Source: Rhodospirillaceae bacterium (GTDB lineage Bacteria > Pseudomonadota > Alphaproteobacteria > Dongiales > Dongiaceae). From it: 64,000 nucleotides of DNA. A program made the position numbers and the translations under genes. Positions within the stretch are counted from its first letter, which is position 1; every line of letters begins with the position of its first letter. The notes beneath the pieces were generated by a model. That model did no database searches, had not been told where the DNA came from, and saw nothing but the letters and a program-made list of their open reading frames with translations. This document shows, one piece after another, positions 1-64,000 of this stretch. Location: assembly GCA_008012315.1 (NCBI GenBank), contig SSEL01000001.1:124001-188000 (forward strand), in the 5' to 3' direction.

Positions 1-621
1 AGCGGCAAGATCGCCAATCTGCGCGAGATCGACTGGTCTTCGCTCGGCATCAATTTCGTCATGGTGTTCTCGCCCGGCCTCCTGGAACACGCACCGCAGA
101 CCTATATCGCCACCTTGCGCATTCCGCCGGACCAGGATGGCGCCTTGCTGGGGGCCGTCTCACGCGACTTCCCCAATGTCTCGGCGATCCGCGTCAAGGA
201 AGCGCTGGCCAGCGCGATCGAGATCCTGCAGGCGGTCGCCGCCTCGATCCGCACCACCGCCGCCGTCACCCTGGCGGCCGGCATGCTGGTGCTGGCCGGC
301 GCCATCGCCGCCGGCCGCGAGCGGCGCATCTATGAAGCGGTGCTCTTGAAGATGCTGGGCGGCACGACCGGCGATATCGCGCGCGGCTATCTCTGGGAAT
401 ATGGTTTGCTGGCGGTGATCAGCGCCGTCATCGCCTTGGCGATCGGCAGCCTCGGTGCCTATATCTTCCTCACCCAGGTGCTGCATGTCGGCTGGTCCTT
501 CCCGCCGCTGCTCGCTTTCGGCATCATCGCCCTCAGCCTTGCCGCCACACTTTCAGTCGGCTTCCTCGGCAGCTGGCGCGCCTTGCGTGCCAAGGCGGCG
601 CCGTATTTGCGGAATGAGTAG
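1..621 (+). CDS. FtsX-type ABC transporter permease, 3' part (YbbP-like)
   Basis: The frame is open from the first base, so this is the C-terminal part (at least 206 residues) of a gene that begins left of the window. It has three hydrophobic segments and, between the first two, an ERRIYEAVLLKMLGGTTGDI stretch typical of the cytoplasmic loop of FtsX/MacB-like permeases. The C-terminal hydrophobic pattern fits the long YbbP-type permeases that work with a YbbA ATPase, often near a lysophospholipase. In this family the protein is an inner-membrane subunit using ATP for mechanical work on lipids or envelope proteins rather than bulk transport. The exact substrate cannot be judged from this fragment. 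The gene converges on glnD, and a large palindrome lies between their 3' ends. Confidence 0.8.
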   Translation, partial: SGKIANLREIDWSSLGINFVMVFSPGLLEHAPQTYIATLRIPPDQDGALLGAVSRDFPNVSAIRVKEALASAIEILQAVAASIRTTAAVTLAAGMLVLAGAIAAGRERRIYEAVLLKMLGGTTGDIARGYLWEYGLLAVISAVIALAIGSLGAYIFLTQVLHVGWSFPPLLAFGIIALSLAATLSVGFLGSWRALRAKAAPYLRNE

Positions 622-709
622 ACCGCGCCATTCGTGCCGACTAGCCACCAACGAGGCTCTCACCAACGCCGTTGGCGATGATCACCGCACATCGTGAATG
701 CATACCCGC

Positions 710-840
710 TTGTCACCCCGGCCTTGAGCCGGGGTCCACGGGTGAGGCCGTGTCGGATATTGATGATGATGAATCCGGCGCAACGCAGCCAACAATCTTC
801 AGTTGCCACGGTGGACTCCGGCTCAAGGCCGGGGTGACAA
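710..840. repeat. Long inverted repeat in the ybbP/glnD convergent gap
   Basis: The 335-base gap 622-956 has no supported gene. It holds two 30-base arms (710-739 and 811-840) that are inverted copies with one mismatch, separated by 71 bases. Each arm carries its own smaller palindrome, CCCCGGCCTTGAGCCGGGG on the left. The arm resembles the CACCCCGGC-type dispersed palindromes common between alphaproteobacterial genes. Both neighbouring genes end into it, so it could act as a bidirectional terminator or mRNA-protecting structure; that role is inferred. Confidence 0.8.
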
Positions 841-956
841 CCTCGCTTGCTGTCGCGAGCCTGCAATGATCCTCAACAGAGTTGATGACAAGCCAGTTTG
901 TAGAAACAGCGTGCGATGATTGTCACGTCGCACAACCGGCTCGTCTATACCAACCT

Positions 957-3887
957 TTATCGCACAGTCGCCGATGACCGCGTCCGCCGGCGGTTGGCGG
1001 CCAGCATGTCGGTGACGGCGGGAGCATCGCTTTCGCCTTCGTGCAGCACCGCCATCAGCACCGCGCGGATCGTCTTCAGCCGGCTCTCGGCTTCGACCTT
1101 CAGGCCGAACTGATCCTTGACATAGAAGCTGTCGATGGCGCGATGGCCGAAGGTGGAGATCTTCGCGTTGGAGATCTGCAGGTTCTGGGCGGTGAGGGCG
1201 GCGGTCAGGGCATAGACCAGGCCGCGCCGGTCGCGGCCATTGACCTCGATCAGCGTATGGGTGGCACTGGCCTTGTTGTCGATCAGCACGCGCGGCGCCA
1301 CCGGGAAGGCCTGCACCGCCGGATTGGCGAGGCGCGGCAATTTCGCGATCTCGGCCGGAATGCGCTGCGGCGCATCCAACATGCGGCCGATCGTGCTCGA
1401 TAGCCGGGCCAGGCGTGCCGGCTTGTCGAACGGGCCGCCTTGGGAATCCTGGATCGTGAAGGTATCGAGCGCCATGCCGTTGGACAGCGTCAGGATGCGG
1501 GCATCGACGATGCTGGCACCCGACAGCGCGAAGGCGCCGGCGAGATGCGAGACCAGGCCCTTGCGGTCGGCGACATAGATCGTCACCTCGGTCATCGAGC
1601 GATAGTGATCGACATTGTAATCGACCGAGAGCGGTCGCTGCTCCAGCTCCGCCTCGCGAATGAGCCGCGCCTGGCGCGCCAGCAGCGGCACCGGGAAGGA
1701 CAGCCAGTAGCCGCCATGGCCGCGCGCCAGATGTTCCTCGATCGCCGCGGCCGGCCAGTCGCTGAGCTGCGTTTTCAGATCATCCAGCATGGCGGCGATA
1801 CGCGCTTCGCGGCCGGCAGTGATCAGGCCGCCGGACAGCTGCTCTTCCGTGCGATTATAGAGCTCGCGCAGCAGCTGCGCCTTCCAGCCATTCCAGGTCT
1901 TCGGCCCCACCGCGCGGATATCGCAGACCGTGAGGACCAGCAGCAAACGCAGCCGCTCGATCGACTGCACCTGATCGGCGAAATCGGCGATGGTCTTCGG
2001 ATCGTCGATGTCGCGCTTGAAGGCGGTGTTGCTCATCAGCAGGTGATAGCGCACCAGCCAGGCCACGGTTTCGGTTTCCTCGGCGCTAAGGCCGAGACGC
2101 GGGCAAAGCTGCTCCGCCACCTCGGCGCCGAGAGCCGAGTGATCGCCGCCGCGTCCCTTGGCGATGTCATGCAGCAGGACGGCGAGATAGAGCACGCGGC
2201 GCGACAGCACCTGATGCACCACCGAACTGGTGATCGGCGCTTCGCCCTGCAGCAGACCGTGCTCGACCTGATAGAGGATGCCGATGGCGAAGATCGTGTG
2301 CTCATCGACCGTATAGTGATGATACATGTCGAACTGCATCTGCGCCACGATGCGGCCGAAATCGGGAATGAAGCGGCCGAAGACGCCGGCCTCGTTCATG
2401 CGCCGCAAGGTCGCTTCCGGCCCGCCTTTATCGCCGCCCGCCAGGCTGCTCTTGCGGAACAACAGGATTTCCATGAAGAGCGCATTGGCCTTCGGATCTT
2501 CGCGCAGCGGCCGGTCGATCAGCCGCACCGATTGCGCCAGCCAGTTGAAGGTGATCGGGTGGATATCGACACCGTGCCGCTGGGCAACGGCGAAGATGCG
2601 CAGCATGTCGATCGGATGGCGTTCGAAGTGTTTCGCATTCGGCACCGTGAGGCTGCCGCCTTCCAGGCCGAAGCCGTCCAGCTCGCGGCGCCGGAGACCG
2701 ATCGCCGCCATGCCGCCCGGCAGGCGCAGCAGCGGCTTGCGCACATTCTGCGCTTCGACCGCGGCGCAGAAGCTGCGGGTCAGGGCGCCAACCGATTTCG
2801 CCATCAGGAAATAGTGCTTCATCAGCCGCTCGACGCCGCTGGTCCCGGCATGATCGCGATAGCCGAGCAGCCGGGCAATCTCCGGCTGGATGTCGAAATT
2901 GAGTTTTTCCTCGGCCCGGCCGCGGGCGTAATGCAACTGGCAGCGCAGGGTCCAGAGGAAGCGTTCGGCCTTGTCGAATTTGGCGGCATCGGCTTTGCCG
3001 AACAGGCCGTGCCTGACCATCTCGTCGCTGCTTCTGGCGCCATAGAAGAAGCGGCCGATCCAGCGCAAGGTCTGGAGATCGCGCAAGGCACCCTTGCCGT
3101 CCTTGATATTCGGCTCCAGCGCATAGCGGGTATTGCCGTAGCGTTCGTGGCGCAGCCGGCGCTCTTCCAGCTTGGCGTGATAGAAGGCCTCGCTTTGCCC
3201 CTGCACGATCTCCTTGCGATAGACCTTCTGGAAACGGTCGAACAGATCCTGGTCGCCCCAGATATAACGCGCCTCCAGCAGGGCGGTGCGGATGGTGAGA
3301 TCGGCCTTGGCCTGACGGATGCATTCATCGATCGAGCGCACCGAATGACCGACCTTGAGGCCGAGATCCCACAGGCGATAGAGCATGAACTCGATCACCT
3401 GTTCGCAATAGGGCGTTTCCTTGTAGGGAATGAGGAACAGGAGATCGATATCGGAGAACGGCGCCAGTTCGCCACGGCCATAGCCGCCAACCGCGATGAT
3501 GCCGATCTTCTCGGCGACGGACGGATTGGCGATCGGATAGACGATGCCGGTGGTGACGTCATGCAAGGCGCGGATCAGCTGATCGATCAGGAAGCTGGTG
3601 TTGCGGCCGACATCGCGGCCGGCTTCCGGCGCATGGCGATCGGCTTCGAAGCGGCGCCGGATCTCCGCCCGTCCAGCCTGCAACGCCTCGCGCAGCAATG
3701 TTGCCAGGCGCGGCTGGGCCTGGGTCGGGTCGTCTTTATCGGCCAAGGCCTGCCGCAGGGCCGTTTCCAGCGCCCGGCGATCGACGATCTGCCGCTGGCG
3801 GCTGATATCGGCGCGGTCGGCCTGGGGACGATCAGGGGGACGATCGGTTTTCGGACCGTCGCTTTCCGGCTGGCTGATCTCGTTCAT
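957..3887 (-). CDS. glnD: [Protein-PII] uridylyltransferase / uridylyl-removing enzyme
   Basis: This 976-residue protein has the full GlnD layout. A nucleotidyltransferase core near residues 134-151 contains GGYGRGE and the DID metal-binding pair. An HD phosphohydrolase domain near 565-585 contains LLHDIAKGRGGDH. Two ACT domains lie near 765-840 and 880-955. The enzyme adds UMP to PII when glutamine is low and removes it when glutamine is high, and so sets nitrogen assimilation. Length is normal for alphaproteobacteria, with a charged, poorly conserved N-terminus of about 45 residues. The gene stands alone, divergent from the ABC ATPase at 4138. All catalytic motifs look intact. Confidence 0.97.
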   Translation of the reverse strand: MNEISQPESDGPKTDRPPDRPQADRADISRQRQIVDRRALETALRQALADKDDPTQAQPRLATLLREALQAGRAEIRRRFEADRHAPEAGRDVGRNTSFLIDQLIRALHDVTTGIVYPIANPSVAEKIGIIAVGGYGRGELAPFSDIDLLFLIPYKETPYCEQVIEFMLYRLWDLGLKVGHSVRSIDECIRQAKADLTIRTALLEARYIWGDQDLFDRFQKVYRKEIVQGQSEAFYHAKLEERRLRHERYGNTRYALEPNIKDGKGALRDLQTLRWIGRFFYGARSSDEMVRHGLFGKADAAKFDKAERFLWTLRCQLHYARGRAEEKLNFDIQPEIARLLGYRDHAGTSGVERLMKHYFLMAKSVGALTRSFCAAVEAQNVRKPLLRLPGGMAAIGLRRRELDGFGLEGGSLTVPNAKHFERHPIDMLRIFAVAQRHGVDIHPITFNWLAQSVRLIDRPLREDPKANALFMEILLFRKSSLAGGDKGGPEATLRRMNEAGVFGRFIPDFGRIVAQMQFDMYHHYTVDEHTIFAIGILYQVEHGLLQGEAPITSSVVHQVLSRRVLYLAVLLHDIAKGRGGDHSALGAEVAEQLCPRLGLSAEETETVAWLVRYHLLMSNTAFKRDIDDPKTIADFADQVQSIERLRLLLVLTVCDIRAVGPKTWNGWKAQLLRELYNRTEEQLSGGLITAGREARIAAMLDDLKTQLSDWPAAAIEEHLARGHGGYWLSFPVPLLARQARLIREAELEQRPLSVDYNVDHYRSMTEVTIYVADRKGLVSHLAGAFALSGASIVDARILTLSNGMALDTFTIQDSQGGPFDKPARLARLSSTIGRMLDAPQRIPAEIAKLPRLANPAVQAFPVAPRVLIDNKASATHTLIEVNGRDRRGLVYALTAALTAQNLQISNAKISTFGHRAIDSFYVKDQFGLKVEAESRLKTIRAVLMAVLHEGESDAPAVTDMLAANRRRTRSSATVR

Positions 3888-4137
3888 AGCCGCATGTTAA
3901 TGAACTCGCCGTCCCGATGCTATCCGGCTCATCGTTATCCGCCGGGAACCAGTGAGCCGCGGAAAATGGCCGGTTTTGGCCGGCGAAGCGCCGGATGGCC
4001 GGCGGATGGCGGTCAGAAAGCGCCTTGGCAGGGCAGTGCAAAAGCGTCATAACGAAGTCAACAGAATGTCGCCTTCATGCAAAAACCAAAGAAAGAGTGG
4101 CGATAAAGCAAAAAGCAGGACAAGGCAGGGAGTAATT

Positions 4138-4908
4138 ATGGGCGAAGCAGCGCTGGTGGTGGAGGATCTCCACAAGCGGTTTGGCGAACTCGAAGTTCTC
4201 AAGGGCGTTTCAGTCAAAGCGGAAATCGGCGACGTGATCGCCATGATCGGCAGCAGCGGCTCCGGCAAGAGCACACTCCTCCGCTGCATCAACCTGCTGG
4301 AGGTTCCCGATTCCGGTAAGGTTTTTGTCAATGGCGAGTTGATCCGCATGCGCCAGCATAAGGGCCGGGCGGAGCCGGAGGATCACAAACAGGTCGACCG
4401 TATCCGCGCCTCGCTCGGCATGGTATTCCAAAGCTTCAATCTGTGGTCCCACATGACTGTCCTCGAAAACGTCATCGAGGCGCCGGTTCATGTGCTGAAA
4501 ATGCCGAAGGCGGAGGCGATCGAGCGGGCCGAGGCCTTGCTCGCCAAGGTCGGCATCGGCGACAAGCGCAACCACTATCCCAGCCATCTTTCCGGCGGCC
4601 AGCAGCAGCGCGCCGCCATCGCCCGCGCTTTGGCGATGGAGCCCAAGGTCATGCTGTTCGACGAGCCGACCTCCGCGCTCGATCCCGAACTGGTCGGCGA
4701 GGTGCTGCGCGTTATGCGCCAGTTGGCCGAGGAAGGCCGCACCATGATGGTGGTGACCCACGAAATGGGCTTTGCCCGCGAGGTCGCCAATAACGTGATC
4801 TTCCTGCATCAAGGCCGGATCGAGGAACAGGGCAATCCCAAGGAAGTCTTCGCCAATCCGTCCTCGGAACGCCTGCGGCAGTTTCTCAAGACCTCGCATC
4901 ACAAATAA
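4138..4908 (+). CDS. Polar amino-acid ABC transporter ATP-binding protein (HisP/GlnQ type), orphan
   Basis: A 256-residue ATPase with Walker A GSSGSGKS at 38-45, a Q-loop in MVFQSFNLW, the signature LSGGQQQR, Walker [13 protein letters not shown] and an H-loop in VVTHEMGFA. The sequence closely follows the HisP/GlnQ class, which energises import of basic or polar amino acids. I chose the ATG at 4138 because AGGGAG lies just upstream and the family motif [15 protein letters not shown] follows at once; the frame is open further left but unsupported. No permease or binding-protein gene lies beside it, so its partners must be elsewhere or it is shared. A 17-base tandem repeat and a terminator hairpin follow the stop codon. 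Confidence 0.93.
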
Positions 4909-4939
4909 GCACGCTGGATAGGTAAGCACGCTGGATAGG
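4906..4939. repeat. 17-bp tandem direct repeat at the end of the ABC ATPase gene
   Basis: TAAGCACGCTGGATAGG occurs twice in a row (4906-4922 and 4923-4939). The first copy includes the TAA stop codon of the ATPase gene, so the duplication adds a second stop-containing unit without changing the protein. It looks like a simple slippage duplication. Confidence 0.9.
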
Positions 4940-4970
4940 GCGGCCCCGGCAGCGGGAGCCGCCTTGTCTT
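4939..4970 (+). terminator. Rho-independent terminator after the ABC ATPase gene
   Basis: GGCGGC (4939-4944) pairs with GCCGCC (4958-4963), with an inner CCCG/CGGG stem, followed by TTGTCTTTG. The stem is strong and the T-run broken. It lies 30 bases after the stop codon, the expected place for the end of this single-gene transcript. Confidence 0.6.
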
Positions 4971-5063
4971 TGTCATCTGGATACGCAAATTCCGTCACCT
5001 TTTGGTGGCAAAATCGGCGCGGAACTTAATCGGAACGATTGCAGACCGCGAAATAGAACGGGC

Positions 5064-5092
5064 TTGTGGGCCAGAAAATAAGCAAATACAAT
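5064..5092 (+). promoter_or_regulatory. Sigma-70-type promoter for the DapC-like gene
   Basis: The 309-base gap 4909-5217 holds the tandem repeat, the terminator and then an AT-richer stretch. There TTGTGG (5064-5069) and TACAAT (5087-5092) are 17 bases apart. The predicted start near 5099 gives a leader of about 120 bases. No gene is supported in this gap. Confidence 0.5.
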
Positions 5093-5217
5093 CTGTTGAG
5101 ACCTATTTCTTAATACATTACTGCTGTTTTGGTTTTGTTCTGAAGTCTGCGCCCGAGTCGCTCTATGGAATCGTTGGAGATTCTTGCGCGGATCGTCGCG
5201 ACTCGGACAGCGGGGGA

Positions 5218-6456
5218 ATGATGGGCTTGGACCGACTCGAGTCGCTGATGAAGTTTCACCCCTTCACGCGGCTCAATAAATTGCTGGAAAACGTAACGCC
5301 GGGCGGCGGGAATACGCCGTTTCTGTTATCGGTCGGCGAGCCGCAATTCGCCCCGCCGGGCTTCGTCGCCGAGATCATCGCCGCCGAGGCCGGCACCTGG
5401 GGCAAATACCCTCAGGCCAATGGCAACGACGCCTTCCGCCAGGCGGTGAAGGATTGGACCGACCGGCGCTATGGCCTGCCCGCCGGCATGCTGCAGACCG
5501 ACCAGCATATCCTGCCGGTCGCCGGCACCCGCGAGGCGCTGTTCCACATCGCACTCTCCGCCGTGCCGGAATATACCGGTGGCGAACGGCCGGTCGTGCT
5601 GATGCCCAATCCGTTCTATCACGTCTATGCCGGTGCCGCCGCGGCGGCCGGGGCCGAGCCCTATTTCCTGCCGGCACGGGCGGAAACCAACTTCCTGCCG
5701 GTGATTGCCGATATTCCGCCGGCGATCCTCAAGCGCACCGCCTTGGCCTATCTCTGCTCGCCGGCCAATCCGCAAGGCACGGTAGCCGATCTCGCCTACC
5801 TCAAAGCCTGGCTCGACCTGGCCCGCCGGCACGATTTCGTGCTGGCCAGCGACGAATGCTATGCCGAGATCTATCTCGATGCGCCGCCGCCGGGCACTCT
5901 CAGCGCCGCCCGGGATTTCGGCGGCAGCCTCGACCGCCTGCTGGTCTTCCATTCGCTGTCGAAACGCTCCAGCGGCGCCGGCTTGCGCTCCGGCTTTGTC
6001 GCCGGCGATGCCGCCCTGATCCGGCGCCAGGCCCAGCTGGTCAATTTCGGCGGCGTTGCCCAACCTTACCCGATCCTCGCCGCCGCCACCGCTTTGTGGC
6101 GCGACGAAGACCATGTGGTCGCCAATCGCAGCCGCTATCAGCACAATTTCGCCTTGGCCCAGGAGATCCTGGGGCCGCTTTTCGGCGAAGTGCGGTCGGC
6201 CGGCGGCTTCTTCCTCTGGCTTGATGTCGGCGATGGTGAGAAAGCCGCCGTGGAACTCTGGCGCCGGGCAGCGATCAAGGTCCTGCCGGGCGGCTATATG
6301 GCGCGGCCTGATGCCGCCGGCGACAATCCGGGCCAGCGTTACATCCGGGTCGCGCTGGTTTATGAACCCGCGGATATGGAGCCGGTGCTCAAGCGTTTGG
6401 CTGCGGTGCTGGCCGATCTCCTGGCTGAAAGCGGGCATCGGCAGGCGGGCGAATGA
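5218..6456 (+). CDS. dapC: PLP-dependent aminotransferase, DapC-like (N-succinyl-diaminopimelate aminotransferase)
   Basis: A 412-residue fold-type I aminotransferase. The N-terminus (LESLMKFHPFTRLNKLLENV, then SVGEPQF) matches the DapC pattern of HPFxRL followed by a GEP motif. The PLP-binding lysine is in HSLSKRSSGAGLRSGF, and the pocket motifs SPANPQGTVA and SDECYAE are visible. DapC makes the amino donor step in the succinylase branch of diaminopimelate/lysine synthesis. ATG 5218 follows a GGGGGA ribosome site; ATG 5221 is an alternative one codon later. Other class I aminotransferase roles cannot be excluded, since dapD and dapE are not next to it. The symbol is therefore tentative. Confidence 0.82.
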   Translation: MMGLDRLESLMKFHPFTRLNKLLENVTPGGGNTPFLLSVGEPQFAPPGFVAEIIAAEAGTWGKYPQANGNDAFRQAVKDWTDRRYGLPAGMLQTDQHILPVAGTREALFHIALSAVPEYTGGERPVVLMPNPFYHVYAGAAAAAGAEPYFLPARAETNFLPVIADIPPAILKRTALAYLCSPANPQGTVADLAYLKAWLDLARRHDFVLASDECYAEIYLDAPPPGTLSAARDFGGSLDRLLVFHSLSKRSSGAGLRSGFVAGDAALIRRQAQLVNFGGVAQPYPILAAATALWRDEDHVVANRSRYQHNFALAQEILGPLFGEVRSAGGFFLWLDVGDGEKAAVELWRRAAIKVLPGGYMARPDAAGDNPGQRYIRVALVYEPADMEPVLKRLAAVLADLLAESGHRQAGE

Positions 6457-6541
6457 CACGCCTGTAAGGCCGATGACATGAGGAACGGCCGGAATGGGTA
6501 TGGACCCTGTTTCCGGCCGTGGACGGACGAAAGGAAGTTTG

Positions 6542-9328
6542 ATGACGGATCACGCGCAATCGCGGTCCATGCAGCCTGCCGGTATGAGCGGCGGTTTCTG
6601 GGGCTTTCTGCAGCGGCGGCTGGCGGAGGCGGGCGGCGGCGCATTGATCATCCTCGGCCTTGCCCTGCTGCTGGCGCTGCTGACCGCCTCGTCCGGCGAT
6701 CCCAGCTTCAATCGCGCCGTCGACCAGCCGACCAAGAATCTGATGGGCCCGGTCGGGGCCTATATCGCCGATTTCTCGCTCCAGGGCGTCGGGCTCGGCG
6801 TCATCGCCTTGGTGGCCGCACCTTTGGCCTGGGGCTGGCGGCTGATCCGCGACCGGGCACTGCCGCGCTGGTGGCTGCGCCTGACCCTGGTGCCGATCGC
6901 CACCTTGCTGCTGGCGCTGGCTGCTGCCGGCCTGCCGAGCAGCGGACCGGTCGCCACCGCCAAGCCCGCCGCCGGCAAGGCGGCCGATGCCACCACCACC
7001 GGCGCCGTCATCACCGTGACTCCCGCACCCTGGCCCTGGACCGCCGGTTATGGCGGTTTTGCCGGCCATCTGCTGCTCAGCGGCTCGGCCGGCCTCAACA
7101 GCGACGCGCCGGATGACCAGGCCGCGGCCCGGGCCAGCCAGGCCGGTGCAGTCGGGGCAGGGCAGGCGATCGACCGGCTGGGCGGTTTTGCCGGCCTGCT
7201 GGCGGCGCTCGGCGTCCCGCCGGTTCTTGGCTCGGCCTTAGCCCTGCCGGCGATCATCGGGCTCGTCCTGGCGCTGGTAACGCTCTATTTCGCCCTCGGC
7301 ATCGGCATCCACAGCTATCTGCGCTTCGGCCGCAACGTGGCCAGCGCCGGGCGTCAGGTCGGGCTGGTGATTGAGCGCGGCCGCCGCAATCTGGCGCCCG
7401 GTCATCGTGGGACTGGCCATCGCGGGGTCGGCGATCGTTATGCCGATGACCCCGACGACGATGTGATGGACGACGACGATATCCCCCAGCATCAGCCGCC
7501 GCGCGGCGGCTGGCGCCATCGTCTGGCCGCCGCCGGACGTGCCTTGCTGGGCGGCGAGAGCAATGCGCCGCATCGCGAGGAACCGCATTTCGTCGAGGAA
7601 GAAGACGGCGAGCGGGCCTATCGCCGCGGCCAGCGTCTGGCTGGCGCATCGCCGATGGACACGGATTACCCGGATGACGCGCCGGCCATGGAGCCCTCGC
7701 TCTCCCAGCCTTCCGCCCGGACCCGCGCGCTGGTGGCGCCGCCGGCGGCCCGCGAGAAGGCGCCCGCCAAGCCGACCAAGCGTGGTTCGGTGCAGCCGAG
7801 CCTGGCGCTTGAGGAGGGCGATTTCGAATTGCCGCCGCACGATCTCCTGGCCCGGGCGACCGCCAATGCCGCCGTGCAGAAGATCAATGAGGAAAGCCTG
7901 GAGAAGAACGCCCGGCTGCTGGAAACCGTGCTGGAGGATTTCGGCGTCAAAGGCGAGATCGTCAAGGTCCGTCCCGGCCCGGTGGTGACGCTGTACGAAC
8001 TCGAACCGGCTCCCGGCACCAAGACCAGCCGCGTGGTCAGCCTCGCCGACGACGTCGCCCGCTCGATGAGCGCGGTCTCGGTCCGCATCGCGGTGGTGCC
8101 GGGCCGCAGCGTGATCGGCATCGAATTGCCGAACCGCCAGCGCGAAACCGTCGCGTTGCGCGAGCTCCTCGAGGATGACAGCTATCAATCGACCCAGGCC
8201 AAGCTGGCCTTGGTCCTCGGCAAGGATATCGGCGGCGCGCCGATCGTGGTCGATCTCGCCCGCATGCCCCATTTGCTGATCGCCGGCACCACCGGTTCAG
8301 GCAAGTCGGTCGCCATCAACACCATGATCCTGTCGCTGCTCTATCGGCTTACCCCCGATCAGTGCAAGTTCATCATGATCGATCCGAAGATGCTGGAGCT
8401 GTCCGTCTATGACGGCATCCCGCATCTCCTCTCGCCGGTCGTCACCGAGCCGCGCAAGGCCGTGGTCGCCCTGAAATGGGTGGTTCGGGAAATGGAAAAC
8501 CGCTACCGCTCCATGTCGAAGCTCGGCGTGCGCAACATCGACGGCTACAACCAGCGCCTGGAACAGGCCCGCAAGGCCGGCGAGGAACTGACCCGCCGGG
8601 TGCAGACCGGCTTCGATCCCGAGACCGGCAAGCCGATCTACGAGGAAGAGCCGTTCGATCTCAATCCGCTGCCCTTCATCGTCGTGGTGGTCGACGAAAT
8701 GGCCGATCTCATGCTGGTCGCCGGCAAGGATATCGAAGCGGCGATCCAGCGTCTGGCGCAGATGGCCCGGGCCGCCGGCATTCACATCGTCATGGCGACC
8801 CAGCGCCCCTCGGTCGATGTCATCACCGGCACCATCAAGGCGAACTTCCCGACCCGGGTCAGCTTTCACGTCACCACCAAGATCGACAGCCGTACCATCC
8901 TCGGCGAGACCGGTGCCGAGCAGCTGCTCGGCCAGGGCGACATGCTCTATATGGCGAATGGCGGCCGGGTCACCCGTGTTCATGGTCCGTTCGTGTCGGA
9001 CCGCGAGGTCGAAAGTATCGTCCAGTTCCTCAAGGAACAGGGCGAGCCGGCCTATATCGAGGAGGTCACCGCCGAAGAGGAAGGGCTGGATGGCGACGAA
9101 ATGGTCGCGCCGGCTGGCGGCGGTTCGGGCGACGACCTATATGATCAGGCAGTGGCTCTGGTCTGCCGCGAGCGGAAGGCTTCCACCAGTTTCGTCCAGC
9201 GTCACCTGCAGATCGGCTATAACCGTGCCGCCAGGCTGATCGAGCGGATGGAAAAGGAAGGGGTCGTCAGCTCGGCCAACCATGTCGGCAAGCGCGAGGT
9301 TCTGGCCCGCAATATCGAGGCCGATTGA
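6542..9328 (+). CDS. ftsK: DNA translocase FtsK
   Basis: A 928-residue FtsK. The N-terminal quarter carries several membrane segments (the last in [18 protein letters not shown]). A variable acidic and proline-rich linker follows, then the alpha/beta motor with Walker A GTTGSGKS at 582-589 and Walker [11 protein letters not shown] with D718/E719. The C-terminal winged-helix gamma domain, which reads KOPS sites, follows from about 865. FtsK couples septum formation to chromosome dimer resolution. ATG 6542 was chosen over the upstream ATG 6494 because GAAAGGAAG precedes it at good distance. The LolA-like gene follows after 48 bases on the same strand, a pairing common in alphaproteobacteria. 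Confidence 0.96.
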
Positions 9329-9376
9329 GCCGGATCCAGTGCCGCCCAGGAGCGGTTTGTGAATTAGGATTTGATT

Positions 9377-10042
9377 GTGAGCAGATTTGAGATCAGCCGT
9401 CGCCGTTACCTGCAATTGACCGCAGCGGCGGTCGGCAGCCTTGCCGCAAGCGGCACCGCCTTGCCGGTGGCCTGGGCCAAGAAGCCGCAGCCCGTCGCCC
9501 TCAGCGCCCAGGACAAGCAGGATGTCGCCCGGATCGAGGATTACCTCAACAACCTCCATTCGGTCGAAGCGCGTTTCCAGCAATATTCGCCGTCCCAGGG
9601 CCTGGCTTTCGGCAAGATCTATCTGCGCCGGCCGGGCCGGCTGCGGGTCGAATACGACCCGCCGAACAAGATCCTGCTGGTCGCCGACGGCATCGCCCTC
9701 AGCTATTATGACGGCGAGCTGAACAATCTCGACCAAGTGCCGCTGTCGCTCTCGCCGATGTGGTTCCTGCTGAAGGACAAGGTCGAATTGGGCGGCGATG
9801 TCACCATCACCTCCTTCAAACGCGCCCCCGGCGCCTTCGAGATCGGCATCGTCCAGACCGATGAACCGGATGCCGGCAGCGTGCTGCTGGAATTCGGCGA
9901 CCGGCCGCTGGAGCTGCGCCAGTGGACCATCATCGACAAGAAGAACCAGGAAGTCCGGGTCGGCCTTTATGACGCCCGGTTCGGCGTCGATCTCGCCAAC
10001 GAGCTCTTTGCCACCCCGAAGCGCAAAAGCAGGCGTAACTGA
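9377..10042 (+). CDS. LolA-like outer-membrane lipoprotein carrier protein
   Basis: A 221-residue exported protein. The N-terminus SRRRYLQLTAAAVGS followed by AWA resembles a signal peptide, possibly Tat type because of the twin arginines and cleavage after AWA. The body shows the LolA pattern: VEARFQQYSP, GKIYLRRPGRLRVEYDPPNK, DGIALSYYDGELN and a strand-rich C-terminal half. LolA carries lipoproteins across the periplasm from LolCDE to LolB. I chose GTG 9377, which has AGGAT at proper distance; TTG 9371 is in frame just upstream. Position right after ftsK matches the usual alphaproteobacterial order. Assignment as the main LolA rather than a paralogue is inferred. Confidence 0.85.
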   Translation: MSRFEISRRRYLQLTAAAVGSLAASGTALPVAWAKKPQPVALSAQDKQDVARIEDYLNNLHSVEARFQQYSPSQGLAFGKIYLRRPGRLRVEYDPPNKILLVADGIALSYYDGELNNLDQVPLSLSPMWFLLKDKVELGGDVTITSFKRAPGAFEIGIVQTDEPDAGSVLLEFGDRPLELRQWTIIDKKNQEVRVGLYDARFGVDLANELFATPKRKSRRN

Positions 10043-10206
10043 CCCTGCTCCCATCCGGCTAAGCTTGCGGGCCGCGGGCATGGCCTGCGGATGCCCCGCA
10101 ATCCTGCGATGGCGGGGCTGCAAGGCTGCGTCTTGGAAAGCGGGCGAGGGATGCTTACTGTCTTGGTATTACCAGCTTTTGTGGAATCCTGAGGCCGCGT
10201 GACATC

Positions 10207-11034
10207 ATGTCGACAAAACAAGCATCAAGTCCTGTTGCACTTTCCGCCATCCAGCTGCCGGCGGATGCGCCGATCATTGCCGTGCCGATGTGCATCAAGT
10301 TCATCGACGGCCAGAACTACCACACGGTCGGCGACAAATACCTGCGCGCGGTGATCGAGGCGGCCGGGGGCTATCCCTTGTCCTTCCCGGCCCTGGGCCC
10401 GGTCCTGCCGGTCGAGGCGCTGCTCGATCACGTGGATGGGGTCCTGTTCACCGGCAGCCCCTCCAATATCGCTGTCGGCCTCTATGGCGGCGCGCCGGAC
10501 CGTCCCGACAGCCCGCAGGATCCCGGCCGTGACGCCGTTACGCTGCCGCTGGTCAAGGCGGCGCTTGCCCGGAAAATGCCGGTCTTCTGCATCTGCCGCG
10601 GCTTCCAGGAGCTGAACGTCGCGCTTGGCGGCACGCTCAATACCCATATCCACGACGTGCCCGGCCATGCCGATCACCGGGCACCCCATGATGCCGATTA
10701 CGATGCGATCTATCAGGCCCGGCACAATGTCAGCTTCACGCCAGGCGGCCAGTTCGCAGAGATCCTCGGCAAGGCCAAGACCATGGTCAATACGGTGCAT
10801 TGGCAAGGGATTGATCGCCTGGCCGATGGGCTGGTGATCGAAGGTCAGGCGGATGACGGCGTCATCGAGGCGGTCAGCTTGAAGGACCACCCCGGCTTCG
10901 CCATCGGCACGCAATGGCATCCTGAATACAAGGCGACGGAAAATCCCGATTCAATGAAACTGTTCAAAGCGTTCGGCGACGCGGCTCGGGAATATGCTCA
11001 ACAACGTCGCGCAACACGCCGGCCTGCCGCGTAA
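10207..11034 (+). CDS. Class I glutamine amidotransferase, gamma-glutamyl hydrolase family (PuuD/peptidase C26 type)
   Basis: A 275-residue protein with the triad of the family: nucleophile Cys130 in FCICRGFQE, and His238 and Glu240 in QWHPEY. The CRGFQELNVALGG stretch is typical of PuuD-like hydrolases, which cleave gamma-glutamyl bonds such as that of gamma-glutamyl-GABA in putrescine breakdown. No other polyamine gene lies nearby, so the natural substrate stays open. A short dyad (TGGTA-T-TACCA, 10165-10175) sits about 30 bases ahead of the start and could be an operator. The gene stands alone between lolA and a candidate small RNA. Confidence 0.88.
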   Translation: MSTKQASSPVALSAIQLPADAPIIAVPMCIKFIDGQNYHTVGDKYLRAVIEAAGGYPLSFPALGPVLPVEALLDHVDGVLFTGSPSNIAVGLYGGAPDRPDSPQDPGRDAVTLPLVKAALARKMPVFCICRGFQELNVALGGTLNTHIHDVPGHADHRAPHDADYDAIYQARHNVSFTPGGQFAEILGKAKTMVNTVHWQGIDRLADGLVIEGQADDGVIEAVSLKDHPGFAIGTQWHPEYKATENPDSMKLFKAFGDAAREYAQQRRATRRPAA

Positions 11035-11146
11035 TTTTTCGACCGACTCATAACGCTGTGAGTCCCGGAAAAAGTGTGGCGCAATATACTGCCCGAGATA
11101 TGCGGCGGGCCTCGTTCAGATATGCGTGATCATGCAGTTTTGGCCG

Positions 11147-11176
11147 TTGAAAAGCGGCACGACATGCCCAAATGAT
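11147..11176 (+). promoter_or_regulatory. Possible promoter for the candidate small RNA
   Basis: TTGAAA (11147-11152) is followed after 18 bases by AATGAT (11171-11176), a moderate sigma-70-like pair. The predicted RNA start near 11183 would place it just before the first hairpin of the structured region. Weak evidence on its own, better together with the downstream terminator. Confidence 0.35.
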
Positions 11177-11182
11177 TAGACA

Positions 11183-11295
11183 GTAAGGCCGCGACTGCAA
11201 TGGTTGTGGTCGCCAATTAGCGGTCTCCCCCACCGCGATTGGCCTCCGAAAGGAGAAGGAACGCCCGGTCTTCCCCTGGCCGGGCGTTCTGTTTT
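11183..11295 (+). ncRNA. Candidate structured small RNA with C-rich loops
   Basis: No open frame is supported between 11035 and 11305 on this strand, but the region folds strongly. GCCAAT (11212-11217) pairs with ATTGGC (11238-11243), and inside it GCGGT (11220-11224) pairs with ACCGC (11232-11236) around a CTCCCCC loop. Then CTCC-GAAA-GGAG (11244-11255) forms a tetraloop hairpin. A 10-bp stem GAACGCCCGG/CCGGGCGTTC (11259-11289) with a TCTTCCCC loop and a following TGTTTT closes it. C-rich loops of this kind are known from alphaproteobacterial trans-acting RNAs that pair with Shine-Dalgarno sequences. Expression and targets are unknown. Confidence 0.5.
11259..11295 (+). terminator. Rho-independent terminator
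   Basis: A perfect 10-bp stem (11259-11268 with 11280-11289) is followed by TGTTTT. It is over 200 bases from the upstream amidotransferase stop, too far to be its simple terminator, and closes the candidate small RNA. Confidence 0.8.
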
Positions 11296-11305
11296 CCGGA
11301 ACCCT

Positions 11306-11443
11306 TCAGAGAGCCAGCAGCATGATGATCGTTGCGATGCTCAGCGCGCCCAGCGCCAGCATATCGATCATGCTGAGCGAAGCACGACTGGCAGCGACGG
11401 CGCGGGCTTGGCGACGGTTCGAGCGGGAAGAAAACTGGGTCAT
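11306..11443 (-). CDS. Small single-span membrane protein (45 residues), hypothetical
   Basis: A 45-residue frame starts at ATG 11443 with AGGA nine bases ahead. The N-terminal half is basic and serine-rich (SSRSNRRQARAVAASRAS), and the C-terminus is one hydrophobic span ending in LLAL. A longer in-frame start at 11605 exists but lacks a good ribosome site. The region upstream on this strand carries two inverted repeats (11506-11524 and 11471-11487) that could bind a regulator. The family is not recognised. The small RNA terminator on the other strand ends only ten bases from its stop codon. Confidence 0.5.
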   Translation of the reverse strand: MTQFSSRSNRRQARAVAASRASLSMIDMLALGALSIATIIMLLAL

Positions 11444-11470
11444 TTTATCGGTCCTGCAGCGGAGCGGTGA

Positions 11471-11524
11471 TCCGGCGATTTGCCGGATCTCGGCATAGCC
11501 TGACGCGAATTCGGAAAGAATTCG
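11471..11524 (-). promoter_or_regulatory. Two operator-like dyads upstream of the 45-residue ORF
   Basis: TCCGGC-gattt-GCCGGA (11471-11487) and CGAATTC-ggaaa-GAATTCG (11506-11524) are both perfect inverted repeats with 5-base spacers. They lie 28 to 81 bases upstream of the small ORF start. Equal spacer length suggests protein-binding sites, but the arms differ, so one regulator for both is not implied. Confidence 0.35.
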
Positions 11525-11658
11525 TGAATCACCGCCGAGCCCTATCGCCAAGGCCCGATCGATACCGATGAAGGCGCTGTTTTTACCGGCACTGGCGGCT
11601 TTCATGAGATCCCGTTTGCCGGTAAGAAGGGGCGTCGTGACTGAAGTGGGAAAATCAA

Positions 11659-12444
11659 ATGCGTCTCGTTACCTGGAACATCAATTCGCTCCGCCTGCGG
11701 ATGGATCTGCTGCGCCGCCTGGTACAGGCCGAACAGCCGGATGTCGTCTGCCTGCAGGAGATCAAGGTCCAGGACAGCGAATTTCCCATGGAGGACGTAC
11801 AGGCTTTGGGCTTTCCCCATGTCCTGCGCCACGGCATGAAGGGCTATAACGGCGTTGCCATCCTCTCCAAGCTGCCGTTCAAGGCGCGCGATCCCCAGGA
11901 CTGGTGCAAGAAGGCGGATTCACGCCATGGCGTCGTCGTGCTCGGCGGCGATGTTGAGCTGCACAATTTCTATATCCCGGCCGGCGGCGACATTCCTGAT
12001 CCGGAGCAGAACGTCAAATTCGCTCATAAGCTGCAGTTCCTCGACGAGATGAAGGACTGGTTCGCCGGCCAGAAAAAGACCCGCAAGGCGATCATGGTGG
12101 GCGATCTCAATGTCGCGCCGCTGGAACACGACGTCTGGTCCCATAAGCAACTCCTGAAGATCGTCAGCCATACGCCGATCGAGGTGGAGAAGCTGGCGGC
12201 GATGCAGCTTGCCGGTCATTGGCAGGACCCGATCCGTCATTTCATGCCGGAACCGACCAAGCTTTATTCCTGGTGGAGCTATCGCTCGCCGGATTGGGAA
12301 AAGAACGATCGCGGCCGCCGCCTCGATCACGTCTGGACCACGCCGGCGATGATGCCGCGCGTCAAGGCGACGAGGATCCTGCGCGAGATGCGCAGCTGGA
12401 CCCAGCCCTCCGACCATGTGGGGGTGGTGGTCGATATCGACTAA
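11659..12444 (+). CDS. xth: Exodeoxyribonuclease III (AP endonuclease)
   Basis: A 261-residue EEP-fold nuclease. Visible motifs are WNINSLR at the N-terminus, the catalytic Glu34 in CLQEIK, GDLNVAP, RRLDHVWTT and the C-terminal SDHVGVVVDID. The enzyme incises DNA at abasic sites and removes blocked 3' ends in base-excision repair. Length is normal. The ATG at 11659 starts directly with the conserved MRLVTWNINS. It is not obviously in an operon with its neighbours. Confidence 0.95.
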   Translation: MRLVTWNINSLRLRMDLLRRLVQAEQPDVVCLQEIKVQDSEFPMEDVQALGFPHVLRHGMKGYNGVAILSKLPFKARDPQDWCKKADSRHGVVVLGGDVELHNFYIPAGGDIPDPEQNVKFAHKLQFLDEMKDWFAGQKKTRKAIMVGDLNVAPLEHDVWSHKQLLKIVSHTPIEVEKLAAMQLAGHWQDPIRHFMPEPTKLYSWWSYRSPDWEKNDRGRRLDHVWTTPAMMPRVKATRILREMRSWTQPSDHVGVVVDID

Positions 12445-12582
12445 CGGGCTGGCGGAGCGGCGATTAAGGGATTAGCTGGGCAGCGACGAAGGCGCGGAAT
12501 AAAGTGGCATCTGGGATGTCTTACCTTTGACCGCCTTCGGTCGTCCCCTCCAACCGCCCCTCCAAACCGTGTGGAGCTCAGG

Positions 12583-13689
12583 ATGCCGCCCGACAAATCC
12601 TCTCCCTATGATCTCGCCGTGCTTCGTCAAGGAAAAATGCTGCGCCGGCTGGTCGGCATCGGCATCATCATCGGTGCCAGCGCACTTTGTTTCGCCGCCG
12701 TCGCCGGCTGGCTGTCGCCGGATAAGGTGACGCCGGCCAGTTTCGTCAACGGCTTCCAGCAGGCCAATGGCATCCATCCCGGGTTCCGCCGCAATCACGC
12801 CAAAGGCGTCTGCATCGCCGGCAGTTTCGCCAGCAACGGGCAGGGCGTGCGCCTGTCGAAAAGCGTGATCTTCCAGCCGGGCACCACACCGGTGACCGGC
12901 CGTTTCGCCCTGGCCGGCGGCATGCCGATGATGGCTGACGGGCCGAAAGCGGTCCGCAGCATGGCGCTGAGCTTCCGCCCCGCCAATGGCGAGGAATGGC
13001 GCACCGGCATGAACGACATACCGGTCTTTCCTTTCCCGACGCCGACGGATTTCTATGAGCAGATGCAAGCGGCGATGCCCGATCCGGCGACCGGTAAACC
13101 GGATCCGGCGAAACTGAAGGCCTTCGTCGACAACCATCCCAAAACCGCCCAGGCCCTGAAGGCGATCGGGGCCAAGCCGTTCTCCTCCGGCTTCGCCGAT
13201 GCCAGCTATAACAGCCTCGATGCTTTCCGCTTCGTGAACGAAGCCGGCACCGTCACACCGGTGCGCTGGACCATGGCCGCGGTCGATCCCTTCGTGGCGC
13301 AAAATCCCGAGCAATCTGCTGCCGGCGATAAGAACTATCTGTTCGACGGCCTGGCGGCGCGGCTGAAGCAAGGTCCGGTGCAATGGCACCTGATCGTCAC
13401 CATCGGCCAGGCCGACGACCCCACCAATGATGCGACCGTCATCTGGCCCGATGACCGGGAAAAGGTCGATGTCGGCACGCTCACCATCGATCACATCGCG
13501 AGCGAGGCCGACGGCAATTGCCGCGACATCAATTTCGATCCGCTGGTTTTGCCGAACGGCATCGAAGCCTCCGACGATCCGCTGCTCAGCGCCCGCTCGG
13601 CGGTCTATTCCCGGTCTTTCACACGGCGCGCCGGCGAAGACAAGACGCCCAGCGCAGTCCAGATCGACAATGCCGCGAAGGAGCCGTGA
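12583..13689 (+). CDS. Catalase-related peroxidase, membrane-anchored or exported
   Basis: A 368-residue catalase-family protein of the short, catalase-related peroxidase type. The distal histidine is in GFRRNHAKGVCIAGSF, and the C-terminal RSAVYSRSFTRR pattern matches the short family. A hydrophobic segment near residues 22-42 (VGIGIIIGASALCFAAVAGW) suggests an uncleaved signal anchor placing the heme domain in the periplasm. GGAG six bases ahead supports ATG 12583. The cytochrome b561 gene begins one base after the stop codon, so the pair is surely co-transcribed. By analogy with such pairs it probably reduces peroxides with electrons from the quinone pool via b561; that coupling is inferred. 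Confidence 0.88.
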   Translation: MPPDKSSPYDLAVLRQGKMLRRLVGIGIIIGASALCFAAVAGWLSPDKVTPASFVNGFQQANGIHPGFRRNHAKGVCIAGSFASNGQGVRLSKSVIFQPGTTPVTGRFALAGGMPMMADGPKAVRSMALSFRPANGEEWRTGMNDIPVFPFPTPTDFYEQMQAAMPDPATGKPDPAKLKAFVDNHPKTAQALKAIGAKPFSSGFADASYNSLDAFRFVNEAGTVTPVRWTMAAVDPFVAQNPEQSAAGDKNYLFDGLAARLKQGPVQWHLIVTIGQADDPTNDATVIWPDDREKVDVGTLTIDHIASEADGNCRDINFDPLVLPNGIEASDDPLLSARSAVYSRSFTRRAGEDKTPSAVQIDNAAKEP

Positions 13690-13690
13690 G

Positions 13691-14227
13691 ATGAGCCAGC
13701 ATCAGCCCTTTCCCGTCTTCTCGCGCCTGCTGCATTGGCTCATGGCGATTCTCATCCTGGCCATGCTTTTCATCGGCATCGGCATGGTGGCTTCGGTGAC
13801 CGATTATCACTGGCTGGTCTCGATCCACAAACCGCTCGGCATCCTGATCCTGGTCCTGGCGGTCATCCGCCTGATCAACCGGCTGATCAACCCGCCGCCC
13901 GCTTTGCCGGCGGAGATGCCCGCCTGGCAGCGCTGGGTGGCGCATGCCTCGCATATCCTGCTTTATGTGCTGATGATTGTTTTGCCGCTGATCGGCTGGG
14001 CGATGCTCTCGGCGGCGGGCAATCCCGTCGTGCTTTACGGCGCCTTGCACCTGCCGGCGATCCTGCCGCATGACGCTATGCTCTACGCCCTTTTACGGCA
14101 AACCCATACTGTTTTGGCGCTATTGCTCTTCGCTCTCATCCTGGCGCATTTCGCCGCCGCCCTGCTGCATGCTTTGATCTTCCGCGACGGCGTGTTTCAG
14201 AGCATGACCACCGGGCAGCGGCGCTAG
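13691..14227 (+). CDS. Cytochrome b561 family membrane protein
   Basis: A 178-residue four-helix membrane protein. Heme-ligand histidines are visible in the expected helices: FSRLLHWLMA, SIHKPLGIL, WVAHASHILLY and RQTHTVLALLL. The family moves electrons between quinol and periplasmic acceptors through two b hemes. It starts one base after the catalase-like gene, which suggests it is that enzyme's electron donor. The TAG stop codon is the first three bases of a dispersed TAGAGC repeat, so the repeat landed at, or defines, the end of the gene. Confidence 0.9.
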   Translation: MSQHQPFPVFSRLLHWLMAILILAMLFIGIGMVASVTDYHWLVSIHKPLGILILVLAVIRLINRLINPPPALPAEMPAWQRWVAHASHILLYVLMIVLPLIGWAMLSAAGNPVVLYGALHLPAILPHDAMLYALLRQTHTVLALLLFALILAHFAAALLHALIFRDGVFQSMTTGQRR

Positions 14228-14331
14228 AGCATTTTTTTTCGAGCGACGTGGGACACCGGTTCGCGTGAAGAAATGCGATATCATAAAGAGATAGAGCCTT
14301 TCCGCGATTCAAGAAATGCGGAAAGGCTCTA
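14225..14331. repeat. TAGAGC mosaic repeat, family A copy 1
   Basis: A 107-base element beginning TAGAGC and ending GCTCTA. The second half is a perfect 14-bp hairpin, TAGAGCCTTTCCGC (14292-14305) with GCGGAAAGGCTCTA (14318-14331). The first half carries the core ACCGGTTCGC shared with the copy at 23938-24043. Its first three bases are the stop codon of the cytochrome b561 gene. Confidence 0.85.
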
Positions 14332-14347
14332 GGGGCGTTTCTGTCGC

Positions 14348-14704
14348 TTAGAAGTGCAGCGGGATCACCACATTCACCGACGGCGCAGCATAGATCGGCT
14401 GCGGTTCGACATAGACCGGTTCCGGTGCAACATAGACTGGCGCCGGCGCCACTACGACCGGCCGCGGGGCGATGATCACGGGGCGGGGCTGGACATAGAC
14501 GCGCCTCGGCTGGACATAAACGACGCTCGGCCGTTGATTATAGTATGCGCGAGAATGACCGCGGCCATTGTCGTGATAACCGTGTTTCCAGTTATCGGCA
14601 GAAGCTGACGAAGCAGCCAGCGCAATACCCGCGGCGAAGAGCCCGCCGAGAATCAACCGGCTGGCCGAGAAATGTCGCGTGAGCTTCGTCTTGATCGGTT
14701 TCAT
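14348..14704 (-). CDS. Secreted Val/Pro/Tyr-rich low-complexity protein
   Basis: A 118-residue protein with a clear signal peptide (LILGGLFAAGIALAASSASA, likely cut before DNWKHG). The mature part begins with a His/Gly-rich stretch and then repeats short units of the form VYVQPRP, VVVAPAP, VYVAPEP and VYVEPQP. Such repeats are seen in small envelope proteins of many Proteobacteria; their function is unknown. ATG 14704 is preceded by AGGACAGGAA and starts the signal peptide; ATG 14743 is a weaker option. A monocistronic gene, with promoter presumably in 14705-14923. Confidence 0.7.
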   Translation of the reverse strand: MKPIKTKLTRHFSASRLILGGLFAAGIALAASSASADNWKHGYHDNGRGHSRAYYNQRPSVVYVQPRRVYVQPRPVIIAPRPVVVAPAPVYVAPEPVYVEPQPIYAAPSVNVVIPLHF

Positions 14705-14923
14705 GGTTCCTGTCCTCGCAGAAAAACCGTTTAGCAAGGGCATCTGACCTGCCCTCCTAATACATCTAACGAAGCGCGCGTGATTTTCCTGTGACTAGTT
14801 GGTGGAAACACGGGATACAAGAAAAAGTGAACAAATGCCGGCCGGGACGCAGGGAAGCCGCCCGTCATCGTTTTATCGAGCTTTTACCGTGCGATACCGG
14901 CTGAAATGCCGCTGAATAAGCAA

Positions 14924-14947
14924 CGCCGCCATCGCGAGATGGCGGCG
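14924..14947 (-). terminator. Terminator of the formate dehydrogenase operon
   Basis: A perfect 10-bp stem CGCCGCCATC/GATGGCGGCG with a 4-base loop lies 39 bases past the fdsD stop. On the minus strand it is followed by TTGCTTATT. The rest of 14705-14985 shows nothing else I can support. Confidence 0.6.
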
Positions 14948-14985
14948 CAATCACAACTTCGTGGACCAACTTGGCAGCGCGGCGT

Positions 14986-15204
14986 TTAGCTCGGCATCGA
15001 CTTCAGCGCCTGCAGCACCCGCGGCTTCAGGCCCTCGCCCTGATGATCGGCGATATGGGCCATGATCGCCTTGCGCATGCGCGGATCCCAGAATTTGCGG
15101 ATATGGATGGCGATCTCCGGCACGGCTTCCACTTCCGAATAGGAATTGAAGAAATCGCCGATCTGATTGGCCATCCGGATCAGGGTTTCCATACTGTTAC
15201 TCAC
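14986..15204 (-). CDS. fdsD: NAD-dependent formate dehydrogenase delta subunit
   Basis: A 72-residue protein matching the small FdsD family (METLIRMANQIGDFF, then HIRKFWDPRMRKAIMAHI). It is the last gene of the fds operon and follows fdhD after 27 bases. In soluble Mo-dependent formate dehydrogenases FdsD is needed for full activity, probably in cofactor insertion or stability rather than catalysis. Start at 15204 gives MSNSMETL; an internal ATG four codons later is possible. A terminator lies just downstream, closing the operon. Confidence 0.88.
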   Translation of the reverse strand: MSNSMETLIRMANQIGDFFNSYSEVEAVPEIAIHIRKFWDPRMRKAIMAHIADHQGEGLKPRVLQALKSMPS

Positions 15205-15231
15205 CGTGCCACTCCCGAAACATCGAATTGG

Positions 15232-16089
15232 TTAACTAAGCCGCCAGCCTTCGCTGACGATGATCAGGCTGTCGCTGCGCGCCAAAGCGATCAGCGTAAG
15301 GCCATAGCGATCGGCCAGCTCCTGGGCGAGACCGGTCGGCGCTGAAACCGCGACCAGCATCGGCAGGCCTATTGCCACGGCCTTCTGCACCATCTCGCTG
15401 GAACACCGGCTGGTGATGACACCGAAGCCGGTCGCCACGTCGATTTTTTGTCGTCGCAGGGCGCCGATCAGCTTGTCGAGCGCGTTATGGCGGCCGACAT
15501 CCTCCCGCACGATCTGGACATTGCCCTCGGCATCGCAAAAGCCGGCGGCGTGCAGCGTCCGGGATTCCCGGTTGAGCACCTGCAAGGCCGGCAATTGATC
15601 CAGCGCCCGGAAGATGGCAGCGGCCGAAAAATGCCGGTCATTGGCGAGCCTCGGCAGGTCGCGCACCGCCTGGTCGATGCTGTCGACGCCGCAGATGCCG
15701 CAGCCGGTCCGGCCCGTCAGATTGCGCCGCCGTTCCTTAAGGGCGGTGAAGGCCCGGCCGGTGATGTCCAGCCGCACTTCCATGCCTTCGCCGGCCGGGC
15801 CGCTCTCGATATCCAAGAGCTCGGCCGCATCGCCGATGATGCCTTCCGACAGCGAAAAGCCGAGGGCGAAGTCTTCCAGATCCAGCGGCGTCGCCATCAT
15901 GACGGCATGGCTGATGCCGTTATAGACCAGCGCCACCGGCACTTCGTCCGGGACCACGCGGTCGATCTGATGGCGGCTGCCGTCGCGGTCGACCCGAACG
16001 AGATCGAGGCGTTGCAGTCCCTGCGGCAACGCCCCGCTCGGATCGGTGCGCCGCACGGACTTTGCCTGCTTGTCGGCTGAGATCGTCAC
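15232..16089 (-). CDS. fdhD: Formate dehydrogenase accessory sulfurtransferase FdhD
   Basis: A 285-residue FdhD. The two-cysteine active loop is in TGCGICGVDS, and the C-terminal VISRCSSEMVQKA-type motif is present as VITSRCSSEMVQK. FdhD passes sulfur from a cysteine desulfurase to the molybdenum cofactor, without which the dehydrogenase is inactive. I chose GTG 16089, with GGAG ten bases ahead, rather than an upstream start at 16188 that would overlap fdsA by 67 bases. It sits between fdsA and fdsD, the standard place. Confidence 0.93.
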   Translation of the reverse strand: MTISADKQAKSVRRTDPSGALPQGLQRLDLVRVDRDGSRHQIDRVVPDEVPVALVYNGISHAVMMATPLDLEDFALGFSLSEGIIGDAAELLDIESGPAGEGMEVRLDITGRAFTALKERRRNLTGRTGCGICGVDSIDQAVRDLPRLANDRHFSAAAIFRALDQLPALQVLNRESRTLHAAGFCDAEGNVQIVREDVGRHNALDKLIGALRRQKIDVATGFGVITSRCSSEMVQKAVAIGLPMLVAVSAPTGLAQELADRYGLTLIALARSDSLIIVSEGWRLS

Positions 16090-16121
16090 GCGAAGATTCT
16101 CCGAAAAATATCCGCGGCGGC

Positions 16122-19022
16122 CTATTCGGCCGCCGTGGCTTCGATGCGGCGCGTCGCTTCGCGCTGCTTGTAGTACTGCGATTGCCATTCCGACGGCCGG
16201 TTGGTCGGCCGCACCTGCACCGCCGTCACCTTGTATTCCGGGCAGTTGGTCGCCCAGTCGGAATAGTCGGTGGTGATGACATTGGCGCCGGTGCCGAAAT
16301 GGTGGAACGTGGTATAGACCACGCCCGGCTGCATACGGTCGGAAACCTTGACCCGCAAAGTCGTTTCGCCGACCCGGCTGGCGATCGAGACGGTATCGCC
16401 GTCATGGATGCCGCGATCCTCGGCATCGTGCGGGTGCATTTCCAGCACGTCCTCCGGATGCCAGGCCACATTGTCGGTCCGGCGTGTCTGGGCGCCGACA
16501 TTGTAGTGCGCCAGGATGCGGCCGGTGGTGAGCAGCAGCGGGAAGCGCGGCCCGACCTTTTCCTCGGTCGGGATATATTCGGTGATCATGAACCGGCCCT
16601 TGCCGCGGACGAAGCCGTTCATATGCATGATCGGCGTGCCTTCCGGCGCCTTGTCGTTGCAGGGCCACTGCACCGGGCTCTTTTCCAGGAGCTCGAAGGA
16701 GACATTCTGGAAGGTCGGCGTCAGGCGGGCGATCTCATCCATGATCTCCGACGGATGCGTGTAGTTCATCGGATAGCCGAGGGCATTGGACAGCAACATC
16801 GTCACTTCCCAATCGGCATAGCCGGCCTTCGGCTTGACCGCGCGGCGAACCAGGTTGATGCGCCGCTCGGCATTGGTGAAGGTGCCGTCCTTTTCCAGGA
16901 AGGTCGAGCCCGGCAGGAACACATGGGCGTAATTCGCCGTCTCGTTCAGGAAGATGTCCTGGATGACGACGCATTCCATGGCGCTCAGGCCGGCGATCAC
17001 GTGCTGGATGTTCGGGTCAGACTGGGCGATGTCCTCACCCTGGATATAGATGCCCATGAAGGTGCCGTCGATGGCGGCATCCAGCATGTTGGGAATGCGC
17101 AGGCCCGGCTCCGGATCCAGCGTCACGCCCCAATCCTTTTCGAACTGCTGGCGCACCGCATCGGTCGAGAGATGGCGGTAGCCGGTCAGCTCATGCGGGA
17201 ACGAACCCATGTCGCAGGAACCCTGGACATTGTTCTGGCCGCGCAGCGGATTGATGCCAGCGCCGTTATGGCCGATATTGCCGGTCGCCATGGCGATATT
17301 GGCCATGCCCATGACCGTGGTCGATCCCTGGCTGTGCTCGGTGACGCCGAGGCCGTAATAGATCGCCGCATTGCCGCCGGTCGCATAGAGACGCGCGGCG
17401 GCCCGCACATCGGCGGCCTTCACCCCGGTGAAGCCTTCCACCGCTTCCGGCGAATTCTTCGGATCGGCGGCGAAAGCGCGCCAGCGGTCGAATTCCGCGA
17501 GGTCGCAGCGTTCGCGGACATAGTCCTCATCCACCAGGCCTTCGGTGACGATCACATGGGCAAAGGCGTTGAGCATCGCCGTATTCGTGCCCGGCCGCAG
17601 CGCCAAATGGTAATCCGCCGCGATATGCGGGTTCTTGACCAGATCGATGCGGCGCGGATCGATGACGATCAGCTTTGCGCCTTCCCGCAGGCGCCGCTTC
17701 ATGCGGCTGCCGAAAACCGGATGGGCATCGGTCGGATTGGCGCCCATCACCATGATGACATCGGCTTCCTCGACAGAATCGAAGTCCTGGGTCCCGGCCG
17801 AAGTGCCGAGCGTGGTGGCGAGGCCGTAGCCGGTCGGCGAATGGCAGACCCGGGCGCAGGTATCGACATTGTTGGTACCGAAGGCGGCGCGGATCAGCTT
17901 CTGCACCAGATAGGTTTCTTCATTGGTGCAGCGAGAGGAGGTGATGCCGCCGACCGAGGTGCGGCCGTATTTCTTCTGGATGCGCTTGAATTCGCTGGCG
18001 GCGTGATTGATCGCCTCTTCCCAGCTCACTTCCTTCCAGGGATCGGTGATCTTGGCCCGGATCATCGGCTTGGTGATGCGGTCCTTATGGGTCGTATAGC
18101 CCCAGGCGAAACGGCCCTTGACGCAGGAATGGCCGTGATTGGCCTTGCCGTCCTTGTAGGGCATCATGCGCACGACCTCATCGCCGCGCATTTCCGCCTT
18201 GAAGGAGCAGCCGACGCCGCAATAGGCGCAGGTGGTGACGACGCTGTGCTCCGGCTGGCCGGCTTCGATGATGGAGTTTTCCATCAGCGTCGCGGTCGGG
18301 CAGGCCTGGACGCAGGCGCCGCAGGAGACGCATTCGGACTCAAGGAAAGGCTGCGCTTCGCTCGGCGACACCATGGAGGCGAAGCCACGGCCGTCGATGG
18401 TCAGCGCGAAGGTGCCCTGGACTTCCTCGCAGGCCCGCACACAGCGCGAACAGACGATGCACTTGGTGGGATCGAAGGTGAAATAGGGATTCGACTGGTC
18501 CTTCGCCTTGTCGAAGTGGTTGGCGCCGTCGAAGCCGTAGCGCACTTCGCGCAGGCCGACCGCGCCCGCCATATCCTGCAGCTCGCAGTCACCATTCGCC
18601 GCGCAGGTCAGGCAGTCCAGCGGGTGGTCGGAGATGTAAAGCTCCATCACATTGCGGCGCAGCTTGGCGAGCTTGCCGGTCTGGGTCCAGACCTTGAGCC
18701 CCGCCTCGACCGGCGTGGTGCAGGAAGCCGGGGTGCCGCGGCGGCCCTCGATCTCGACCACGCAAAGCCGGCAGGAGCCGAACGCCTCCAGGCTGTCGGT
18801 GGCGCAGAGCTTCGGGATCTGGGTGCCCATCTGCATCGCCGCCCGCATGATCGAGGTGCCCTGGGGCACCGTCACGCTGTTGCCGTCGATCTCCAGCGTC
18901 ACCATCGGCGTATCGGCATGCACTTCCGGCGTCACGCCGGCGGCGCAGCTGCATTTGCTGCTGCCGCACATGCGCGGTTGTTCCGGGGCCGGCGTCCCGT
19001 AATCGATTTCCTTGATCAGCAT
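16122..19022 (-). CDS. fdsA: NAD-dependent formate dehydrogenase alpha (catalytic) subunit
   Basis: A 966-residue molybdopterin enzyme. The N-terminal third is NuoG-like: a [2Fe-2S] ferredoxin domain with CRLCVVEIEG, a His/Cys cluster site in HPLDCLTCAANGDC, and two [4Fe-4S] motifs (CIVCSRCVRAC and CVSCGACVQAC). A further cluster motif CAYCGVGC opens the bis-MGD domain. The active-site residue is cysteine, in CARVCHSPTGYGL, so no selenocysteine is used. The enzyme oxidises formate to CO2 and passes electrons via FdsG/FdsB to NAD+. The N-terminus has an extra cysteine-rich stretch (RMCGSSKCSCAAG) ahead of the ferredoxin fold. It follows fdsB after 76 bases. Confidence 0.96.
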   Translation of the reverse strand: MLIKEIDYGTPAPEQPRMCGSSKCSCAAGVTPEVHADTPMVTLEIDGNSVTVPQGTSIMRAAMQMGTQIPKLCATDSLEAFGSCRLCVVEIEGRRGTPASCTTPVEAGLKVWTQTGKLAKLRRNVMELYISDHPLDCLTCAANGDCELQDMAGAVGLREVRYGFDGANHFDKAKDQSNPYFTFDPTKCIVCSRCVRACEEVQGTFALTIDGRGFASMVSPSEAQPFLESECVSCGACVQACPTATLMENSIIEAGQPEHSVVTTCAYCGVGCSFKAEMRGDEVVRMMPYKDGKANHGHSCVKGRFAWGYTTHKDRITKPMIRAKITDPWKEVSWEEAINHAASEFKRIQKKYGRTSVGGITSSRCTNEETYLVQKLIRAAFGTNNVDTCARVCHSPTGYGLATTLGTSAGTQDFDSVEEADVIMVMGANPTDAHPVFGSRMKRRLREGAKLIVIDPRRIDLVKNPHIAADYHLALRPGTNTAMLNAFAHVIVTEGLVDEDYVRERCDLAEFDRWRAFAADPKNSPEAVEGFTGVKAADVRAAARLYATGGNAAIYYGLGVTEHSQGSTTVMGMANIAMATGNIGHNGAGINPLRGQNNVQGSCDMGSFPHELTGYRHLSTDAVRQQFEKDWGVTLDPEPGLRIPNMLDAAIDGTFMGIYIQGEDIAQSDPNIQHVIAGLSAMECVVIQDIFLNETANYAHVFLPGSTFLEKDGTFTNAERRINLVRRAVKPKAGYADWEVTMLLSNALGYPMNYTHPSEIMDEIARLTPTFQNVSFELLEKSPVQWPCNDKAPEGTPIMHMNGFVRGKGRFMITEYIPTEEKVGPRFPLLLTTGRILAHYNVGAQTRRTDNVAWHPEDVLEMHPHDAEDRGIHDGDTVSIASRVGETTLRVKVSDRMQPGVVYTTFHHFGTGANVITTDYSDWATNCPEYKVTAVQVRPTNRPSEWQSQYYKQREATRRIEATAAE

Positions 19023-19098
19023 GATGAACCCTTCCGTCCGACGGTAGTTGTGACTGCGGCGGTTGTAACCGTAATGAAGGCTGGCATCTGTGGCGGCC

Positions 19099-20667
19099 TC
19101 ATTCGGCGGCCTGGCGCGGCGCGGCGGCGCCGGGCGGCCGGTTGAAATCGGCGCCGAAATGCTTCACCGCGCTCTGAACCGGCATATGCGTCAGCCCGCC
19201 CAGGGCGCAAAGCGACCCGTCCCGCATGGTATCGCACAGATCATCGAGCAGATTTAAGTTCTTCTGCCGGTCGATTCCAGCGAGAATCCGGTCGATCACC
19301 TCGACGCCGCGGGTTGAACCGATCCGGCAGGGCGTGCATTTGCCGCAGGATTCCACCGCGCAGAATTCCATCGCGAAGCGCGCCTGGGCACCCATATCGA
19401 CCGTGTCGTCGAAGACGACGATGCCGCCATGGCCCAGCATGCCGCCGGCCGCCGCCATCGCTTCGTAATCGATCTGGGTATCGATCAGGCTATAGGGCAG
19501 GTAGGAGCCGAGCGGGCCGCCCACCTGCATCGCCTTGATCGGCCGGCCGCTGAGCGTGCCGCCGCCGAACGCTTCGATGACTTCCCGCAAGGTAACGCCG
19601 AAAGCCAGCTCGATCAGGCCGCCATATTTGACATTGCCGGCAAGCTGCAGCGGCATCGTGCCGCGCGAGCGGCCCATGCCGAAGTCACGGTAATAATCGG
19701 CGCCCTGGTCCAGGATCGTCGGCACGGCCGCGAAAGACAGCAGGTTGTTGATGATGGTCGGCTTGCCGAACAGGCCCTTGATGGCGGGCAGGGGCGGCTT
19801 TGCCCGCACCATGCCGCGCTTGCCTTCCAGGCTGTCCAGCAGCGAGGTTTCTTCGCCGCAGATATAGGCGCCGGCGCCGAGCCGGGTTTCCAGATGGAAC
19901 GCCTTGCCGCTGCCCTGGATGTTGTCACCCAGATAGCCGGCCAGCTTGGCCGCCTCGATCGCCCGGTTCATCTGGGCGAAGGCATGGGGATATTCGCTGC
20001 GGATATAGACGAAGCCCTTGGTGGCGCCCACCGCCAGGCCGGCGATGGTCATGCCCTCGATCAGCAGGAAGGGATCGCCTTCCATGATCATGCGGTCGGC
20101 GAAGGTGCCGCTATCGCCTTCATCGGCGTTGCAGACGATGTATTTCTGATCGGCCTCGGCCTTCAGCACGGTCTGCCACTTGATGCCGGTCGGGAAGCCG
20201 GCGCCGCCACGGCCGCGCAGGCCAGAATCGGCCACCGCCTTGACGATATCGGCGCGTTCCATGCCGAGCGCGTTCTTCAGGCCCTTATAGCCGCCATGGG
20301 CGAGATAATCGGGAATGGAGACCGGATCGGTAATGCCGCAGCGGGCAAAGGTGACGCGGTGCTGCTGCTTCAGATACGGCAGGTCTTCCGGCTTGCCGAT
20401 GCGCAGGTCATGTTTGCCGCCCTGCAGGAAGCCGGCAGCGAACAGGCCATCGACATCTTCCGGCGTCACCGGACCATAGGCGATGCGGCCTTCCGGCGTC
20501 GCCACTTCCACCAGCGGCTCCAGCCAGAACAGGCCGCGCGAACCGGTGCGGGTGATGCGGATATCCGCCTTGGCCTTCTTGGCGGCCTGCTGGATGGCCT
20601 CGACCACCTCGTCGGCGCCCAGCGCCAGGGCGGTGGCATCCATCGGAATGAAGAGATCGATCGCCAT
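19099..20667 (-). CDS. fdsB: NAD-dependent formate dehydrogenase beta subunit (NuoF-like, NADH/FMN site)
   Basis: A 522-residue protein fusing a thioredoxin-like N-terminal part (about residues 1-110) to a NuoF core. The core has the FMN/NAD glycine motif LRGRGGAGFPTGIKW near residue 155 and the [4Fe-4S] site ESCGKCTPCRIGSTRG near 450. It takes electrons from FdsA/FdsG and reduces NAD+. It starts one base after the fdsG stop, so the two are translationally coupled. Confidence 0.96.
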   Translation of the reverse strand: MAIDLFIPMDATALALGADEVVEAIQQAAKKAKADIRITRTGSRGLFWLEPLVEVATPEGRIAYGPVTPEDVDGLFAAGFLQGGKHDLRIGKPEDLPYLKQQHRVTFARCGITDPVSIPDYLAHGGYKGLKNALGMERADIVKAVADSGLRGRGGAGFPTGIKWQTVLKAEADQKYIVCNADEGDSGTFADRMIMEGDPFLLIEGMTIAGLAVGATKGFVYIRSEYPHAFAQMNRAIEAAKLAGYLGDNIQGSGKAFHLETRLGAGAYICGEETSLLDSLEGKRGMVRAKPPLPAIKGLFGKPTIINNLLSFAAVPTILDQGADYYRDFGMGRSRGTMPLQLAGNVKYGGLIELAFGVTLREVIEAFGGGTLSGRPIKAMQVGGPLGSYLPYSLIDTQIDYEAMAAAGGMLGHGGIVVFDDTVDMGAQARFAMEFCAVESCGKCTPCRIGSTRGVEVIDRILAGIDRQKNLNLLDDLCDTMRDGSLCALGGLTHMPVQSAVKHFGADFNRPPGAAAPRQAAE

Positions 20668-20668
20668 G

Positions 20669-21148
20669 TCAGCGGCCTCCCTTCAGCTTACCGATGAGGC
20701 TGTCGAAACGTTGCGGCGTGACCCGGGCATGCAGCTTGTCGTCGATCATCACCGACGGACCGCAAGCGCAATTGCCAAGACAGAATACCTGTTCCAGGCT
20801 GACGCTGCCATCCTTGCTGGTGCCATGATAGTCGACGCCGAGGCTCTTCTTTGCATGCTGTTCCAGCATACCGGCGCCCAGCGCCTGGCAAGCCTCGGCC
20901 CGGCAGACCTTGACCACATGGCGGCCGCCCGGATGCCGGCGGAAATCATGATAGAAGGTGATCACGCCATGCACTTCGGCGCGGCTCAGATTGAGCTCGT
21001 CGGCGATCAGCGGCACCGCTGCCTCGTCGACATAGCCGAAATGCGCCTGCAGGGCATGCAGGATCGGCAACAGCGCTCCATCCAACTTCTTCTTGCCGGC
21101 AATAATCTGCCGCGCACTGTCCTGGTTCCAGGACGCTTGCGTCGTCAC
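20669..21148 (-). CDS. fdsG: NAD-dependent formate dehydrogenase gamma subunit (NuoE-like)
   Basis: A 159-residue NuoE-like thioredoxin-fold ferredoxin. The four [2Fe-2S] ligands are visible in VCRAEAC and CLGNCACGP. It relays electrons between the catalytic subunit and the NAD-reducing FdsB. It is the first gene of the fdsG-fdsB-fdsA-fdhD-fdsD operon. The operon runs away from the LysR regulator gene at 21347, with about 200 bases between them for both promoters. Confidence 0.96.
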   Translation of the reverse strand: MTTQASWNQDSARQIIAGKKKLDGALLPILHALQAHFGYVDEAAVPLIADELNLSRAEVHGVITFYHDFRRHPGGRHVVKVCRAEACQALGAGMLEQHAKKSLGVDYHGTSKDGSVSLEQVFCLGNCACGPSVMIDDKLHARVTPQRFDSLIGKLKGGR

Positions 21149-21247
21149 GGCCTTCTCTCCCCGTCTGAAAACGGTCCAAACATCGCGTTAAGGATCATCG
21201 ATCACCAACTAAAGGCTTGAGGTCAAATCGAAGTTGTCACTTAATTG

Positions 21248-21262
21248 ATAGGACTTTTCTAT
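21248..21262. promoter_or_regulatory. LysR-type T-N11-A box between fdsG and the regulator gene
   Basis: ATAG-GACTTTT-CTAT is a perfect dyad with the T-N11-A spacing usual for LysR-family binding sites. It lies 85 bases ahead of the LysR gene and 100 bases ahead of fdsG. That is the expected position for one regulator controlling both directions. Binding is inferred. Confidence 0.5.
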
Positions 21263-21346
21263 TACACGATGGCGCGGCTGATACATTAACGGTCGGTCTG
21301 GGTATGAGGGTCATCCAAGCCCCCGTAAGGGTAGGGAAAATTATCC

Positions 21347-22264
21347 ATGCTGATCAAGCAGTTACAATACCTCGTGGCGCTCGGTCGCGAGCGTCATTTC
21401 GGACGTGCCGCCATCGCCTGCAACGTCTCGCAGCCCACACTTTCTGCCGGAATCCGACATCTGGAAGACGAGATGGGGGTACCGATCGTCGAACGGGCCC
21501 AGCGCTTCCGCGGCTTCACCCCGGATGGCCAGACCATCCTGGTCTGGGCCCAGCGGATCGTCGCCGATTACGAGGCGCTGCATCAGGATCTCAGCCTCGC
21601 CCGCCAGGGCCTGGCCGGCCAGTTGCGGATCGGCGTCATCCCCTCGGCCTTGCCGGTCACCTCGCTGATCACCGGCCCCTTCGCCCGGCAGCATCCGGGG
21701 GTCAATATCCTGCTCCGGTCATTGACCTCGAAGGAGATCCAGCGCGGCCTGGATACCTTCGAGCTGGAAGCCGGCGTCACCTATCTCGACAACGAGCCGC
21801 TGGATAATGTCCGGGTCCGTCCGCTCTATAATGAGAGTTATTTCCTGATCCAGTCGCGCCGCTTCGCCAAGGCCGATACCCAGACCGTCACATGGGAAGA
21901 AGCCGCCGCCTTGCCACTTTGCCTGCTGTCTCGCGACATGCAGAACCGCCGCATCATCGACAGCGTCTTCCGCAGCATCGGCCAGGAACCACGCGCCCAG
22001 ATCGAGGCCAATTCGCCGATCTCGCTGATCGCCCATACCCGCAGCAGCGCGATCGCCACCATCCTGCCGCTCAGCTTCCTGTCGCTGATCAACGGCCTGC
22101 CCGATCTCAGCATGCGCCGCCTGGTCAACCCGCAGCCCGCGCCGCAGATCGGCCTCGTTTATTCCGCCCGCGACCCGGTCCTTGCCGTGGTCAAGACCCT
22201 GATCGCCTCGATCCGCCGCCTCGACATGCAGAAAAGCGTCGACCTCGCCGCCGGGCTGGGATGA
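21347..22264 (+). CDS. fdsR: LysR-family transcriptional regulator of the formate dehydrogenase operon
   Basis: A 305-residue LysR protein. The N-terminal winged helix-turn-helix spans about 1-60 with SQPTLSAGIRHLE. The C-terminal ligand domain runs from about 90. It is divergently placed to fdsG, as is usual for the formate-responsive regulator FdsR. The symbol rests on this position as much as on sequence. The likely role is activation of the fds genes when formate is present. Its N-terminus (MLIKQLQYLVALGRERHFGR) is typical, so the start is secure. Confidence 0.88.
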   Translation: MLIKQLQYLVALGRERHFGRAAIACNVSQPTLSAGIRHLEDEMGVPIVERAQRFRGFTPDGQTILVWAQRIVADYEALHQDLSLARQGLAGQLRIGVIPSALPVTSLITGPFARQHPGVNILLRSLTSKEIQRGLDTFELEAGVTYLDNEPLDNVRVRPLYNESYFLIQSRRFAKADTQTVTWEEAAALPLCLLSRDMQNRRIIDSVFRSIGQEPRAQIEANSPISLIAHTRSSAIATILPLSFLSLINGLPDLSMRRLVNPQPAPQIGLVYSARDPVLAVVKTLIASIRRLDMQKSVDLAAGLG

Positions 22265-22280
22265 GGCGGCCGGCGGTGGG

Positions 22281-23324
22281 CTACTTGCGGAACTCTGCTG
22301 CATGCAGGTTGGCCAGCACGATTTCCCGCCACACCCGGGTCGGCGAAATCGAAGCATCCGGCTGGTCGTAATTGCCGGAGAAGATCACTGCTGCGAGACC
22401 GGCATCCGGCATCAGCCATAGCCGCTGTCCGCCATTGCCGAAACCGGCCATCCACGGCCTGTTGCCGCCGAATGCCGGCGCCGGGGCATCGCCGAGAAAC
22501 CAGAGGCGGCCGTAATGCAAGCCATCGCCCGTTGAAATCGCCGGTTTGAACGAGGCGGCGAGCCAGCTTTCCGAGATGATCCGGCGATCACGCCACCGGC
22601 CCTTGGCGATCAACATTTCGCCGATGCGGAGAAGATCACGGCTGCACAGCCGCAAACCGGATGCCGCCAAAGCTACGCCATCCCTGCCTGCTGACCACTG
22701 GAATGACGTGATTCCGAGCGGGTCGAACAAAGCCTCGCGGGCGAAAGCCGGAAGGGTCTTGCCGGTACCCCGCTCGATGAGCGCGCCGACAAGCGCAACA
22801 CAGCCGCCGGAATAAATCCATTGGCTGCCTGGTTCGGCAACGATCGGACGGTCCAGGGAGAAGCGGCATCGATCCCCTGCCAGTTCCATCGCGATCTCGC
22901 TATTGGCGGGATCGGTATAGGGAAGCGACTCATCCCAGGCCAACCCCATGGTCATGGTCAGCGCATGTTCCACTTTGAGGCCCATGCGCCGGGGATCGGC
23001 GGCAAGATCGGGATATTCGGGAAACTGTGGCAGCAGCGGCGCTTCCATTGACGGCACGAGCCCGCGATCAAGCGCAATCCCGTAAAGCAGTCCGACGATA
23101 CTCTTGGTCACCGAGCGGAGGTCATGGAGCACATCGGGTCCGAAAGAAACATGCCCGAGCGGCTGGCCCCAATTCTGGTCCAAGCCATCGTCATAGCGTT
23201 CGAGAATCAAGCTGCCGCCTTGGCTGACGAGCACTGCATGAAGCCCTCGCAACAGCCCGGACTGGATGCCGGCGGCTAGTTTTCGATCGACATCCGCTGA
23301 AAAACCCGGCCGGTCCGGTGTCAT
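22281..23324 (-). CDS. Serine hydrolase of the beta-lactamase / esterase (class C-like) family
   Basis: A 347-residue protein with the S-x-x-K nucleophile motif SVTK (Ser71, Lys74) in DLRSVTKSIVGLL. The second motif begins with tyrosine in WIYSGGCVALVG. Family members include esterases, D-amino-acid peptidases and penicillin-binding-protein relatives. True resistance enzymes are unlikely, because there is no clear signal peptide and no ampR-like neighbour. ATG 23324 has AGGGGCG upstream. The gene ends 17 bases from the fdsR stop, converging with it. Substrate unknown. Confidence 0.8.
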   Translation of the reverse strand: MTPDRPGFSADVDRKLAAGIQSGLLRGLHAVLVSQGGSLILERYDDGLDQNWGQPLGHVSFGPDVLHDLRSVTKSIVGLLYGIALDRGLVPSMEAPLLPQFPEYPDLAADPRRMGLKVEHALTMTMGLAWDESLPYTDPANSEIAMELAGDRCRFSLDRPIVAEPGSQWIYSGGCVALVGALIERGTGKTLPAFAREALFDPLGITSFQWSAGRDGVALAASGLRLCSRDLLRIGEMLIAKGRWRDRRIISESWLAASFKPAISTGDGLHYGRLWFLGDAPAPAFGGNRPWMAGFGNGGQRLWLMPDAGLAAVIFSGNYDQPDASISPTRVWREIVLANLHAAEFRK

Positions 23325-23417
23325 TGCATCGCCCCTAATGGAAACCGATCGATCATCGCTAGCAAATGGCGACCGAGCGCACAAGAACGGGAAGGGCGGC
23401 GATGCCTGCGTCTCGAC

Positions 23418-23906
23418 TCACACCCGCCGATACATGAAATACCGCCCGGGCGCGACATCGGCGGGCAGCGGCAGGGCGTCGAATTCGGCGGCATTGATTT
23501 CGCGGTCGGCGATCAGCACGGCGCCGCTTTTGGCCAGCTCTACGAAGCTTGGCGTCAGGGCGTCGGCGAGCGCGCGGTTGGCGGCGTCGTCACCGGTGCC
23601 GCAATCGGCATGCAGCAGAACCGATGCGGCGCCGAGCCGGGCAATCGCCTGCGGCAGGGTCTCGCGGAAATCGCCGAGGAACGTCAGGTCATCGGGCGGA
23701 ATGCAATCGGGATGGGCATTGATCTGCCGGTCGAAGACATAGATGCTCCGCTCCGGCAGCAGGCTTCGCAGGTGATCATAGGTGCGGCCATTGCCGAGCC
23801 CGAATTCCAGCGCATGGCCCGGTAATCCACGCACCAGGTCGGCCGCATGGTTCAGGCAGGAGCGCTGTGCCTGCATGCGGCGGATGAAACTGTCCAGACG
23901 ACTCAT
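23418..23906 (-). CDS. Class I SAM-dependent methyltransferase-like protein
   Basis: A 162-residue protein. Residues 33-41 (LEFGLGNGR) form the glycine-rich SAM-binding loop, and the acidic end of strand 2 is in IYVFDRQ. It is short for a methyltransferase and lacks a visible substrate-recognition extension. It could modify a small molecule or be a reduced family member. It lies downstream of the cNMP-binding gene on the same strand, with one TAGAGC repeat between. Whether it works with the ABC exporter is only a guess from position. Confidence 0.65.
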   Translation of the reverse strand: MSRLDSFIRRMQAQRSCLNHAADLVRGLPGHALEFGLGNGRTYDHLRSLLPERSIYVFDRQINAHPDCIPPDDLTFLGDFRETLPQAIARLGAASVLLHADCGTGDDAANRALADALTPSFVELAKSGAVLIADREINAAEFDALPLPADVAPGRYFMYRRV

Positions 23907-23937
23907 CGATAATGGTTCTTTCTCTTGTTCTTGCTTT

Positions 23938-24043
23938 TAGAGCATTTTCAAGCGAAGTGGGCACCGGTTCGCATGAAGAAAATGCGAAACAATACGGAGA
24001 TAGAGCATGTCCCGCGATTCAACAAAACGTGGCCATGCTCTAG
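23938..24043. repeat. TAGAGC mosaic repeat, family A copy 2
   Basis: A 106-base relative of 14225-14331. The first half folds as GCATTTTC...GAAAATGC around GCGAA...TTCGC. The second half pairs TAGAGCATG with CATGCTCTA at the very end. The terminal CTA (24040-24042) is, on the minus strand, the TAG stop codon of the cNMP-binding gene. Between the two copies the outer stem changes on both sides (CTT/AAG to ATG/CAT). Confidence 0.85.
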
Positions 24044-24492
24044 TCGTGATCGGCAACCGCATCGCGTAATTGCTCTGTCGTATGTTCCAGGCGCTGCGCC
24101 AGCACCCGCATGACCTCGATGGCGATCGAGGGAAAATCGGTGATCATGCGGAAGAACAGCTCTTTGGTGATTTTCAATGTCGTCAGCGGCTCGCGGGCAA
24201 TGATGGTGGCGGTACGCGGTATGTCGCAGAGAATGCCGATCTCGCCGACAAAAGCATCGCGCCCCATCTCCGCCACTTTCAGCGGGCCGCTAGGCGTGTT
24301 CACCATGACATCGGCGGTGCCGTCCAGGATGATATAGGCGGCATCGGCAAGATCGCCTTGGTTGAACAGTATTTCGCCGGGCTGATAGCTGGCCCTTTCG
24401 CTGGCGAAAGCCATGAGTTTCAACTTCGACGGCTCAACCTTGGTAAATAGCGGAATGCGCCGCAGGGCTTCGACATCGTCATGGATGCTCAT
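24040..24492 (-). CDS. Cyclic-nucleotide-binding domain protein
   Basis: A 150-residue single-domain protein. The phosphate-binding cassette is at about 81-97 (FVGEIGILCDIPRTATI) with Glu84 and Arg93, the residues that hold the cyclic nucleotide's ribose and phosphate. No DNA-binding helix-turn-helix follows, so it is not a Crp/Fnr regulator and probably acts by protein contact. It lies 173 bases downstream of the unusual ABC exporter on the same strand and may regulate it. Its stop codon is supplied by a TAGAGC repeat. Confidence 0.85.
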   Translation of the reverse strand: MSIHDDVEALRRIPLFTKVEPSKLKLMAFASERASYQPGEILFNQGDLADAAYIILDGTADVMVNTPSGPLKVAEMGRDAFVGEIGILCDIPRTATIIAREPLTTLKITKELFFRMITDFPSIAIEVMRVLAQRLEHTTEQLRDAVADHD

Positions 24493-24665
24493 CTTGCCGC
24501 TCCATCATGCGAAAATCCGTCGCTCCGAAACATACCGTTCCCAAACATCTCGTCCTCTTTTCGTCTGCACGGTCTTCCGCCGCTTGTAAGTAGGCTTGGC
24601 GACGCCTTGATGACACCGCCGAAGTTCACCGATCAAAATTCACCGGCCGAAAATCATCCACACCT

Positions 24666-27431
24666 TCATGCCGTGGCCGGCACCGGCGTGGTGTCGCCGA
24701 TCTCCTGTTCCGCCCGCTGCTGCCGTGACGGGCCGGCCAGGTCGCGCAACAGGCTGCCCGGCTGGTCGAGCTCGGCCACCGCGCCGGCTTCCAGCACGCG
24801 TCCATCCTTGAAGACGACGGCATCCTCACAGGACCAGGCGAGGCTCGCGGTATCCGTCATCAAGACCGTCGCCTTGCCCTTGCGGTAGGCGAGCAGGCGA
24901 TCGAGCAGGCGATGCTGTGTCGCATGGTCGAACAAGGCAAAGGCGTTGTTCAGGACCAGGACCTGCGGATGCTTGATCAGGGCCCGCAGCAGCGCCACTT
25001 TCTGCCGCTGCTGGGTCGACAGCTTCTTGCCGCCGGAGCCGATGTGATAATCGAGCCCGACCTGCATGACATAGGCACGCAAACCGAGATTGTCGATCAC
25101 CTCGGAAATCAGTTTGCCGATCTTGGTATGGGCCTGGGCCTGACCGAAGACCAGGCGGCCGAACAGCAGGTTATCCTGCACCGAGGCGGCGGCGTTGTAG
25201 CGTTCCGGATCATAGAAATCGATGCGGGTGCGCAGCTCCGGCGGCAGGGTATCGAAGACCGCGCGGCGCGCCTTCAACAGGCGTTCTTCCATCGCCGTAT
25301 CGATCAGGTTCAAGCGATGCCGCGCTTCAATATAAGGGAAGGTGAGGCCGATCAGCTTGCGCCGGTCGAGCAATGTCGCTTCACCCAGGCCGCCTTTGTC
25401 CAGCCGCTGTACCAGCTGCTGATAGGCCGGCAATTCATCGGCGGCGATGAAGCTGAACTGATCGAAGAAGGGATGGCCCGGCGGCAGGTCGGCGAAGAGT
25501 TCGACCATGGTCTCGGCGATCTGCTGGCCCATCCGCAGCAGATCATTGGTCAGGCCTTGCCGGTCGAGCAATTGCGTCAGGAACGGGCTTTCCACCAGCC
25601 GCGCATAGTCGAAACCCGTGCCGCTGGTCGGCGTGCCGAACAGCATGTTTTCGACCAGGGTCAGGTTCTTATTGTAGCGCTCGGGATCGAAAGGCTCGAC
25701 CAGCGCCCTATACACCGGCTGGCGGAGGCGTTCGGCGATGGCCTGGCGCGCCAGCAGAAATTGCTGGGCGAGTTCGGGTCTCTCGGTCGGATCGATGAAG
25801 CCGCGCAGGCCGAAATGATAGACGTCGCCATCGAACTCGGCCACCGCCAGCAGATCGGTGATCGCCGCGCTCAAGCCCGCCGTATCGGTGACGCCGGCGG
25901 CCTGGTAATCGATCCAATCGGCCGTGATGTCGAGCACCGGATTGCCGGCCCGCATCGCCTCGGCGATTTCCCATTCGCGCCGCCGGTTCGATTCTTCATT
26001 GCTGCTGCTCACCGTTCCCGGCCGATGTTTCAAGCCATAGGTGATGTTCTCACGGATCGATTGCGGAAAGAGATAAGCTTCATCGCCGACATAAGAGAGA
26101 TAGCGGCCAAGGGCCGCCTCCGGCAGTTCCTTGACGTCGTAGGAACCGATCCGCATCGATCCGGTGGTGGGGTCGACGAACCGCGCCAGCGTGAAGCCCA
26201 GGGCTTCCTTGCCATGGCCCATCGCCACGACGCTGCGATCCGACGCCAGCGTCAAGGTCACGTCATCGAGCAGCCGCGCGCCGCTCTCATCGATATAGCC
26301 GACATGCTGCAAGTCGATCGGCGCCACCGGCAGACTGACTTCGGCGCCGACATCCTGCCTGGTGCGATCCATCATGCCGGTGGGCGAGAACTGCTCCGTC
26401 ACCTGATCGTATTTGATCTGCACGTCCTGGCGCTGCTGGTCCCAGTCGATCAATTCCTTGATCGGGCTCGGCAGGTCCTTATAGGCACCGATCGCCGCCA
26501 CCAGGCTACCGATATCGAACCGCCCCATCAGCGCCAGATAACCGCCGATCAGATAGAACAGGAAGGGGGTGGTTTGGGCCAGCATGTTGTTGAGATATTT
26601 GACAAAGAATTTCCGCTGATAAAGATCGAAGCGGATCTTGAAGATATGCCCCAGGCGATTGACGATATCGGCGCGCTCGTAATTCGAAGTGTCATGCACA
26701 TGCACCTCCTGGGCGCCGTCGACCACTTCGGCGATGCGGCCGGCGAGCTGCCGGGCGGTGATCTGGCGCTCGCGGCCAAGCAGCAGGATCTTCACCCGCA
26801 GGCGCGGAATGACCACGACCTGGATGGCCAGGATGGCGACGGTGACGCCGCCGAGGAAGATGCTCTGGGTGAACAGGAAATAGAGCGCGGTCAGCGCCGT
26901 TCCGCCGAGAAAGGCCGGCTGGATGAAGGCGTCGCCGATGAAGCCGCCGAGCGGCTCCACCTCATCCTTGATCATGGTGGCGATTTCCGCCTGCTTGACC
27001 TTGCGGAAATGGCTGAAGGGGAAACGCAAGATCCGGTCGAACAATTCATAACGCAGGCGACGCAGCATGCGCTCGCCGAGGCGGCCTTTTTCGGTCTGCA
27101 CCCGTTGCTTCAGCCAACCGTTGAGCACGACGAAGAACAGGAAACTGCAGCAGAGCGCGATCAGGTAATCCACCCGGTCGAGCTGGAACCCATCGAACAA
27201 TGTCACCTTCGGCAGGCCAAGCCAGTCATAGGGCCCCAGGGTCAGCCGCAGAAAAGGTGCGGTCGGGTTGCCCTTGAAGGCAGCGCCCTGGATGGCGTTG
27301 TTGACGATCTGTTTCGGCAGGTCCAGGGAGATGAAATAGAAGACCTGCGATATCGCCACGATGGCCAGAATGGCTAATTGGTCGCGCCAGCTATTGCGCC
27401 AGATATATTTAAAAAGATTGCGATCCATCAT
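24666..27431 (-). CDS. ABC exporter-like membrane protein with a degenerate, expanded nucleotide-binding domain
   Basis: A 921-residue protein. Residues 1-330 are an ABC exporter membrane domain (hydrophobic spans near 20-38, 88-105, 172-208 and 285-302). From about 370 a nucleotide-binding fold begins, but every catalytic motif is altered. Walker A reads VAMGHGKEA (402-410), the Q-loop glutamine is Asp in YVGDEAYLF, and the signature is KKLSTQQRQ (802-810). Walker B is LVLNNA with Asn-Asn for Asp-Glu, and the H-loop His is Asp in LMTDTAS. The distance from Walker A to signature is about 400 residues, against roughly 100 in normal exporters. The extra part holds repeated DPERYN...LFG units (582-599 and 741-758). 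Probably a non-hydrolysing relative; substrate unknown. Confidence 0.85.
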   Translation of the reverse strand: MMDRNLFKYIWRNSWRDQLAILAIVAISQVFYFISLDLPKQIVNNAIQGAAFKGNPTAPFLRLTLGPYDWLGLPKVTLFDGFQLDRVDYLIALCCSFLFFVVLNGWLKQRVQTEKGRLGERMLRRLRYELFDRILRFPFSHFRKVKQAEIATMIKDEVEPLGGFIGDAFIQPAFLGGTALTALYFLFTQSIFLGGVTVAILAIQVVVIPRLRVKILLLGRERQITARQLAGRIAEVVDGAQEVHVHDTSNYERADIVNRLGHIFKIRFDLYQRKFFVKYLNNMLAQTTPFLFYLIGGYLALMGRFDIGSLVAAIGAYKDLPSPIKELIDWDQQRQDVQIKYDQVTEQFSPTGMMDRTRQDVGAEVSLPVAPIDLQHVGYIDESGARLLDDVTLTLASDRSVVAMGHGKEALGFTLARFVDPTTGSMRIGSYDVKELPEAALGRYLSYVGDEAYLFPQSIRENITYGLKHRPGTVSSSNEESNRRREWEIAEAMRAGNPVLDITADWIDYQAAGVTDTAGLSAAITDLLAVAEFDGDVYHFGLRGFIDPTERPELAQQFLLARQAIAERLRQPVYRALVEPFDPERYNKNLTLVENMLFGTPTSGTGFDYARLVESPFLTQLLDRQGLTNDLLRMGQQIAETMVELFADLPPGHPFFDQFSFIAADELPAYQQLVQRLDKGGLGEATLLDRRKLIGLTFPYIEARHRLNLIDTAMEERLLKARRAVFDTLPPELRTRIDFYDPERYNAAASVQDNLLFGRLVFGQAQAHTKIGKLISEVIDNLGLRAYVMQVGLDYHIGSGGKKLSTQQRQKVALLRALIKHPQVLVLNNAFALFDHATQHRLLDRLLAYRKGKATVLMTDTASLAWSCEDAVVFKDGRVLEAGAVAELDQPGSLLRDLAGPSRQQRAEQEIGDTTPVPATA

Positions 27432-27591
27432 TGATCCGACTGCAACGGAAGCGTCACACGCCTCTCGCCGGCCTTGTCCGGCCGCGCCTGGGTTCCTAGC
27501 TTAAGGATAGGCGCTGCCTCCCGCAGCGGCAAGCATTGGAGATTAAGACCTCCAGGATGCGGTGGTTCGATCATTCTGTAAACACCAGCCT
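27432..27591. other. Gap upstream of the ABC exporter-like gene, no gene seen
   Basis: The 474-base divergent region 27432-27905 holds no supported gene. This part must carry the minus-strand promoter of the exporter-like gene, but I cannot name clear -35/-10 boxes. The rest contains a TAGAGC repeat (27592-27726) and a likely promoter for the glycosyltransferase operon. Confidence 0.5.
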
Positions 27592-27726
27592 TAGAGCCGG
27601 ATCATTTTAGGCGGAATCGCTTCGCAATTTTGTCTAAAACGTGATTCCGCCTCTCATCAATAAGATAGAGGGCGATTCACGTCTTTGACGGAAGTAAATG
27701 CCTTCGTCAAAGGCGATCACGCTCTA
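27592..27726. repeat. TAGAGC mosaic repeat, family B copy 1
   Basis: A 135-base element from TAGAGC to GCTCTA in the divergent gap. GGCGGAATC pairs with a later GATTCCGCC, and GTCTTTGACG pairs with CGTCAAAGGC near its end. It is clearly related to 46583-46718 over the whole length. Both copies lie in divergent promoter regions. Confidence 0.85.
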
Positions 27727-27830
27727 GGCATCAAACCCGCCGGTTTCGATCCCGCCATTGACGGCTCGTGGTCAAGCTGGCAGACCCTTTCCGCCCCAAT
27801 TGGACCATCGAGTTAAGATAAATCTTGGCC

Positions 27831-27860
27831 TTTCCAGCTTGCTTGGGGACATGTCATAAT
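27831..27860 (+). promoter_or_regulatory. Possible promoter of the glycosyltransferase operon
   Basis: TTTCCA (27831-27836) and CATAAT (27855-27860) are 18 bases apart. A start near 27867 would leave a leader of about 40 bases before ATG 27906. The -10 box is good and the -35 weak. Confidence 0.35.
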
Positions 27861-27905
27861 CCGCCCTCCTTTGACATCAGGGGATGGCGCGTGTCGGAGA
27901 AAGCG

Positions 27906-29150
27906 ATGAGCGAGCGTGATGCGCGCGTCCTGATCTACAGCCATGACAGCTTCGGCCTGGGCCATCTGCGGCGCTGCCGGGCCATCGCCCATTCCCTGGT
28001 CGATCAGAACAAGGATATGTCGGTCATCATCCTGACCGGCTCGCCGATCATCGGCAGTTTCAATTTTCGCGCCCGGGTCGATTTCATCCGCATCCCCGGC
28101 GTGATCAAGCTGCGCAGCGGCGATTACACGCCGCTCAGCCTGTTGATCGATATTGACGAAACCCTCGCTTTGCGCAGCTCGATCATTCAGCATACCGCCG
28201 ATATTTTCGACCCCGACATCTTCATCGTCGACAAGGAGCCGCTTGGCCTGCGCGGCGAAGTGCGCCCGACCCTGGAGATGCTACGCGATCGCGGCACCCA
28301 TCTCACGCTCGGCCTGCGCGATGTGATGGATGAACCGGCCTCCCTGGCGCCCGAATGGAAGCGCAAGAACGCGGTGCCGGCCTTGCGCGATCTTTATGAT
28401 TCCATCTGGGTCTATGGCCTGCCGCAGATCTGCGATCCGCTGGAAGGCATCGATCTGCCGCGCTCGGTGCAGCATAAGATGAGCTATACCGGCTATCTGC
28501 AGCGCAGCCTGCCGAGCGAGCCGTCGCCGGTGACGCCGCTGCAGAAGATCGAAGCGCCGTATCTGCTGGTCACGACCGGCGGCGGTGGCGATGGCGAGGA
28601 CATCATCGATTGGGTCCTGCGGGCCTATGAGAACGATCCGCGCATGCCGCATCCGGCCTTGCTGGTGCTCGGCCCCTTCATGCAATCGGAGCGCCAGGCC
28701 GAATTTCTGGCCCGCGCCGCGCGGCTGCCGCAGGTCGAGGCGATCACCTTCGATGCCCAGATGGAGACGCTGATGGACCGCGCCATCGGCGTCGTTGCCA
28801 TGGGCGGCTACAATACCTTCTGCGAAATCCTCAGCTTCGACAAACGGGCGCTGATCGTGCCGCGCACCAAGCCGCGCAAGGAACAATACCTGCGCGCTGC
28901 CAAGGCCAAGGAACTGGGGCTTTGCTCGATGCTGGAAGACGATGGCGCGCGGCCCTGGCGGGCCATGGCGACGGCCTTGCGGCAATTGCCGCAGCAGGCC
29001 CTGCCGAGCGAGGTGGTGGTGCCCGGTCTGCTGGACGGCCTGCCCAATCTCAATCGCCTCGTGCAGCAGGCGCTGGAACGCTCGAAGCGGCGCCCGCAGC
29101 GCGGCGCCATCGGCAAGCCCCGCCGGCTGGCCGCGCAGCAGGCGCAGTGA
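27906..29150 (+). CDS. MurG/GT28-like glycosyltransferase (COG4671 type), first copy
   Basis: A 414-residue GT-B-fold protein. The N-terminal domain opens with VLIYSHDSFGLGHLRRCRAI, in which GHLRR is the family's loop. The C-terminal donor-binding domain has TTGGGGDGED and MGGYNTFCEIL (about residue 300), like MurG-type enzymes that use nucleotide sugars. It resembles the gene at 32346 in both motifs, so the two are paralogues. GGAGAAAGCG supports ATG 27906; longer frames lack this. First gene of the presumed glycan operon. Donor and acceptor sugars are unknown. Confidence 0.78.
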   Translation: MSERDARVLIYSHDSFGLGHLRRCRAIAHSLVDQNKDMSVIILTGSPIIGSFNFRARVDFIRIPGVIKLRSGDYTPLSLLIDIDETLALRSSIIQHTADIFDPDIFIVDKEPLGLRGEVRPTLEMLRDRGTHLTLGLRDVMDEPASLAPEWKRKNAVPALRDLYDSIWVYGLPQICDPLEGIDLPRSVQHKMSYTGYLQRSLPSEPSPVTPLQKIEAPYLLVTTGGGGDGEDIIDWVLRAYENDPRMPHPALLVLGPFMQSERQAEFLARAARLPQVEAITFDAQMETLMDRAIGVVAMGGYNTFCEILSFDKRALIVPRTKPRKEQYLRAAKAKELGLCSMLEDDGARPWRAMATALRQLPQQALPSEVVVPGLLDGLPNLNRLVQQALERSKRRPQRGAIGKPRRLAAQQAQ

Positions 29151-29172
29151 CCGGCCGCCGCAAGTTTCTGCC

Positions 29173-30588
29173 TTGAGTACCGTGCCCCGCTTGCCCGTTT
29201 CTCCCGCCACCGCATCCTTTGCCGACCGGCAAACCGGATCTGGGCGGACGCAACCTAGCATCCTGTTTCTGCTGAAAGGCTATCCGCGCCTGTCGGAGAC
29301 CTTTATCGCCCAGGAGATCCGGGCGCTGGAAGAACGCGGCCTGCCGGTGCGGATCGTGTCGCTGCGCTTCCCCACCGACAAGCATGTCCATCCGATCCAT
29401 CGCGAGATCGTGGCGCCGGTCACCTATCTGCCGGAATATCTGATCCAGGAACCGGGTCGCGTCCTGCGCGGCTGGTGGCGGGCGCGGCGGCTGCCCGGCT
29501 ATCGGCGGGCTTTGCGCGTCTGGCTCGGTGACCTACGGCGCGATTTCACCACCAATCGCGGCCGGCGCTTCGGCCAGGCCTGTGTGCTGGCGGCGGAGAT
29601 CGTCGCCGGCAGGCACGGCGATGTCCGCCGCCTGCATGCGCATTTCCTGCACACGCCGGCCGCCGTCGCCTATTACGCCAGCCTGATGACCGGCATTCCC
29701 TGGAGCTGCTCGGCTCATGCCAAGGATATCTGGACCACGCCGGATTGGGAGAAGCGCGAAAAGCTCACCAGTCTCGACTGGCTGGTGACCTGCACGGCCA
29801 GCGGCCATCGCCATTTGCAGGATCTCGCCGCCGAGCCGGCGAAGCTTTCCCTGGTCTATCACGGTCTCGATTTCCGCCGCTTCCCCTTGCCCGCGCAAGA
29901 CCAGGCCGCCGCGCCGCTGTCGCCGGACAAGGAAAGGTCGGGCAAGGAAAGGCCGGGCAAGGAGGCAAGACCGCTCGTCATTCTCTCGGTCGGCCGCGCC
30001 GTGCCGAAGAAGGGCTATGACGACCTGCTCCGTGCGCTGGCGCGATTGCCGGCCGAGCTCGATTGGCGCTTCCAGCATATCGGCGGCGGGCCGGAGCTCG
30101 AGCGGTTGAAATCCCTGGCGGCGGAACTCCGCATTGCCGACCGCGTCGCGTGGCGCGGTGCGCAGCCGCAACTGGAGGTTCTCGCCGCCTATCGCGCCGC
30201 CGATCTCTTCGTCCTCGCCAGTTGCATCGCCGAGGATGGCGACCGCGACGGCTTGCCCAATGTGCTGATGGAAGCGCAGAGCCAGGCATTGCCGGTGATC
30301 GCCACCTCGATCTCCGGCGTGCCGGAACTGATCCAGGATGGCGAAACCGGATTGCTCGTGCCGCCCAACGATCCCGAAGCCCTGGCCGGTGCGATCGCCG
30401 GATTGCTGCCCGACCCGGCCCGGCGCCGGGCGCTGGCAGATGCCGGAGCGCAGCGCCTGCGGGCGCATTTCGCCATGGAGAGCGGCATCGACGATCTCGC
30501 GCGGCGGTTCGCGCCCGATCTTGGGCAGGATATAAACCAGGCGACCCTGGCGGACCAGGAAAGCGCCGCCCGGCAATCGGTTCGCTGA
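29173..30588 (+). CDS. Family 4 glycosyltransferase
   Basis: About 471 residues of GT4 type. The N-terminal domain starts with ILFLLKGYPRLSETFIAQEI. The C-terminal domain has SVGRAVPKKGYDDLLRAL and the donor-site stretch GLPNVLMEAQSQALPVIATS. The start is uncertain: no ATG is suitably placed, and TTG 29173, 22 bases after the previous stop, is my best choice, with GTG 29182 next. The linker between the two domains contains three in-frame 15-base repeats (DKERS, GKERP, GKEAR) at 29926-29970. SETFIAQE near the start is frequent in exopolysaccharide GT4 enzymes. Confidence 0.82.
   Translation: MSTVPRLPVSPATASFADRQTGSGRTQPSILFLLKGYPRLSETFIAQEIRALEERGLPVRIVSLRFPTDKHVHPIHREIVAPVTYLPEYLIQEPGRVLRGWWRARRLPGYRRALRVWLGDLRRDFTTNRGRRFGQACVLAAEIVAGRHGDVRRLHAHFLHTPAAVAYYASLMTGIPWSCSAHAKDIWTTPDWEKREKLTSLDWLVTCTASGHRHLQDLAAEPAKLSLVYHGLDFRRFPLPAQDQAAAPLSPDKERSGKERPGKEARPLVILSVGRAVPKKGYDDLLRALARLPAELDWRFQHIGGGPELERLKSLAAELRIADRVAWRGAQPQLEVLAAYRAADLFVLASCIAEDGDRDGLPNVLMEAQSQALPVIATSISGVPELIQDGETGLLVPPNDPEALAGAIAGLLPDPARRRALADAGAQRLRAHFAMESGIDDLARRFAPDLGQDINQATLADQESAARQSVR
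29926..29970 (+). repeat. Three 15-bp in-frame repeats in the GT4 linker
   Basis: Units at 29926-29940, 29941-29955 and 29956-29970 are variants of GGCAAGGAAAGGCCG. They encode charged pentapeptides between the two Rossmann domains. Adding or losing a unit keeps the frame, so length can vary without loss of the protein. Confidence 0.8.
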
Positions 30589-30589
30589 G

Positions 30590-31744
30590 ATGCATCGCAT
30601 TGCCTTTTACGCCCCGCTGAAATCGCCGGATCATCCGATCCCCTCGGGGGACCGGGCAATGGCACGCCTGCTGATTGCCGCCTGGCGCCGGCAGGGCGCC
30701 CAGATCGACATCCCCACCCGTCTACGCGCCCGCGTCGCCGGGCCCGATCCGGCGGCGCAGCGCCGTCTGGCGGCGCGCGCCGAAGCCGAGGCGGACAAGC
30801 TGATCGCGCATTATCGCGCGGAACTGCCGGACTGGCGGCCGCAGGCTTGGTTCACCTATCATCTCTATTACAAGGCGGTGGATTGGATCGGACCGAAAGT
30901 GGCGGCAGCGCTCGACATTCCCTATCTGCTGGCCGAAGCCAGCCATGCGCCGAAACGCGCCACCGGCGATTGGGCCTTCAACCATGCCGGCGCCGAACGG
31001 GCGATCCGCGCGGCATCGACGATCTTCTGTCTCAATCCCAATGACAAAGCCTGCCTGGCACCTTTGACCGGGGCGGCGCGGCTGGTCGATCTGCCGCCCT
31101 TTCTCGATCTGGCGGCCTTCGCGCCCGTCGCGCCGGACAAGATCGCGGGCCGCCGCCGCCTGGCAGCCGAAGCCGGCATCGATGCGGCATCGCCGCGTTT
31201 TGCGGCACCCTGGCTGCTCGCCGTCGGCATGATGCGGCCGGGCGACAAGCTCGCCTCTTACCGGCAGCTGGCCACCGCCTTGCCTGCCATCGCCGGGCGC
31301 GACTGGCATTTGATGATCATCGGCGATGGGCCTGCGCGGCCGGAGATCGAGCAGCTCTTCGCCCCCGTCGCCGACCGGGTGACCATGCTCGGTGCCAAGG
31401 CGCCCGAGGCCCTGCCGGATTGCTATGCCGCCGCCGATCTGCTGGTCTGGCCGGCCGTCAACGAGGCTTTCGGCATGGCCCTGCTGGAGGCTCAGGCCTG
31501 CGGCCTGCCGGTCCTGGCCGGCGCAGTCGGCGGCGTGCCCGCGATCTTGCGCGACGGTGAAACCGGCTGGCTGGCGCCGGCGGATGATCCGGCCGCCCTC
31601 GGCGCCTTGCTGCAGCGTCTGCTGGATGCTGATCTCGCCGCCGCCGGGCGCCGCGCCCGCCAGCATATCGAAGCGGGTCACGATATCACCGGCGCGGCGC
31701 GGATATTGGACCGGGCCTGGCATGAACTGGGGTTGCCGGCATGA
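30590..31744 (+). CDS. Family 4 glycosyltransferase, second
   Basis: A 384-residue GT4 protein. It starts MHRIAFYAPLKSPDHPIPSGDR, and the C-terminal domain has the E-x7-E motif NEAFGMALLEAQACGLPVLA with GGVPAIL and the DGETGWL loop. In the N-terminal half AEASHAPKRATGDWAF is a conserved-looking patch I cannot assign. It begins one base after the preceding stop codon and overlaps the next start by ATGA, so it is translationally coupled on both sides. Sugar specificity unknown. Confidence 0.85.
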   Translation: MHRIAFYAPLKSPDHPIPSGDRAMARLLIAAWRRQGAQIDIPTRLRARVAGPDPAAQRRLAARAEAEADKLIAHYRAELPDWRPQAWFTYHLYYKAVDWIGPKVAAALDIPYLLAEASHAPKRATGDWAFNHAGAERAIRAASTIFCLNPNDKACLAPLTGAARLVDLPPFLDLAAFAPVAPDKIAGRRRLAAEAGIDAASPRFAAPWLLAVGMMRPGDKLASYRQLATALPAIAGRDWHLMIIGDGPARPEIEQLFAPVADRVTMLGAKAPEALPDCYAAADLLVWPAVNEAFGMALLEAQACGLPVLAGAVGGVPAILRDGETGWLAPADDPAALGALLQRLLDADLAAAGRRARQHIEAGHDITGAARILDRAWHELGLPA

Positions 31745-32349
31745 CCGGGCTGGTTGTGATCCGCCATGCGCCGACGCCCTGGAATCGCGCCAGGCGGTTG
31801 CAGGGTCACAGCGATATCGCGCTCGATGATGCCGGCCGTGCTGTCGCTCTCAGCTGGCGCCCGGGCGTCGCCGCCTGGAGCGGCTGGCGCCTGCTGTCCA
31901 GCCCTTTGCGCCGGGCATCGGAAACAGCAGCGCTGTTGTTTCCCGGGCAATCCCTCACCATCGAGCCACGGCTGGTCGAGATGAGCTTCGGCGACTGGGA
32001 GGGAAAGACCCTGGCGCAGTTGCGGGGCGAGAAGGGGGCCGAGGTCGAGGAACGGGAAGTGATGGGGCTCGATTTTCATGCACCCGGCGGTGAATCCCCG
32101 CGCCAGGTCCAGGCGCGCCTGCAATCGCTGCTGGCGGAGATCGCAAGCGACGGTCGCGACACCGTCTGCATTGCCCATAAAGCGGTTTTGCGGGCCCTTT
32201 ATGCCCGCGCGACCGGCTGGGACATGCAAGCGAAGCCGCCGCAGAAGGTGCAGTTCGGCTGCGCCCATCTCTTCGATCTCGACGCCGCCGGCCATCCGGC
32301 CTTGCGGCAGTTGAATATCCCCCTGTCGAGCCGGACCGTCCCGGCATGA
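31741..32349 (+). CDS. Histidine phosphatase family protein (CobC/PhoE type)
   Basis: A 202-residue phosphatase with the catalytic RHA motif in VIRHAPTPWN, the acid residue region EMSFGDWEG and the second histidine in VCIAHKAVLRAL. Family members remove phosphate from small molecules. In this operon a sugar phosphate or lipid-linked intermediate is a reasonable guess. A role in cobalamin synthesis is unlikely, as no cob gene is near. Overlaps both neighbours by ATGA. Confidence 0.82.
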   Translation: MTGLVVIRHAPTPWNRARRLQGHSDIALDDAGRAVALSWRPGVAAWSGWRLLSSPLRRASETAALLFPGQSLTIEPRLVEMSFGDWEGKTLAQLRGEKGAEVEEREVMGLDFHAPGGESPRQVQARLQSLLAEIASDGRDTVCIAHKAVLRALYARATGWDMQAKPPQKVQFGCAHLFDLDAAGHPALRQLNIPLSSRTVPA

Positions 32350-33491
32350 CCGCGCGCGTCTTCTTCTATGTGCAACATCTGCTGGGCATCGGCCATCTGC
32401 GCCGCGCGGCAGCCATCGCCCGGGCCTTGCGCGAGGCAGGGGCGGTGGTCGATTTCGTGTCCGGCGGCATGCCTGTCGAAGGCATCGATCTTGGCGGCGC
32501 CGCGCTGATCCAGCTCCCCGCGGCCACCGCCGCCGATAGCGGCTTTTCCGCCATTTTCGATGCTGATGGCAGGCCGATCGACGACGGCTGGAAAGCGCTG
32601 CGCCGGGACCGGCTGCTGGCGCATTTCGCCGCCGCCCGGCCCGACATCCTGCTGGTCGAAATGTATCCCTTCGGCCGGCGCCAGTTCCGCTTCGAATTGC
32701 TGCCGCTGCTGGACGCCGCAGCGCAGCGCCGCGACCGCCCGCTGATCGCCTGTTCGGTGCGCGATATCCTGGTTGATAAGGGCCGCCCCGACCGGGTGGC
32801 GGAAGCCGTGGATCTGGTCAAACGGCGGATTGATCTCGTCCTGGTCCATGGCGATCCGCGTCTCGTCACCTTCGACCGCACCTTTGCCGGCGCCCCGGCC
32901 ATCGCCCACCGCCTGCGCTATACCGGCTATGTGGTGGAGCAGGCGGTGGCAGCCGCCGCGACCGATCGCGGACAGGGCGAGATTTTGGTTTCGGCCGGCG
33001 GTGGCGCCGTCGGCGCGCCGCTTCTGGCCGCCGCCCTGGCTGCCAGGCCGCTCAGCCAATACCGCGACCGGTCCTGGCGCCTGATCACCGGCCGCAACCT
33101 GCCGACCGATGATGCCACGATTTTGCGGCAGGCGGCGGCGCCGGATGTCATCCTCGAAACCTTCCGGCCGGATTTCACCAGGCTTCTGCAATCCTGCCTG
33201 TTATCGGTCTCCCAGGGCGGCTACAACACGGTCATGGAACTGATCGCCGCCCGCTGTCCCGCCATCATCGTGCCCTTCGCCGAAGGTGCCGAGAGCGAGC
33301 AGAGCCTGCGCGCCGATTTGCTGGCCGAACGCGGCGTGCTCAGTGTCCTGGCGCCGGCCGCGCTGACGGCGCAAAACCTGGCCGCCGCCATCGATCGCCA
33401 TCACGGTCCGGCCGCCGGTTTCGCGCTCGATCTCGACGGCGCCCGGCGCAGCGCCGGGATCCTGCTGCGAGGCGAAGAGGGGCTCTCATGA
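32346..33491 (+). CDS. MurG/GT28-like glycosyltransferase (COG4671 type), second copy
   Basis: A 381-residue paralogue of the protein at 27906. It has the same opening (VFFYVQHLLGIGHLRRAAAI) and donor-site motif SQGGYNTVMELIAARCP, and VSAGGGAVGAPLL replaces TTGGGGDGED. Length and domain order match GT-B enzymes. Two such paralogues inside one operon suggest successive sugar additions or different acceptors. Start and stop overlap neighbours by four bases. Confidence 0.8.
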   Translation: MTARVFFYVQHLLGIGHLRRAAAIARALREAGAVVDFVSGGMPVEGIDLGGAALIQLPAATAADSGFSAIFDADGRPIDDGWKALRRDRLLAHFAAARPDILLVEMYPFGRRQFRFELLPLLDAAAQRRDRPLIACSVRDILVDKGRPDRVAEAVDLVKRRIDLVLVHGDPRLVTFDRTFAGAPAIAHRLRYTGYVVEQAVAAAATDRGQGEILVSAGGGAVGAPLLAAALAARPLSQYRDRSWRLITGRNLPTDDATILRQAAAPDVILETFRPDFTRLLQSCLLSVSQGGYNTVMELIAARCPAIIVPFAEGAESEQSLRADLLAERGVLSVLAPAALTAQNLAAAIDRHHGPAAGFALDLDGARRSAGILLRGEEGLS

Positions 33492-34267
33492 CAGCGCCAA
33501 ACACGCCTCCCTGGGATGCGCTTGGCGAGGAACTAGCCCGGTGGGCGGCCGCCGGCCGCGTCGCGACCCTGTGGTGGCGTGACGATGATGCCGTGGCGGC
33601 AACGCCGGCTCTGGCACGATTGCTGGAATCGGCCCGCGTGCCGCTGGCCCTGGCGGTCATTCCCGGCCTGCTGGAATCCAGCCTCGCGCCCGCCTTGCGG
33701 CACCGCCCCGATATTTTTGTCCTGCAGCATGGTTTCCGGCACCGCAATCACGAACCCGGCGGCGTCAAGAATGCCGAGCTCGGTGCCAGCCGCGGGCCGG
33801 CGGAGCTGGCTGCGGAACTGGCCGCCGGCTGGCGCAGCTTACAGGATGCTTTCGGCGACCGGGCGCTACCGGTGCTGACGCCCCCCTGGAACCGGATCGC
33901 GCCGCAGCATCTGGCGGCGCTGCTTGGCTGGGGCTATTGCGGGATTTCCGCCTATCTGGCGCGCCGCGCGGCCTGTCCTGTTGCCGGTTTGTTGCAGGTC
34001 AACACCCATGTCGACGTGATCGATTGGCATGGCGGCCGGATCTTCGTCGGCGAAACGGCGGCGCTCGGCCTCCTCACCGGCCATTTGCGCGCCCGGCGCC
34101 TGGGCGAGGCCGATCCTGACGAACCGACCGGCCTCCTGACCCATCATCTGGTGCATGACGCCGCGACCTGGGCTTTTCTTGATCAATTGCAGGACTGGCT
34201 TTCCCGGCGCGCCATGATACGGTGGTTATCGACAGGTGAGGTTTTTGGCGGTTGCCACAGGGGCTGA
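33488..34267 (+). CDS. Polysaccharide-deacetylase-like protein
   Basis: A 259-residue protein with features of the NodB-type deacetylase fold. An aspartate cluster (WWRDDDAVAATPAL) stands at the first metal/catalytic motif, and LQHGFRHRNHEP gives the histidine motif. The C-terminal LLTHHLVHDAATW could supply the last catalytic histidine. There is no signal peptide, so it would act in the cytoplasm, before export. The likely substrate is the glycan or glycolipid made by the four glycosyltransferases upstream. Coupled by ATGA to the preceding gene. Confidence 0.75.
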   Translation: MTAPNTPPWDALGEELARWAAAGRVATLWWRDDDAVAATPALARLLESARVPLALAVIPGLLESSLAPALRHRPDIFVLQHGFRHRNHEPGGVKNAELGASRGPAELAAELAAGWRSLQDAFGDRALPVLTPPWNRIAPQHLAALLGWGYCGISAYLARRAACPVAGLLQVNTHVDVIDWHGGRIFVGETAALGLLTGHLRARRLGEADPDEPTGLLTHHLVHDAATWAFLDQLQDWLSRRAMIRWLSTGEVFGGCHRG

Positions 34268-34282
34268 CGCGGCCGCCTCGGA

Positions 34283-34945
34283 ATGGACATAAGAATGCAA
34301 CAACTGCGCTATCCGTTTTCAGCGCTGCTGGGAGATTATGTGCGGGGTCTGGCGGGCCTGGCCGTTTCTCTTGTGATCGTAGTCACATATGACCGCGCTA
34401 ATTCGATGATCTGGCTGTTCCTCGGGTTGACGCTGCTCTTCCTCGTCTACACCATGCGGACGGTATTGCGGCAGACCACCACGGTCGCCTGGGACGATCG
34501 TGGCCTGACGGTGACGCAATGGCGCGGCTGGCGATGGGAACTGCGGCTCGACTGGGATCGACTGCAATATCTCTCGCTGCGATATTATGCGCCCCGCAAG
34601 ACCAAGAAAAAGGGAATGGGATCGTTGTTGGGGCGCTTGGGCGGAAGGCGGTCGCAAGACGGCGACCGGGGGGTGGCCAGCCCGGATCAGGCCGATCAGG
34701 AGGCAAGTGCGGCGGAAGGCGCAGCCGGCCTGGGTGACGGCTGGCTGGAGCTGAGCCTGCGCAGCGAAGCGGGCAAGACAACCCTCGATTCTGCCTTGCC
34801 GCAGTTCACCGCCATCGCCCGCCGGGCCGGCGCCGCCGCGCGCCGGAACGGCCTGGATCTCGATCCCGTCAGCCGGGACAATCTCGCCGCCCTTGCCGAT
34901 CTCTCCTCGGCCGAGGACCTGCAGCCTGAATCGAGCTTGGGCTGA
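34283..34945 (+). CDS. Membrane protein with two hydrophobic spans, hypothetical
   Basis: A 220-residue protein. Two spans lie near residues 24-36 and 43-57. A soluble part follows that reads like a bacterial PH-type domain (TTTVAWDDRGLTVTQWRGWRWELRL cut by short loops), then a charged and Gly/Ala-rich linker. I do not recognise a named family. It lies between the deacetylase-like gene (15 bases) and the ABC importer ATPase (5 bases), so it belongs to the same transcript. ATG 34295, four codons later, is an alternative start. Confidence 0.65.
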   Translation: MDIRMQQLRYPFSALLGDYVRGLAGLAVSLVIVVTYDRANSMIWLFLGLTLLFLVYTMRTVLRQTTTVAWDDRGLTVTQWRGWRWELRLDWDRLQYLSLRYYAPRKTKKKGMGSLLGRLGGRRSQDGDRGVASPDQADQEASAAEGAAGLGDGWLELSLRSEAGKTTLDSALPQFTAIARRAGAAARRNGLDLDPVSRDNLAALADLSSAEDLQPESSLG

Positions 34946-34950
34946 GCGCG

Positions 34951-36843
34951 ATGAACGGCAACCTGCTCGATATCCGCGACCTGCATATCAGTTTCCAGTT
35001 GGAGGGCGGGCTGCTCGATGTCGTGCGCGGCGTCTCCTTCCGGGTGCCGCATGGCAAGACCGTGGCGCTGGTCGGTGAATCCGGTTCCGGCAAGTCGGTC
35101 ATCGCCCAGTCCATCATGGGCATTTTGCCGAAGACCGCCCGCATCACCCGCGGCGATATCCTCTTCGATGACAGCGGCAAGGGCCGCCGTCTCGTCAATA
35201 TCGCCGAAATGCCGCGCGACGGCCGGGCGATCCGGCAGATCCGTGGCAGCTCGATCTCGATCATCTTCCAGGAGCCGATGACCTCGCTGTCGCCGGTTCA
35301 CACAATCGGCGATCAGGTCGGCGAAATGCTGCAGCTTCACCGCAAGCTGACCCCGGCCCAGGCCGAAAGCGCGGTCGCCGATATGCTGCGCCTGGCCGGT
35401 TTTCCCGACCCGCAGCGCGCCATGCGCTCCTATCCCTTCGAGCTTTCCGGCGGCCTGCGCCAGCGGGCGATGATCGCCATGGCACTGATCTGTCGGCCGT
35501 CGCTGTTGATCGCCGACGAACCCACCACCGCGCTCGACGTCACCATCCAGGCGCAGATCCTGAAACTGATGACCGATCTGCAGCACGAATTCGGCATGGC
35601 GATGCTGATGATCACCCATGATCTCGGTGTCGTCGCCAATATCGCCGATGAAGTCGTCGTGCTCTATCATGGCGAGGTCATGGAATCCGGCGGTATCCGC
35701 GATATCTTCGAACGGCCGCGGCATCCTTATCTGATGGCGCTGCTGCGGGCGGTGCCGCGTTTCGGCATGGGACCGGAGGAACGGCTGGTGCCGATCCGGG
35801 AGATCAAAAGCGAGATCAGCGGCGTCTTCGCGCAACGCGCGGATCATCGCCCCTCGGCGCTCGGCCAATGGGCGACCCAGCCTTTGCTCGACGTCCACAA
35901 TATCAGCAAGACCTTCTATATCCGCCAGGGCGGCTGGCTCGGCGGCGGCCGCAGCGCCTTGCGCGCGGTTGACGATGTCAGCTTCAAATTGCGGCGCGGC
36001 GAATGCCTCGGCCTGGTCGGTGAATCCGGCTGCGGCAAGACCACGCTCAGCAAGATCGTCATGCGCGCGCTGACGCCCGATGACGGCAGCATCACCTTCA
36101 ATGACGGCGATGGACCGGTCGATGTCCTGAAGCTCGGCGGCCAGGCGCTGACCGATTTCCGGCGCCGGATCCAGTTCGTGTTCCAGGATCCCTTCAGCTC
36201 GCTCAACCCGCGCATGACGGTCTTCGATATCGTCACCGAGCCGCTGGTGATTCACGGTATCGGCACACCGGCCGAGCAGGCCGGGATCGCACGGGAATTG
36301 ATGCGGCTGGTCGGTCTCGGCACGCAGCATCTCAATCGCTATCCGCACAGTTTCTCCGGCGGCCAGCGCCAGCGCATCGGCATCGCCCGCGCCTTGGCGT
36401 TGCGGCCGGATATCCTGATCTGCGACGAACCGGTTTCGGCGCTCGATGTCTCGATTCAGGCCCAGGTGCTTAATCTGCTGAAGGACCTGCAGGCGAAACT
36501 CGGCCTCACCTATATCTTCATCTCGCATAATCTGGCGGTGGTGGATTACATCGCCGATCGCATCATGGTGATGTGCGCCGGCCGCATGGTGGAGATGGCG
36601 CCGGCCGAGCGGCTGTTCCGCCATCCGACCCATCCCTATACCAAGGCGCTGCTGGCGGCGGTGCCCGATCCGTCGCTGGAACACCGCCTGGATTTCGACA
36701 AGCTGATGGAAGGCAAGGCATCGATCCCCGCAGCCTGGCCGAAGCCCTTCACCATCGACGAAACCCATCGGCCGGGCCTGGTGGAAATCGCCAACGGCCA
36801 CTGGGTGCGCGCCGGCATCGATGTACGCGAGATCGCGGCATGA
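34951..36843 (+). CDS. Oligopeptide-type ABC importer, fused double ATPase
   Basis: A 630-residue protein with two complete Dpp/Opp-type ATPase domains. The first has Walker A GESGSGKS at 42-49, signature LSGGLRQR and Walker [13 protein letters not shown]. The second has GESGCGKT near 360, FSGGQRQR and [12 protein letters not shown]. Such DppD-DppF fusions (YejF/GsiA type) power import of peptides or other oligomers. It is followed, with a four-base overlap, by its binding protein and then two permeases, so the importer is complete. Confidence 0.95.
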
Positions 36844-38852
36844 AGACGGGACGCAAGGCGATCGCCGCCGCCGCCTTCGGCATTGCCGCCATGATTGGCG
36901 CGGCGTTTCTGCCCGCCGTCCCGGCGCGGGCACAGCATGCCATCGAAATGCCGACCTCCTTCATCGACCCGCCTTACTTCGCCGCTGCGGAAGAGGCAGG
37001 TAAGCTGCCGCCGGTCGAGCAGCGCCTGCCGACGGTTCCCGCCATCGCCGAGACCGCGAGCCTCGGCCGCCAAGGCGGTGAGATCCGCATGCTGATGGCC
37101 AATTCCAAGGACACCCGCATCCTGGTGGCCTATTGCTATGCCCGGCTGGTCGCCTATGACCGGAACTACAGGTTGACGCCCGATATCCTGGAAAGCTTCG
37201 ATGTGCTGGATGACCGGGTTTTCACCTTTCATCTGCGCAAGGGCCAGAAATGGTCCGACGGCGCGCCCTTTACCACCGAGGATTTTCGCTATTACTGGGA
37301 GGACGTGGCGAATAACCGCGAGCTTTCCCCAGGCGGCTTGCCGCGCGAATTGCTGGTCGACGGCAAACCGCCAAAGGTCGACGTGATCGATGAGACGACG
37401 ATCCGTTATAGCTGGGACAAGCCGAATGCGGAATTCCTGCCATCGCTCGCCCGCGCCGCGCCCCTCTATATCTACCGTCCCTCGCATTATCTGAAGAAGT
37501 ATCACATCAAGTATCAGAAGAAGGACAAGCTCGATGCGATGGTGGCCAAATCCGGCCAGCGCAATTGGGCCGCTCTGCACAACAAGAAAGACAACATCAA
37601 CAAGAACGATAATCCGGATTTGCCGACGCTCGATGCCTGGGTGCTGCGGGTCAAGCCCCCGGCGCGGCGTTTCGTCTTTACCCGCAATCCCTATTATTAC
37701 CGCATCGACAGCGCCGGCCATCAATTGCCCTATGCCGATCAGGTGGTCTTCGATGTGGCCGATTCCAAACTCATTGCGGCAAAGACCGCTTCGGGCGAAT
37801 CCGATCTGCAGGCCCGCTATCTCGCCTTCGACGACTACACGATCCTGAAAGATGGCGAGGACAGCGGCAAATATCGCGTGCGGCTATGGGATGACGGGCG
37901 CGGCTCCAATCTGGCACTCTATCCGAACCTGACGACGGCCGATCCGGTCTGGCGGCAGATGATGCGCGATATCCGTTTCCGCCGCGCGCTGTCGCTGGCG
38001 ATCAACCGCCACGAAATCAACCAGGCGATCTATTTCGGCCTGGGGCAGGAGGGCGGTAACACCGTGCTGTCGCATTGCCCGCTCTTTTCGCCCGAGATCC
38101 AGAAGATGTGGTCGATCTATGACCCCGAGCAGGCCAATCAGCTGCTTGATCAGATGGGCCTCACCCAGCGCAACGAAGACGGCTTGCGGCTGCTGCCGGA
38201 CGGACGACCGATGCAGATCATCATCGATATGGCCGGCGACAGTCTGGAACAATCGGACGTGCTGGAGCTGATCGCCGATTCCTGGAAACAAATCGGCATC
38301 TCCCTGCTGATGAAGCCCTCGCAACTGGAGGTCTTTCGCAACCGGATCTTGTCCGGCCAGTCCATCATGTCGATTTCGAGCGGCGTTGATAACGGCTTTC
38401 CCACCCCAGATATGTCGCCGCAGGAATTCGCGCCCTCGACCCAGGGTCAATATATGTGGCCGCGCTGGGGACAATATATCGAGACCGATGGACGAGCCGG
38501 CGAGAAGATCGATCTGCCCGCCGCCCGTATGCTGGCGGGATGGCTGCGGGAATGGCGCATGACCGCCGAACCGACCAAAAGGCTCAATCTCTGGTTCAGT
38601 ATACTGCGGCTCTGGGCGGATGAAGTCTTCACCATCGGCATTGTCGCCAATGTGCCGCAGCCTGTCGTGGTGGCGGACCGCCTCCATAACGTCCCCGAGA
38701 AGGCGATTTTCTCCTGGGATCCCGGCGCTCATTTCGGCCTCTTCAAGCCCGATACCTTCTGGCTGGACGATGACGGCCGGCCGCTCAGCCCGGTTTCCGG
38801 CAGCATCACCCAGGAATTTGCCGGTGACGCCGCTAAACCGGGCAGCAATTAG
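36840..38852 (+). CDS. Large extracellular solute-binding protein, family 5 (oligopeptide type)
   Basis: A 670-residue exported protein. The signal peptide ends in PAVPARA, probably cut before QHAIEMP. The mature part has the family-5 pattern TPDILESFDVLDDRVFTFHL, KWSDGAPFTTEDF and IRFRRALSLAINRHEIN. It is longer than DppA/OppA (about 500-550), with an insert rich in lysine (residues 220-260). Such long members are often found with YejABEF-like systems and can bind peptides, murein fragments or oligosaccharides. Start overlaps the ATPase stop (ATGA). Confidence 0.9.
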   Translation: MKTGRKAIAAAAFGIAAMIGAAFLPAVPARAQHAIEMPTSFIDPPYFAAAEEAGKLPPVEQRLPTVPAIAETASLGRQGGEIRMLMANSKDTRILVAYCYARLVAYDRNYRLTPDILESFDVLDDRVFTFHLRKGQKWSDGAPFTTEDFRYYWEDVANNRELSPGGLPRELLVDGKPPKVDVIDETTIRYSWDKPNAEFLPSLARAAPLYIYRPSHYLKKYHIKYQKKDKLDAMVAKSGQRNWAALHNKKDNINKNDNPDLPTLDAWVLRVKPPARRFVFTRNPYYYRIDSAGHQLPYADQVVFDVADSKLIAAKTASGESDLQARYLAFDDYTILKDGEDSGKYRVRLWDDGRGSNLALYPNLTTADPVWRQMMRDIRFRRALSLAINRHEINQAIYFGLGQEGGNTVLSHCPLFSPEIQKMWSIYDPEQANQLLDQMGLTQRNEDGLRLLPDGRPMQIIIDMAGDSLEQSDVLELIADSWKQIGISLLMKPSQLEVFRNRILSGQSIMSISSGVDNGFPTPDMSPQEFAPSTQGQYMWPRWGQYIETDGRAGEKIDLPAARMLAGWLREWRMTAEPTKRLNLWFSILRLWADEVFTIGIVANVPQPVVVADRLHNVPEKAIFSWDPGAHFGLFKPDTFWLDDDGRPLSPVSGSITQEFAGDAAKPGSN

Positions 38853-38871
38853 GATCGGATCGACGGAAATC

Positions 38872-39870
38872 ATGCTGCGCTATCTGATCCGCCGCCTTTT
38901 CGTGATGATCCCGACGCTGATCGCCATCAGCTTCCTGATCTTCGTCATCATCCAGGCGCCGCCCGGCAGCTTTCTCGACACCTATATGGCTGAACTGCAG
39001 TCCCAGGGCGAGAATGTCGATCAAGGCCGCATCGAGTTCCTGCGGCATGAATATGGCCTCGACCAGCCTTTCTATATGCAATATCTGAAATGGGGGATCG
39101 GCCTGCTGCACGGCGATCTCGGCTATTCCTTCGAACATAATATGCCGGTGAGAGATGTGGTCGGCGACAGCTTGTGGCTGACGGTCATGGTGACGCTGGC
39201 GACGACACTTTTCGTCTGGGTGATCTCCTTTCCGATCGCGATCTATTCCGCGGTCCGCCAGTACAGCATCGGCGATTATGTCTTCACCTTCCTCGGCTAT
39301 ATCGGCCTCGCTGCGCCTAGTTTTCTGATCGCCTTGATCTTGCTTTATTTCGGCCATCTGTGGTTCGGGATCTCGATCGGTGGCTTGATGGATGCGCGAT
39401 ATATCGGCCAGCCCTGGAGTTGGGCGAAAGCCAGTTCGATCCTGTCGCATATCTGGATTCCGGTCCTGGTGATCGGCCTGCCGGGCACCGCCGGCATGAT
39501 CCGCCGGCTGCGCGCCAATCTGTTGGACGAATTGCATAAGCAATATGTGACGACGGCGCGGGCCAAGGGACTCAGCGGATGGCGGTTGCTGCTGAAATAT
39601 CCGCTGCGCGTCTCGCTCAATCCCTTTATCGCCGATATCGGCAGCCTGCTGCCGGAACTGATTTCCGGCTCGGTCATCGTCTCCGTCGTCATGTCACTGC
39701 CGCTGACGGGGCCGATCCTGCTGCAGGCCTTGCGCAGCCAGGACATGTATCTTGCCGGCTCCTTCCTGATGTTCATGGCCTTCCTGACGGTTGTCGGCGT
39801 CTTCATCTCCGATATCCTGCTGGCCATCGTCGATCCTCGCATCCGACTGGGGGGAGGAACGACGAAATGA
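38872..39870 (+). CDS. Oligopeptide-type ABC importer permease 1 (DppB-like)
   Basis: A 332-residue six-span permease. The opening MLRYLIRRLFVMIPTLIAIS is the classic DppB start. The EAA loop that contacts the ATPase is in TTARAKGLSGWRLLLKYPLR. A GGAA ribosome site precedes ATG 38872. The stop overlaps the next permease by ATGA. Confidence 0.94.
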   Translation: MLRYLIRRLFVMIPTLIAISFLIFVIIQAPPGSFLDTYMAELQSQGENVDQGRIEFLRHEYGLDQPFYMQYLKWGIGLLHGDLGYSFEHNMPVRDVVGDSLWLTVMVTLATTLFVWVISFPIAIYSAVRQYSIGDYVFTFLGYIGLAAPSFLIALILLYFGHLWFGISIGGLMDARYIGQPWSWAKASSILSHIWIPVLVIGLPGTAGMIRRLRANLLDELHKQYVTTARAKGLSGWRLLLKYPLRVSLNPFIADIGSLLPELISGSVIVSVVMSLPLTGPILLQALRSQDMYLAGSFLMFMAFLTVVGVFISDILLAIVDPRIRLGGGTTK

Positions 39871-41081
39871 ACCAGCGCGTCGACCCCAATCCGCCTGAAT
39901 CCAGCCCCCCCGAACCCACGCCACCGGTGCATTACGTCTCCACCGCGCCATTCGACCCGCTATCGGTCGAAGTGGTCAGCGCGGCCCAGGAAAAGTTCGA
40001 CATGGCCTCGCAATGGCGGATGATCTGGCTGCGCCTGCGCCGTCATCGCCTGGCCGTGCTTGCCGGCATCGTGCTGCTTCTCATGTACGCCGCCATCCTG
40101 ATGGTCGAGTTTCTCGCCCCCTATGGCCTCAACAGCCGCCATGTCGATCATATCTACGTCCCGCCGCAGCGGGTACATCTGTTCCACGAGGGGAGGTTCG
40201 TCGGCCCCTTCGTCTATGATCTCAATTACCGTCTCGACATGCGCAAGATGAAGCGGGTCTATACCGAGAAGACGGACTCACCGCCACGGCCGATCCGCTT
40301 CTTCTGCCATGGCGATCCCTATCGCTTCTGGGGCTTCGTTGCCGGCGACATGCATCTCGTCTGTCCGCCCAAGGACGCGGCGGGCGAAGCGCCGATGTTC
40401 CTGTTCGGCTCCGACCGCCTTGGCCGCGATATGCTGTCGCGCATCCTCTATGGCATGCGCATTTCCCTCACCATCGGCCTGATCGGCATCTCGGTCAGCT
40501 TCGTCCTCGGCATGCTATTCGGCGGTCTTGCCGGCTATTATGGCGGCTGGGTGGATGATCTGGTGCAGCGGGTGATCGAGATGCTGCGCTCGATCCCGCA
40601 TCTGCCGCTCTGGCTTGCCTTGGCGGCGATCCTGCCGGTCACCTGGTCGCCTTTGCTGGTTTATTTTGGCATCACCGTCATTCTCGGGCTGATCGACTGG
40701 ACCGGCCTTGCCCGTGCCGTGCGTTCGCGCCTGCTGAGCCTGCGCGAGGAGGACTTCGCCATCGCCGCCAAGCTCATGGGCGCCTCGCCCCAGCGCATCA
40801 TCTTCCGCCATCTGATGCCGAGCTTCATGAGCCATCTCATCGCCTCGGCGACCCTCGCCATTCCCGGCATGATCCTCGGCGAGACCGCGCTCAGCTTCCT
40901 CGGCCTCGGCATCCGCGCACCGATCACCAGCTGGGGCGTGCTGCTGAACGAGGCGCAAAGCGTGAACGTGGTCGTGCTCTATCCCTGGCTGATGCTGCCC
41001 ATGGTCCCGGTGATCATCGTCGTCCTTGCCTTCAACTTCCTCGGTGACGGCCTGCGCGACGCCGCCGACCCCTATCGCTGA
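39867..41081 (+). CDS. Oligopeptide-type ABC importer permease 2 (DppC-like, extended)
   Basis: A 404-residue DppC-like permease. The proline-rich N-terminal tail (about 60 residues) is cytoplasmic. After the first span (LAVLAGIVLLLMYAAILMV) comes a periplasmic insert of about 100 residues, longer than in DppC. It contains two cysteines (RFFCHGDP and HLVCPPKD), then FGSDRLGRDMLSRILYG and the remaining spans. The EAA loop is AAKLMGASPQRIIFRHLMP. Last gene of the operon, followed at once by a hairpin. Confidence 0.93.
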   Translation: MNQRVDPNPPESSPPEPTPPVHYVSTAPFDPLSVEVVSAAQEKFDMASQWRMIWLRLRRHRLAVLAGIVLLLMYAAILMVEFLAPYGLNSRHVDHIYVPPQRVHLFHEGRFVGPFVYDLNYRLDMRKMKRVYTEKTDSPPRPIRFFCHGDPYRFWGFVAGDMHLVCPPKDAAGEAPMFLFGSDRLGRDMLSRILYGMRISLTIGLIGISVSFVLGMLFGGLAGYYGGWVDDLVQRVIEMLRSIPHLPLWLALAAILPVTWSPLLVYFGITVILGLIDWTGLARAVRSRLLSLREEDFAIAAKLMGASPQRIIFRHLMPSFMSHLIASATLAIPGMILGETALSFLGLGIRAPITSWGVLLNEAQSVNVVVLYPWLMLPMVPVIIVVLAFNFLGDGLRDAADPYR

Positions 41082-41082
41082 C

Positions 41083-41106
41083 AGCTCTCTCTTATTGAAG
41101 AGAGCT
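41083..41106. terminator. Hairpin between the ABC operon and the converging GST gene
   Basis: A perfect 8-bp stem, AGCTCTCT/AGAGAGCT, with an 8-base loop lies directly after the permease stop and 10 bases from the GST stop. There is no T-run on either side. It may end transcripts from both directions with help, or only protect 3' ends. Confidence 0.4.
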
Positions 41107-41115
41107 GGCGCGCGA

Positions 41116-41718
41116 TCAGTCGGTGATGGCGATATGGCGAGGCTGGACGGCGACACGGCCGAGCCAGTTCCGCACCGCCGGATAAGCGCCGAGATCGAAA
41201 CCGCCCTCATGCGCCACATGGGTATAGGCATAGAGCGCGATATCGGCGATCGTGAAACCCTCACCGGCGAAGAAATCGCGGCCGGTCAGATGCTTTTCCA
41301 TGATATCCAGCGCGCGATAGCCGCCGGCGATTTTGGCCGGCAGCAAGGGCTCGCTCTCGACCGTCTTGCCGAGATGGGCGACCCAATGGCGCACCACCGC
41401 GATGGTCGGCTCGTGATTATATTGTTCGAAGAACATCCATTGCAGCGCCTGGGCGCGCTGCAGCCGGTCGGCCGGCCAGAGATCGCTGTCCTCGGCGAGA
41501 TAGACCAGGATCGCATCCGACTGGGCGAGACAGGTGCCATCGGGCAATTGCAGCACCGGGACCTGCCCCACCGGGTTGCGGGCGAGGAACGCCGCCTGGC
41601 GGGTCGAGCCGTCATCGACATTCATCTCGATCCGCTCGAAAGGCAGGCCGAGCTTGTGCAGCATCAGCCGCACCTTATAAGCATTGCCAGAGATCGCGCT
41701 GTCATAAAGCCGGTACAT
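41116..41718 (-). CDS. Glutathione S-transferase
   Basis: A 200-residue GST. The thioredoxin-like N-terminal domain begins YRLYDSAISGNAYKVRLML, with a serine in the catalytic position, and has the cis-proline motif VGQVPVLQL plus the glutathione-binding AQSDAILVYLA. The C-terminal all-helical domain ends with FTIADIALYAYTHVA. ATG 41718 has GGAGAGG upstream; ATG 41733 is also possible. Single gene; likely detoxification, substrate unknown. Confidence 0.9.
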   Translation of the reverse strand: MYRLYDSAISGNAYKVRLMLHKLGLPFERIEMNVDDGSTRQAAFLARNPVGQVPVLQLPDGTCLAQSDAILVYLAEDSDLWPADRLQRAQALQWMFFEQYNHEPTIAVVRHWVAHLGKTVESEPLLPAKIAGGYRALDIMEKHLTGRDFFAGEGFTIADIALYAYTHVAHEGGFDLGAYPAVRNWLGRVAVQPRHIAITD

Positions 41719-41942
41719 CTGCTGCCTCTCCATCTCACCCGGGCCATTTCACCCGGGACTGAGAAGTACAGCGGTTCGCCCGGCGCGACAAACCAGGATT
41801 ACTGACAGCTCGTCATCGTTTTTCTAACCGGCCGGCCACTTTCGCAGCTTTCAGAAAGCACAGCTTGGTGTCTGGAAGCGGTCTTTCAGCTATGAGCGGT
41901 CGATTGAAGCGGATTGACAGGGTAGGGGTAATCACTCGCACA

Positions 41943-42323
41943 ATGCCGCGTCCGCGTCTGGCGGATGCTGTACTGGAGGCGCAAATCGAAAAGCTAACTG
42001 CTATCCTGCCGCTCTGGGTATTGCTGTTGATCGCCCTAGCCACGCTGGAGTTGATCGGCGATACGTTCGCCAAGCAATACGCCGTCACCGGTGAGATTCG
42101 TAATTCCCTGCTCGCCATCCTTTTCGTCGTCATCGGCAATCTCTGCTGGCAACAGATGCTGCGCCTCGGAGTGCCGCTCGGCATTGGCGGCGTCCTCTTT
42201 GGCGTCAGTGTCGCTCTCGGCATGCTGGTGATCGGTGTCGTCTTCTATGGCGAAAGCTTGACCCTGGCAAAGCTGATCGGGGCCGGCTTTGGTCTTGTCG
42301 CCTTGATTCTCTTGGCGCTTTAA
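41943..42323 (+). CDS. Small multidrug/DMT-type membrane protein
   Basis: A 126-residue protein with four hydrophobic spans. The first has the membrane-embedded Glu typical of EmrE-like proteins (LATLELIGDTFAKQY), and the last contains VVFYGESLTLAKLIGAGFGL, close to the SMR/DMT pattern. Such proteins exchange cationic compounds or polyamines for protons, usually as dimers. The start is not certain: ATG 41943 lacks a clear ribosome site, and the frame is open to 41865. Confidence 0.6.
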   Translation: MPRPRLADAVLEAQIEKLTAILPLWVLLLIALATLELIGDTFAKQYAVTGEIRNSLLAILFVVIGNLCWQQMLRLGVPLGIGGVLFGVSVALGMLVIGVVFYGESLTLAKLIGAGFGLVALILLAL

Positions 42324-42358
42324 CGTTGTAACGATCTCACCAAGAAGTGCGTCTACCT

Positions 42359-42721
42359 TTACGGCAGATGCACCATCTTGCCCATCGGCTGGCCGCCGAG
42401 GATATGCACGTGATAATGCGGCACTTCCTGGTGGCTGTCCGGGCCGCTATTGGAGATGACGCGATAGCCGCTCTCGACGACACCGAGCTGCTTCGCCACC
42501 TTGGCGACGGCGCGCATGAAGGCACCGATTTCGGCGTCGCTCGCCTTCTCGGCAAAATCCTGGGACGAGATATAGCTGCCTTTCGGAATCACCAAGGCAT
42601 GCACCTTGGCTTGCGGGCGGATGTCGTTGAAGGCGAGGACATGCTCATCCTCATAGACCTTGGCGCAGGGAATCTCGCCGCGCAGGATCTTGGCGAAGAT
42701 GTTGTTGCTGTCATAGGCCAT
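42359..42721 (-). CDS. hinT: Histidine-triad nucleotide-binding protein (HinT family)
   Basis: A 120-residue HIT protein ending with the triad HYHVHILGG and the C-terminal PMGKMVHLP. The opening NNIFAKILRGEIPCAKVYED is typical. The enzyme hydrolyses purine nucleoside phosphoramidates. It is downstream of hisE on the same strand, with 23 bases between, so it is probably in the his operon, an arrangement common in alphaproteobacteria. Confidence 0.94.
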   Translation of the reverse strand: MAYDSNNIFAKILRGEIPCAKVYEDEHVLAFNDIRPQAKVHALVIPKGSYISSQDFAEKASDAEIGAFMRAVAKVAKQLGVVESGYRVISNSGPDSHQEVPHYHVHILGGQPMGKMVHLP

Positions 42722-42744
42722 CGAACAATCCTTCCGTTATCGTC

Positions 42745-43098
42745 TCAATTCCGCTCGCGCGCCGCTTTCTCGGCGATGCCGGAAATGCCTTCGCGGTCCA
42801 GCAGGCGCTGCCAGACCTCGTCCGGCTTGACGCCCTGATCGGCCCACAGCACCAGCAGATGGTAAAGCAGGTCAGCGCTTTCGCCGATCAGCAGATCCTT
42901 CTCGCCGCGCATCGCCTCGATCACCGTCTCAACCGCTTCCTCGCCCACCTTCTGGGCAATCTTCGCAGTGCCCTTGCGGAACAGCTTCGCGGTATGCGAG
43001 CTGCCGGGATCGGCGCCCCGCCGGCCTTCGATGACGTCATAAAGCCGATCGAGACAGGCGCCGGTCGTTGCCGTCGCCGCCTTTTTTTCTGCGCCCAT
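42745..43098 (-). CDS. hisE: Phosphoribosyl-ATP pyrophosphatase
   Basis: A 117-residue MazG-like enzyme with KLFRKGTAKIAQKVGEEAVE and the acidic helix ESADLLYHLLVLW. It does the second step of histidine synthesis. ATG 43098 follows GGGGAG; an upstream in-frame start at 43116 is less likely. It follows hisF after 87 bases. Confidence 0.95.
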   Translation of the reverse strand: MGAEKKAATATTGACLDRLYDVIEGRRGADPGSSHTAKLFRKGTAKIAQKVGEEAVETVIEAMRGEKDLLIGESADLLYHLLVLWADQGVKPDEVWQRLLDREGISGIAEKAARERN

Positions 43099-43185
43099 AA
43101 CCACTCCCCAAACCAATATCGTCGCACCGGCCGTTGCCGGGCCGGATGCATCGGCTGGACTTATCGACCAAACCAGCCGCGATGT

Positions 43186-43944
43186 CTATTGCCGAACCGG
43201 CAGTCCCGCTTCAGCCAGGGCCGCTTTCGCTTCGGCGATACTATGCTGTCCGAAATGGAAAATGGAAGCAGCCAGCACCGCCGTGGCATGGCCATCCCTG
43301 ATACCCGCGACGAGATGTTCGAGATTGCCGACACCGCCGGAGGCGATCACCGGCACGGTGACGGCATCGGCGATGGCGCGGGTGAGGGCGATGTTATAAC
43401 CTTGTCGCGTGCCGTCGCGGTCCATCGAGGTGACCAGCAATTCGCCGGCACCGTTCTCGGCCATCCGCCGCGCGAAAGCAACAGCATCGATGCCGGTCGG
43501 GTTCCGGCCGCCATGTGTGAAGATTTCGAATTTGCCCGGTGCGCTTTCCTTGGCATCGATCGACACGACGATGCATTGATCGCCGAATTTCTCCGCCGCC
43601 TCGCGCACGAAATCGGGATTGTTGACCGCCGCCGTGTTGATCGAGACCTTATCGGCCCCGGCCAGGAGCAGCTTGCGGATATCCTCGGTCTTGCGCACGC
43701 CGCCGCCGACGGTCAGCGGCATGAAGCAGGCTTCCGCAGCCCTGGCCACCACGTCGTAGAGCGTGTCGCGATTGTCGCTCGATGCCGTGATGTCGAGAAA
43801 CGTCAATTCATCGGCCCCGGCCGCGTCATAGATCCTGGCCTGCGCGACCGGATCGCCGGCATCGACCAGATTGAGGAAATTGACCCCTTTCACGACCCGC
43901 CCGTCCTTGACATCCAGACAGGGAATGACCCGCATCTTCAGCAT
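43186..43944 (-). CDS. hisF: Imidazole glycerol phosphate synthase cyclase subunit
   Basis: A 252-residue (beta/alpha)8 barrel with catalytic Asp in [14 protein letters not shown] and in VVSIDAKES. It works with HisH to make IGP and AICAR. I start it at ATG 43944 ([11 protein letters not shown]), the usual N-terminus. That ATG overlaps the stop region of the DUF559 gene, so translation here is coupled to an inserted gene instead of to hisA as in the usual order. Confidence 0.96.
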
Positions 43945-44309
43945 GATGGTTTCCATTCCTCTGCAGTTGCTCCCCTCTGAGGAGAGGGACAAGACAAACT
44001 CGATCGCAAGGCTTCTAGAACACCGTCGATATTCGCCAGCACATCATTGTTCCAGAATCGCAACATTCGATAACCCTCAGCCTCTAAATAGGCGGTGCGA
44101 ACTTGATCTGCATCGCTTCCCGCATGCTGACCACCATCGATTTCGATGATCAATTTCTGCTCGCGACAGACGAGATCAGCGATATATGGCCCAATCTCCA
44201 TCTGCCGGCAGAACTTGCAGCCCTGCAATTGGCGGTTCCGCAGCTTACGCCACATCAGCTTCTCGGCTTCGGTCGTTCTTCGCAGTGATCGGGCGCGAGA
44301 ATTTGACAC
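43938..44309 (-). CDS. DUF559 endonuclease-like protein inserted in the his operon
   Basis: A 123-residue protein of the DUF559 family, distantly related to Vsr/restriction-type nucleases. It has the core [20 protein letters not shown], then [20 protein letters not shown] and [21 protein letters not shown], with the D...E-x-D nuclease residues. GTG 44309 follows GAGGGG; a longer ATG frame from 44423 only translates the palindrome and is not real. The C-terminal tail SCPSPQRGA is read from a second palindrome module. It lies between hisA and hisF and probably came with its palindromes. Function in the cell unknown. Confidence 0.75.
43971..43989. repeat. Small GC-rich palindrome module at the 3' end of the DUF559 gene
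   Basis: TCCCCTCTGAGGAGAGGGA folds as CCCTCT/AGAGGG. It closely resembles CCCCTCTGGGGAGAGGG in the large palindrome at the other side of the gene (44385-44401), in the same direction. The DUF559 gene thus lies between two related modules. Confidence 0.65.
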
Positions 44310-44315
44310 GACTAA

Positions 44316-44414
44316 CCCCTCACCCCGACCCTCTCCCCGCAAGCGGGGCGAGGGGGAATATGTGATGCCGCTCCAGCTCCCTCGCCCCTCTGGGGAGAGG
44401 GTCGGGGTAAGGGG
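44316..44414. repeat. Large GC-rich palindrome upstream of the DUF559 gene
   Basis: Arms of 23 bases (44316-44338 and 44392-44414) are inverted copies with one mismatch. Inside, GGGGCGAGGG pairs with CCCTCGCCCC (about 44345-44388). The whole 99-base stretch can form a cruciform or long RNA hairpin between hisA and the DUF559 gene. Such CCCCTCACCCCGACCCTCTC-type repeats are widespread between genes in Proteobacteria. Confidence 0.85.
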
Positions 44415-44445
44415 CAAGGCCAATCGAGATGCCTACGGGTGAGCA

Positions 44446-45204
44446 TCACGCCGCTCGCCCCAGCAACGTCAACGCTTCGCGCAGATCCAACCGGCCGTCA
44501 TAGAGTGCGCGGCCTGAGATGACGCCGCTGATGCCGCCGCCTTTGCCGCGCGTCGCCGGTGCGGCTTGCAGCAAGGCTTTCAGGTCCTGGAGATTGGAAA
44601 CACCGCCCGAGGCGATGACGGGGATCGACAGAGCCGAGGCCAGTTCCGCCGTTGCCGCGACATTGACGCCCTGCAACAGCCCGTCGCGATCGATATCGGT
44701 GTAGATGAGGGCGGCGACACCGGCATCCTCGAATTTCAGCGCGAGATCGAGCGCCGTGATATCGGCGGTTTCGGCCCAGCCTTCCACCGCGACGCGGCCA
44801 CCTTTGGCGTCGATCCCGACCGCGATCTTGCCGGGAAAGGTCTTGCAGGCCGCGCGGACGAGATCCGGATTCTTCAAGGCGACGGTGCCGAGGATGATGC
44901 GGGCGACGCCTTTCTCCAGCCACATCGCGATCCGCGCCATGTCGCGGATGCCGCCCCCTAACTGGCAGGGAAGTTTCACGCTGGCAAGGATCGCCTCGAC
45001 GGCGGCCGCATTGACCGGCTGGCCGGCGAACGCGCCGTCGAGATCGACCAGATGCAGCCAGGCGGCGCCGGCCTCGGCGAATTGCCGCGCCTGGTCGGCG
45101 GGATCGCTGTTGAAAACGGTCGCCTGTTCCATGTCGCCCTGTTTCAAGCGCACGCATTGGCCGCCTTTGAGATCGATCGCGGGATAGAGGGTCAGCTTGG
45201 TCAT
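44446..45204 (-). CDS. hisA: Phosphoribosylformimino-5-aminoimidazole carboxamide ribotide isomerase
   Basis: A 252-residue (beta/alpha)8 barrel, sister of HisF. Catalytic aspartates are in [15 protein letters not shown] and [12 protein letters not shown]. It isomerises ProFAR to PRFAR. It follows hisH after 64 bases that contain a duplicated small hairpin. Confidence 0.96.
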
Positions 45205-45231
45205 CTCGATACTCGATGGATAAAGACGAGA

Positions 45232-45278
45232 AAGCCGCTCACGGCTTCAGTGAAGGACGGGAAGCCGCTCACGGCTTC
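45232..45278. repeat. Duplicated small palindrome at the end of hisH
   Basis: AAGCCG-CTCA-CGGCTT occurs at 45232-45247 and again at 45262-45277, 30 bases apart. The second copy contains the hisH stop codon region. A short local duplication of the hisH 3' end is the simplest reading. Confidence 0.75.
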
Positions 45279-45907
45279 CAGGCGAGGAAATTGGCCAGCA
45301 GCCTCAGGCCGACTTTCTGGCTTTTCTCGGGATGGAACTGCACGCCGAGGAGATTGTCCCGGCCGATCACCGCCGTCACCTCGCCGCCGTAATCGACCGT
45401 CGCCAGCACATCCTGCGGCCGCTCGGCGATGAAGTGGTAGGAGTGGACGAAATAGCCGTGATCGCCGGTCTCGAGCCCGGCAAAGACCGGATGCGCGCTG
45501 CGCAGCTTGAGATCGTTCCAGCCCATCTGCGGAATCTTCAGCCCGGGATCACTGGGCGTCAGCTTCACCACCTTGCCCTTGATCCAGTCGAGGCCCGGAT
45601 GGGTGCCGTATTCGACGCCTTCGGTCGCCATCAACTGCATGCCGACACAGATGCCGAGAAACGGCCGGCCGGCATCGAGCACCGCCTGGCGCAGCGCCTC
45701 GATCACGCCGGGACGGCTTTCCAGGCCCTTCTTGCAATCGGCGAAGGCGCCGACGCCGGGCAGGACGATACGATCGGCGCGCCGGATGACGGCGGGATCG
45801 TCACTGACGATCACCTCGCCGGCCCGGCTTTCGGCCGCCGCCGTGCTGAGCGCCTTGGCGGCGGAGCGCAGATTGCCCGCGCCGTAATCGATAACGACGG
45901 TGGTCAC
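45269..45907 (-). CDS. hisH: Imidazole glycerol phosphate synthase glutaminase subunit
   Basis: A 212-residue class I amidotransferase. The nucleophile cysteine is in FLGICVGMQLM, and the His/Glu pair in GVQFHPEKSQ. The opening MTTVVIDYGAGNLRS is standard. It hydrolyses glutamine and channels ammonia to HisF. It begins 16 bases after hisB. Confidence 0.96.
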   Translation of the reverse strand: MTTVVIDYGAGNLRSAAKALSTAAAESRAGEVIVSDDPAVIRRADRIVLPGVGAFADCKKGLESRPGVIEALRQAVLDAGRPFLGICVGMQLMATEGVEYGTHPGLDWIKGKVVKLTPSDPGLKIPQMGWNDLKLRSAHPVFAGLETGDHGYFVHSYHFIAERPQDVLATVDYGGEVTAVIGRDNLLGVQFHPEKSQKVGLRLLANFLAWKP

Positions 45908-45923
45908 GCCTCTCCTCCGCCGC

Positions 45924-46559
45924 TCAGCTCAAGGAGCCGCCGAGCACACCCTTGGTCGAGGGCACGGCATCGGATTTGCGCGGGTCGATCTCCACCGCCT
46001 GGCGCAGCGCACGGGCCAGCGCCTTGTAGCAGCTCTCGACAATGTGATGGTTGTTCTCGCCGTAGAGATTTTCCACATGCAGCGTCAAACCGGCGCTCTG
46101 GGCGAAGGCCTGGAACCATTCCTTGAACAGCTCGGTATCCATCTCGCCCAATTTGGGGCGGGAGAAATTGACCTTCCAGATCAGATAGGGCCGGTTCGAT
46201 GCATCCAGGGTGACCCGGGTCAGCGTCTCATCCATCGGGATGGTCGCCTCGCCATAGCGGTTGATGCCAATCCGGCCGCCCAAAGCCTTGGAGACCGCCT
46301 CGCCGATGGCGATGCCGGTATCCTCGGTGGTGTGGTGGAAATCGATATGCAAATCGCCCCTGGCCTTGACGGTGAGGTCGATCAGGCTGTGGCGGGACAA
46401 TTGTTCCAGCATATGGTCGAGGAAGCCGATCCCGGTCGAGATCTCGGATTTGCCCGAGCCGTCCAGATCCAGGCTGACGCTGATCTCGGTTTCCTTGGTC
46501 TTACGCGCCACGCTGGCCTTGCGGTCCATCGCGGTCATCGGCTGGCTGATACGGCTCAT
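45924..46559 (-). CDS. hisB: Imidazoleglycerol-phosphate dehydratase
   Basis: A 211-residue dehydratase with the two metal-binding motifs [11 protein letters not shown] and ENNHHIVES, and the family start [14 protein letters not shown]. It does the sixth step of histidine synthesis. It is the single-function form, without the HisN phosphatase domain. ATG 46559 was chosen; GTG 46574 five codons up is possible. First gene of the his operon, divergent from hslV. Confidence 0.95.
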
Positions 46560-46582
46560 CTCGGTCTTTCTCACGTCGGTCT

Positions 46583-46718
46583 TAGAGCCGGATCATTTTA
46601 GACAGAACCGCCAAGTGGTTCTGTCTAAAATGTGAATCCGTCTCTCATCGATATGATAGAAGGCGATTCACGTCTTTGATGAAAGCAGAATGCTTCCATC
46701 AAAGACGATCGCACTCTA
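46583..46718. repeat. TAGAGC mosaic repeat, family B copy 2
   Basis: A 136-base relative of 27592-27726, filling much of the 380-base hisB/hslV gap (46560-46939), where I see no gene. ATTTTAGACAGAACC pairs perfectly with GGTTCTGTCTAAAAT, and GTCTTTGATG with CATCAAAGAC. It ends ACTCTA instead of GCTCTA. Compared with copy 1, the second stem differs by a paired change (C-G to T-A). Confidence 0.85.
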
Positions 46719-46903
46719 TACGGCAGGCCTTCGACATTCCCTTGGTTTCTAACAACCTTGTCAGATATAGGCCAGCGCTTTGGGCTGGCGGTCCGGCCCG
46801 ATCCGCCAACAGTCCTATGGCAAATCAGCGGTTTGGCGCCGCAATTTCAACCCGGCTCAAAGCGGGCCTGTTTTGGCATCTGCCGGGTGTCATTAACCAT
46901 TAT

Positions 46904-46932
46904 CTTGAACCGGCGGCCCGGATCGCCTATTT
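46904..46932 (+). promoter_or_regulatory. Heat-shock (RpoH-type) promoter of hslVU
   Basis: CTTG (46904-46907) is followed after 18 bases by CCTATTT (46926-46932). This matches the alphaproteobacterial sigma-32 pattern CTTG-N17/18-CYTAT-N-T. hslVU is a standard heat-shock operon. The predicted start of transcription, about 46938, lies one or two bases before the hslV ATG, so the mRNA would be leaderless. Confidence 0.6.
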
Positions 46933-46939
46933 CACCGTC

Positions 46940-47521
46940 ATGTCTTATGATCCAGCGCTTTCCCCCAACAGCAATCCTCACGGTCTGGCTCCCTGGCACG
47001 GCACCACCATCCTGCTGGTGCGCAAGGCGGGCCAGGTGGTGATCGCCGGCGACGGTCAGGTGACTGTCGGCAACACGGTGATGAAGTCCAATGCCCGCAA
47101 ATTGCGGCGCCTGGGCAAGGACGATGCCGTCATTGCCGGTTTCGCCGGCGCCACGGCCGATGCCCTGACCCTGTTCGAACGGCTGGAGGCCAAGCTGGAA
47201 CAGCATCCCGGCCAATTGGCCCGGGCCTGCGTCGAATTGGCCAAGGACTGGCGGACCGACCGCTATCTGCGCCGCCTGGAAGCCATGATGGCGGTGGCGG
47301 ACCACAATGTCAGCCTGGTCCTGACCGGCAATGGCGATGTGCTGGAGCCGGAAGACGGGTTGATCGGCATCGGCTCCGGCGGGTCCTTCGCTTTGGCCGC
47401 CGCGCGGGCCCTGGTCGATGTCGATGGCCTCGACGCCGAAGCGATCTGCCACAAGGCGATGAAGATCGCCGGCGATATCTGCATCTATACCAATCACAAC
47501 GTCATTTTCGAAAAACTCTGA
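46940..47521 (+). CDS. hslV: ATP-dependent protease HslVU, peptidase subunit
   Basis: A 193-residue proteasome-like peptidase. The catalytic threonine follows the propeptide cut in [11 protein letters not shown], with IAGDGQVT and [16 protein letters not shown] conserved. The propeptide of about 20 residues is usual in alphaproteobacteria. ATG 46940 has no visible ribosome site, which fits the RpoH promoter placed right before it. HslV forms the degradation chamber capped by HslU, encoded next. Confidence 0.95.
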
Positions 47522-47562
47522 GTTTGCTTGGCCGTGCCTTCGGCACGGCACGGAGATCAGTC

Positions 47563-48957
47563 ATGACCGATGCCGCTTCCTCTCACGGCTCCTTCGCGCA
47601 TGGCGCCGCCAACCAGGCGGAAGCCGAGAGCCTCAATCACACCACCCCCGGCAGCCTGACACCGCGGGAAATCGTCTCCGAGCTGGACCGCTTCATCGTC
47701 GGCCAGAACGATGCCAAGCGCGCCGTCGCCATCGCCTTGCGCAACCGCTGGCGCCGCCAGCAGCTGGCACCCGAGATGCGCGAGGAGGTGATGCCGAAGA
47801 ACATCCTGATGATCGGCCCGACCGGCGTCGGCAAGACCGAGATCGCGCGGCGCCTCGCCAAGCTGGCCGATGCGCCCTTCCTCAAGGTCGAGGCGACCAA
47901 GTTCACCGAAGTCGGCTATGTCGGCCGCGATGTCGAGCAGATCATCCGCGATCTCATCGAGATCGCCATTTCCATGACCAAGGAACGCATGCGCCGCCAG
48001 GTCCAGGCCAAGGCCGAGGTGCTGGCCGAGGAACGCGTGCTTGATGCCCTGGTCGGCCAGAACGCCACCGCCGATACCCGCGCCAAGTTCCGCAAGATGC
48101 TGCGCCAGGGTGAGCTTGACGATCGCGAAATCGAATTGCAGGTCAAGGATAGCGGCAATATGAACCTGCCGACCTTCGACGTGCCCGGCATGCCGGGCGC
48201 CAGCATGGGCATGATCAATCTGAACGAGGTTTTGGGCCAGGCCTTCGGCGGCCGGCAGAAGACCCGGCGCATGAACGTCTCGGAAAGCTATGCCGTGCTG
48301 ATGGCCGAGGAGAGCGACAAGCTGCTCGACCAGGAAAAGGTGGTGCAGGCCGCCATTCAATCGGTCGAGCAGAACGGCATCGTCTTCCTGGACGAGATCG
48401 ACAAGATCTGCGCCCGGTCGGAACGGGCCGGCGCCGATGTCAGCCGCGAAGGCGTCCAGCGCGATCTGCTGCCGCTGATCGAAGGCACCCAGGTTGCGAC
48501 CAAGCACGGCCCGGTCAAGACCGATCATGTGCTCTTCATTGCCTCGGGCGCGTTCCATCTCGCCAAGCCCAGCGATCTCCTGCCGGAATTGCAGGGCCGC
48601 CTGCCGATCCGCGTCGAATTGAAGGCGCTGACCCGCGAGGACATGAAGCGCATCCTCACCGAACCGGAAGCCAGCCTGCTGAAGCAATATACTGCATTGC
48701 TGGCGACCGAGGATCTGAAGCTCGTCTTCACCGACGAGGCGATCGATGCCCTGGCCGACCTCGCCACCAGCATCAATTCGACGGTGGAGAATATCGGCGC
48801 CCGCCGCTTGCAGACGGTGATGGAACGCCTCCTCGAGGAGATCAGCTTCACCGCCAGCGAAATGTCCGGCCGCGACGTCACCATCGACGCCGATTACGTC
48901 CACGACAAGGTGGCGGTGCTCGCCAAGAACACGGATCTCAGCAAGTTCATCCTGTAA
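47563..48957 (+). CDS. hslU: ATP-dependent protease HslVU, ATPase subunit
   Basis: A 464-residue AAA+ unfoldase. Walker A is GPTGVGKT at 85-92, Walker B is [11 protein letters not shown], and the C-terminal DLSKFIL tail docks into HslV. The N-terminus is about 28 residues longer than in E. coli before the family start [17 protein letters not shown] 47563 has a GGAGA site. Between hslV and hslU lies a tight hairpin (GCCGTGCC/GGCACGGC, 47532-47550), which may set the ratio of the two proteins. Confidence 0.96.
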
Positions 48958-49008
48958 GTCCGGCGCACCCGGCAGATCGATCGCGGCTTTGCGGGAATTG
49001 TACGGCGG

Positions 49009-49536
49009 ATGATGGCCAACGCGCTTCCGGATATCATCGCCGAGGAGCTTTCGGTGCTCTTCTGCGGCATCAATCCCGCAACATCTGCCGCCGTCGCAGG
49101 ACATCACTTCATCAGCAGAAGCAACCGCTTCTGGCGCGCGATCCATCTGGCTGGCTTTACGCCGGAGGAGATCCGGCCCGAGAATGACCACACGATTCTC
49201 CAGTACCAATGTGGCCTGACCGCAGTCGTCGACCGGCCGACAGCGCGGGCGGATCAATTATCGGCCGAGGACTTCACGCGCGCCGCCGCGCAATTCGAAC
49301 GCAAGATCATCCGCTATGCGCCGCGCGTCGTCGCTTTTCTCGGCAAGGCAGCCTATGTCGCATTATCCGGCCAAAGGGAAATCGGCTGGGGATATCAGCC
49401 AGCGACTTTCGCCGGCGCCGCGGTATGGGTCCTGCCCAATCCCAGCGGGCGAAACCGGGCTTTCAGCCTCGATCAACTGGTCACCGCCTATCGCCAGCTC
49501 CATCAGGCCATCAACCAGCCCTCGGAACCTTTGTAG
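49009..49536 (+). CDS. mug: G/U mismatch-specific DNA glycosylase
   Basis: A 175-residue uracil-DNA-glycosylase-fold enzyme. The active loop is CGINPATSAAVAGHHF with the catalytic Asn, then SNRFWRAIHLAGFTPEEI and the C-terminal LPNPSGRNR. It removes uracil or ethenocytosine opposite guanine. ATG 49009 and 49012 are both possible. It is 51 bases after hslU. Confidence 0.9.
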   Translation: MMANALPDIIAEELSVLFCGINPATSAAVAGHHFISRSNRFWRAIHLAGFTPEEIRPENDHTILQYQCGLTAVVDRPTARADQLSAEDFTRAAAQFERKIIRYAPRVVAFLGKAAYVALSGQREIGWGYQPATFAGAAVWVLPNPSGRNRAFSLDQLVTAYRQLHQAINQPSEPL

Positions 49537-49616
49537 CCTGCATTCATTTGCCGGCAGGGACCGTTCATGCGAAAACCGGCCCATCACACGGATAGAGAGA
49601 TTTCCAGAGGATCAAG

Positions 49617-51044
49617 ATGAGTTACGGCCTTTATATCGGCAGCAACCTGACCGCCGACGGCATCGCCTATCTCGCCGGTTACGGCGATGAGCCGAGCAGC
49701 CACTGGCTGGAGATATGTCCGCGCGCCCTGCATGCGGCCGGTGCGACGGTCAGCGTCGGGGTGACGCCGGAAGCCGATATGCCGGGCCATTTGATCGAGA
49801 TACCGCAGGCGGAAGAGACCGCACGCAACATCCGCGTCAGCTACAGCTATTTTCGCGGCGTGCCGGCGCCGCTGACCAATGGCGGCTTGAACGAATATGG
49901 CGTTGCGGTGCGCGATATCTGGTCGACCTCGCGCGCCGAGCTGATCGCCATGACGCCCAAGGACCAGACCGGGCCGAATTATTCCGATCTCGCCCGTTTC
50001 GTCCTTGAACGCGCCCGCACGGCGCGCGACGGGGTGGAGCTGATCGGCCGGCTGATTGCCGATTATGGCTATTCGACCTATGGCGGCAATTCGCACATCA
50101 TCGCCGATTCCAGCGAGGCCTGGGTGGTGATCGAATTTGCCGGCGGCAAGGGATTGTGGGTTGCCGAGCGGCTGGGGCGCGACAGCATCCGCGCCTCGCG
50201 CCCGGGCTATATCGGCGCGGTTCCGGAGCAGCCGGACGATACCTTCCTGTTCCCGGCGCATTTCTTTGAGACAGCGATCGAGCAGGGATGGCACCAGCCG
50301 GGCAGCGGCGCCTTCGATGTCAACCAGATCTATGGCGACGGCAAGGGGCCCTGGGCCGGTGCGTCGTGGATCGAGGAAGAGATGCGCCGGCGCGCGGCAC
50401 GGCCGGAAAAGATCGCGCTCGAGGATGTCTTCTGGGCGATCAGCACGGAACGGCTGAGCGGCGATACCGCCGGCTATGGCCAGGTCGTGCCCTTGACCGA
50501 TCCGCGCCATACGGAACTGCGCATGCTGTGGCATGCGCCGGTCGGCCCGGTCACGGCGCCCCTCCTGCCGGTCTTCATGGGACAGGATGACGTCCCCGCA
50601 TCCTATGGACCGCATCGTTATCTGACTTTCGGGGAAAGCCATCGTTTCCTCGATCGCCGCAAGGAGCTGGGCGACAAGGATTCCGTCTCGATCATTTCCC
50701 AGGGCGCCGAATCGTCGCGCTCGGCGGTTCAAGCCTTCAAGCGGCTGATGCATCTCGTTTTCCAGAAGCCCGATCCGCTGTTCACCGAGATATCGGGCCA
50801 TTGGCGCCTGATCGAGAAAGCGACCAATGCGGCCTTGAAGAAGACCATTGCCGCGGCGGCCGTGTTGCTCGATGCCGGGCAAAGCGAGCTCGCCCGCCAT
50901 ATCCTCACCGACTTCAGCTGCAACCGGCTGGAAGAAGCGCTGCGTGATTGCGAGGCGCTGGCCGAGGCGGCCTATGTCCGGCTGCGGGCGCAAGACGCGC
51001 TGAACATGACGACACAGCCGCTATCGATGCAGCAGCTTTGGTAG
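49617..51044 (+). CDS. Peptidase C69 (U34) family protein, lacks the usual catalytic cysteine
   Basis: A 475-residue Ntn-hydrolase-type dipeptidase homologue. It keeps the family features IGSNLTADG, NEYGVAVRD, YGYSTYGGNSHIIAD and EAWVVIEFAGGKGLWVAERL. In known C69 dipeptidases the N-terminal nucleophile is a cysteine in an x-C-T-T-x-x-V-G motif. Here the corresponding stretch is MSYGLYIGS with no cysteine. After removal of Met1, Ser2 could act as nucleophile, or the protein may be inactive. AGAGGATCAAG supports the start. Confidence 0.75.
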   Translation: MSYGLYIGSNLTADGIAYLAGYGDEPSSHWLEICPRALHAAGATVSVGVTPEADMPGHLIEIPQAEETARNIRVSYSYFRGVPAPLTNGGLNEYGVAVRDIWSTSRAELIAMTPKDQTGPNYSDLARFVLERARTARDGVELIGRLIADYGYSTYGGNSHIIADSSEAWVVIEFAGGKGLWVAERLGRDSIRASRPGYIGAVPEQPDDTFLFPAHFFETAIEQGWHQPGSGAFDVNQIYGDGKGPWAGASWIEEEMRRRAARPEKIALEDVFWAISTERLSGDTAGYGQVVPLTDPRHTELRMLWHAPVGPVTAPLLPVFMGQDDVPASYGPHRYLTFGESHRFLDRRKELGDKDSVSIISQGAESSRSAVQAFKRLMHLVFQKPDPLFTEISGHWRLIEKATNAALKKTIAAAAVLLDAGQSELARHILTDFSCNRLEEALRDCEALAEAAYVRLRAQDALNMTTQPLSMQQLW

Positions 51045-51047
51045 GTG

Positions 51048-51863
51048 CTACACCTCGACCGGCAGGCGCCGGCTGACGGTCCAGGCCCGTTGGACGAGAA
51101 GGCCGGCGGACCAGCCAACCGACATCATCAAGGCGAGGCTCAGGCCGGCCACCGCACCCAGCGGCTGGATGGTGAGATGCAGCAGGAGAAGCGCGGCACC
51201 GAAACCCAGCATCGAGCGCAGGGCCGTGCTTGCCAGGAGAGCCGTGGCATGGCCGCCGAGGCGTGCTTGCAGGATGGCGAGCAGGCAGGTGAAGCTGAGG
51301 GGAAAGACGGTGGCGATGCCCGTGGCCTTGGATCCCAGCGCCGAACTCGCAAGGACGATGGTGACGACGAAAGTGGCGACGGCGACGGCCCGGACCGGCA
51401 ATTCGAACCACCGGCCTTTCCGCAACCGGCCCTTCGGCGCCATGGCGGTTCGGTCACGGCGCAGCAGCGCAAAGCCGGCGCCGTAGACGAGGATATTCAT
51501 CACGCTGGCTGAGAGCGGTGTCCAATCGACCGCCTGGATCGCCAGGCTGGCGGCGAACCAGATAGCGATCGCGAGGCCAAGACTGTTCCAGACCGGCAGC
51601 TTCGGCGCCCGCAGACCGTAGACGATCAGGAACAGGCCGGTTGCCGCATTCGCCGCGCAACTGCTCAAGGCGCTGGCGGCGACGAAACCGGTATCATGCT
51701 TCAGTGTCAGGAACACATAGGCCGGCCCCACCGATATCGGCAGGCTCGTGATTAAAGCACCCCAGATCGGCCCGAGCCTTTCCGACAAAACGGAAGCCGC
51801 GACGACGAGCGACGCTGTTGCCAGGGCCTTGACGAGGAGGGGGAGCCAGAATTCGGCAAACAT
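51048..51863 (-). CDS. Polytopic membrane protein, hypothetical
   Basis: A 271-residue protein with about eight to nine hydrophobic spans, of balanced two-half layout, with small basic loops (LLRRDRTAMAPKGRLRKGRW in the middle). I do not recognise a named transporter family. ATG 51863 (MFAEFWLPLL) has GGAAGG about ten bases upstream. It converges with the C69 gene with three bases between stops. The 205-base gap 51864-52068 shows no gene. Confidence 0.65.
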   Translation of the reverse strand: MFAEFWLPLLVKALATASLVVAASVLSERLGPIWGALITSLPISVGPAYVFLTLKHDTGFVAASALSSCAANAATGLFLIVYGLRAPKLPVWNSLGLAIAIWFAASLAIQAVDWTPLSASVMNILVYGAGFALLRRDRTAMAPKGRLRKGRWFELPVRAVAVATFVVTIVLASSALGSKATGIATVFPLSFTCLLAILQARLGGHATALLASTALRSMLGFGAALLLLHLTIQPLGAVAGLSLALMMSVGWSAGLLVQRAWTVSRRLPVEV

Positions 51864-52068
51864 TGGGTACGACCTTCCGCCTGCCGGGCGGATCATCCGG
51901 TCGCCCTTCGACAGGACTCGGCGGCGGATGCGGATCGAGGCCGCAAGGAGGGCGGCCGGATGATGTCAGCTAGATGCAGGAAAGCGGCCGGGCTGTCAAG
52001 GAAGGCACTGCTAAGCTTCCTCGCATGCCCAGCCGCTCCATGTTCCGGGAGGCTGTCACCAGCCGGCT

Positions 52069-52575
52069 TCAGATCCCGCCGAGATAATCCATCTTGCCGA
52101 TCTCGACGCCGTTATGGCGCAGGATCGCGTAGACCGTCGTGACGTGGAAGTAGAGATTGGGCAAGGCGAAATCGAGCAGATAGGGCTGGCCGCGGAAGGT
52201 GACATCGCCACTGCGCATTTTCAGCACAACCTCGCGGTCTTCGCTGCCATCGATCTGTTCCGCCTTGATGCCCTTCAGGAAATCCAGCGTCTTGCTGATG
52301 CGCGCCTGCAATTCGGCGAAGGTGGTTTCGGTATCGGCATAGCTCGGCACCTCGACCCCGGCCAGACGCGCAGCGCAGCCTTTGGCGGTATCGGAGGCAA
52401 TCTGCACCTGGCGCGCCAGAGCGAACATATCCGGCGCCAGCCGCGCATTGATGAAGACCGAAGGATCGATCTTTTTTGCCTCGGCATGGTCTTCCGCCTT
52501 CTTGAGGATCGCGGCGAGATTGGTGAGCTGCCGGACCAGCACCGGCACCGAGGCCTGATACATCGAGATCGTCAT
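52069..52575 (-). CDS. DUF1993 family protein
   Basis: A 168-residue protein matching DUF1993: MYQASVPVLVRQLTNLAAIL at the start, RLAPDMFALARQVQIASD in the middle, and LPNLYFHVTTVYAILRHNG near the end. The fold is a four-helix bundle like DinB proteins; function unknown. ATG 52575 follows AGGGGAA. It lies 41 bases downstream of uppP on the same strand. Confidence 0.85.
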   Translation of the reverse strand: MTISMYQASVPVLVRQLTNLAAILKKAEDHAEAKKIDPSVFINARLAPDMFALARQVQIASDTAKGCAARLAGVEVPSYADTETTFAELQARISKTLDFLKGIKAEQIDGSEDREVVLKMRSGDVTFRGQPYLLDFALPNLYFHVTTVYAILRHNGVEIGKMDYLGGI

Positions 52576-52616
52576 GAACGTGTTCCCCTGATAAGGATTG
52601 AAGTCAACAAACAGCC

Positions 52617-53420
52617 TCAACCGCGGGCGGCGAGCAGCGCGCCCCAGACAAGGCCGATAATGATCCGATAATAGGCAAAGGGCTTGAAACCGTGCCGGCC
52701 GACGAAGGCGATCAGGCCGCGCACGATGACGAGCGCGACGATGAAAGCCGTGACGAAGCCGATGCTGATAATGGTCGCCGCATGGGCATCAAGCGGTACA
52801 TTGCTTTTCAGGAGATCGAGCAGGCTCGCCCCCAGCATGATGGGAATGGCGAGATAGAAGGAGAATTCCGTGGCGACGCGGCGGTCGACCCCGAGCGCGA
52901 CACCGCCCAGGATGGTGGCGCCGGCCCGCGAGACGCCCGGGACCAGCGACAGGCACTGGCAAAGACCGATGCCGAGCGCCGTGGTCCAGGGCATGCGTTC
53001 GATCGTCTCATAACGCGGTTGCGGCGCGAAACGCTCGACCCCCAGGATGGCGAAGCCCCCCACCACCAGGCTGACCACCACCACCCAGGGCGAGAACAGC
53101 ACGTCCTTGATGAAATCATGCAGCAGGAAGCCGAGGATGCCGGCCGGGATGATGGCGAGGATGACCGCCAGCGCGAAACGCCGCGCCCCGGGATCGCTGC
53201 CGAGCCCGAACAGGACGCCCAGCAGGCGGCGCAGGGAGACGACCAGCACCGCCAGAATGGCGCCCAGCTGGATCACCACCTCGAAAAGCTTGCCGAGTTC
53301 ATCCTGAAAGTCGAGCAGGTCGCCGACCAGGATGAGATGACCGGTGGAGGAGACCGGCATGAACTCGGTCAGGCCTTCCACAGCGCCCAGGATCAGGGCG
53401 GAGAGCAGTGTGTTATCCAT
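52617..53420 (-). CDS. uppP: Undecaprenyl-diphosphatase
   Basis: A 267-residue eight-span enzyme with both active motifs, EGLTEFMPVSSTGHLIL and LVPGVSRAGATI. It recycles undecaprenyl pyrophosphate to the phosphate used in peptidoglycan and glycan export. ATG 53420 was chosen over an in-frame TTG at 53426. It might also serve the glycosyltransferase operon at 27.9 kb if that uses lipid-linked sugars, but they are not linked here. Confidence 0.95.
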   Translation of the reverse strand: MDNTLLSALILGAVEGLTEFMPVSSTGHLILVGDLLDFQDELGKLFEVVIQLGAILAVLVVSLRRLLGVLFGLGSDPGARRFALAVILAIIPAGILGFLLHDFIKDVLFSPWVVVVSLVVGGFAILGVERFAPQPRYETIERMPWTTALGIGLCQCLSLVPGVSRAGATILGGVALGVDRRVATEFSFYLAIPIMLGASLLDLLKSNVPLDAHAATIISIGFVTAFIVALVIVRGLIAFVGRHGFKPFAYYRIIIGLVWGALLAARG

Positions 53421-53576
53421 GCCCAAGCCGCTTACCGGCTGGCGGTCCGCCGCGCAAGCAGGACCTTGCGTCGGGCCGGAAATATTTTCGTGACATAGCC
53501 GGGACAGGAGATTGTCAGGACAGGGTTAGCAAGGCTGGCATCGCGTCTCATCGTGGCCGGTCTCATCGCTGTCGTC

Positions 53577-53930
53577 TCATCGGCGCCGCAGGATGTCGAG
53601 AAAATGCGCGACCGTGACATCGTCCAGCGCCGCCATGTCGCGCGCCAGCCGGTTGGCCAGTTCCGTCGCCGCCGGGCTCAACCCGCCGGTATCGAGCGTG
53701 ACCTTGGGATCGGAAAGCTCCGCCAGGTGCTTCAACTCGTCGACCTGGTCCCAGGCGAGATTGAAATAGGCGGCGACCTGCTGCACCAGGCCGGGGCTCG
53801 GCTTGCCGCGATGGCCGTGTTCCAGCGCCGAAAGATAGGCCGGGCTGACCTTGAGCGCCTTGGCCATGTCCTTGAGCTGGCGCTTCTTGGCGCCGCGCAA
53901 TTCCCGCAATCTTTCACCGAAAGGGGTCAT
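53577..53930 (-). CDS. XRE-family helix-turn-helix protein
   Basis: A 117-residue protein. The N-terminal helix-turn-helix spans about 5-60 (LRELRGAKKRQLKDMAKAL, then VSPAYLSALEHGHRGKPSP). The C-terminal part is of the type found next to Smr proteins in alphaproteobacteria. It overlaps the Smr gene's stop by ATGA and is thus co-translated. Targets unknown. Confidence 0.87.
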   Translation of the reverse strand: MTPFGERLRELRGAKKRQLKDMAKALKVSPAYLSALEHGHRGKPSPGLVQQVAAYFNLAWDQVDELKHLAELSDPKVTLDTGGLSPAATELANRLARDMAALDDVTVAHFLDILRRR

Positions 53931-54547
53931 CAGCGGTCCCGTTTCAGCAGGACATAGAGCGCCCCTTCGCCACCATGCTGCGGCCGCGCATGATCGAAGG
54001 CGAGGATATAGCGCCGCAATCCCGGTTCGTTCAGCCAGCGCGGCACCGCCTGGCGCAGGATTCCCCGCGTCCGCTCGTCACCGCTGCCCATGCCGGCCAA
54101 CTTCACGCCGCCCTTGCCGGTGATCACCAGCAGGCAGCGTTTGCCGGCGCGATGCGCCCGGTGGATGAAGGCATTTAGCGCATCATGCGCCTCGGCCTGG
54201 GTGCGGCCATGCAAATCGATCTTGCCGTCGATCTCCAGCCGGCCCTGGCGGAAACGGTCGGCCTGGCGCCGGTCGATGCCGACGGTCACGCCATGGCTGA
54301 GGTCATGAACCTTGGCCAGCGGCATCGGCGGCGGGGCAGGCGGCAGGACCGAAACAGCCTTTGTCTTTCCAGCCTTGCCCGGCTTCCTGGCCGCCTCGGC
54401 GGATGGTGTCGCCGCAGCGGCGGCCTGGGCTTCCATCCCCGCTTCCGCCGACCGGCGCTTACGCCGCCGCGATGGCAGCGGCTCGGCGGTCTTGGCGATC
54501 AACCGCCACAATTCCAGTTCCGCCTGGGTCGGCCGCCGCTTGCTCAT
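53930..54547 (-). CDS. Smr (MutS2 C-terminal) domain protein
   Basis: A 205-residue protein with a low-complexity N-terminal half and a C-terminal Smr domain. The domain has IDLHGRTQAEAHDALNAFI, LVITGKGG and GALYVLLKR. Smr domains nick or bind nucleic acids; recent work on relatives points to mRNA cleavage at stalled ribosomes. ATG 54547 is taken as start. It follows lutC after 11 bases and precedes the XRE gene. Confidence 0.88.
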   Translation of the reverse strand: MSKRRPTQAELELWRLIAKTAEPLPSRRRKRRSAEAGMEAQAAAAATPSAEAARKPGKAGKTKAVSVLPPAPPPMPLAKVHDLSHGVTVGIDRRQADRFRQGRLEIDGKIDLHGRTQAEAHDALNAFIHRAHRAGKRCLLVITGKGGVKLAGMGSGDERTRGILRQAVPRWLNEPGLRRYILAFDHARPQHGGEGALYVLLKRDR

Positions 54548-54558
54548 GGCCGATGATC

Positions 54559-55212
54559 TCAGGCCTCGACGTCGAGCAGCAGGATATGCAGCTTGATCGG
54601 CCCATGGGCGCCCAGCAGCAATTTCTGCTCGATATCGGCGCTGCGCGAGGGGCCGGTGACCAGATTGACCGCACGCGGCCAATAGGCGCCGTCATCGGTC
54701 GCCGCCCGCAGGCGGGACCACAGCTCCTCATAGGTGCCGCAGAGATCGTCGGTGGTGATCAGCACCAAAGCATGTTCCGGCAGGAAGTTGAGCGTGGTCG
54801 GCGTCTCGGCGCCGGAGAGCAAGGCCAGCGTGCCGGTTTCGGCGATGCCGGCGAAAGCCACCGTCAGCGCAGCGTGATCCTGCACCGTGGCCGCACCGAT
54901 CCGATGGGCGATCATCGGGTGATCGTGCCAGGGCAGATTGGCAATCGCCGGATCCGAGGCCAGCACCAGCCGCGCCGGCAGGTTCTGCGCCGCGAGATAA
55001 GCCGCCACCGCTTCCGGCACGTCTTCAGGCGAGGTCAGCATCTCGACGCTGGCCGAAGCAGCTTCGGCCATCCGGACGAAGAGATCGCGCCGGGCCGCAC
55101 CGTCGACCCGGCCGCGTGCCGGCACCGGTGCCGGCCGGGCCGCCGGCGCATCCGAGGGCAGCGCTTTCTTATTGGCGCGGATCGCCGCCAGGACGGTATC
55201 GCGATCACTCAT
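54559..55212 (-). CDS. lutC: Lactate utilisation protein C (LUD domain)
   Basis: A 217-residue LUD-domain protein (WHDHPMIAHRIGAATVQDHA, IAETGTLALLSG and a C-terminal HGPIKLHILLLD). LutA, LutB and LutC together oxidise L-lactate to pyruvate. The start ATG 55212 overlaps the lutB stop (ATGA), so they are coupled. Confidence 0.9.
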   Translation of the reverse strand: MSDRDTVLAAIRANKKALPSDAPAARPAPVPARGRVDGAARRDLFVRMAEAASASVEMLTSPEDVPEAVAAYLAAQNLPARLVLASDPAIANLPWHDHPMIAHRIGAATVQDHAALTVAFAGIAETGTLALLSGAETPTTLNFLPEHALVLITTDDLCGTYEELWSRLRAATDDGAYWPRAVNLVTGPSRSADIEQKLLLGAHGPIKLHILLLDVEA

Positions 55213-56642
55213 CCCCGATACCCCTTCCGATACTGGGCATGAAAGCCGCGTCTGCTCGGCGCCGGCAGATCGCGGCTGACGGTCCAGCCCTCGGCAAGCG
55301 GCACCTTGTCGAGGCGCCCCGACCGCCCGGCCCGACCCGCCAGTACTCGCCGTCCGATCCCGGTCGCCAGGCGATAGAGGCGGGGATGGCGCGCGAGAAA
55401 GGCCCAGAGCCGGAGCCCGCGCCGGACCGGCTGCGGCGCGCGATCGGGCTTTGTCGTCTTGTTGTTGAATTCCTCTTCGCGCCAGTGCCGCAGGATATCG
55501 GGCAGCGGAATCTGCATCGGGCAGACCGCCTCGCAGCGGCCGCATAATGTCGAGGCATTGGGGAGATCGGCGGCATGGTCGAGGCCGATCAAGGCCGGGG
55601 TCAGCGCCGCGCCGATCGGCCCCGCATAGACCCAGCCATAGGCATGGCCGCCGACCGCCTGATAGACCGGGCAGTGATTGAGGCAGGCGGCGCAGCGGAT
55701 GCAGCGCAGCAGATCCTGCTTCGGCGTGCCCAGCATCTTGCTGCGGCCGTTATCGAGCAGGACGACGTGATAGGCGCCGGGCCCGTCATGATCCTCTTCG
55801 CGGCGCGGTCCAGTCGACAAGGTCGTATAGACCGACATCTCCTGGCCGGTGGCCGACCGCGCCAGCAGGCGCAGCAGCACCGTCAGGTCGTCAAGCGTCG
55901 GCACCACCTTGTCGATCGAGGCGAGTGCGATATGCACCCGCGGCAAGGTCTGGGTGAGATCGCCATTGCCTTCATTGGTGACGATGACGCTGGAGCCGGT
56001 TTCCGCCACCAGGAAATTGGCGCCGGTGATGCCGACATCGGCGGTGACGAATTTCTGCCGCAGCTTGGCGCGGGCCTCGCTCAACAGCGATCGCGGCTCG
56101 CTGAGATCGCGCGTCGCATCGAGATCGCGATGGGCCTGGCGGAAGGTTTCTTCCACCTGTTTCTGGGTGACATGCACCGCCGGGGCGACCAGATGGCTCG
56201 GCGCCTCGTGGCGGAGCTGGATGATATATTCGCCGAGATCGGTCTCGACCGGCTCGATGTCATGGGCGGCGAGGAAGTCGTTGATGCCGATCTCCTCGCC
56301 GATCATCGTCTTGCCCTTGGTGACGCGGCGTGCGCCGGCTTCGCGGCATATTTCCAGGATCTTGTTGCGCGCGGCATCGGCATCGGCGCACCAATGCACC
56401 TGGCCGCCATGTTCCAGCACCTTGGCCTCGAAGGCCAACAGATGGGTGTCGAGATCGGCCAGCACCCGGTCGCGCAAGTCGCGGCCGGCCTGGCGCAGGG
56501 CCTCGAATTCCGGCAGGGCCTCGACCGCCTGGCGGCGCTTTTCGATGAAGTTCACCCGCACATGGCCCAAGGCCTGCTGCAGGATTTCATTGCCCAAGGC
56601 GCGATGCGCATTGTCGACGAAACGATCGGCGGTCGACTCCAT
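55209..56642 (-). CDS. lutB: Lactate utilisation iron-sulfur protein B
   Basis: A 477-residue LutB. The N-terminal LUD-like domain contains KGKTMIGEEIGIND and GSSVIVTNEGNGD. The C-terminal ferredoxin part has two [4Fe-4S] motifs, CIRCAACLNHCP and CGRCEAVCP. It passes electrons from lactate. It is two bases downstream of lutA. Confidence 0.94.
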   Translation of the reverse strand: MESTADRFVDNAHRALGNEILQQALGHVRVNFIEKRRQAVEALPEFEALRQAGRDLRDRVLADLDTHLLAFEAKVLEHGGQVHWCADADAARNKILEICREAGARRVTKGKTMIGEEIGINDFLAAHDIEPVETDLGEYIIQLRHEAPSHLVAPAVHVTQKQVEETFRQAHRDLDATRDLSEPRSLLSEARAKLRQKFVTADVGITGANFLVAETGSSVIVTNEGNGDLTQTLPRVHIALASIDKVVPTLDDLTVLLRLLARSATGQEMSVYTTLSTGPRREEDHDGPGAYHVVLLDNGRSKMLGTPKQDLLRCIRCAACLNHCPVYQAVGGHAYGWVYAGPIGAALTPALIGLDHAADLPNASTLCGRCEAVCPMQIPLPDILRHWREEEFNNKTTKPDRAPQPVRRGLRLWAFLARHPRLYRLATGIGRRVLAGRAGRSGRLDKVPLAEGWTVSRDLPAPSRRGFHAQYRKGYRG

Positions 56643-56644
56643 CC

Positions 56645-57511
56645 TTAGCGCTCCCCGCCTGTTGCCGGGCCGGTTTCCGGTTCGCCGATCGCCGGTTCAT
56701 CCAGCAGGCCCGCCAAGACCTCGGCGATATGGCGGGATTCGACCTTGCTGCCCGCGCGCTTCAATTTGCCGGCCATGTTGAGCAGGCAGCCGAGATCGCC
56801 GGCCAGCAGCAAGTCGGCGCCGCTCTTTTCGATATTGGCGATCTTTTCCGTCACCATGCGGTCGGAGATTTCCGGATATTTGACGCAGAAGGTGCCGCCG
56901 AAGCCGCAGCAGGATTCGCCATCCGGCAATTCGCGGAAGTTGAGATCGCCGACCTGGCCGAGCAGGGCGCGCGGCTGCGCCCTTACCTGCATCTCGCGCA
57001 ATGACGAACAGGAATCGTGAAACGTGACCTTGCGGTCGAGACTGACATCCAGCGCTTCCAGGCCGCAGACATCGACCAGGAACTGCGTCAGCTCGAAAGT
57101 CTTGGCGGCCAGCTTGCGCGCCCGTTCGGCATAACGCGCATCCTCGCCCAGAAGCTTCGGATAATGATGCGAGATCATGCCGGCGCAGGAGCCCGAGGGC
57201 GCGACGACATAGTCGAATTTCTCGAACACATCGACCACCCGGCGGGCGATCGCGGCGGCACTGGCGCTGTCGCCGCTGTTATAACCGGGCTGGCCGCAAC
57301 AGGTCTGCGCCGTGGGCGCGCTCACGCGGCAGCCGGCGCGTTCCAGCAGCTTGATCGCGGCAAAGCCGACATTGGGACGGAAGAAATCGACGAGACAGGT
57401 CACGAACAGAGCCACATGGCGCGGCGTCTTATCGGCGGATGGCTTGTCGCTTGCTAAATGACCGCTCGCTGCATCTTTGGTGGCTGCGTCTTTGGTGACT
57501 GTATCGGACAT
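56645..57511 (-). CDS. lutA: Lactate utilisation iron-sulfur protein A
   Basis: A 288-residue protein with two CCG domains (TCCGQPGYN and SCCGFGGTFCVKYPE) that bind Fe-S clusters as in heterodisulfide-reductase-like subunits. The N-terminal tail of about 30 residues (SDTVTKDAATKDAASGH) is low complexity. First gene of lutABC, 50 bases after mltA on the same strand. Confidence 0.93.
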   Translation of the reverse strand: MSDTVTKDAATKDAASGHLASDKPSADKTPRHVALFVTCLVDFFRPNVGFAAIKLLERAGCRVSAPTAQTCCGQPGYNSGDSASAAAIARRVVDVFEKFDYVVAPSGSCAGMISHHYPKLLGEDARYAERARKLAAKTFELTQFLVDVCGLEALDVSLDRKVTFHDSCSSLREMQVRAQPRALLGQVGDLNFRELPDGESCCGFGGTFCVKYPEISDRMVTEKIANIEKSGADLLLAGDLGCLLNMAGKLKRAGSKVESRHIAEVLAGLLDEPAIGEPETGPATGGER

Positions 57512-57561
57512 CGGCTCATGTCATCGGCTGGGATTGTTAGGACCAAGATATAACGCCGCCT

Positions 57562-59070
57562 TTACGGCGTCACCTCGCTCAGTACCGGCTGCCGCCGTGC
57601 CGCCACATCCATGGGCAGCAGGACATAATAGCTGCCGGTATTCTTCATATTGCCGGCGAAGCGCAGGGCCTCTTCGCCACTGCCCCAGAAGATATCGCCC
57701 CGCACCGGCCCCTTGATCGCCGAGCCGATATCCTGCGACACCATCAACCGTCGGAACGGATCGCCTTTTCGCTGGCCGCCATGATCGACCGGCCAGGTGG
57801 TGTCGAGCCAGAGCGGCAGGCCGAGCGCGAGGAAACTGGTATCGACGGCGAGGCTGCGGCCCGGCGTCAGCGGCTGGCTCTGCGCGCCGATCGGACCGTC
57901 GCCCTTGATCTCGCGGAAGAAGATATAGCGCGGATTCTTCTGCATCCAGCCGACCGCTTCCTGGGGATGGGCCTTCAGCCAGTCACGCATTGCCTGCATC
58001 GAGGCGTTCTTGCGGTCGACCAATCCGGCATCGATCATCATGCGGCCGATCGGACCGAATTTCTGGCCGTTATTGCCGGCATAGCCGACCCGCTGGATGG
58101 TGCCGTCGGTCAGGCGGATGCGGCCCGAGCCCTGGACCTGCAGGAAGAAGGCATCGACCGGATCGGCGACCCAGAGAAGCTCCAGGTTGCGCCCTTCCAG
58201 CGCGCCGGCATCAATCTCCGCCCGGCTATAGGTGACCGGCGTGGTCGGCGCACGATAGAGCGGCACGTTGAAGACAGCCGTCTTCTTACGCGACCCCAGC
58301 AGTTCCGGTTCGAAATAGGAAGTGAACAGGCCCGGCCGGCCGTTGCTGTCGACCGCCAGATAAGGCTGGAAAATGTTCTGGAAATAATTGGCGATCGCCT
58401 TGTCATCCGTCGCCGGCAGATTGCGGGCGATCAGGCAAGGCGTCCGCCAGTCGGCCGGCGTACCGGCAAGCCCATCCGGGCCGAGCGGCCGATCCGGTGG
58501 TAATTTGGCGATGGCGCTGCAGCTGCGCAGCAGCGCCGGCATAACCTCGCTCAGCCGGTCCGTGCCCCAGCCGGGCATGGCATCGAAGCTGGCCGGTTGC
58601 AAGATGAGATTGCCGGGCGGCGGCAAGGCGGCTTCCGAGGGTGGCGCCGACGGCCCCATGGTCTCGCAGCCGGCGAGGCTGAGCAGCAGGCAGATCACCG
58701 CCCCGGCGCGCAACTGGCCGAGGCGATGGCGCCATGAGCCGGTGTGTTTCCGCCGGGCGGATCGGCGGTCCGCTGTCGATCTTTTGGTTTTGCGGATCGG
58801 CGATGGCTGTTTTGCCGATTTCTGCCGGGCCGGTTTTTGCGGCCCGGTTTGTTTTTGCGCCCCGGTTTGTTTTTGCGATTGGGCCGATTGCGTCATCGGC
58901 GGGAACAGCTCGCCGCTCTCCTGCTGGTGGCTGTCGCGCAGATGCGTTGTCGCCGGCGCCTTCGTCCGCGCCGGCATGCCATTCCCTGTTCTGTTCCGCT
59001 GAGTCCCGTTCTGCTGACCCGTGCTGCGACGGCTTTGCCCGCGGCGACCCGTTCCCCCGCTCTTCGTCAT
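57562..59070 (-). CDS. mltA: Membrane-bound lytic murein transglycosylase A
   Basis: A 502-residue MltA. The catalytic domain has TSYFEPELLGSR, FFLQVQGSGRIRL and the C-terminal DIFWGSGEEA with the catalytic Asp. A lipobox LAGC stands at 132-135 after a hydrophobic stretch. That is oddly far from the start: about 110 basic, Gln/Lys-rich residues precede it, including 18-base in-frame repeats (QKQTG units). ATG 59070 has AGGG before it; ATG 58896 is an alternative, but neither gives a usual short lipoprotein signal. MltA cleaves glycan strands to 1,6-anhydro ends. Confidence 0.88.
   Translation of the reverse strand: MTKSGGTGRRGQSRRSTGQQNGTQRNRTGNGMPARTKAPATTHLRDSHQQESGELFPPMTQSAQSQKQTGAQKQTGPQKPARQKSAKQPSPIRKTKRSTADRRSARRKHTGSWRHRLGQLRAGAVICLLLSLAGCETMGPSAPPSEAALPPPGNLILQPASFDAMPGWGTDRLSEVMPALLRSCSAIAKLPPDRPLGPDGLAGTPADWRTPCLIARNLPATDDKAIANYFQNIFQPYLAVDSNGRPGLFTSYFEPELLGSRKKTAVFNVPLYRAPTTPVTYSRAEIDAGALEGRNLELLWVADPVDAFFLQVQGSGRIRLTDGTIQRVGYAGNNGQKFGPIGRMMIDAGLVDRKNASMQAMRDWLKAHPQEAVGWMQKNPRYIFFREIKGDGPIGAQSQPLTPGRSLAVDTSFLALGLPLWLDTTWPVDHGGQRKGDPFRRLMVSQDIGSAIKGPVRGDIFWGSGEEALRFAGNMKNTGSYYVLLPMDVAARRQPVLSEVTP
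58843..58877. repeat. 18-bp in-frame tandem repeat in the mltA N-terminal region
   Basis: CCCGGTTTGTTTTTGCG occurs at 58843-58859 and 58861-58877, with a partial third unit just before. Read on the minus strand the units code for repeated Gln-Lys-Gln-Thr-Gly. They lie in the basic stretch ahead of the lipobox. Confidence 0.8.
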
Positions 59071-59084
59071 CGGCCCTGCAACGA

Positions 59085-59867
59085 TCAGTGCTGCGGACTA
59101 TCGGTGGCGATGAGCTGCCAGTTCGGATCGCGCGCCTTGACCTGGCGGGCAAAGGTCCAGACATCGACGATGGTGGCGACATCGCTGGCGCTGCCATCGA
59201 CCCCCTCGCCAGCGCTGTCGGTGGTGACATTGATCTGCTGCGAATTGAATTTGACGGCGATACGGGCTTCCTGGCGGCTGCCTTCGCCGGCAAGTTCCGC
59301 CGAAACGATGTCATTGCTGATGATGCCGACCAGGGTCGTCGACAATTTGTGATTCAGCTTCTGCCGCTCCAGGATCGCATTGTTGAAATTGCGATAGACC
59401 TCGTCATTGAGCAGCGGTCGCAAAGCCAGGGCGTCGCCCTTGGCGAAAGCGGTGAGGATCATGTCGAAGGCGACCTTGGCGCCGGAGATGAATTCCACCG
59501 GATTGAAGTTCGGATCGGCCTTGCCGATCGCTTCCAGGCCGCGCCGGACGTCTTCCGGCAAAGCCGCAATGGCAGCTTCGATCCGGCGCTGGTCGCGCGG
59601 CAATTGCACCACATTGCCGGCCGGCCGCTGGCCGTCTTCCGGCATACGGTCCTGACCCCGCCCGGCATCGCCCCGAGCGGGATCGCCGCGGCCGGTATCA
59701 TTGGCCGCTTCATTGCCCCGGCCGCCATTGGCGCCGGCATTGTCGCGGTTGGATTTGGCGAAGGGATCGAAAGAGCGCTCATTCCCCGTCCGCCGGCCAA
59801 GAACGGTATAAAGTCGCCAGCCAAGGAAAACGGCCACAATGGCGAAAAAAATCAGATCCAAGGGCAT
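59085..59867 (-). CDS. Tim44/TimA-domain membrane protein
   Basis: A 260-residue protein. One N-terminal span (LDLIFFAIVAVFLGWRLY) is followed by a low-complexity Gly/Asn/Arg linker and a Tim44-like domain (FISGAKVAFDMILTAFAKGD, LLNDEVYRNFNNAI, VDVWTFARQVKARDPNW). Alphaproteobacterial relatives (TimA) are the bacterial cousins of the mitochondrial import motor subunit. Its bacterial role is not settled. ATG 59867 follows GAGGAG. mltA starts 14 bases downstream; fxsA is divergent. Confidence 0.9.
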   Translation of the reverse strand: MPLDLIFFAIVAVFLGWRLYTVLGRRTGNERSFDPFAKSNRDNAGANGGRGNEAANDTGRGDPARGDAGRGQDRMPEDGQRPAGNVVQLPRDQRRIEAAIAALPEDVRRGLEAIGKADPNFNPVEFISGAKVAFDMILTAFAKGDALALRPLLNDEVYRNFNNAILERQKLNHKLSTTLVGIISNDIVSAELAGEGSRQEARIAVKFNSQQINVTTDSAGEGVDGSASDVATIVDVWTFARQVKARDPNWQLIATDSPQH

Positions 59868-60052
59868 CGGCGGGTACTCCTCGCTCTCCATCGTCGGCTT
59901 TGCCGGTCCTGCCCACGTCTTCACGCTGCCGGCATCGCCGTCGGCGGGTCAGGTCTCCGTCTGCGGACGGGCTCGCTGGACCTGCCTGATAGTTTAGGCT
60001 AAGTGCTTTTCCTAACGGATTAAATAGGTAATCGACCGGGAAAGAGCAAGCG

Positions 60053-60697
60053 ATGGCGGGGCGATCAGGCCCAGATCGACAGAAGAAAGGCCGGCGAAGG
60101 AGCGGCAACGTTCCGGCGCGTTTCCTGCCGGGCTTGATTTCGCTCGGCTTTATCCTGCTGGTGATATTGGAAATCATCGGCATCGTCTGGGTCGCCGATA
60201 TCATCGGCCTTGCGTTAACCTTGTTGGCGGTGCTCGGCTCGGCCTTTCTCGGCCTCTGGCTGATCCGGCGCAGCGGGCTGGACATGATCGGCCGCCTGCG
60301 TCTCGCTTTGGCCCAGGGCCAGGAGCCCGGCCATAGCCTGGTCGACGGCGCCTGTTTCGTCATTGCCGGCTTGCTGCTGATCCTGCCCGGCTTCTTCAGC
60401 GACCTTTTGGCGCTGCTGCTGATCCTGCCGGCGACCCGCAACTGGCTGATCCGCCGGCTGGCGCGGCATTTCGATCTGCGCGCCGCCGGCGGTACCACCG
60501 TGATCTACGATGCCGAGTATCACGAAGTCGCGACGGAAGCGGAAAAGGCGGCGGAGAAGGGAGCCGCGAAGCCTGACGACCAGCCGGACCGTCCGGCTGA
60601 AGTGCTGGAGCCGCCGCATCAGCCGGGCGAGCGCAAAAAGATGGGTGGCGAGCCGCGCCGGCCGATCATCGATATCGAGGACGAGGATAGCGAATGA
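60053..60697 (+). CDS. fxsA: FxsA family membrane protein
   Basis: A 214-residue protein with FxsA-type spans (LISLGFILLVILEIIGIVWV, AGLLLILPGFFSDLLALLLI) and the conserved LILPATRNWLIRR. The C-terminal third is acidic and variable. E. coli FxsA modulates phage T7 exclusion by the F plasmid; the wider role is unknown. GGGAAAGAG precedes the start. Divergent from the Tim44 gene, the common alphaproteobacterial layout. Confidence 0.9.
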   Translation: MAGRSGPDRQKKGRRRSGNVPARFLPGLISLGFILLVILEIIGIVWVADIIGLALTLLAVLGSAFLGLWLIRRSGLDMIGRLRLALAQGQEPGHSLVDGACFVIAGLLLILPGFFSDLLALLLILPATRNWLIRRLARHFDLRAAGGTTVIYDAEYHEVATEAEKAAEKGAAKPDDQPDRPAEVLEPPHQPGERKKMGGEPRRPIIDIEDEDSE

Positions 60698-60710
60698 TCA
60701 AGGATCGCGA

Positions 60711-61268
60711 ATGATTTTGATCCGCCACGGCCAGTCCGAATTCAACGCCGCTTTCAACCGCACCGGCATCGATCCCGGCATCATCGATGCGCCGCTGACC
60801 GAGCAGGGCCGGGCCCAGGTGCGCCGGGCGGCGGAAGAATTGCGCGTCCGGATCGATGGCGGCTCCGTTATCCGGCGGCTGGTGGTCAGCCCCTACACCC
60901 GTACCTTGCAGACGGCAGCGATCCTCGCCGAGGCACTGGATCTGCCGATGGAGATCGATCCCCTGGTGCGGGAGCACGCGCTCTATCAATGCGATATCGG
61001 CACCCCGGCCAGCCATCTGGCGCTCGCCTGGCCGGCTTTGTCCTTCGGCCATCTGACGGAGACCTGGTGGTCCTCGCTGGATGAGACCCGGATACAATTG
61101 CTGGAGCGCTGCCGCAGCTTCCACCACCAGGCCGGCGCCTGGACCGACTGGCGCGAGGTCGTCGTCATCAGCCATTGGGGTTTCATCCGGGGCCTGACCG
61201 GCTACGAGGCCCGCAATGCCGAACTGGTCGCTTTCGATGTGACCCGGCAGCCCGCTATCGCCCTGTAA
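60711..61268 (+). CDS. Histidine phosphatase family protein
   Basis: A 185-residue protein with catalytic RHG in LIRHGQSEFN, then SPYTRTLQTAAILAEAL and the second histidine in VVVISHWGFIRGL. The substrate cannot be told. It starts 13 bases after fxsA and is likely co-transcribed with it and secB. A frame open further upstream is not needed. Confidence 0.87.
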   Translation: MILIRHGQSEFNAAFNRTGIDPGIIDAPLTEQGRAQVRRAAEELRVRIDGGSVIRRLVVSPYTRTLQTAAILAEALDLPMEIDPLVREHALYQCDIGTPASHLALAWPALSFGHLTETWWSSLDETRIQLLERCRSFHHQAGAWTDWREVVVISHWGFIRGLTGYEARNAELVAFDVTRQPAIAL

Positions 61269-61378
61269 CACGACCATCCTGTAGTACCGGCGTAACCGCC
61301 TGCCGGCTTGATCGCCCGCTTGATCGTTAGGGGTATCCGTGATAGCCCGAGCGCCAATCCAACGACCAGGTGAACGAA

Positions 61379-61891
61379 ATGGCGGAAAATCAGGATCAGG
61401 CCAATAGCGGACAGGAAGCTAACCAGCAGCAGGAGGGCGGTTTCCCCTTGCAGGTGGTGACCCAGTATTTGAAGGACATGTCCTTCGAAAATCCCGGCGG
61501 CGTTGATTCCCTGACCAGCCTCACCGAAGCGCCAACCGGCACCATCCGGGTCGATGTCCGGGTCGATCCGAAGTCGCCGCCCGATATCGAAGTGACTTTG
61601 TTCCTCTCGGTCGAGGCCAAGGCCGGCGACAAGGTCGTCTATATGGTCGAATGCGAATATGCCGGCCTGTTCCGTCTCGGCCGCGTGTCGCAGGATGTGG
61701 TGTTGCCCTTGATCATGATCGAGGCGCCGCGCCTGTTGTTCCCCTTCGCCCGCAACCTGATCGCTTTGGCGATCCAAGCCGGCGGCTTCCCGCCGCTTTT
61801 CGTCAACCCGATCGATTTCGCCGCGCTCTACCGTGAAAAGCGGGGCGAGGTGTTGGGCCAGCAGGCGGACGGCAACCAGACGGTCAACTGA
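61379..61891 (+). CDS. secB: Protein-export chaperone SecB
   Basis: A 170-residue SecB. Conserved parts are LQVVTQYLKDMSFENP, VVYMVECEYAGLFRLG and LLFPFARNLIALAIQAGGFPP. It keeps preproteins unfolded and hands them to SecA. The glutamine-rich N- and C-terminal tails are normal in alphaproteobacteria. ATG 61379 has AGGTGA upstream. Confidence 0.96.
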   Translation: MAENQDQANSGQEANQQQEGGFPLQVVTQYLKDMSFENPGGVDSLTSLTEAPTGTIRVDVRVDPKSPPDIEVTLFLSVEAKAGDKVVYMVECEYAGLFRLGRVSQDVVLPLIMIEAPRLLFPFARNLIALAIQAGGFPPLFVNPIDFAALYREKRGEVLGQQADGNQTVN

Positions 61892-61997
61892 TCGCCACTC
61901 CAGTTGCAATAAACGATAAGCGATCATCAGTCCTGACGGGCATTTGTCCCGGCGGGCCGGTGGTCGGCTATTGACGAACGAAAAAAGGACGCAGCCG

Positions 61998-62225
61998 ATG
62001 CACTCGATGAATGCCGGAACGCGCCGGCCGATCTTTCGTGGTCGCGATCTCACCGCCGGGCCGGTGATCGGTTACGGCTCGCGGCCGATCAGCCGCCGCC
62101 GTTCCCGTGCCCGCAAGAAACGCTATGTCACCGTTCTCGCCGTGCTGCTGGTGGGCGCCCTGTCGGTCAGCCTCGGCTATACCGTTCTATCCTCAAGACC
62201 GGTGATCGAGGCCCAGCAGCAGTAA
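61998..62225 (+). CDS. Small basic single-span membrane protein, hypothetical
   Basis: A 75-residue protein. A strongly basic N-terminal half (PISRRRSRARKKRYV) is followed by one span (VTVLAVLLVGALSVSLGYTVL) and a short tail. AAAGGAC supports ATG 61998. No family recognised. It converges on dnaQ, 20 bases apart. Confidence 0.6.
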   Translation: MHSMNAGTRRPIFRGRDLTAGPVIGYGSRPISRRRSRARKKRYVTVLAVLLVGALSVSLGYTVLSSRPVIEAQQQ

Positions 62226-62245
62226 AGACCGCGGTAAAGCCGCGA

Positions 62246-62974
62246 CTATTGCAGCCAGACCGCATTCTTCAATTTGGCGACGAAAGCGGCGTGGAGCTCC
62301 AGCTCCTCCGGCAGCGCCGCATGCGGCCGGGGCGGGCGGATCGCCTTGCCGCTGGCCGCCGGACTGCTTGCGACGATCAGATCGGCGCTGATCTCGACCT
62401 CGGTTTCCAGCACCAGCCCGGCCTGGCGGCCACCCAGCAATTCCAGATAAACCTCGGCCAGAAGCTGGGCATCAAGCAAGGCGCCGTGCAGGGTGCGGGC
62501 CGAGTTGTCGATATTGAAGCGTTTGCACAAGGCATCCAGGCTGGCCGGCGAGCCGGGGAATTTCTGCCGCGCCAGCTTCACCGTATCCACCGCGCGTTGC
62601 ATCGGCATCGCCGGCTTGCCGATCCGCTCCAATTCGGCATTCAGGAATTTCATGTCGAATTCGGCATTGTGGATGACCAACGGCGCATCGCCGATGAACT
62701 CGACGAACTTATCGGCCACCTCGGCGAATTTCGGCTTGTCGACCAGGAACTCATCTGACAGGCCATGCACCTTGAAAGCCGCTTCCGGCATCAACCGCTC
62801 GGGATTGAGATAGACATGGAAGGTGCGGGCCGTCGGCACGTGATTGATCAGTTCCAGGCAGCCGATTTCCACCAGCCGGTCGCCGGTCAGCGGATCGAAA
62901 CCGGTAGTTTTGGTATCCAGCACGATTTCGCGCGGGACGCTCTGCTGGGGCTGGTTTTGATGGGTCGCATTCAT
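62246..62974 (-). CDS. dnaQ: DNA polymerase III epsilon subunit with altered exonuclease motif I
   Basis: A 242-residue DnaQ. Motif [13 protein letters not shown] and motif [17 protein letters not shown] are intact. Motif I reads [12 protein letters not shown], where the family has DTETTG: the metal-binding glutamate is Lys22, codon AAA at 62909-62911. One G-to-A change from GAA would give this. Loss of this acid should abolish 3'-5' proofreading while leaving the alpha-binding C-terminus unharmed. ATG 62974 was chosen as the start. This is the window's most striking single-residue anomaly. Confidence 0.93.
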
Positions 62975-62996
62975 CGCGGCACCGCCTCTTGATCTC

Positions 62997-63887
62997 TCAA
63001 ACCGATGGCAAGGACTGGAATTCAAGATGCCCGCCGAAGAAGCGGCTGGCAAGCATGGAGACGCGGGCCGGGTCACCTGTCGTAAAACAGATCGGTAACG
63101 GCGGCTCAAGATCGAATTGCCGGTAGTCGGGATGGCGCCACAGATAGGCGGTCAGGCTTTCCGCCACCCGGCGCGGCTGTGACAGGATCTCCGTTTGCGC
63201 CGGCAAGGCCGCGCGGAAGAGATGCTGGATGAGCGGATAATGGGTGCAGCCCAGCACCGCTTTCTCCGGCACATGGCCGGCCGCCGCCAGCAAGCCTGCA
63301 ACATGGCCCTCGACGATGGGCGCGATCGTTGCATCGCCGGCATCCTGTTCGATCAAGCCGGCCAGCTCCGGGCAGGCACGCTGGACGACGCGTGTGCGCG
63401 GCGCGCGCTTCCGCACTTCGGTGACATATGAACCGGCGGTGACGGTTGCCGCCGTGGCGAAGACCGCCACTGTTTCGCTGGCTGAACGATCGTCCATCGG
63501 CGATCGGTCGGGTATGTCGCTGTACCAACTCGTCCGCGCGATGGCTTCCACCATCGGCACCAGCACGCCGAGCAGACGATGGTTCGGATAAGCGCGGGGC
63601 AGCCAATCCTGCTGCAGCTCGCGCAAAGCGACGGCGGCAGCCGTATTGCAGGCCAGGATCACCAGGCGGCAACCGAGATCGAACAAGCGCGTCGCATTCA
63701 TCCGCGCCAGATCGACGATCTCCTCTGCCGACCGCGAGCCATAGGGCGCATATGCATGATCGCCGAGATAGATGAAACGCTGGCGCGGCAGCCGGTCGAC
63801 CAGGCCGCGCAAAATCGTCAGGCCGCCATGACCGGAATCGAAAACCCCGATCGGCGATCCACGCTCGGGCTGCGACCAGAAGGGCAT
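62997..63887 (-). CDS. murI: Glutamate racemase
   Basis: A 296-residue racemase with both catalytic cysteines (ILACNTAAA and VLGCTHYPL) and the [10 protein letters not shown] start. It supplies D-glutamate for peptidoglycan. I chose ATG 63887, which overlaps the stop of the preceding gene as TGATG; a TTG further up (63965) is in frame but without support. It lies 22 bases upstream of dnaQ on the same strand. Confidence 0.93.
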
Positions 63888-64000
63888 CAGGGAACGCGGC
63901 GCTTCTGCTGGACGGGTTTTTGCCGTTTCGTCAAATCGCGCAAGGCGCGCCGCAAGGCAAGACAAGCGGCGCGGCGGCCCAGGCCGGTATCGATGACGAT
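63887..64000 (-). CDS. 3' end of an unidentified gene upstream of murI
   Basis: On the minus strand a frame is open from the window edge for 37 codons and stops at TGA 63889-63887, overlapping the murI ATG. The visible tail is basic (ALRRALRDLTKRQKPVQQKR). The stop-start overlap suggests a real gene coupled to murI, but nothing in it allows identification. Confidence 0.4.
   Translation of the reverse strand: MVIDTGLGRRAACLALRRALRDLTKRQKPVQQKRRVP

Follow-up and report, generated by a model that had tools for sequence, protein, structure and literature searches.

Type IV ABC exporters, among them MsbA, TmrAB, TM287/288, and P-glycoprotein, place a transmembrane domain (TMD) ahead of a nucleotide-binding domain (NBD), and in exporters the helical subdomain couples the NBD to the TMD. 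CFTR and SUR are ABC proteins that turned into a channel and a channel regulator, respectively, and the path from exporter to signal-gated conduit is understood essentially from vertebrate CFTR. The exporters associated with the CNBD-linked bacteriocin neighborhood TIGR03896 (CNBD, cyclic-nucleotide-binding domain) are canonical ATPases. Here, we examine a gene within a 64,000-nucleotide window of a Rhodospirillaceae bacterium genome (contig SSEL01000001.1; positions are counted from the first letter of the window) that encodes the same fold as the type IV exporters, in the same TMD-NBD order, with a degenerate ATPase domain. Proteins of this family are annotated as plain "ABC transporter ATP-binding protein," a label that is likely misleading. 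An open-access literature search returned no description of the family, and no functional study of it, of alphaproteobacterial "degenerate NBD" exporters, or of Sinorhizobium meliloti SMb20804-20815. The gene and its parts are as follows.

24666..27431, minus strand: the exporter-like gene, 921 aa, type IV ABC-exporter fold with a degenerate ATPase domain
26352..27431, minus strand: TMD, residues 1-360 (Pfam ABC_membrane at 87-313, E=4.7e-15)
26016..26336, minus strand: N-terminal half of the NBD, residues 366-472, with the first Q-loop-like module
26205..26228, minus strand: degenerate Walker A, V-A-M-G-H-G-K-E, residues 402-409 (alignment)
25227..26015, minus strand: insert, residues 473-735, with extra copies of the Q-loop and helical-subdomain module (hhalign)
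25635..25691, minus strand: second Q-loop-like motif, FDPERYN..LTLVENMLFG, residues 581-599
24762..25226, minus strand: C-terminal half of the NBD, residues 736-890 (Pfam ABC_tran at 750-831, E=1.7e-8)
25158..25214, minus strand: third Q-loop-like motif, YDPERYN..ASVQDNLLFG, residues 740-758
25008..25022, minus strand: degenerate signature, L-S-T-Q-Q, residues 804-808 (alignment)
24945..24962, minus strand: degenerate Walker B, VLVLNN, residues 824-829 (alignment)

The initial annotation had called this frame intact, and its coordinates, strand, and length are all exact. An 821-aa ORF on the plus strand, antisense to the gene (24912-27377), was left out of account as a probable shadow ORF of GC-rich sequence. 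Matches to PF00664 and PF00005 lie above cut-off on one chain in the order TMD-NBD, with Pfam recovering only the second half of ABC_tran (residues 750-831). The AF2 model (pLDDT 83, pTM 0.77) is that of a type IV exporter half. In VIA-align comparisons it matches TmrB over the whole chain (Z 27.4) and many exporters over residues 3-906 (Z 25-27). The TMD is the best conserved part of the protein.

Alignment of the query places its Walker A at V402-A-M-G405-H-G407-K408-E409, with the first Gly and the Ser/Thr replaced and G-x-G-K retained. Position 450 of the Q-loop is Asp, the signature L804-S-T-Q-Q808 has lost Gly-Gly and kept its Gln, Walker B and the catalytic position read N828-N829, and the H-loop position 860 is Asp; the D-loop Asp, D835, is retained. 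The protein thus lacks the complete Walker A, LSGGQ, Walker B Asp plus catalytic Glu, and H-loop His of a functional ABC ATPase. Each residue named as replaced in the initial annotation is indeed replaced, but its wording that all catalytic motifs are lost goes too far for the query, in which Walker A still has its Lys and G-x-G and both the signature Gln and the D-loop Asp persist, and further still for the family, many members of which keep the Q-loop Gln and the catalytic Glu. Five ordinary exporters in the same genome have GxxGxGK[ST] and LSGGQ intact, and the four single-NBD ones among them (L002, L003, L006, L008) also carry a DEAT Walker B, which argues that the motif loss reflects neither chance nor a general oddity of this genome.

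A point absent from the initial annotation is that the ATPase domain is interrupted by ~260 extra residues. When residues 366-900 are superposed on the ComA NBD in VIA-align, 236 of 239 residues align at 2.2 A and these ~260 residues are looped out. The insert holds two further copies of the Q-loop motif, each with its following helices. By hhalign, units 2 and 3 match at E 6.6e-13, units 1 and 2 at 7.4e-7, and units 1 and 3 at 1.3e-6, as against a best E of 0.024 among 36 column-shuffled controls (12 per pair). This profile similarity of the three units indicates that the helical subdomain has been tandemly triplicated. Unit 3 continues the NBD in the normal way (hhalign 99.9% to canonical NBDs), and unit 2 alone gives a weak match to canonical NBDs (20%) and has therefore diverged. 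When the insert was folded alone and its fold searched again, only the normal NBD core was matched (~100 aligned residues, Z 9-11); the evidence for the triplication is thus profile comparison and not a fold match. A fold search of a viral library with the insert gave no significant match.

All 16 of the other host-family members that we searched have homologues, as do 132 of 385 genomes sampled from across the class. In a phylum-wide draw of 398 genomes, full-length members were confined to the class, with one TMD-only match beyond it. Seven key positions were scored in 163 non-redundant homologues of the main group (type A). None has the full motif set; the maximum is five of seven, and most have two or fewer. 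The first Gly of Walker A is Ala in 154, and its Ser/Thr is Glu or Asp in 144, giving a family form A-x-x-G-x-G-K-[D/E] in which the Lys is retained by 118. At the Walker B Asp position, 125 have Asn and 15 have Asp; the two signature glycines are present in 11 and 16, and 27 still have the H-loop His. The erosion that the family shares consists of the acid in Walker A, the Asn in Walker B, and the loss of the signature glycines. The Q-loop Gln (74/163) and a Glu at the catalytic position (104/163) are often kept, so their loss in the query is specific to its own and some other lineages. The Walker A, Walker B, and signature replacements are thus kept across homologues, as had been proposed as a check, and a search for full-length homologues with normal motifs, which would have spoken for local decay, found none among the 163.

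Several members depart from the common pattern. The full-length homologue with the most canonical NBD (L093:2266-4977; five of seven positions, with LSGPQ, VLDEAT, and the His kept) has no CNBD within 6 kb and no glycosyltransferase cluster. It may represent the ancestral state or a paralogue, and the coincidence of a near-canonical NBD with a missing CNBD is suggestive, as a single case. A clade comprising L167-L169 and L184 still has GSGKS as its Walker A and VVDE as its Walker B but has lost the signature and H-loop; to judge from these motifs, it is an intermediate stage of motif loss. In S. meliloti R11 (L173, pSymB), the homologue is broken into two overlapping ORFs, apparently by a frameshift, and in most other S. 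meliloti strains the copy is near-identical and one base shorter. A distant type B subfamily (L170-L172, L181, L187; ~860-950 aa) has the same NBD-plus-insert plan with a strongly diverged TMD and no adjoining CNBD. A CHASE3-cyclase lies beside L181, and an L,D-transpeptidase-like gene lies beside L180 and L187.

Other genomes, several of which also encode the full-length protein, contain relatives of ~380-500 aa that consist of the TMD only. These genes lie in copper operons, flanked on one side by multicopper oxidase/CopB or plastocyanin-like genes and on the other by cytochrome c or PCu(A)C genes, and no NBD gene was seen near them in the loci examined by sequence. Their place in the copper-resistance operons is fixed at L175-L179, L199, L241, L242, and L243, on plasmids of Phaeobacter, Pseudosulfitobacter, Leisingera, and Roseovarius; about 70 plasmid records match over a TMD-sized stretch only. 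In a TMD tree, the TMD-only relatives group with the full-length family (98/98) and nest inside it (parent fork 86/91), with canonical controls on long branches and midpoint rooting, from which the direction of loss is inferred. These nested relatives are the strongest single hint that the TMD can work without ATP hydrolysis.

Immediately downstream of the exporter-like gene lies a stand-alone cyclic-nucleotide-binding protein.

24040..24492, minus strand: CNBD protein, 150 aa, next gene downstream (Pfam cNMP_binding, 1.5e-18)
24208..24246, minus strand: its phosphate-binding cassette, G83-E84 ... R93-T-A

Its cNMP_binding score is 67 bits against a cut-off of 27.5, and the cassette is nearly invariant among homologues (G83 in 135/135; E84 in 123/135, with Asp in 11; R93 in 133/134). 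With the fold and the Gly-Glu...Arg cassette, its sequence is that of a probable cyclic-nucleotide binder. Among proteins of solved structure, it best matches PKG, PKA regulatory subunits, and the channel SthK, the last with a phmmer E of about 5e-12. RNA structure between the two genes is ordinary (z 0.21). With one genome taken per family, 38 of 40 loci have a CNBD, either as the next gene downstream or fused to the C terminus; the other two show no recognizable CNBD in ~2 kb (L213) or 8 kb (L238) of downstream sequence. The full set of loci includes 156 with an adjacent CNBD and ~8 independent genomes with a fused one, the fusions being recognized by a Pfam CNBD match within the same chain and, in Azospirillum lipoferum and Ruegeria, by annotated proteins of fusion length. 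At two Rhodobacterales loci (L183, L198), a gene for a CPBP/Rce1-like membrane protease and accD come after the fused gene.

About eight lineages have a class III nucleotide cyclase gene next to the pair on the same strand: 29 bp away at L034/L239, 28 bp at L189, and 4 bp after the CNBD at L110, with cyclases also close by at L186, L191, L192, L193, and L237. Against a background of ~3.5 cyclase genes per Mb in 40 surveyed genomes, linkage this close and on one strand far exceeds what chance would give in those lineages. As a family-wide rule, the linkage was rejected: 4 of 40 loci have a cyclase in a stretch of ~18 kb, where two to three are expected. Cyclases within ~9 kb are no commoner than expected in the main clade, and the linkage is therefore lineage-specific support. 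The host genome encodes 18 cyclases.

The remaining neighbors include a divergent cluster of glycosyltransferase (GT) and Opp-type importer genes.

23418..23906, minus strand: SAM methyltransferase (Methyltransf_17), third gene of the conserved operon
27825..29150, plus strand: divergent GT28-type glycosyltransferase, probable start ATG near 27906 (Pfam, 3.4e-8)
29089..30588, plus strand: GT4 glycosyltransferase
30590..31744, plus strand: GT4 glycosyltransferase
31741..32349, plus strand: histidine phosphatase family protein
32346..33491, plus strand: second GT28-type glycosyltransferase
33488..34267, plus strand: conserved cluster gene without a Pfam match
34951..36843, plus strand: Opp-type importer ATPase with two intact NBDs, linked in many lineages
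36573..41081, plus strand: Opp-type solute-binding protein and two permeases

Most of the 40 families conserve this cluster (GT28-type, GT4, GT4, histidine phosphatase, GT28-type, two conserved genes, Opp-type importer), and the Methyltransf_17 gene often follows the CNBD gene. The cluster is annotated in Mesorhizobium, R. leguminosarum, and Azospirillum. Rhodobacterales fusion members are located away from it, which leaves the exporter-like gene and the CNBD as the core unit and a glycan link as the usual, not the sole, setting. The gene at 34951 was considered as an exporter partner and rejected as an Opp-type importer ATPase. Between the exporter-like gene and the divergent GT gene lies a ~128-bp palindrome-rich repeat (27600-27728 in the window, and again at 46591-46718), which has at least 40 copies in the genome at 80-91% identity.

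The homologue in S. meliloti 1021 lies at 841.7-844.4 kb of pSymB and is presumably SMb20813. That gene has been named as the msbA homologue (PMC10945364), and mutations in smb20804 and smb20805, whose tags are close in number, affect the K-antigen capsule (PMC5539429). As for identity with MsbA itself, the query was rejected by the TIGR02203 equivalog, at 136 bits against a curated cut-off of 602.

The reading we favor, to which we give an even chance, is that a former ATP-driven exporter has become a cyclic-nucleotide-controlled membrane gate or transporter that is not powered by ATP hydrolysis of its own. Its parts differ in strength. That the protein does not hydrolyze ATP is very likely, judging from its motifs and those of its relatives. 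Control by cAMP or cGMP through the CNBD is probable by a modest degree, and whether such control would gate a transport path we regard as evenly balanced. A glycan-related substrate is plausible but slightly on the doubtful side. By analogy with the fold of other type IV exporters, the TMDs most likely dimerize, and the NBDs would be retained as a structural platform. With the acidic Mg-binding position, the Walker B Asn, and the loss of the signature Gly-Gly, the expected chemistry makes productive ATP sandwiching unlikely. The CNBD probably binds cAMP or cGMP made by class III cyclases, a ligand suggested by the observed gene linkage, and the signal would be relayed via the enlarged helical layer to the TMDs, which would then open or close the substrate path. 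Synteny suggests a probable substrate for most lineages, either a product of the divergent GT cluster or a lipid-linked glycan from it. A bolder version can be put forward only tentatively, as rather unlikely: a bacterial cyclic-nucleotide-gated ABC-fold channel or uniporter, in which a direct cAMP/cGMP switch acting via the triplicated helical subdomain replaced the ATP engine, with one NBD-less offshoot in copper-resistance operons.

Of the three roles suggested initially (regulated channel, scaffold, or half of a heterodimer), the regulated channel fits best because the CNBD is linked or fused. Several alternatives to our favored reading nonetheless deserve weight. The protein might bind ATP without hydrolyzing it, its state being set by ATP and cyclic nucleotide together in a two-ligand transporter or receptor akin to the degenerate site of CFTR/SUR. 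Nucleotide binding may indeed persist, since retention of the Walker A Lys and of Glu at the catalytic position exceeds the expectation for free decay, G-x-G-K is largely kept, and L167-L169 retain both GSGKS and the DE of VVDE. We nevertheless consider this reading unlikely, as the acid at the Mg-binding Ser/Thr and the Walker B Asn, seen in 144 and 125 of 163 homologues, would both be expected to disfavor Mg-ATP binding, and the signature glycines are lost. It is quite unlikely that the protein serves as a scaffold or sensor in the membrane, recruiting glycosyltransferases or the Opp importer, and has no transport path of its own. Linkage to the GT cluster and to an importer with its own intact ATPase across most families would suit such a role, but the TMD is more conserved (62% mean identity to homologues) than a scaffold needs, and the Rhodobacterales members lie away from the cluster. 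The CNBD could also regulate expression or another protein instead.

A heterodimer like those of TM287/288 or TAP, in which the protein would be the inactive half, an unlinked canonical half-exporter its partner, and the CNBD the regulator, appears improbable. Degenerate NBDs are typical of one heterodimer half, the best fold matches include the heterodimeric TmrAB, and the host genome has several canonical exporters. However, heterodimer halves are usually encoded by adjacent genes, and we saw no second exporter gene in the conserved cluster, so that this suggestion of the initial annotation finds no support from linkage. Known degenerate halves keep the motifs that serve the partner's site, whereas here both sides are lost, and the TMD-only relatives have no NBD at all. 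Decay of the gene, to which the lost catalytic letters alone might point, we regard as having almost no chance of being correct: the frame is intact, and dN/dS is 0.14 for the TMD, 0.27 and 0.18 for the NBD halves, and 0.22 for the insert (712 close pairs, which are non-independent), values of purifying selection and not of decay. Together with substitutions conserved over many families, these features rule out a pseudogene or assembly artifact. The proposal of selection for a non-hydrolyzing ABC fold is well supported by the conserved substitutions, dN/dS, synteny over dozens of families, and nested NBD-less relatives.

If the gated-path reading is correct, the family would have taken, independently, a step parallel to that of CFTR from exporter to channel. 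It is widespread and easily grown, and its graded motif loss, CNBD fusions, cyclase operons, and NBD-less descendants would make the exporter-to-gate transition directly testable. It would also provide a new output for bacterial cAMP, in a class in which most cyclases lack known targets.

Each described system shares some of these features. Unlike the type IV exporters, whose fold it has, the family combines family-wide motif loss with an NBD split by a triplicated module and a near-constant CNBD partner. CFTR and SUR likewise pair exporter architecture with the loss of a canonical site, and CFTR is also under second-messenger control. Yet both keep at least one competent ATP site, are controlled via phosphorylation or a partner channel, and have no CNBD or triplicated subdomain; the likeness would be one of analogy and does not imply a special relationship. 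SthK and other CNBD channels use a control element of the same family as the CNBD described here, but the membrane part of SthK is like that of voltage-gated channels, whereas here it is an ABC-exporter TMD. The CNBD-linked bacteriocin exporters also combine a CNBD with an ABC exporter; the partner CNBD was rejected as a TIGR03896 member, scoring 41 bits against a cut-off of 161. Taken together, these comparisons suggest a protein that is an exporter by fold and that may, at best, be CFTR-like or CNBD-channel-like in its working.
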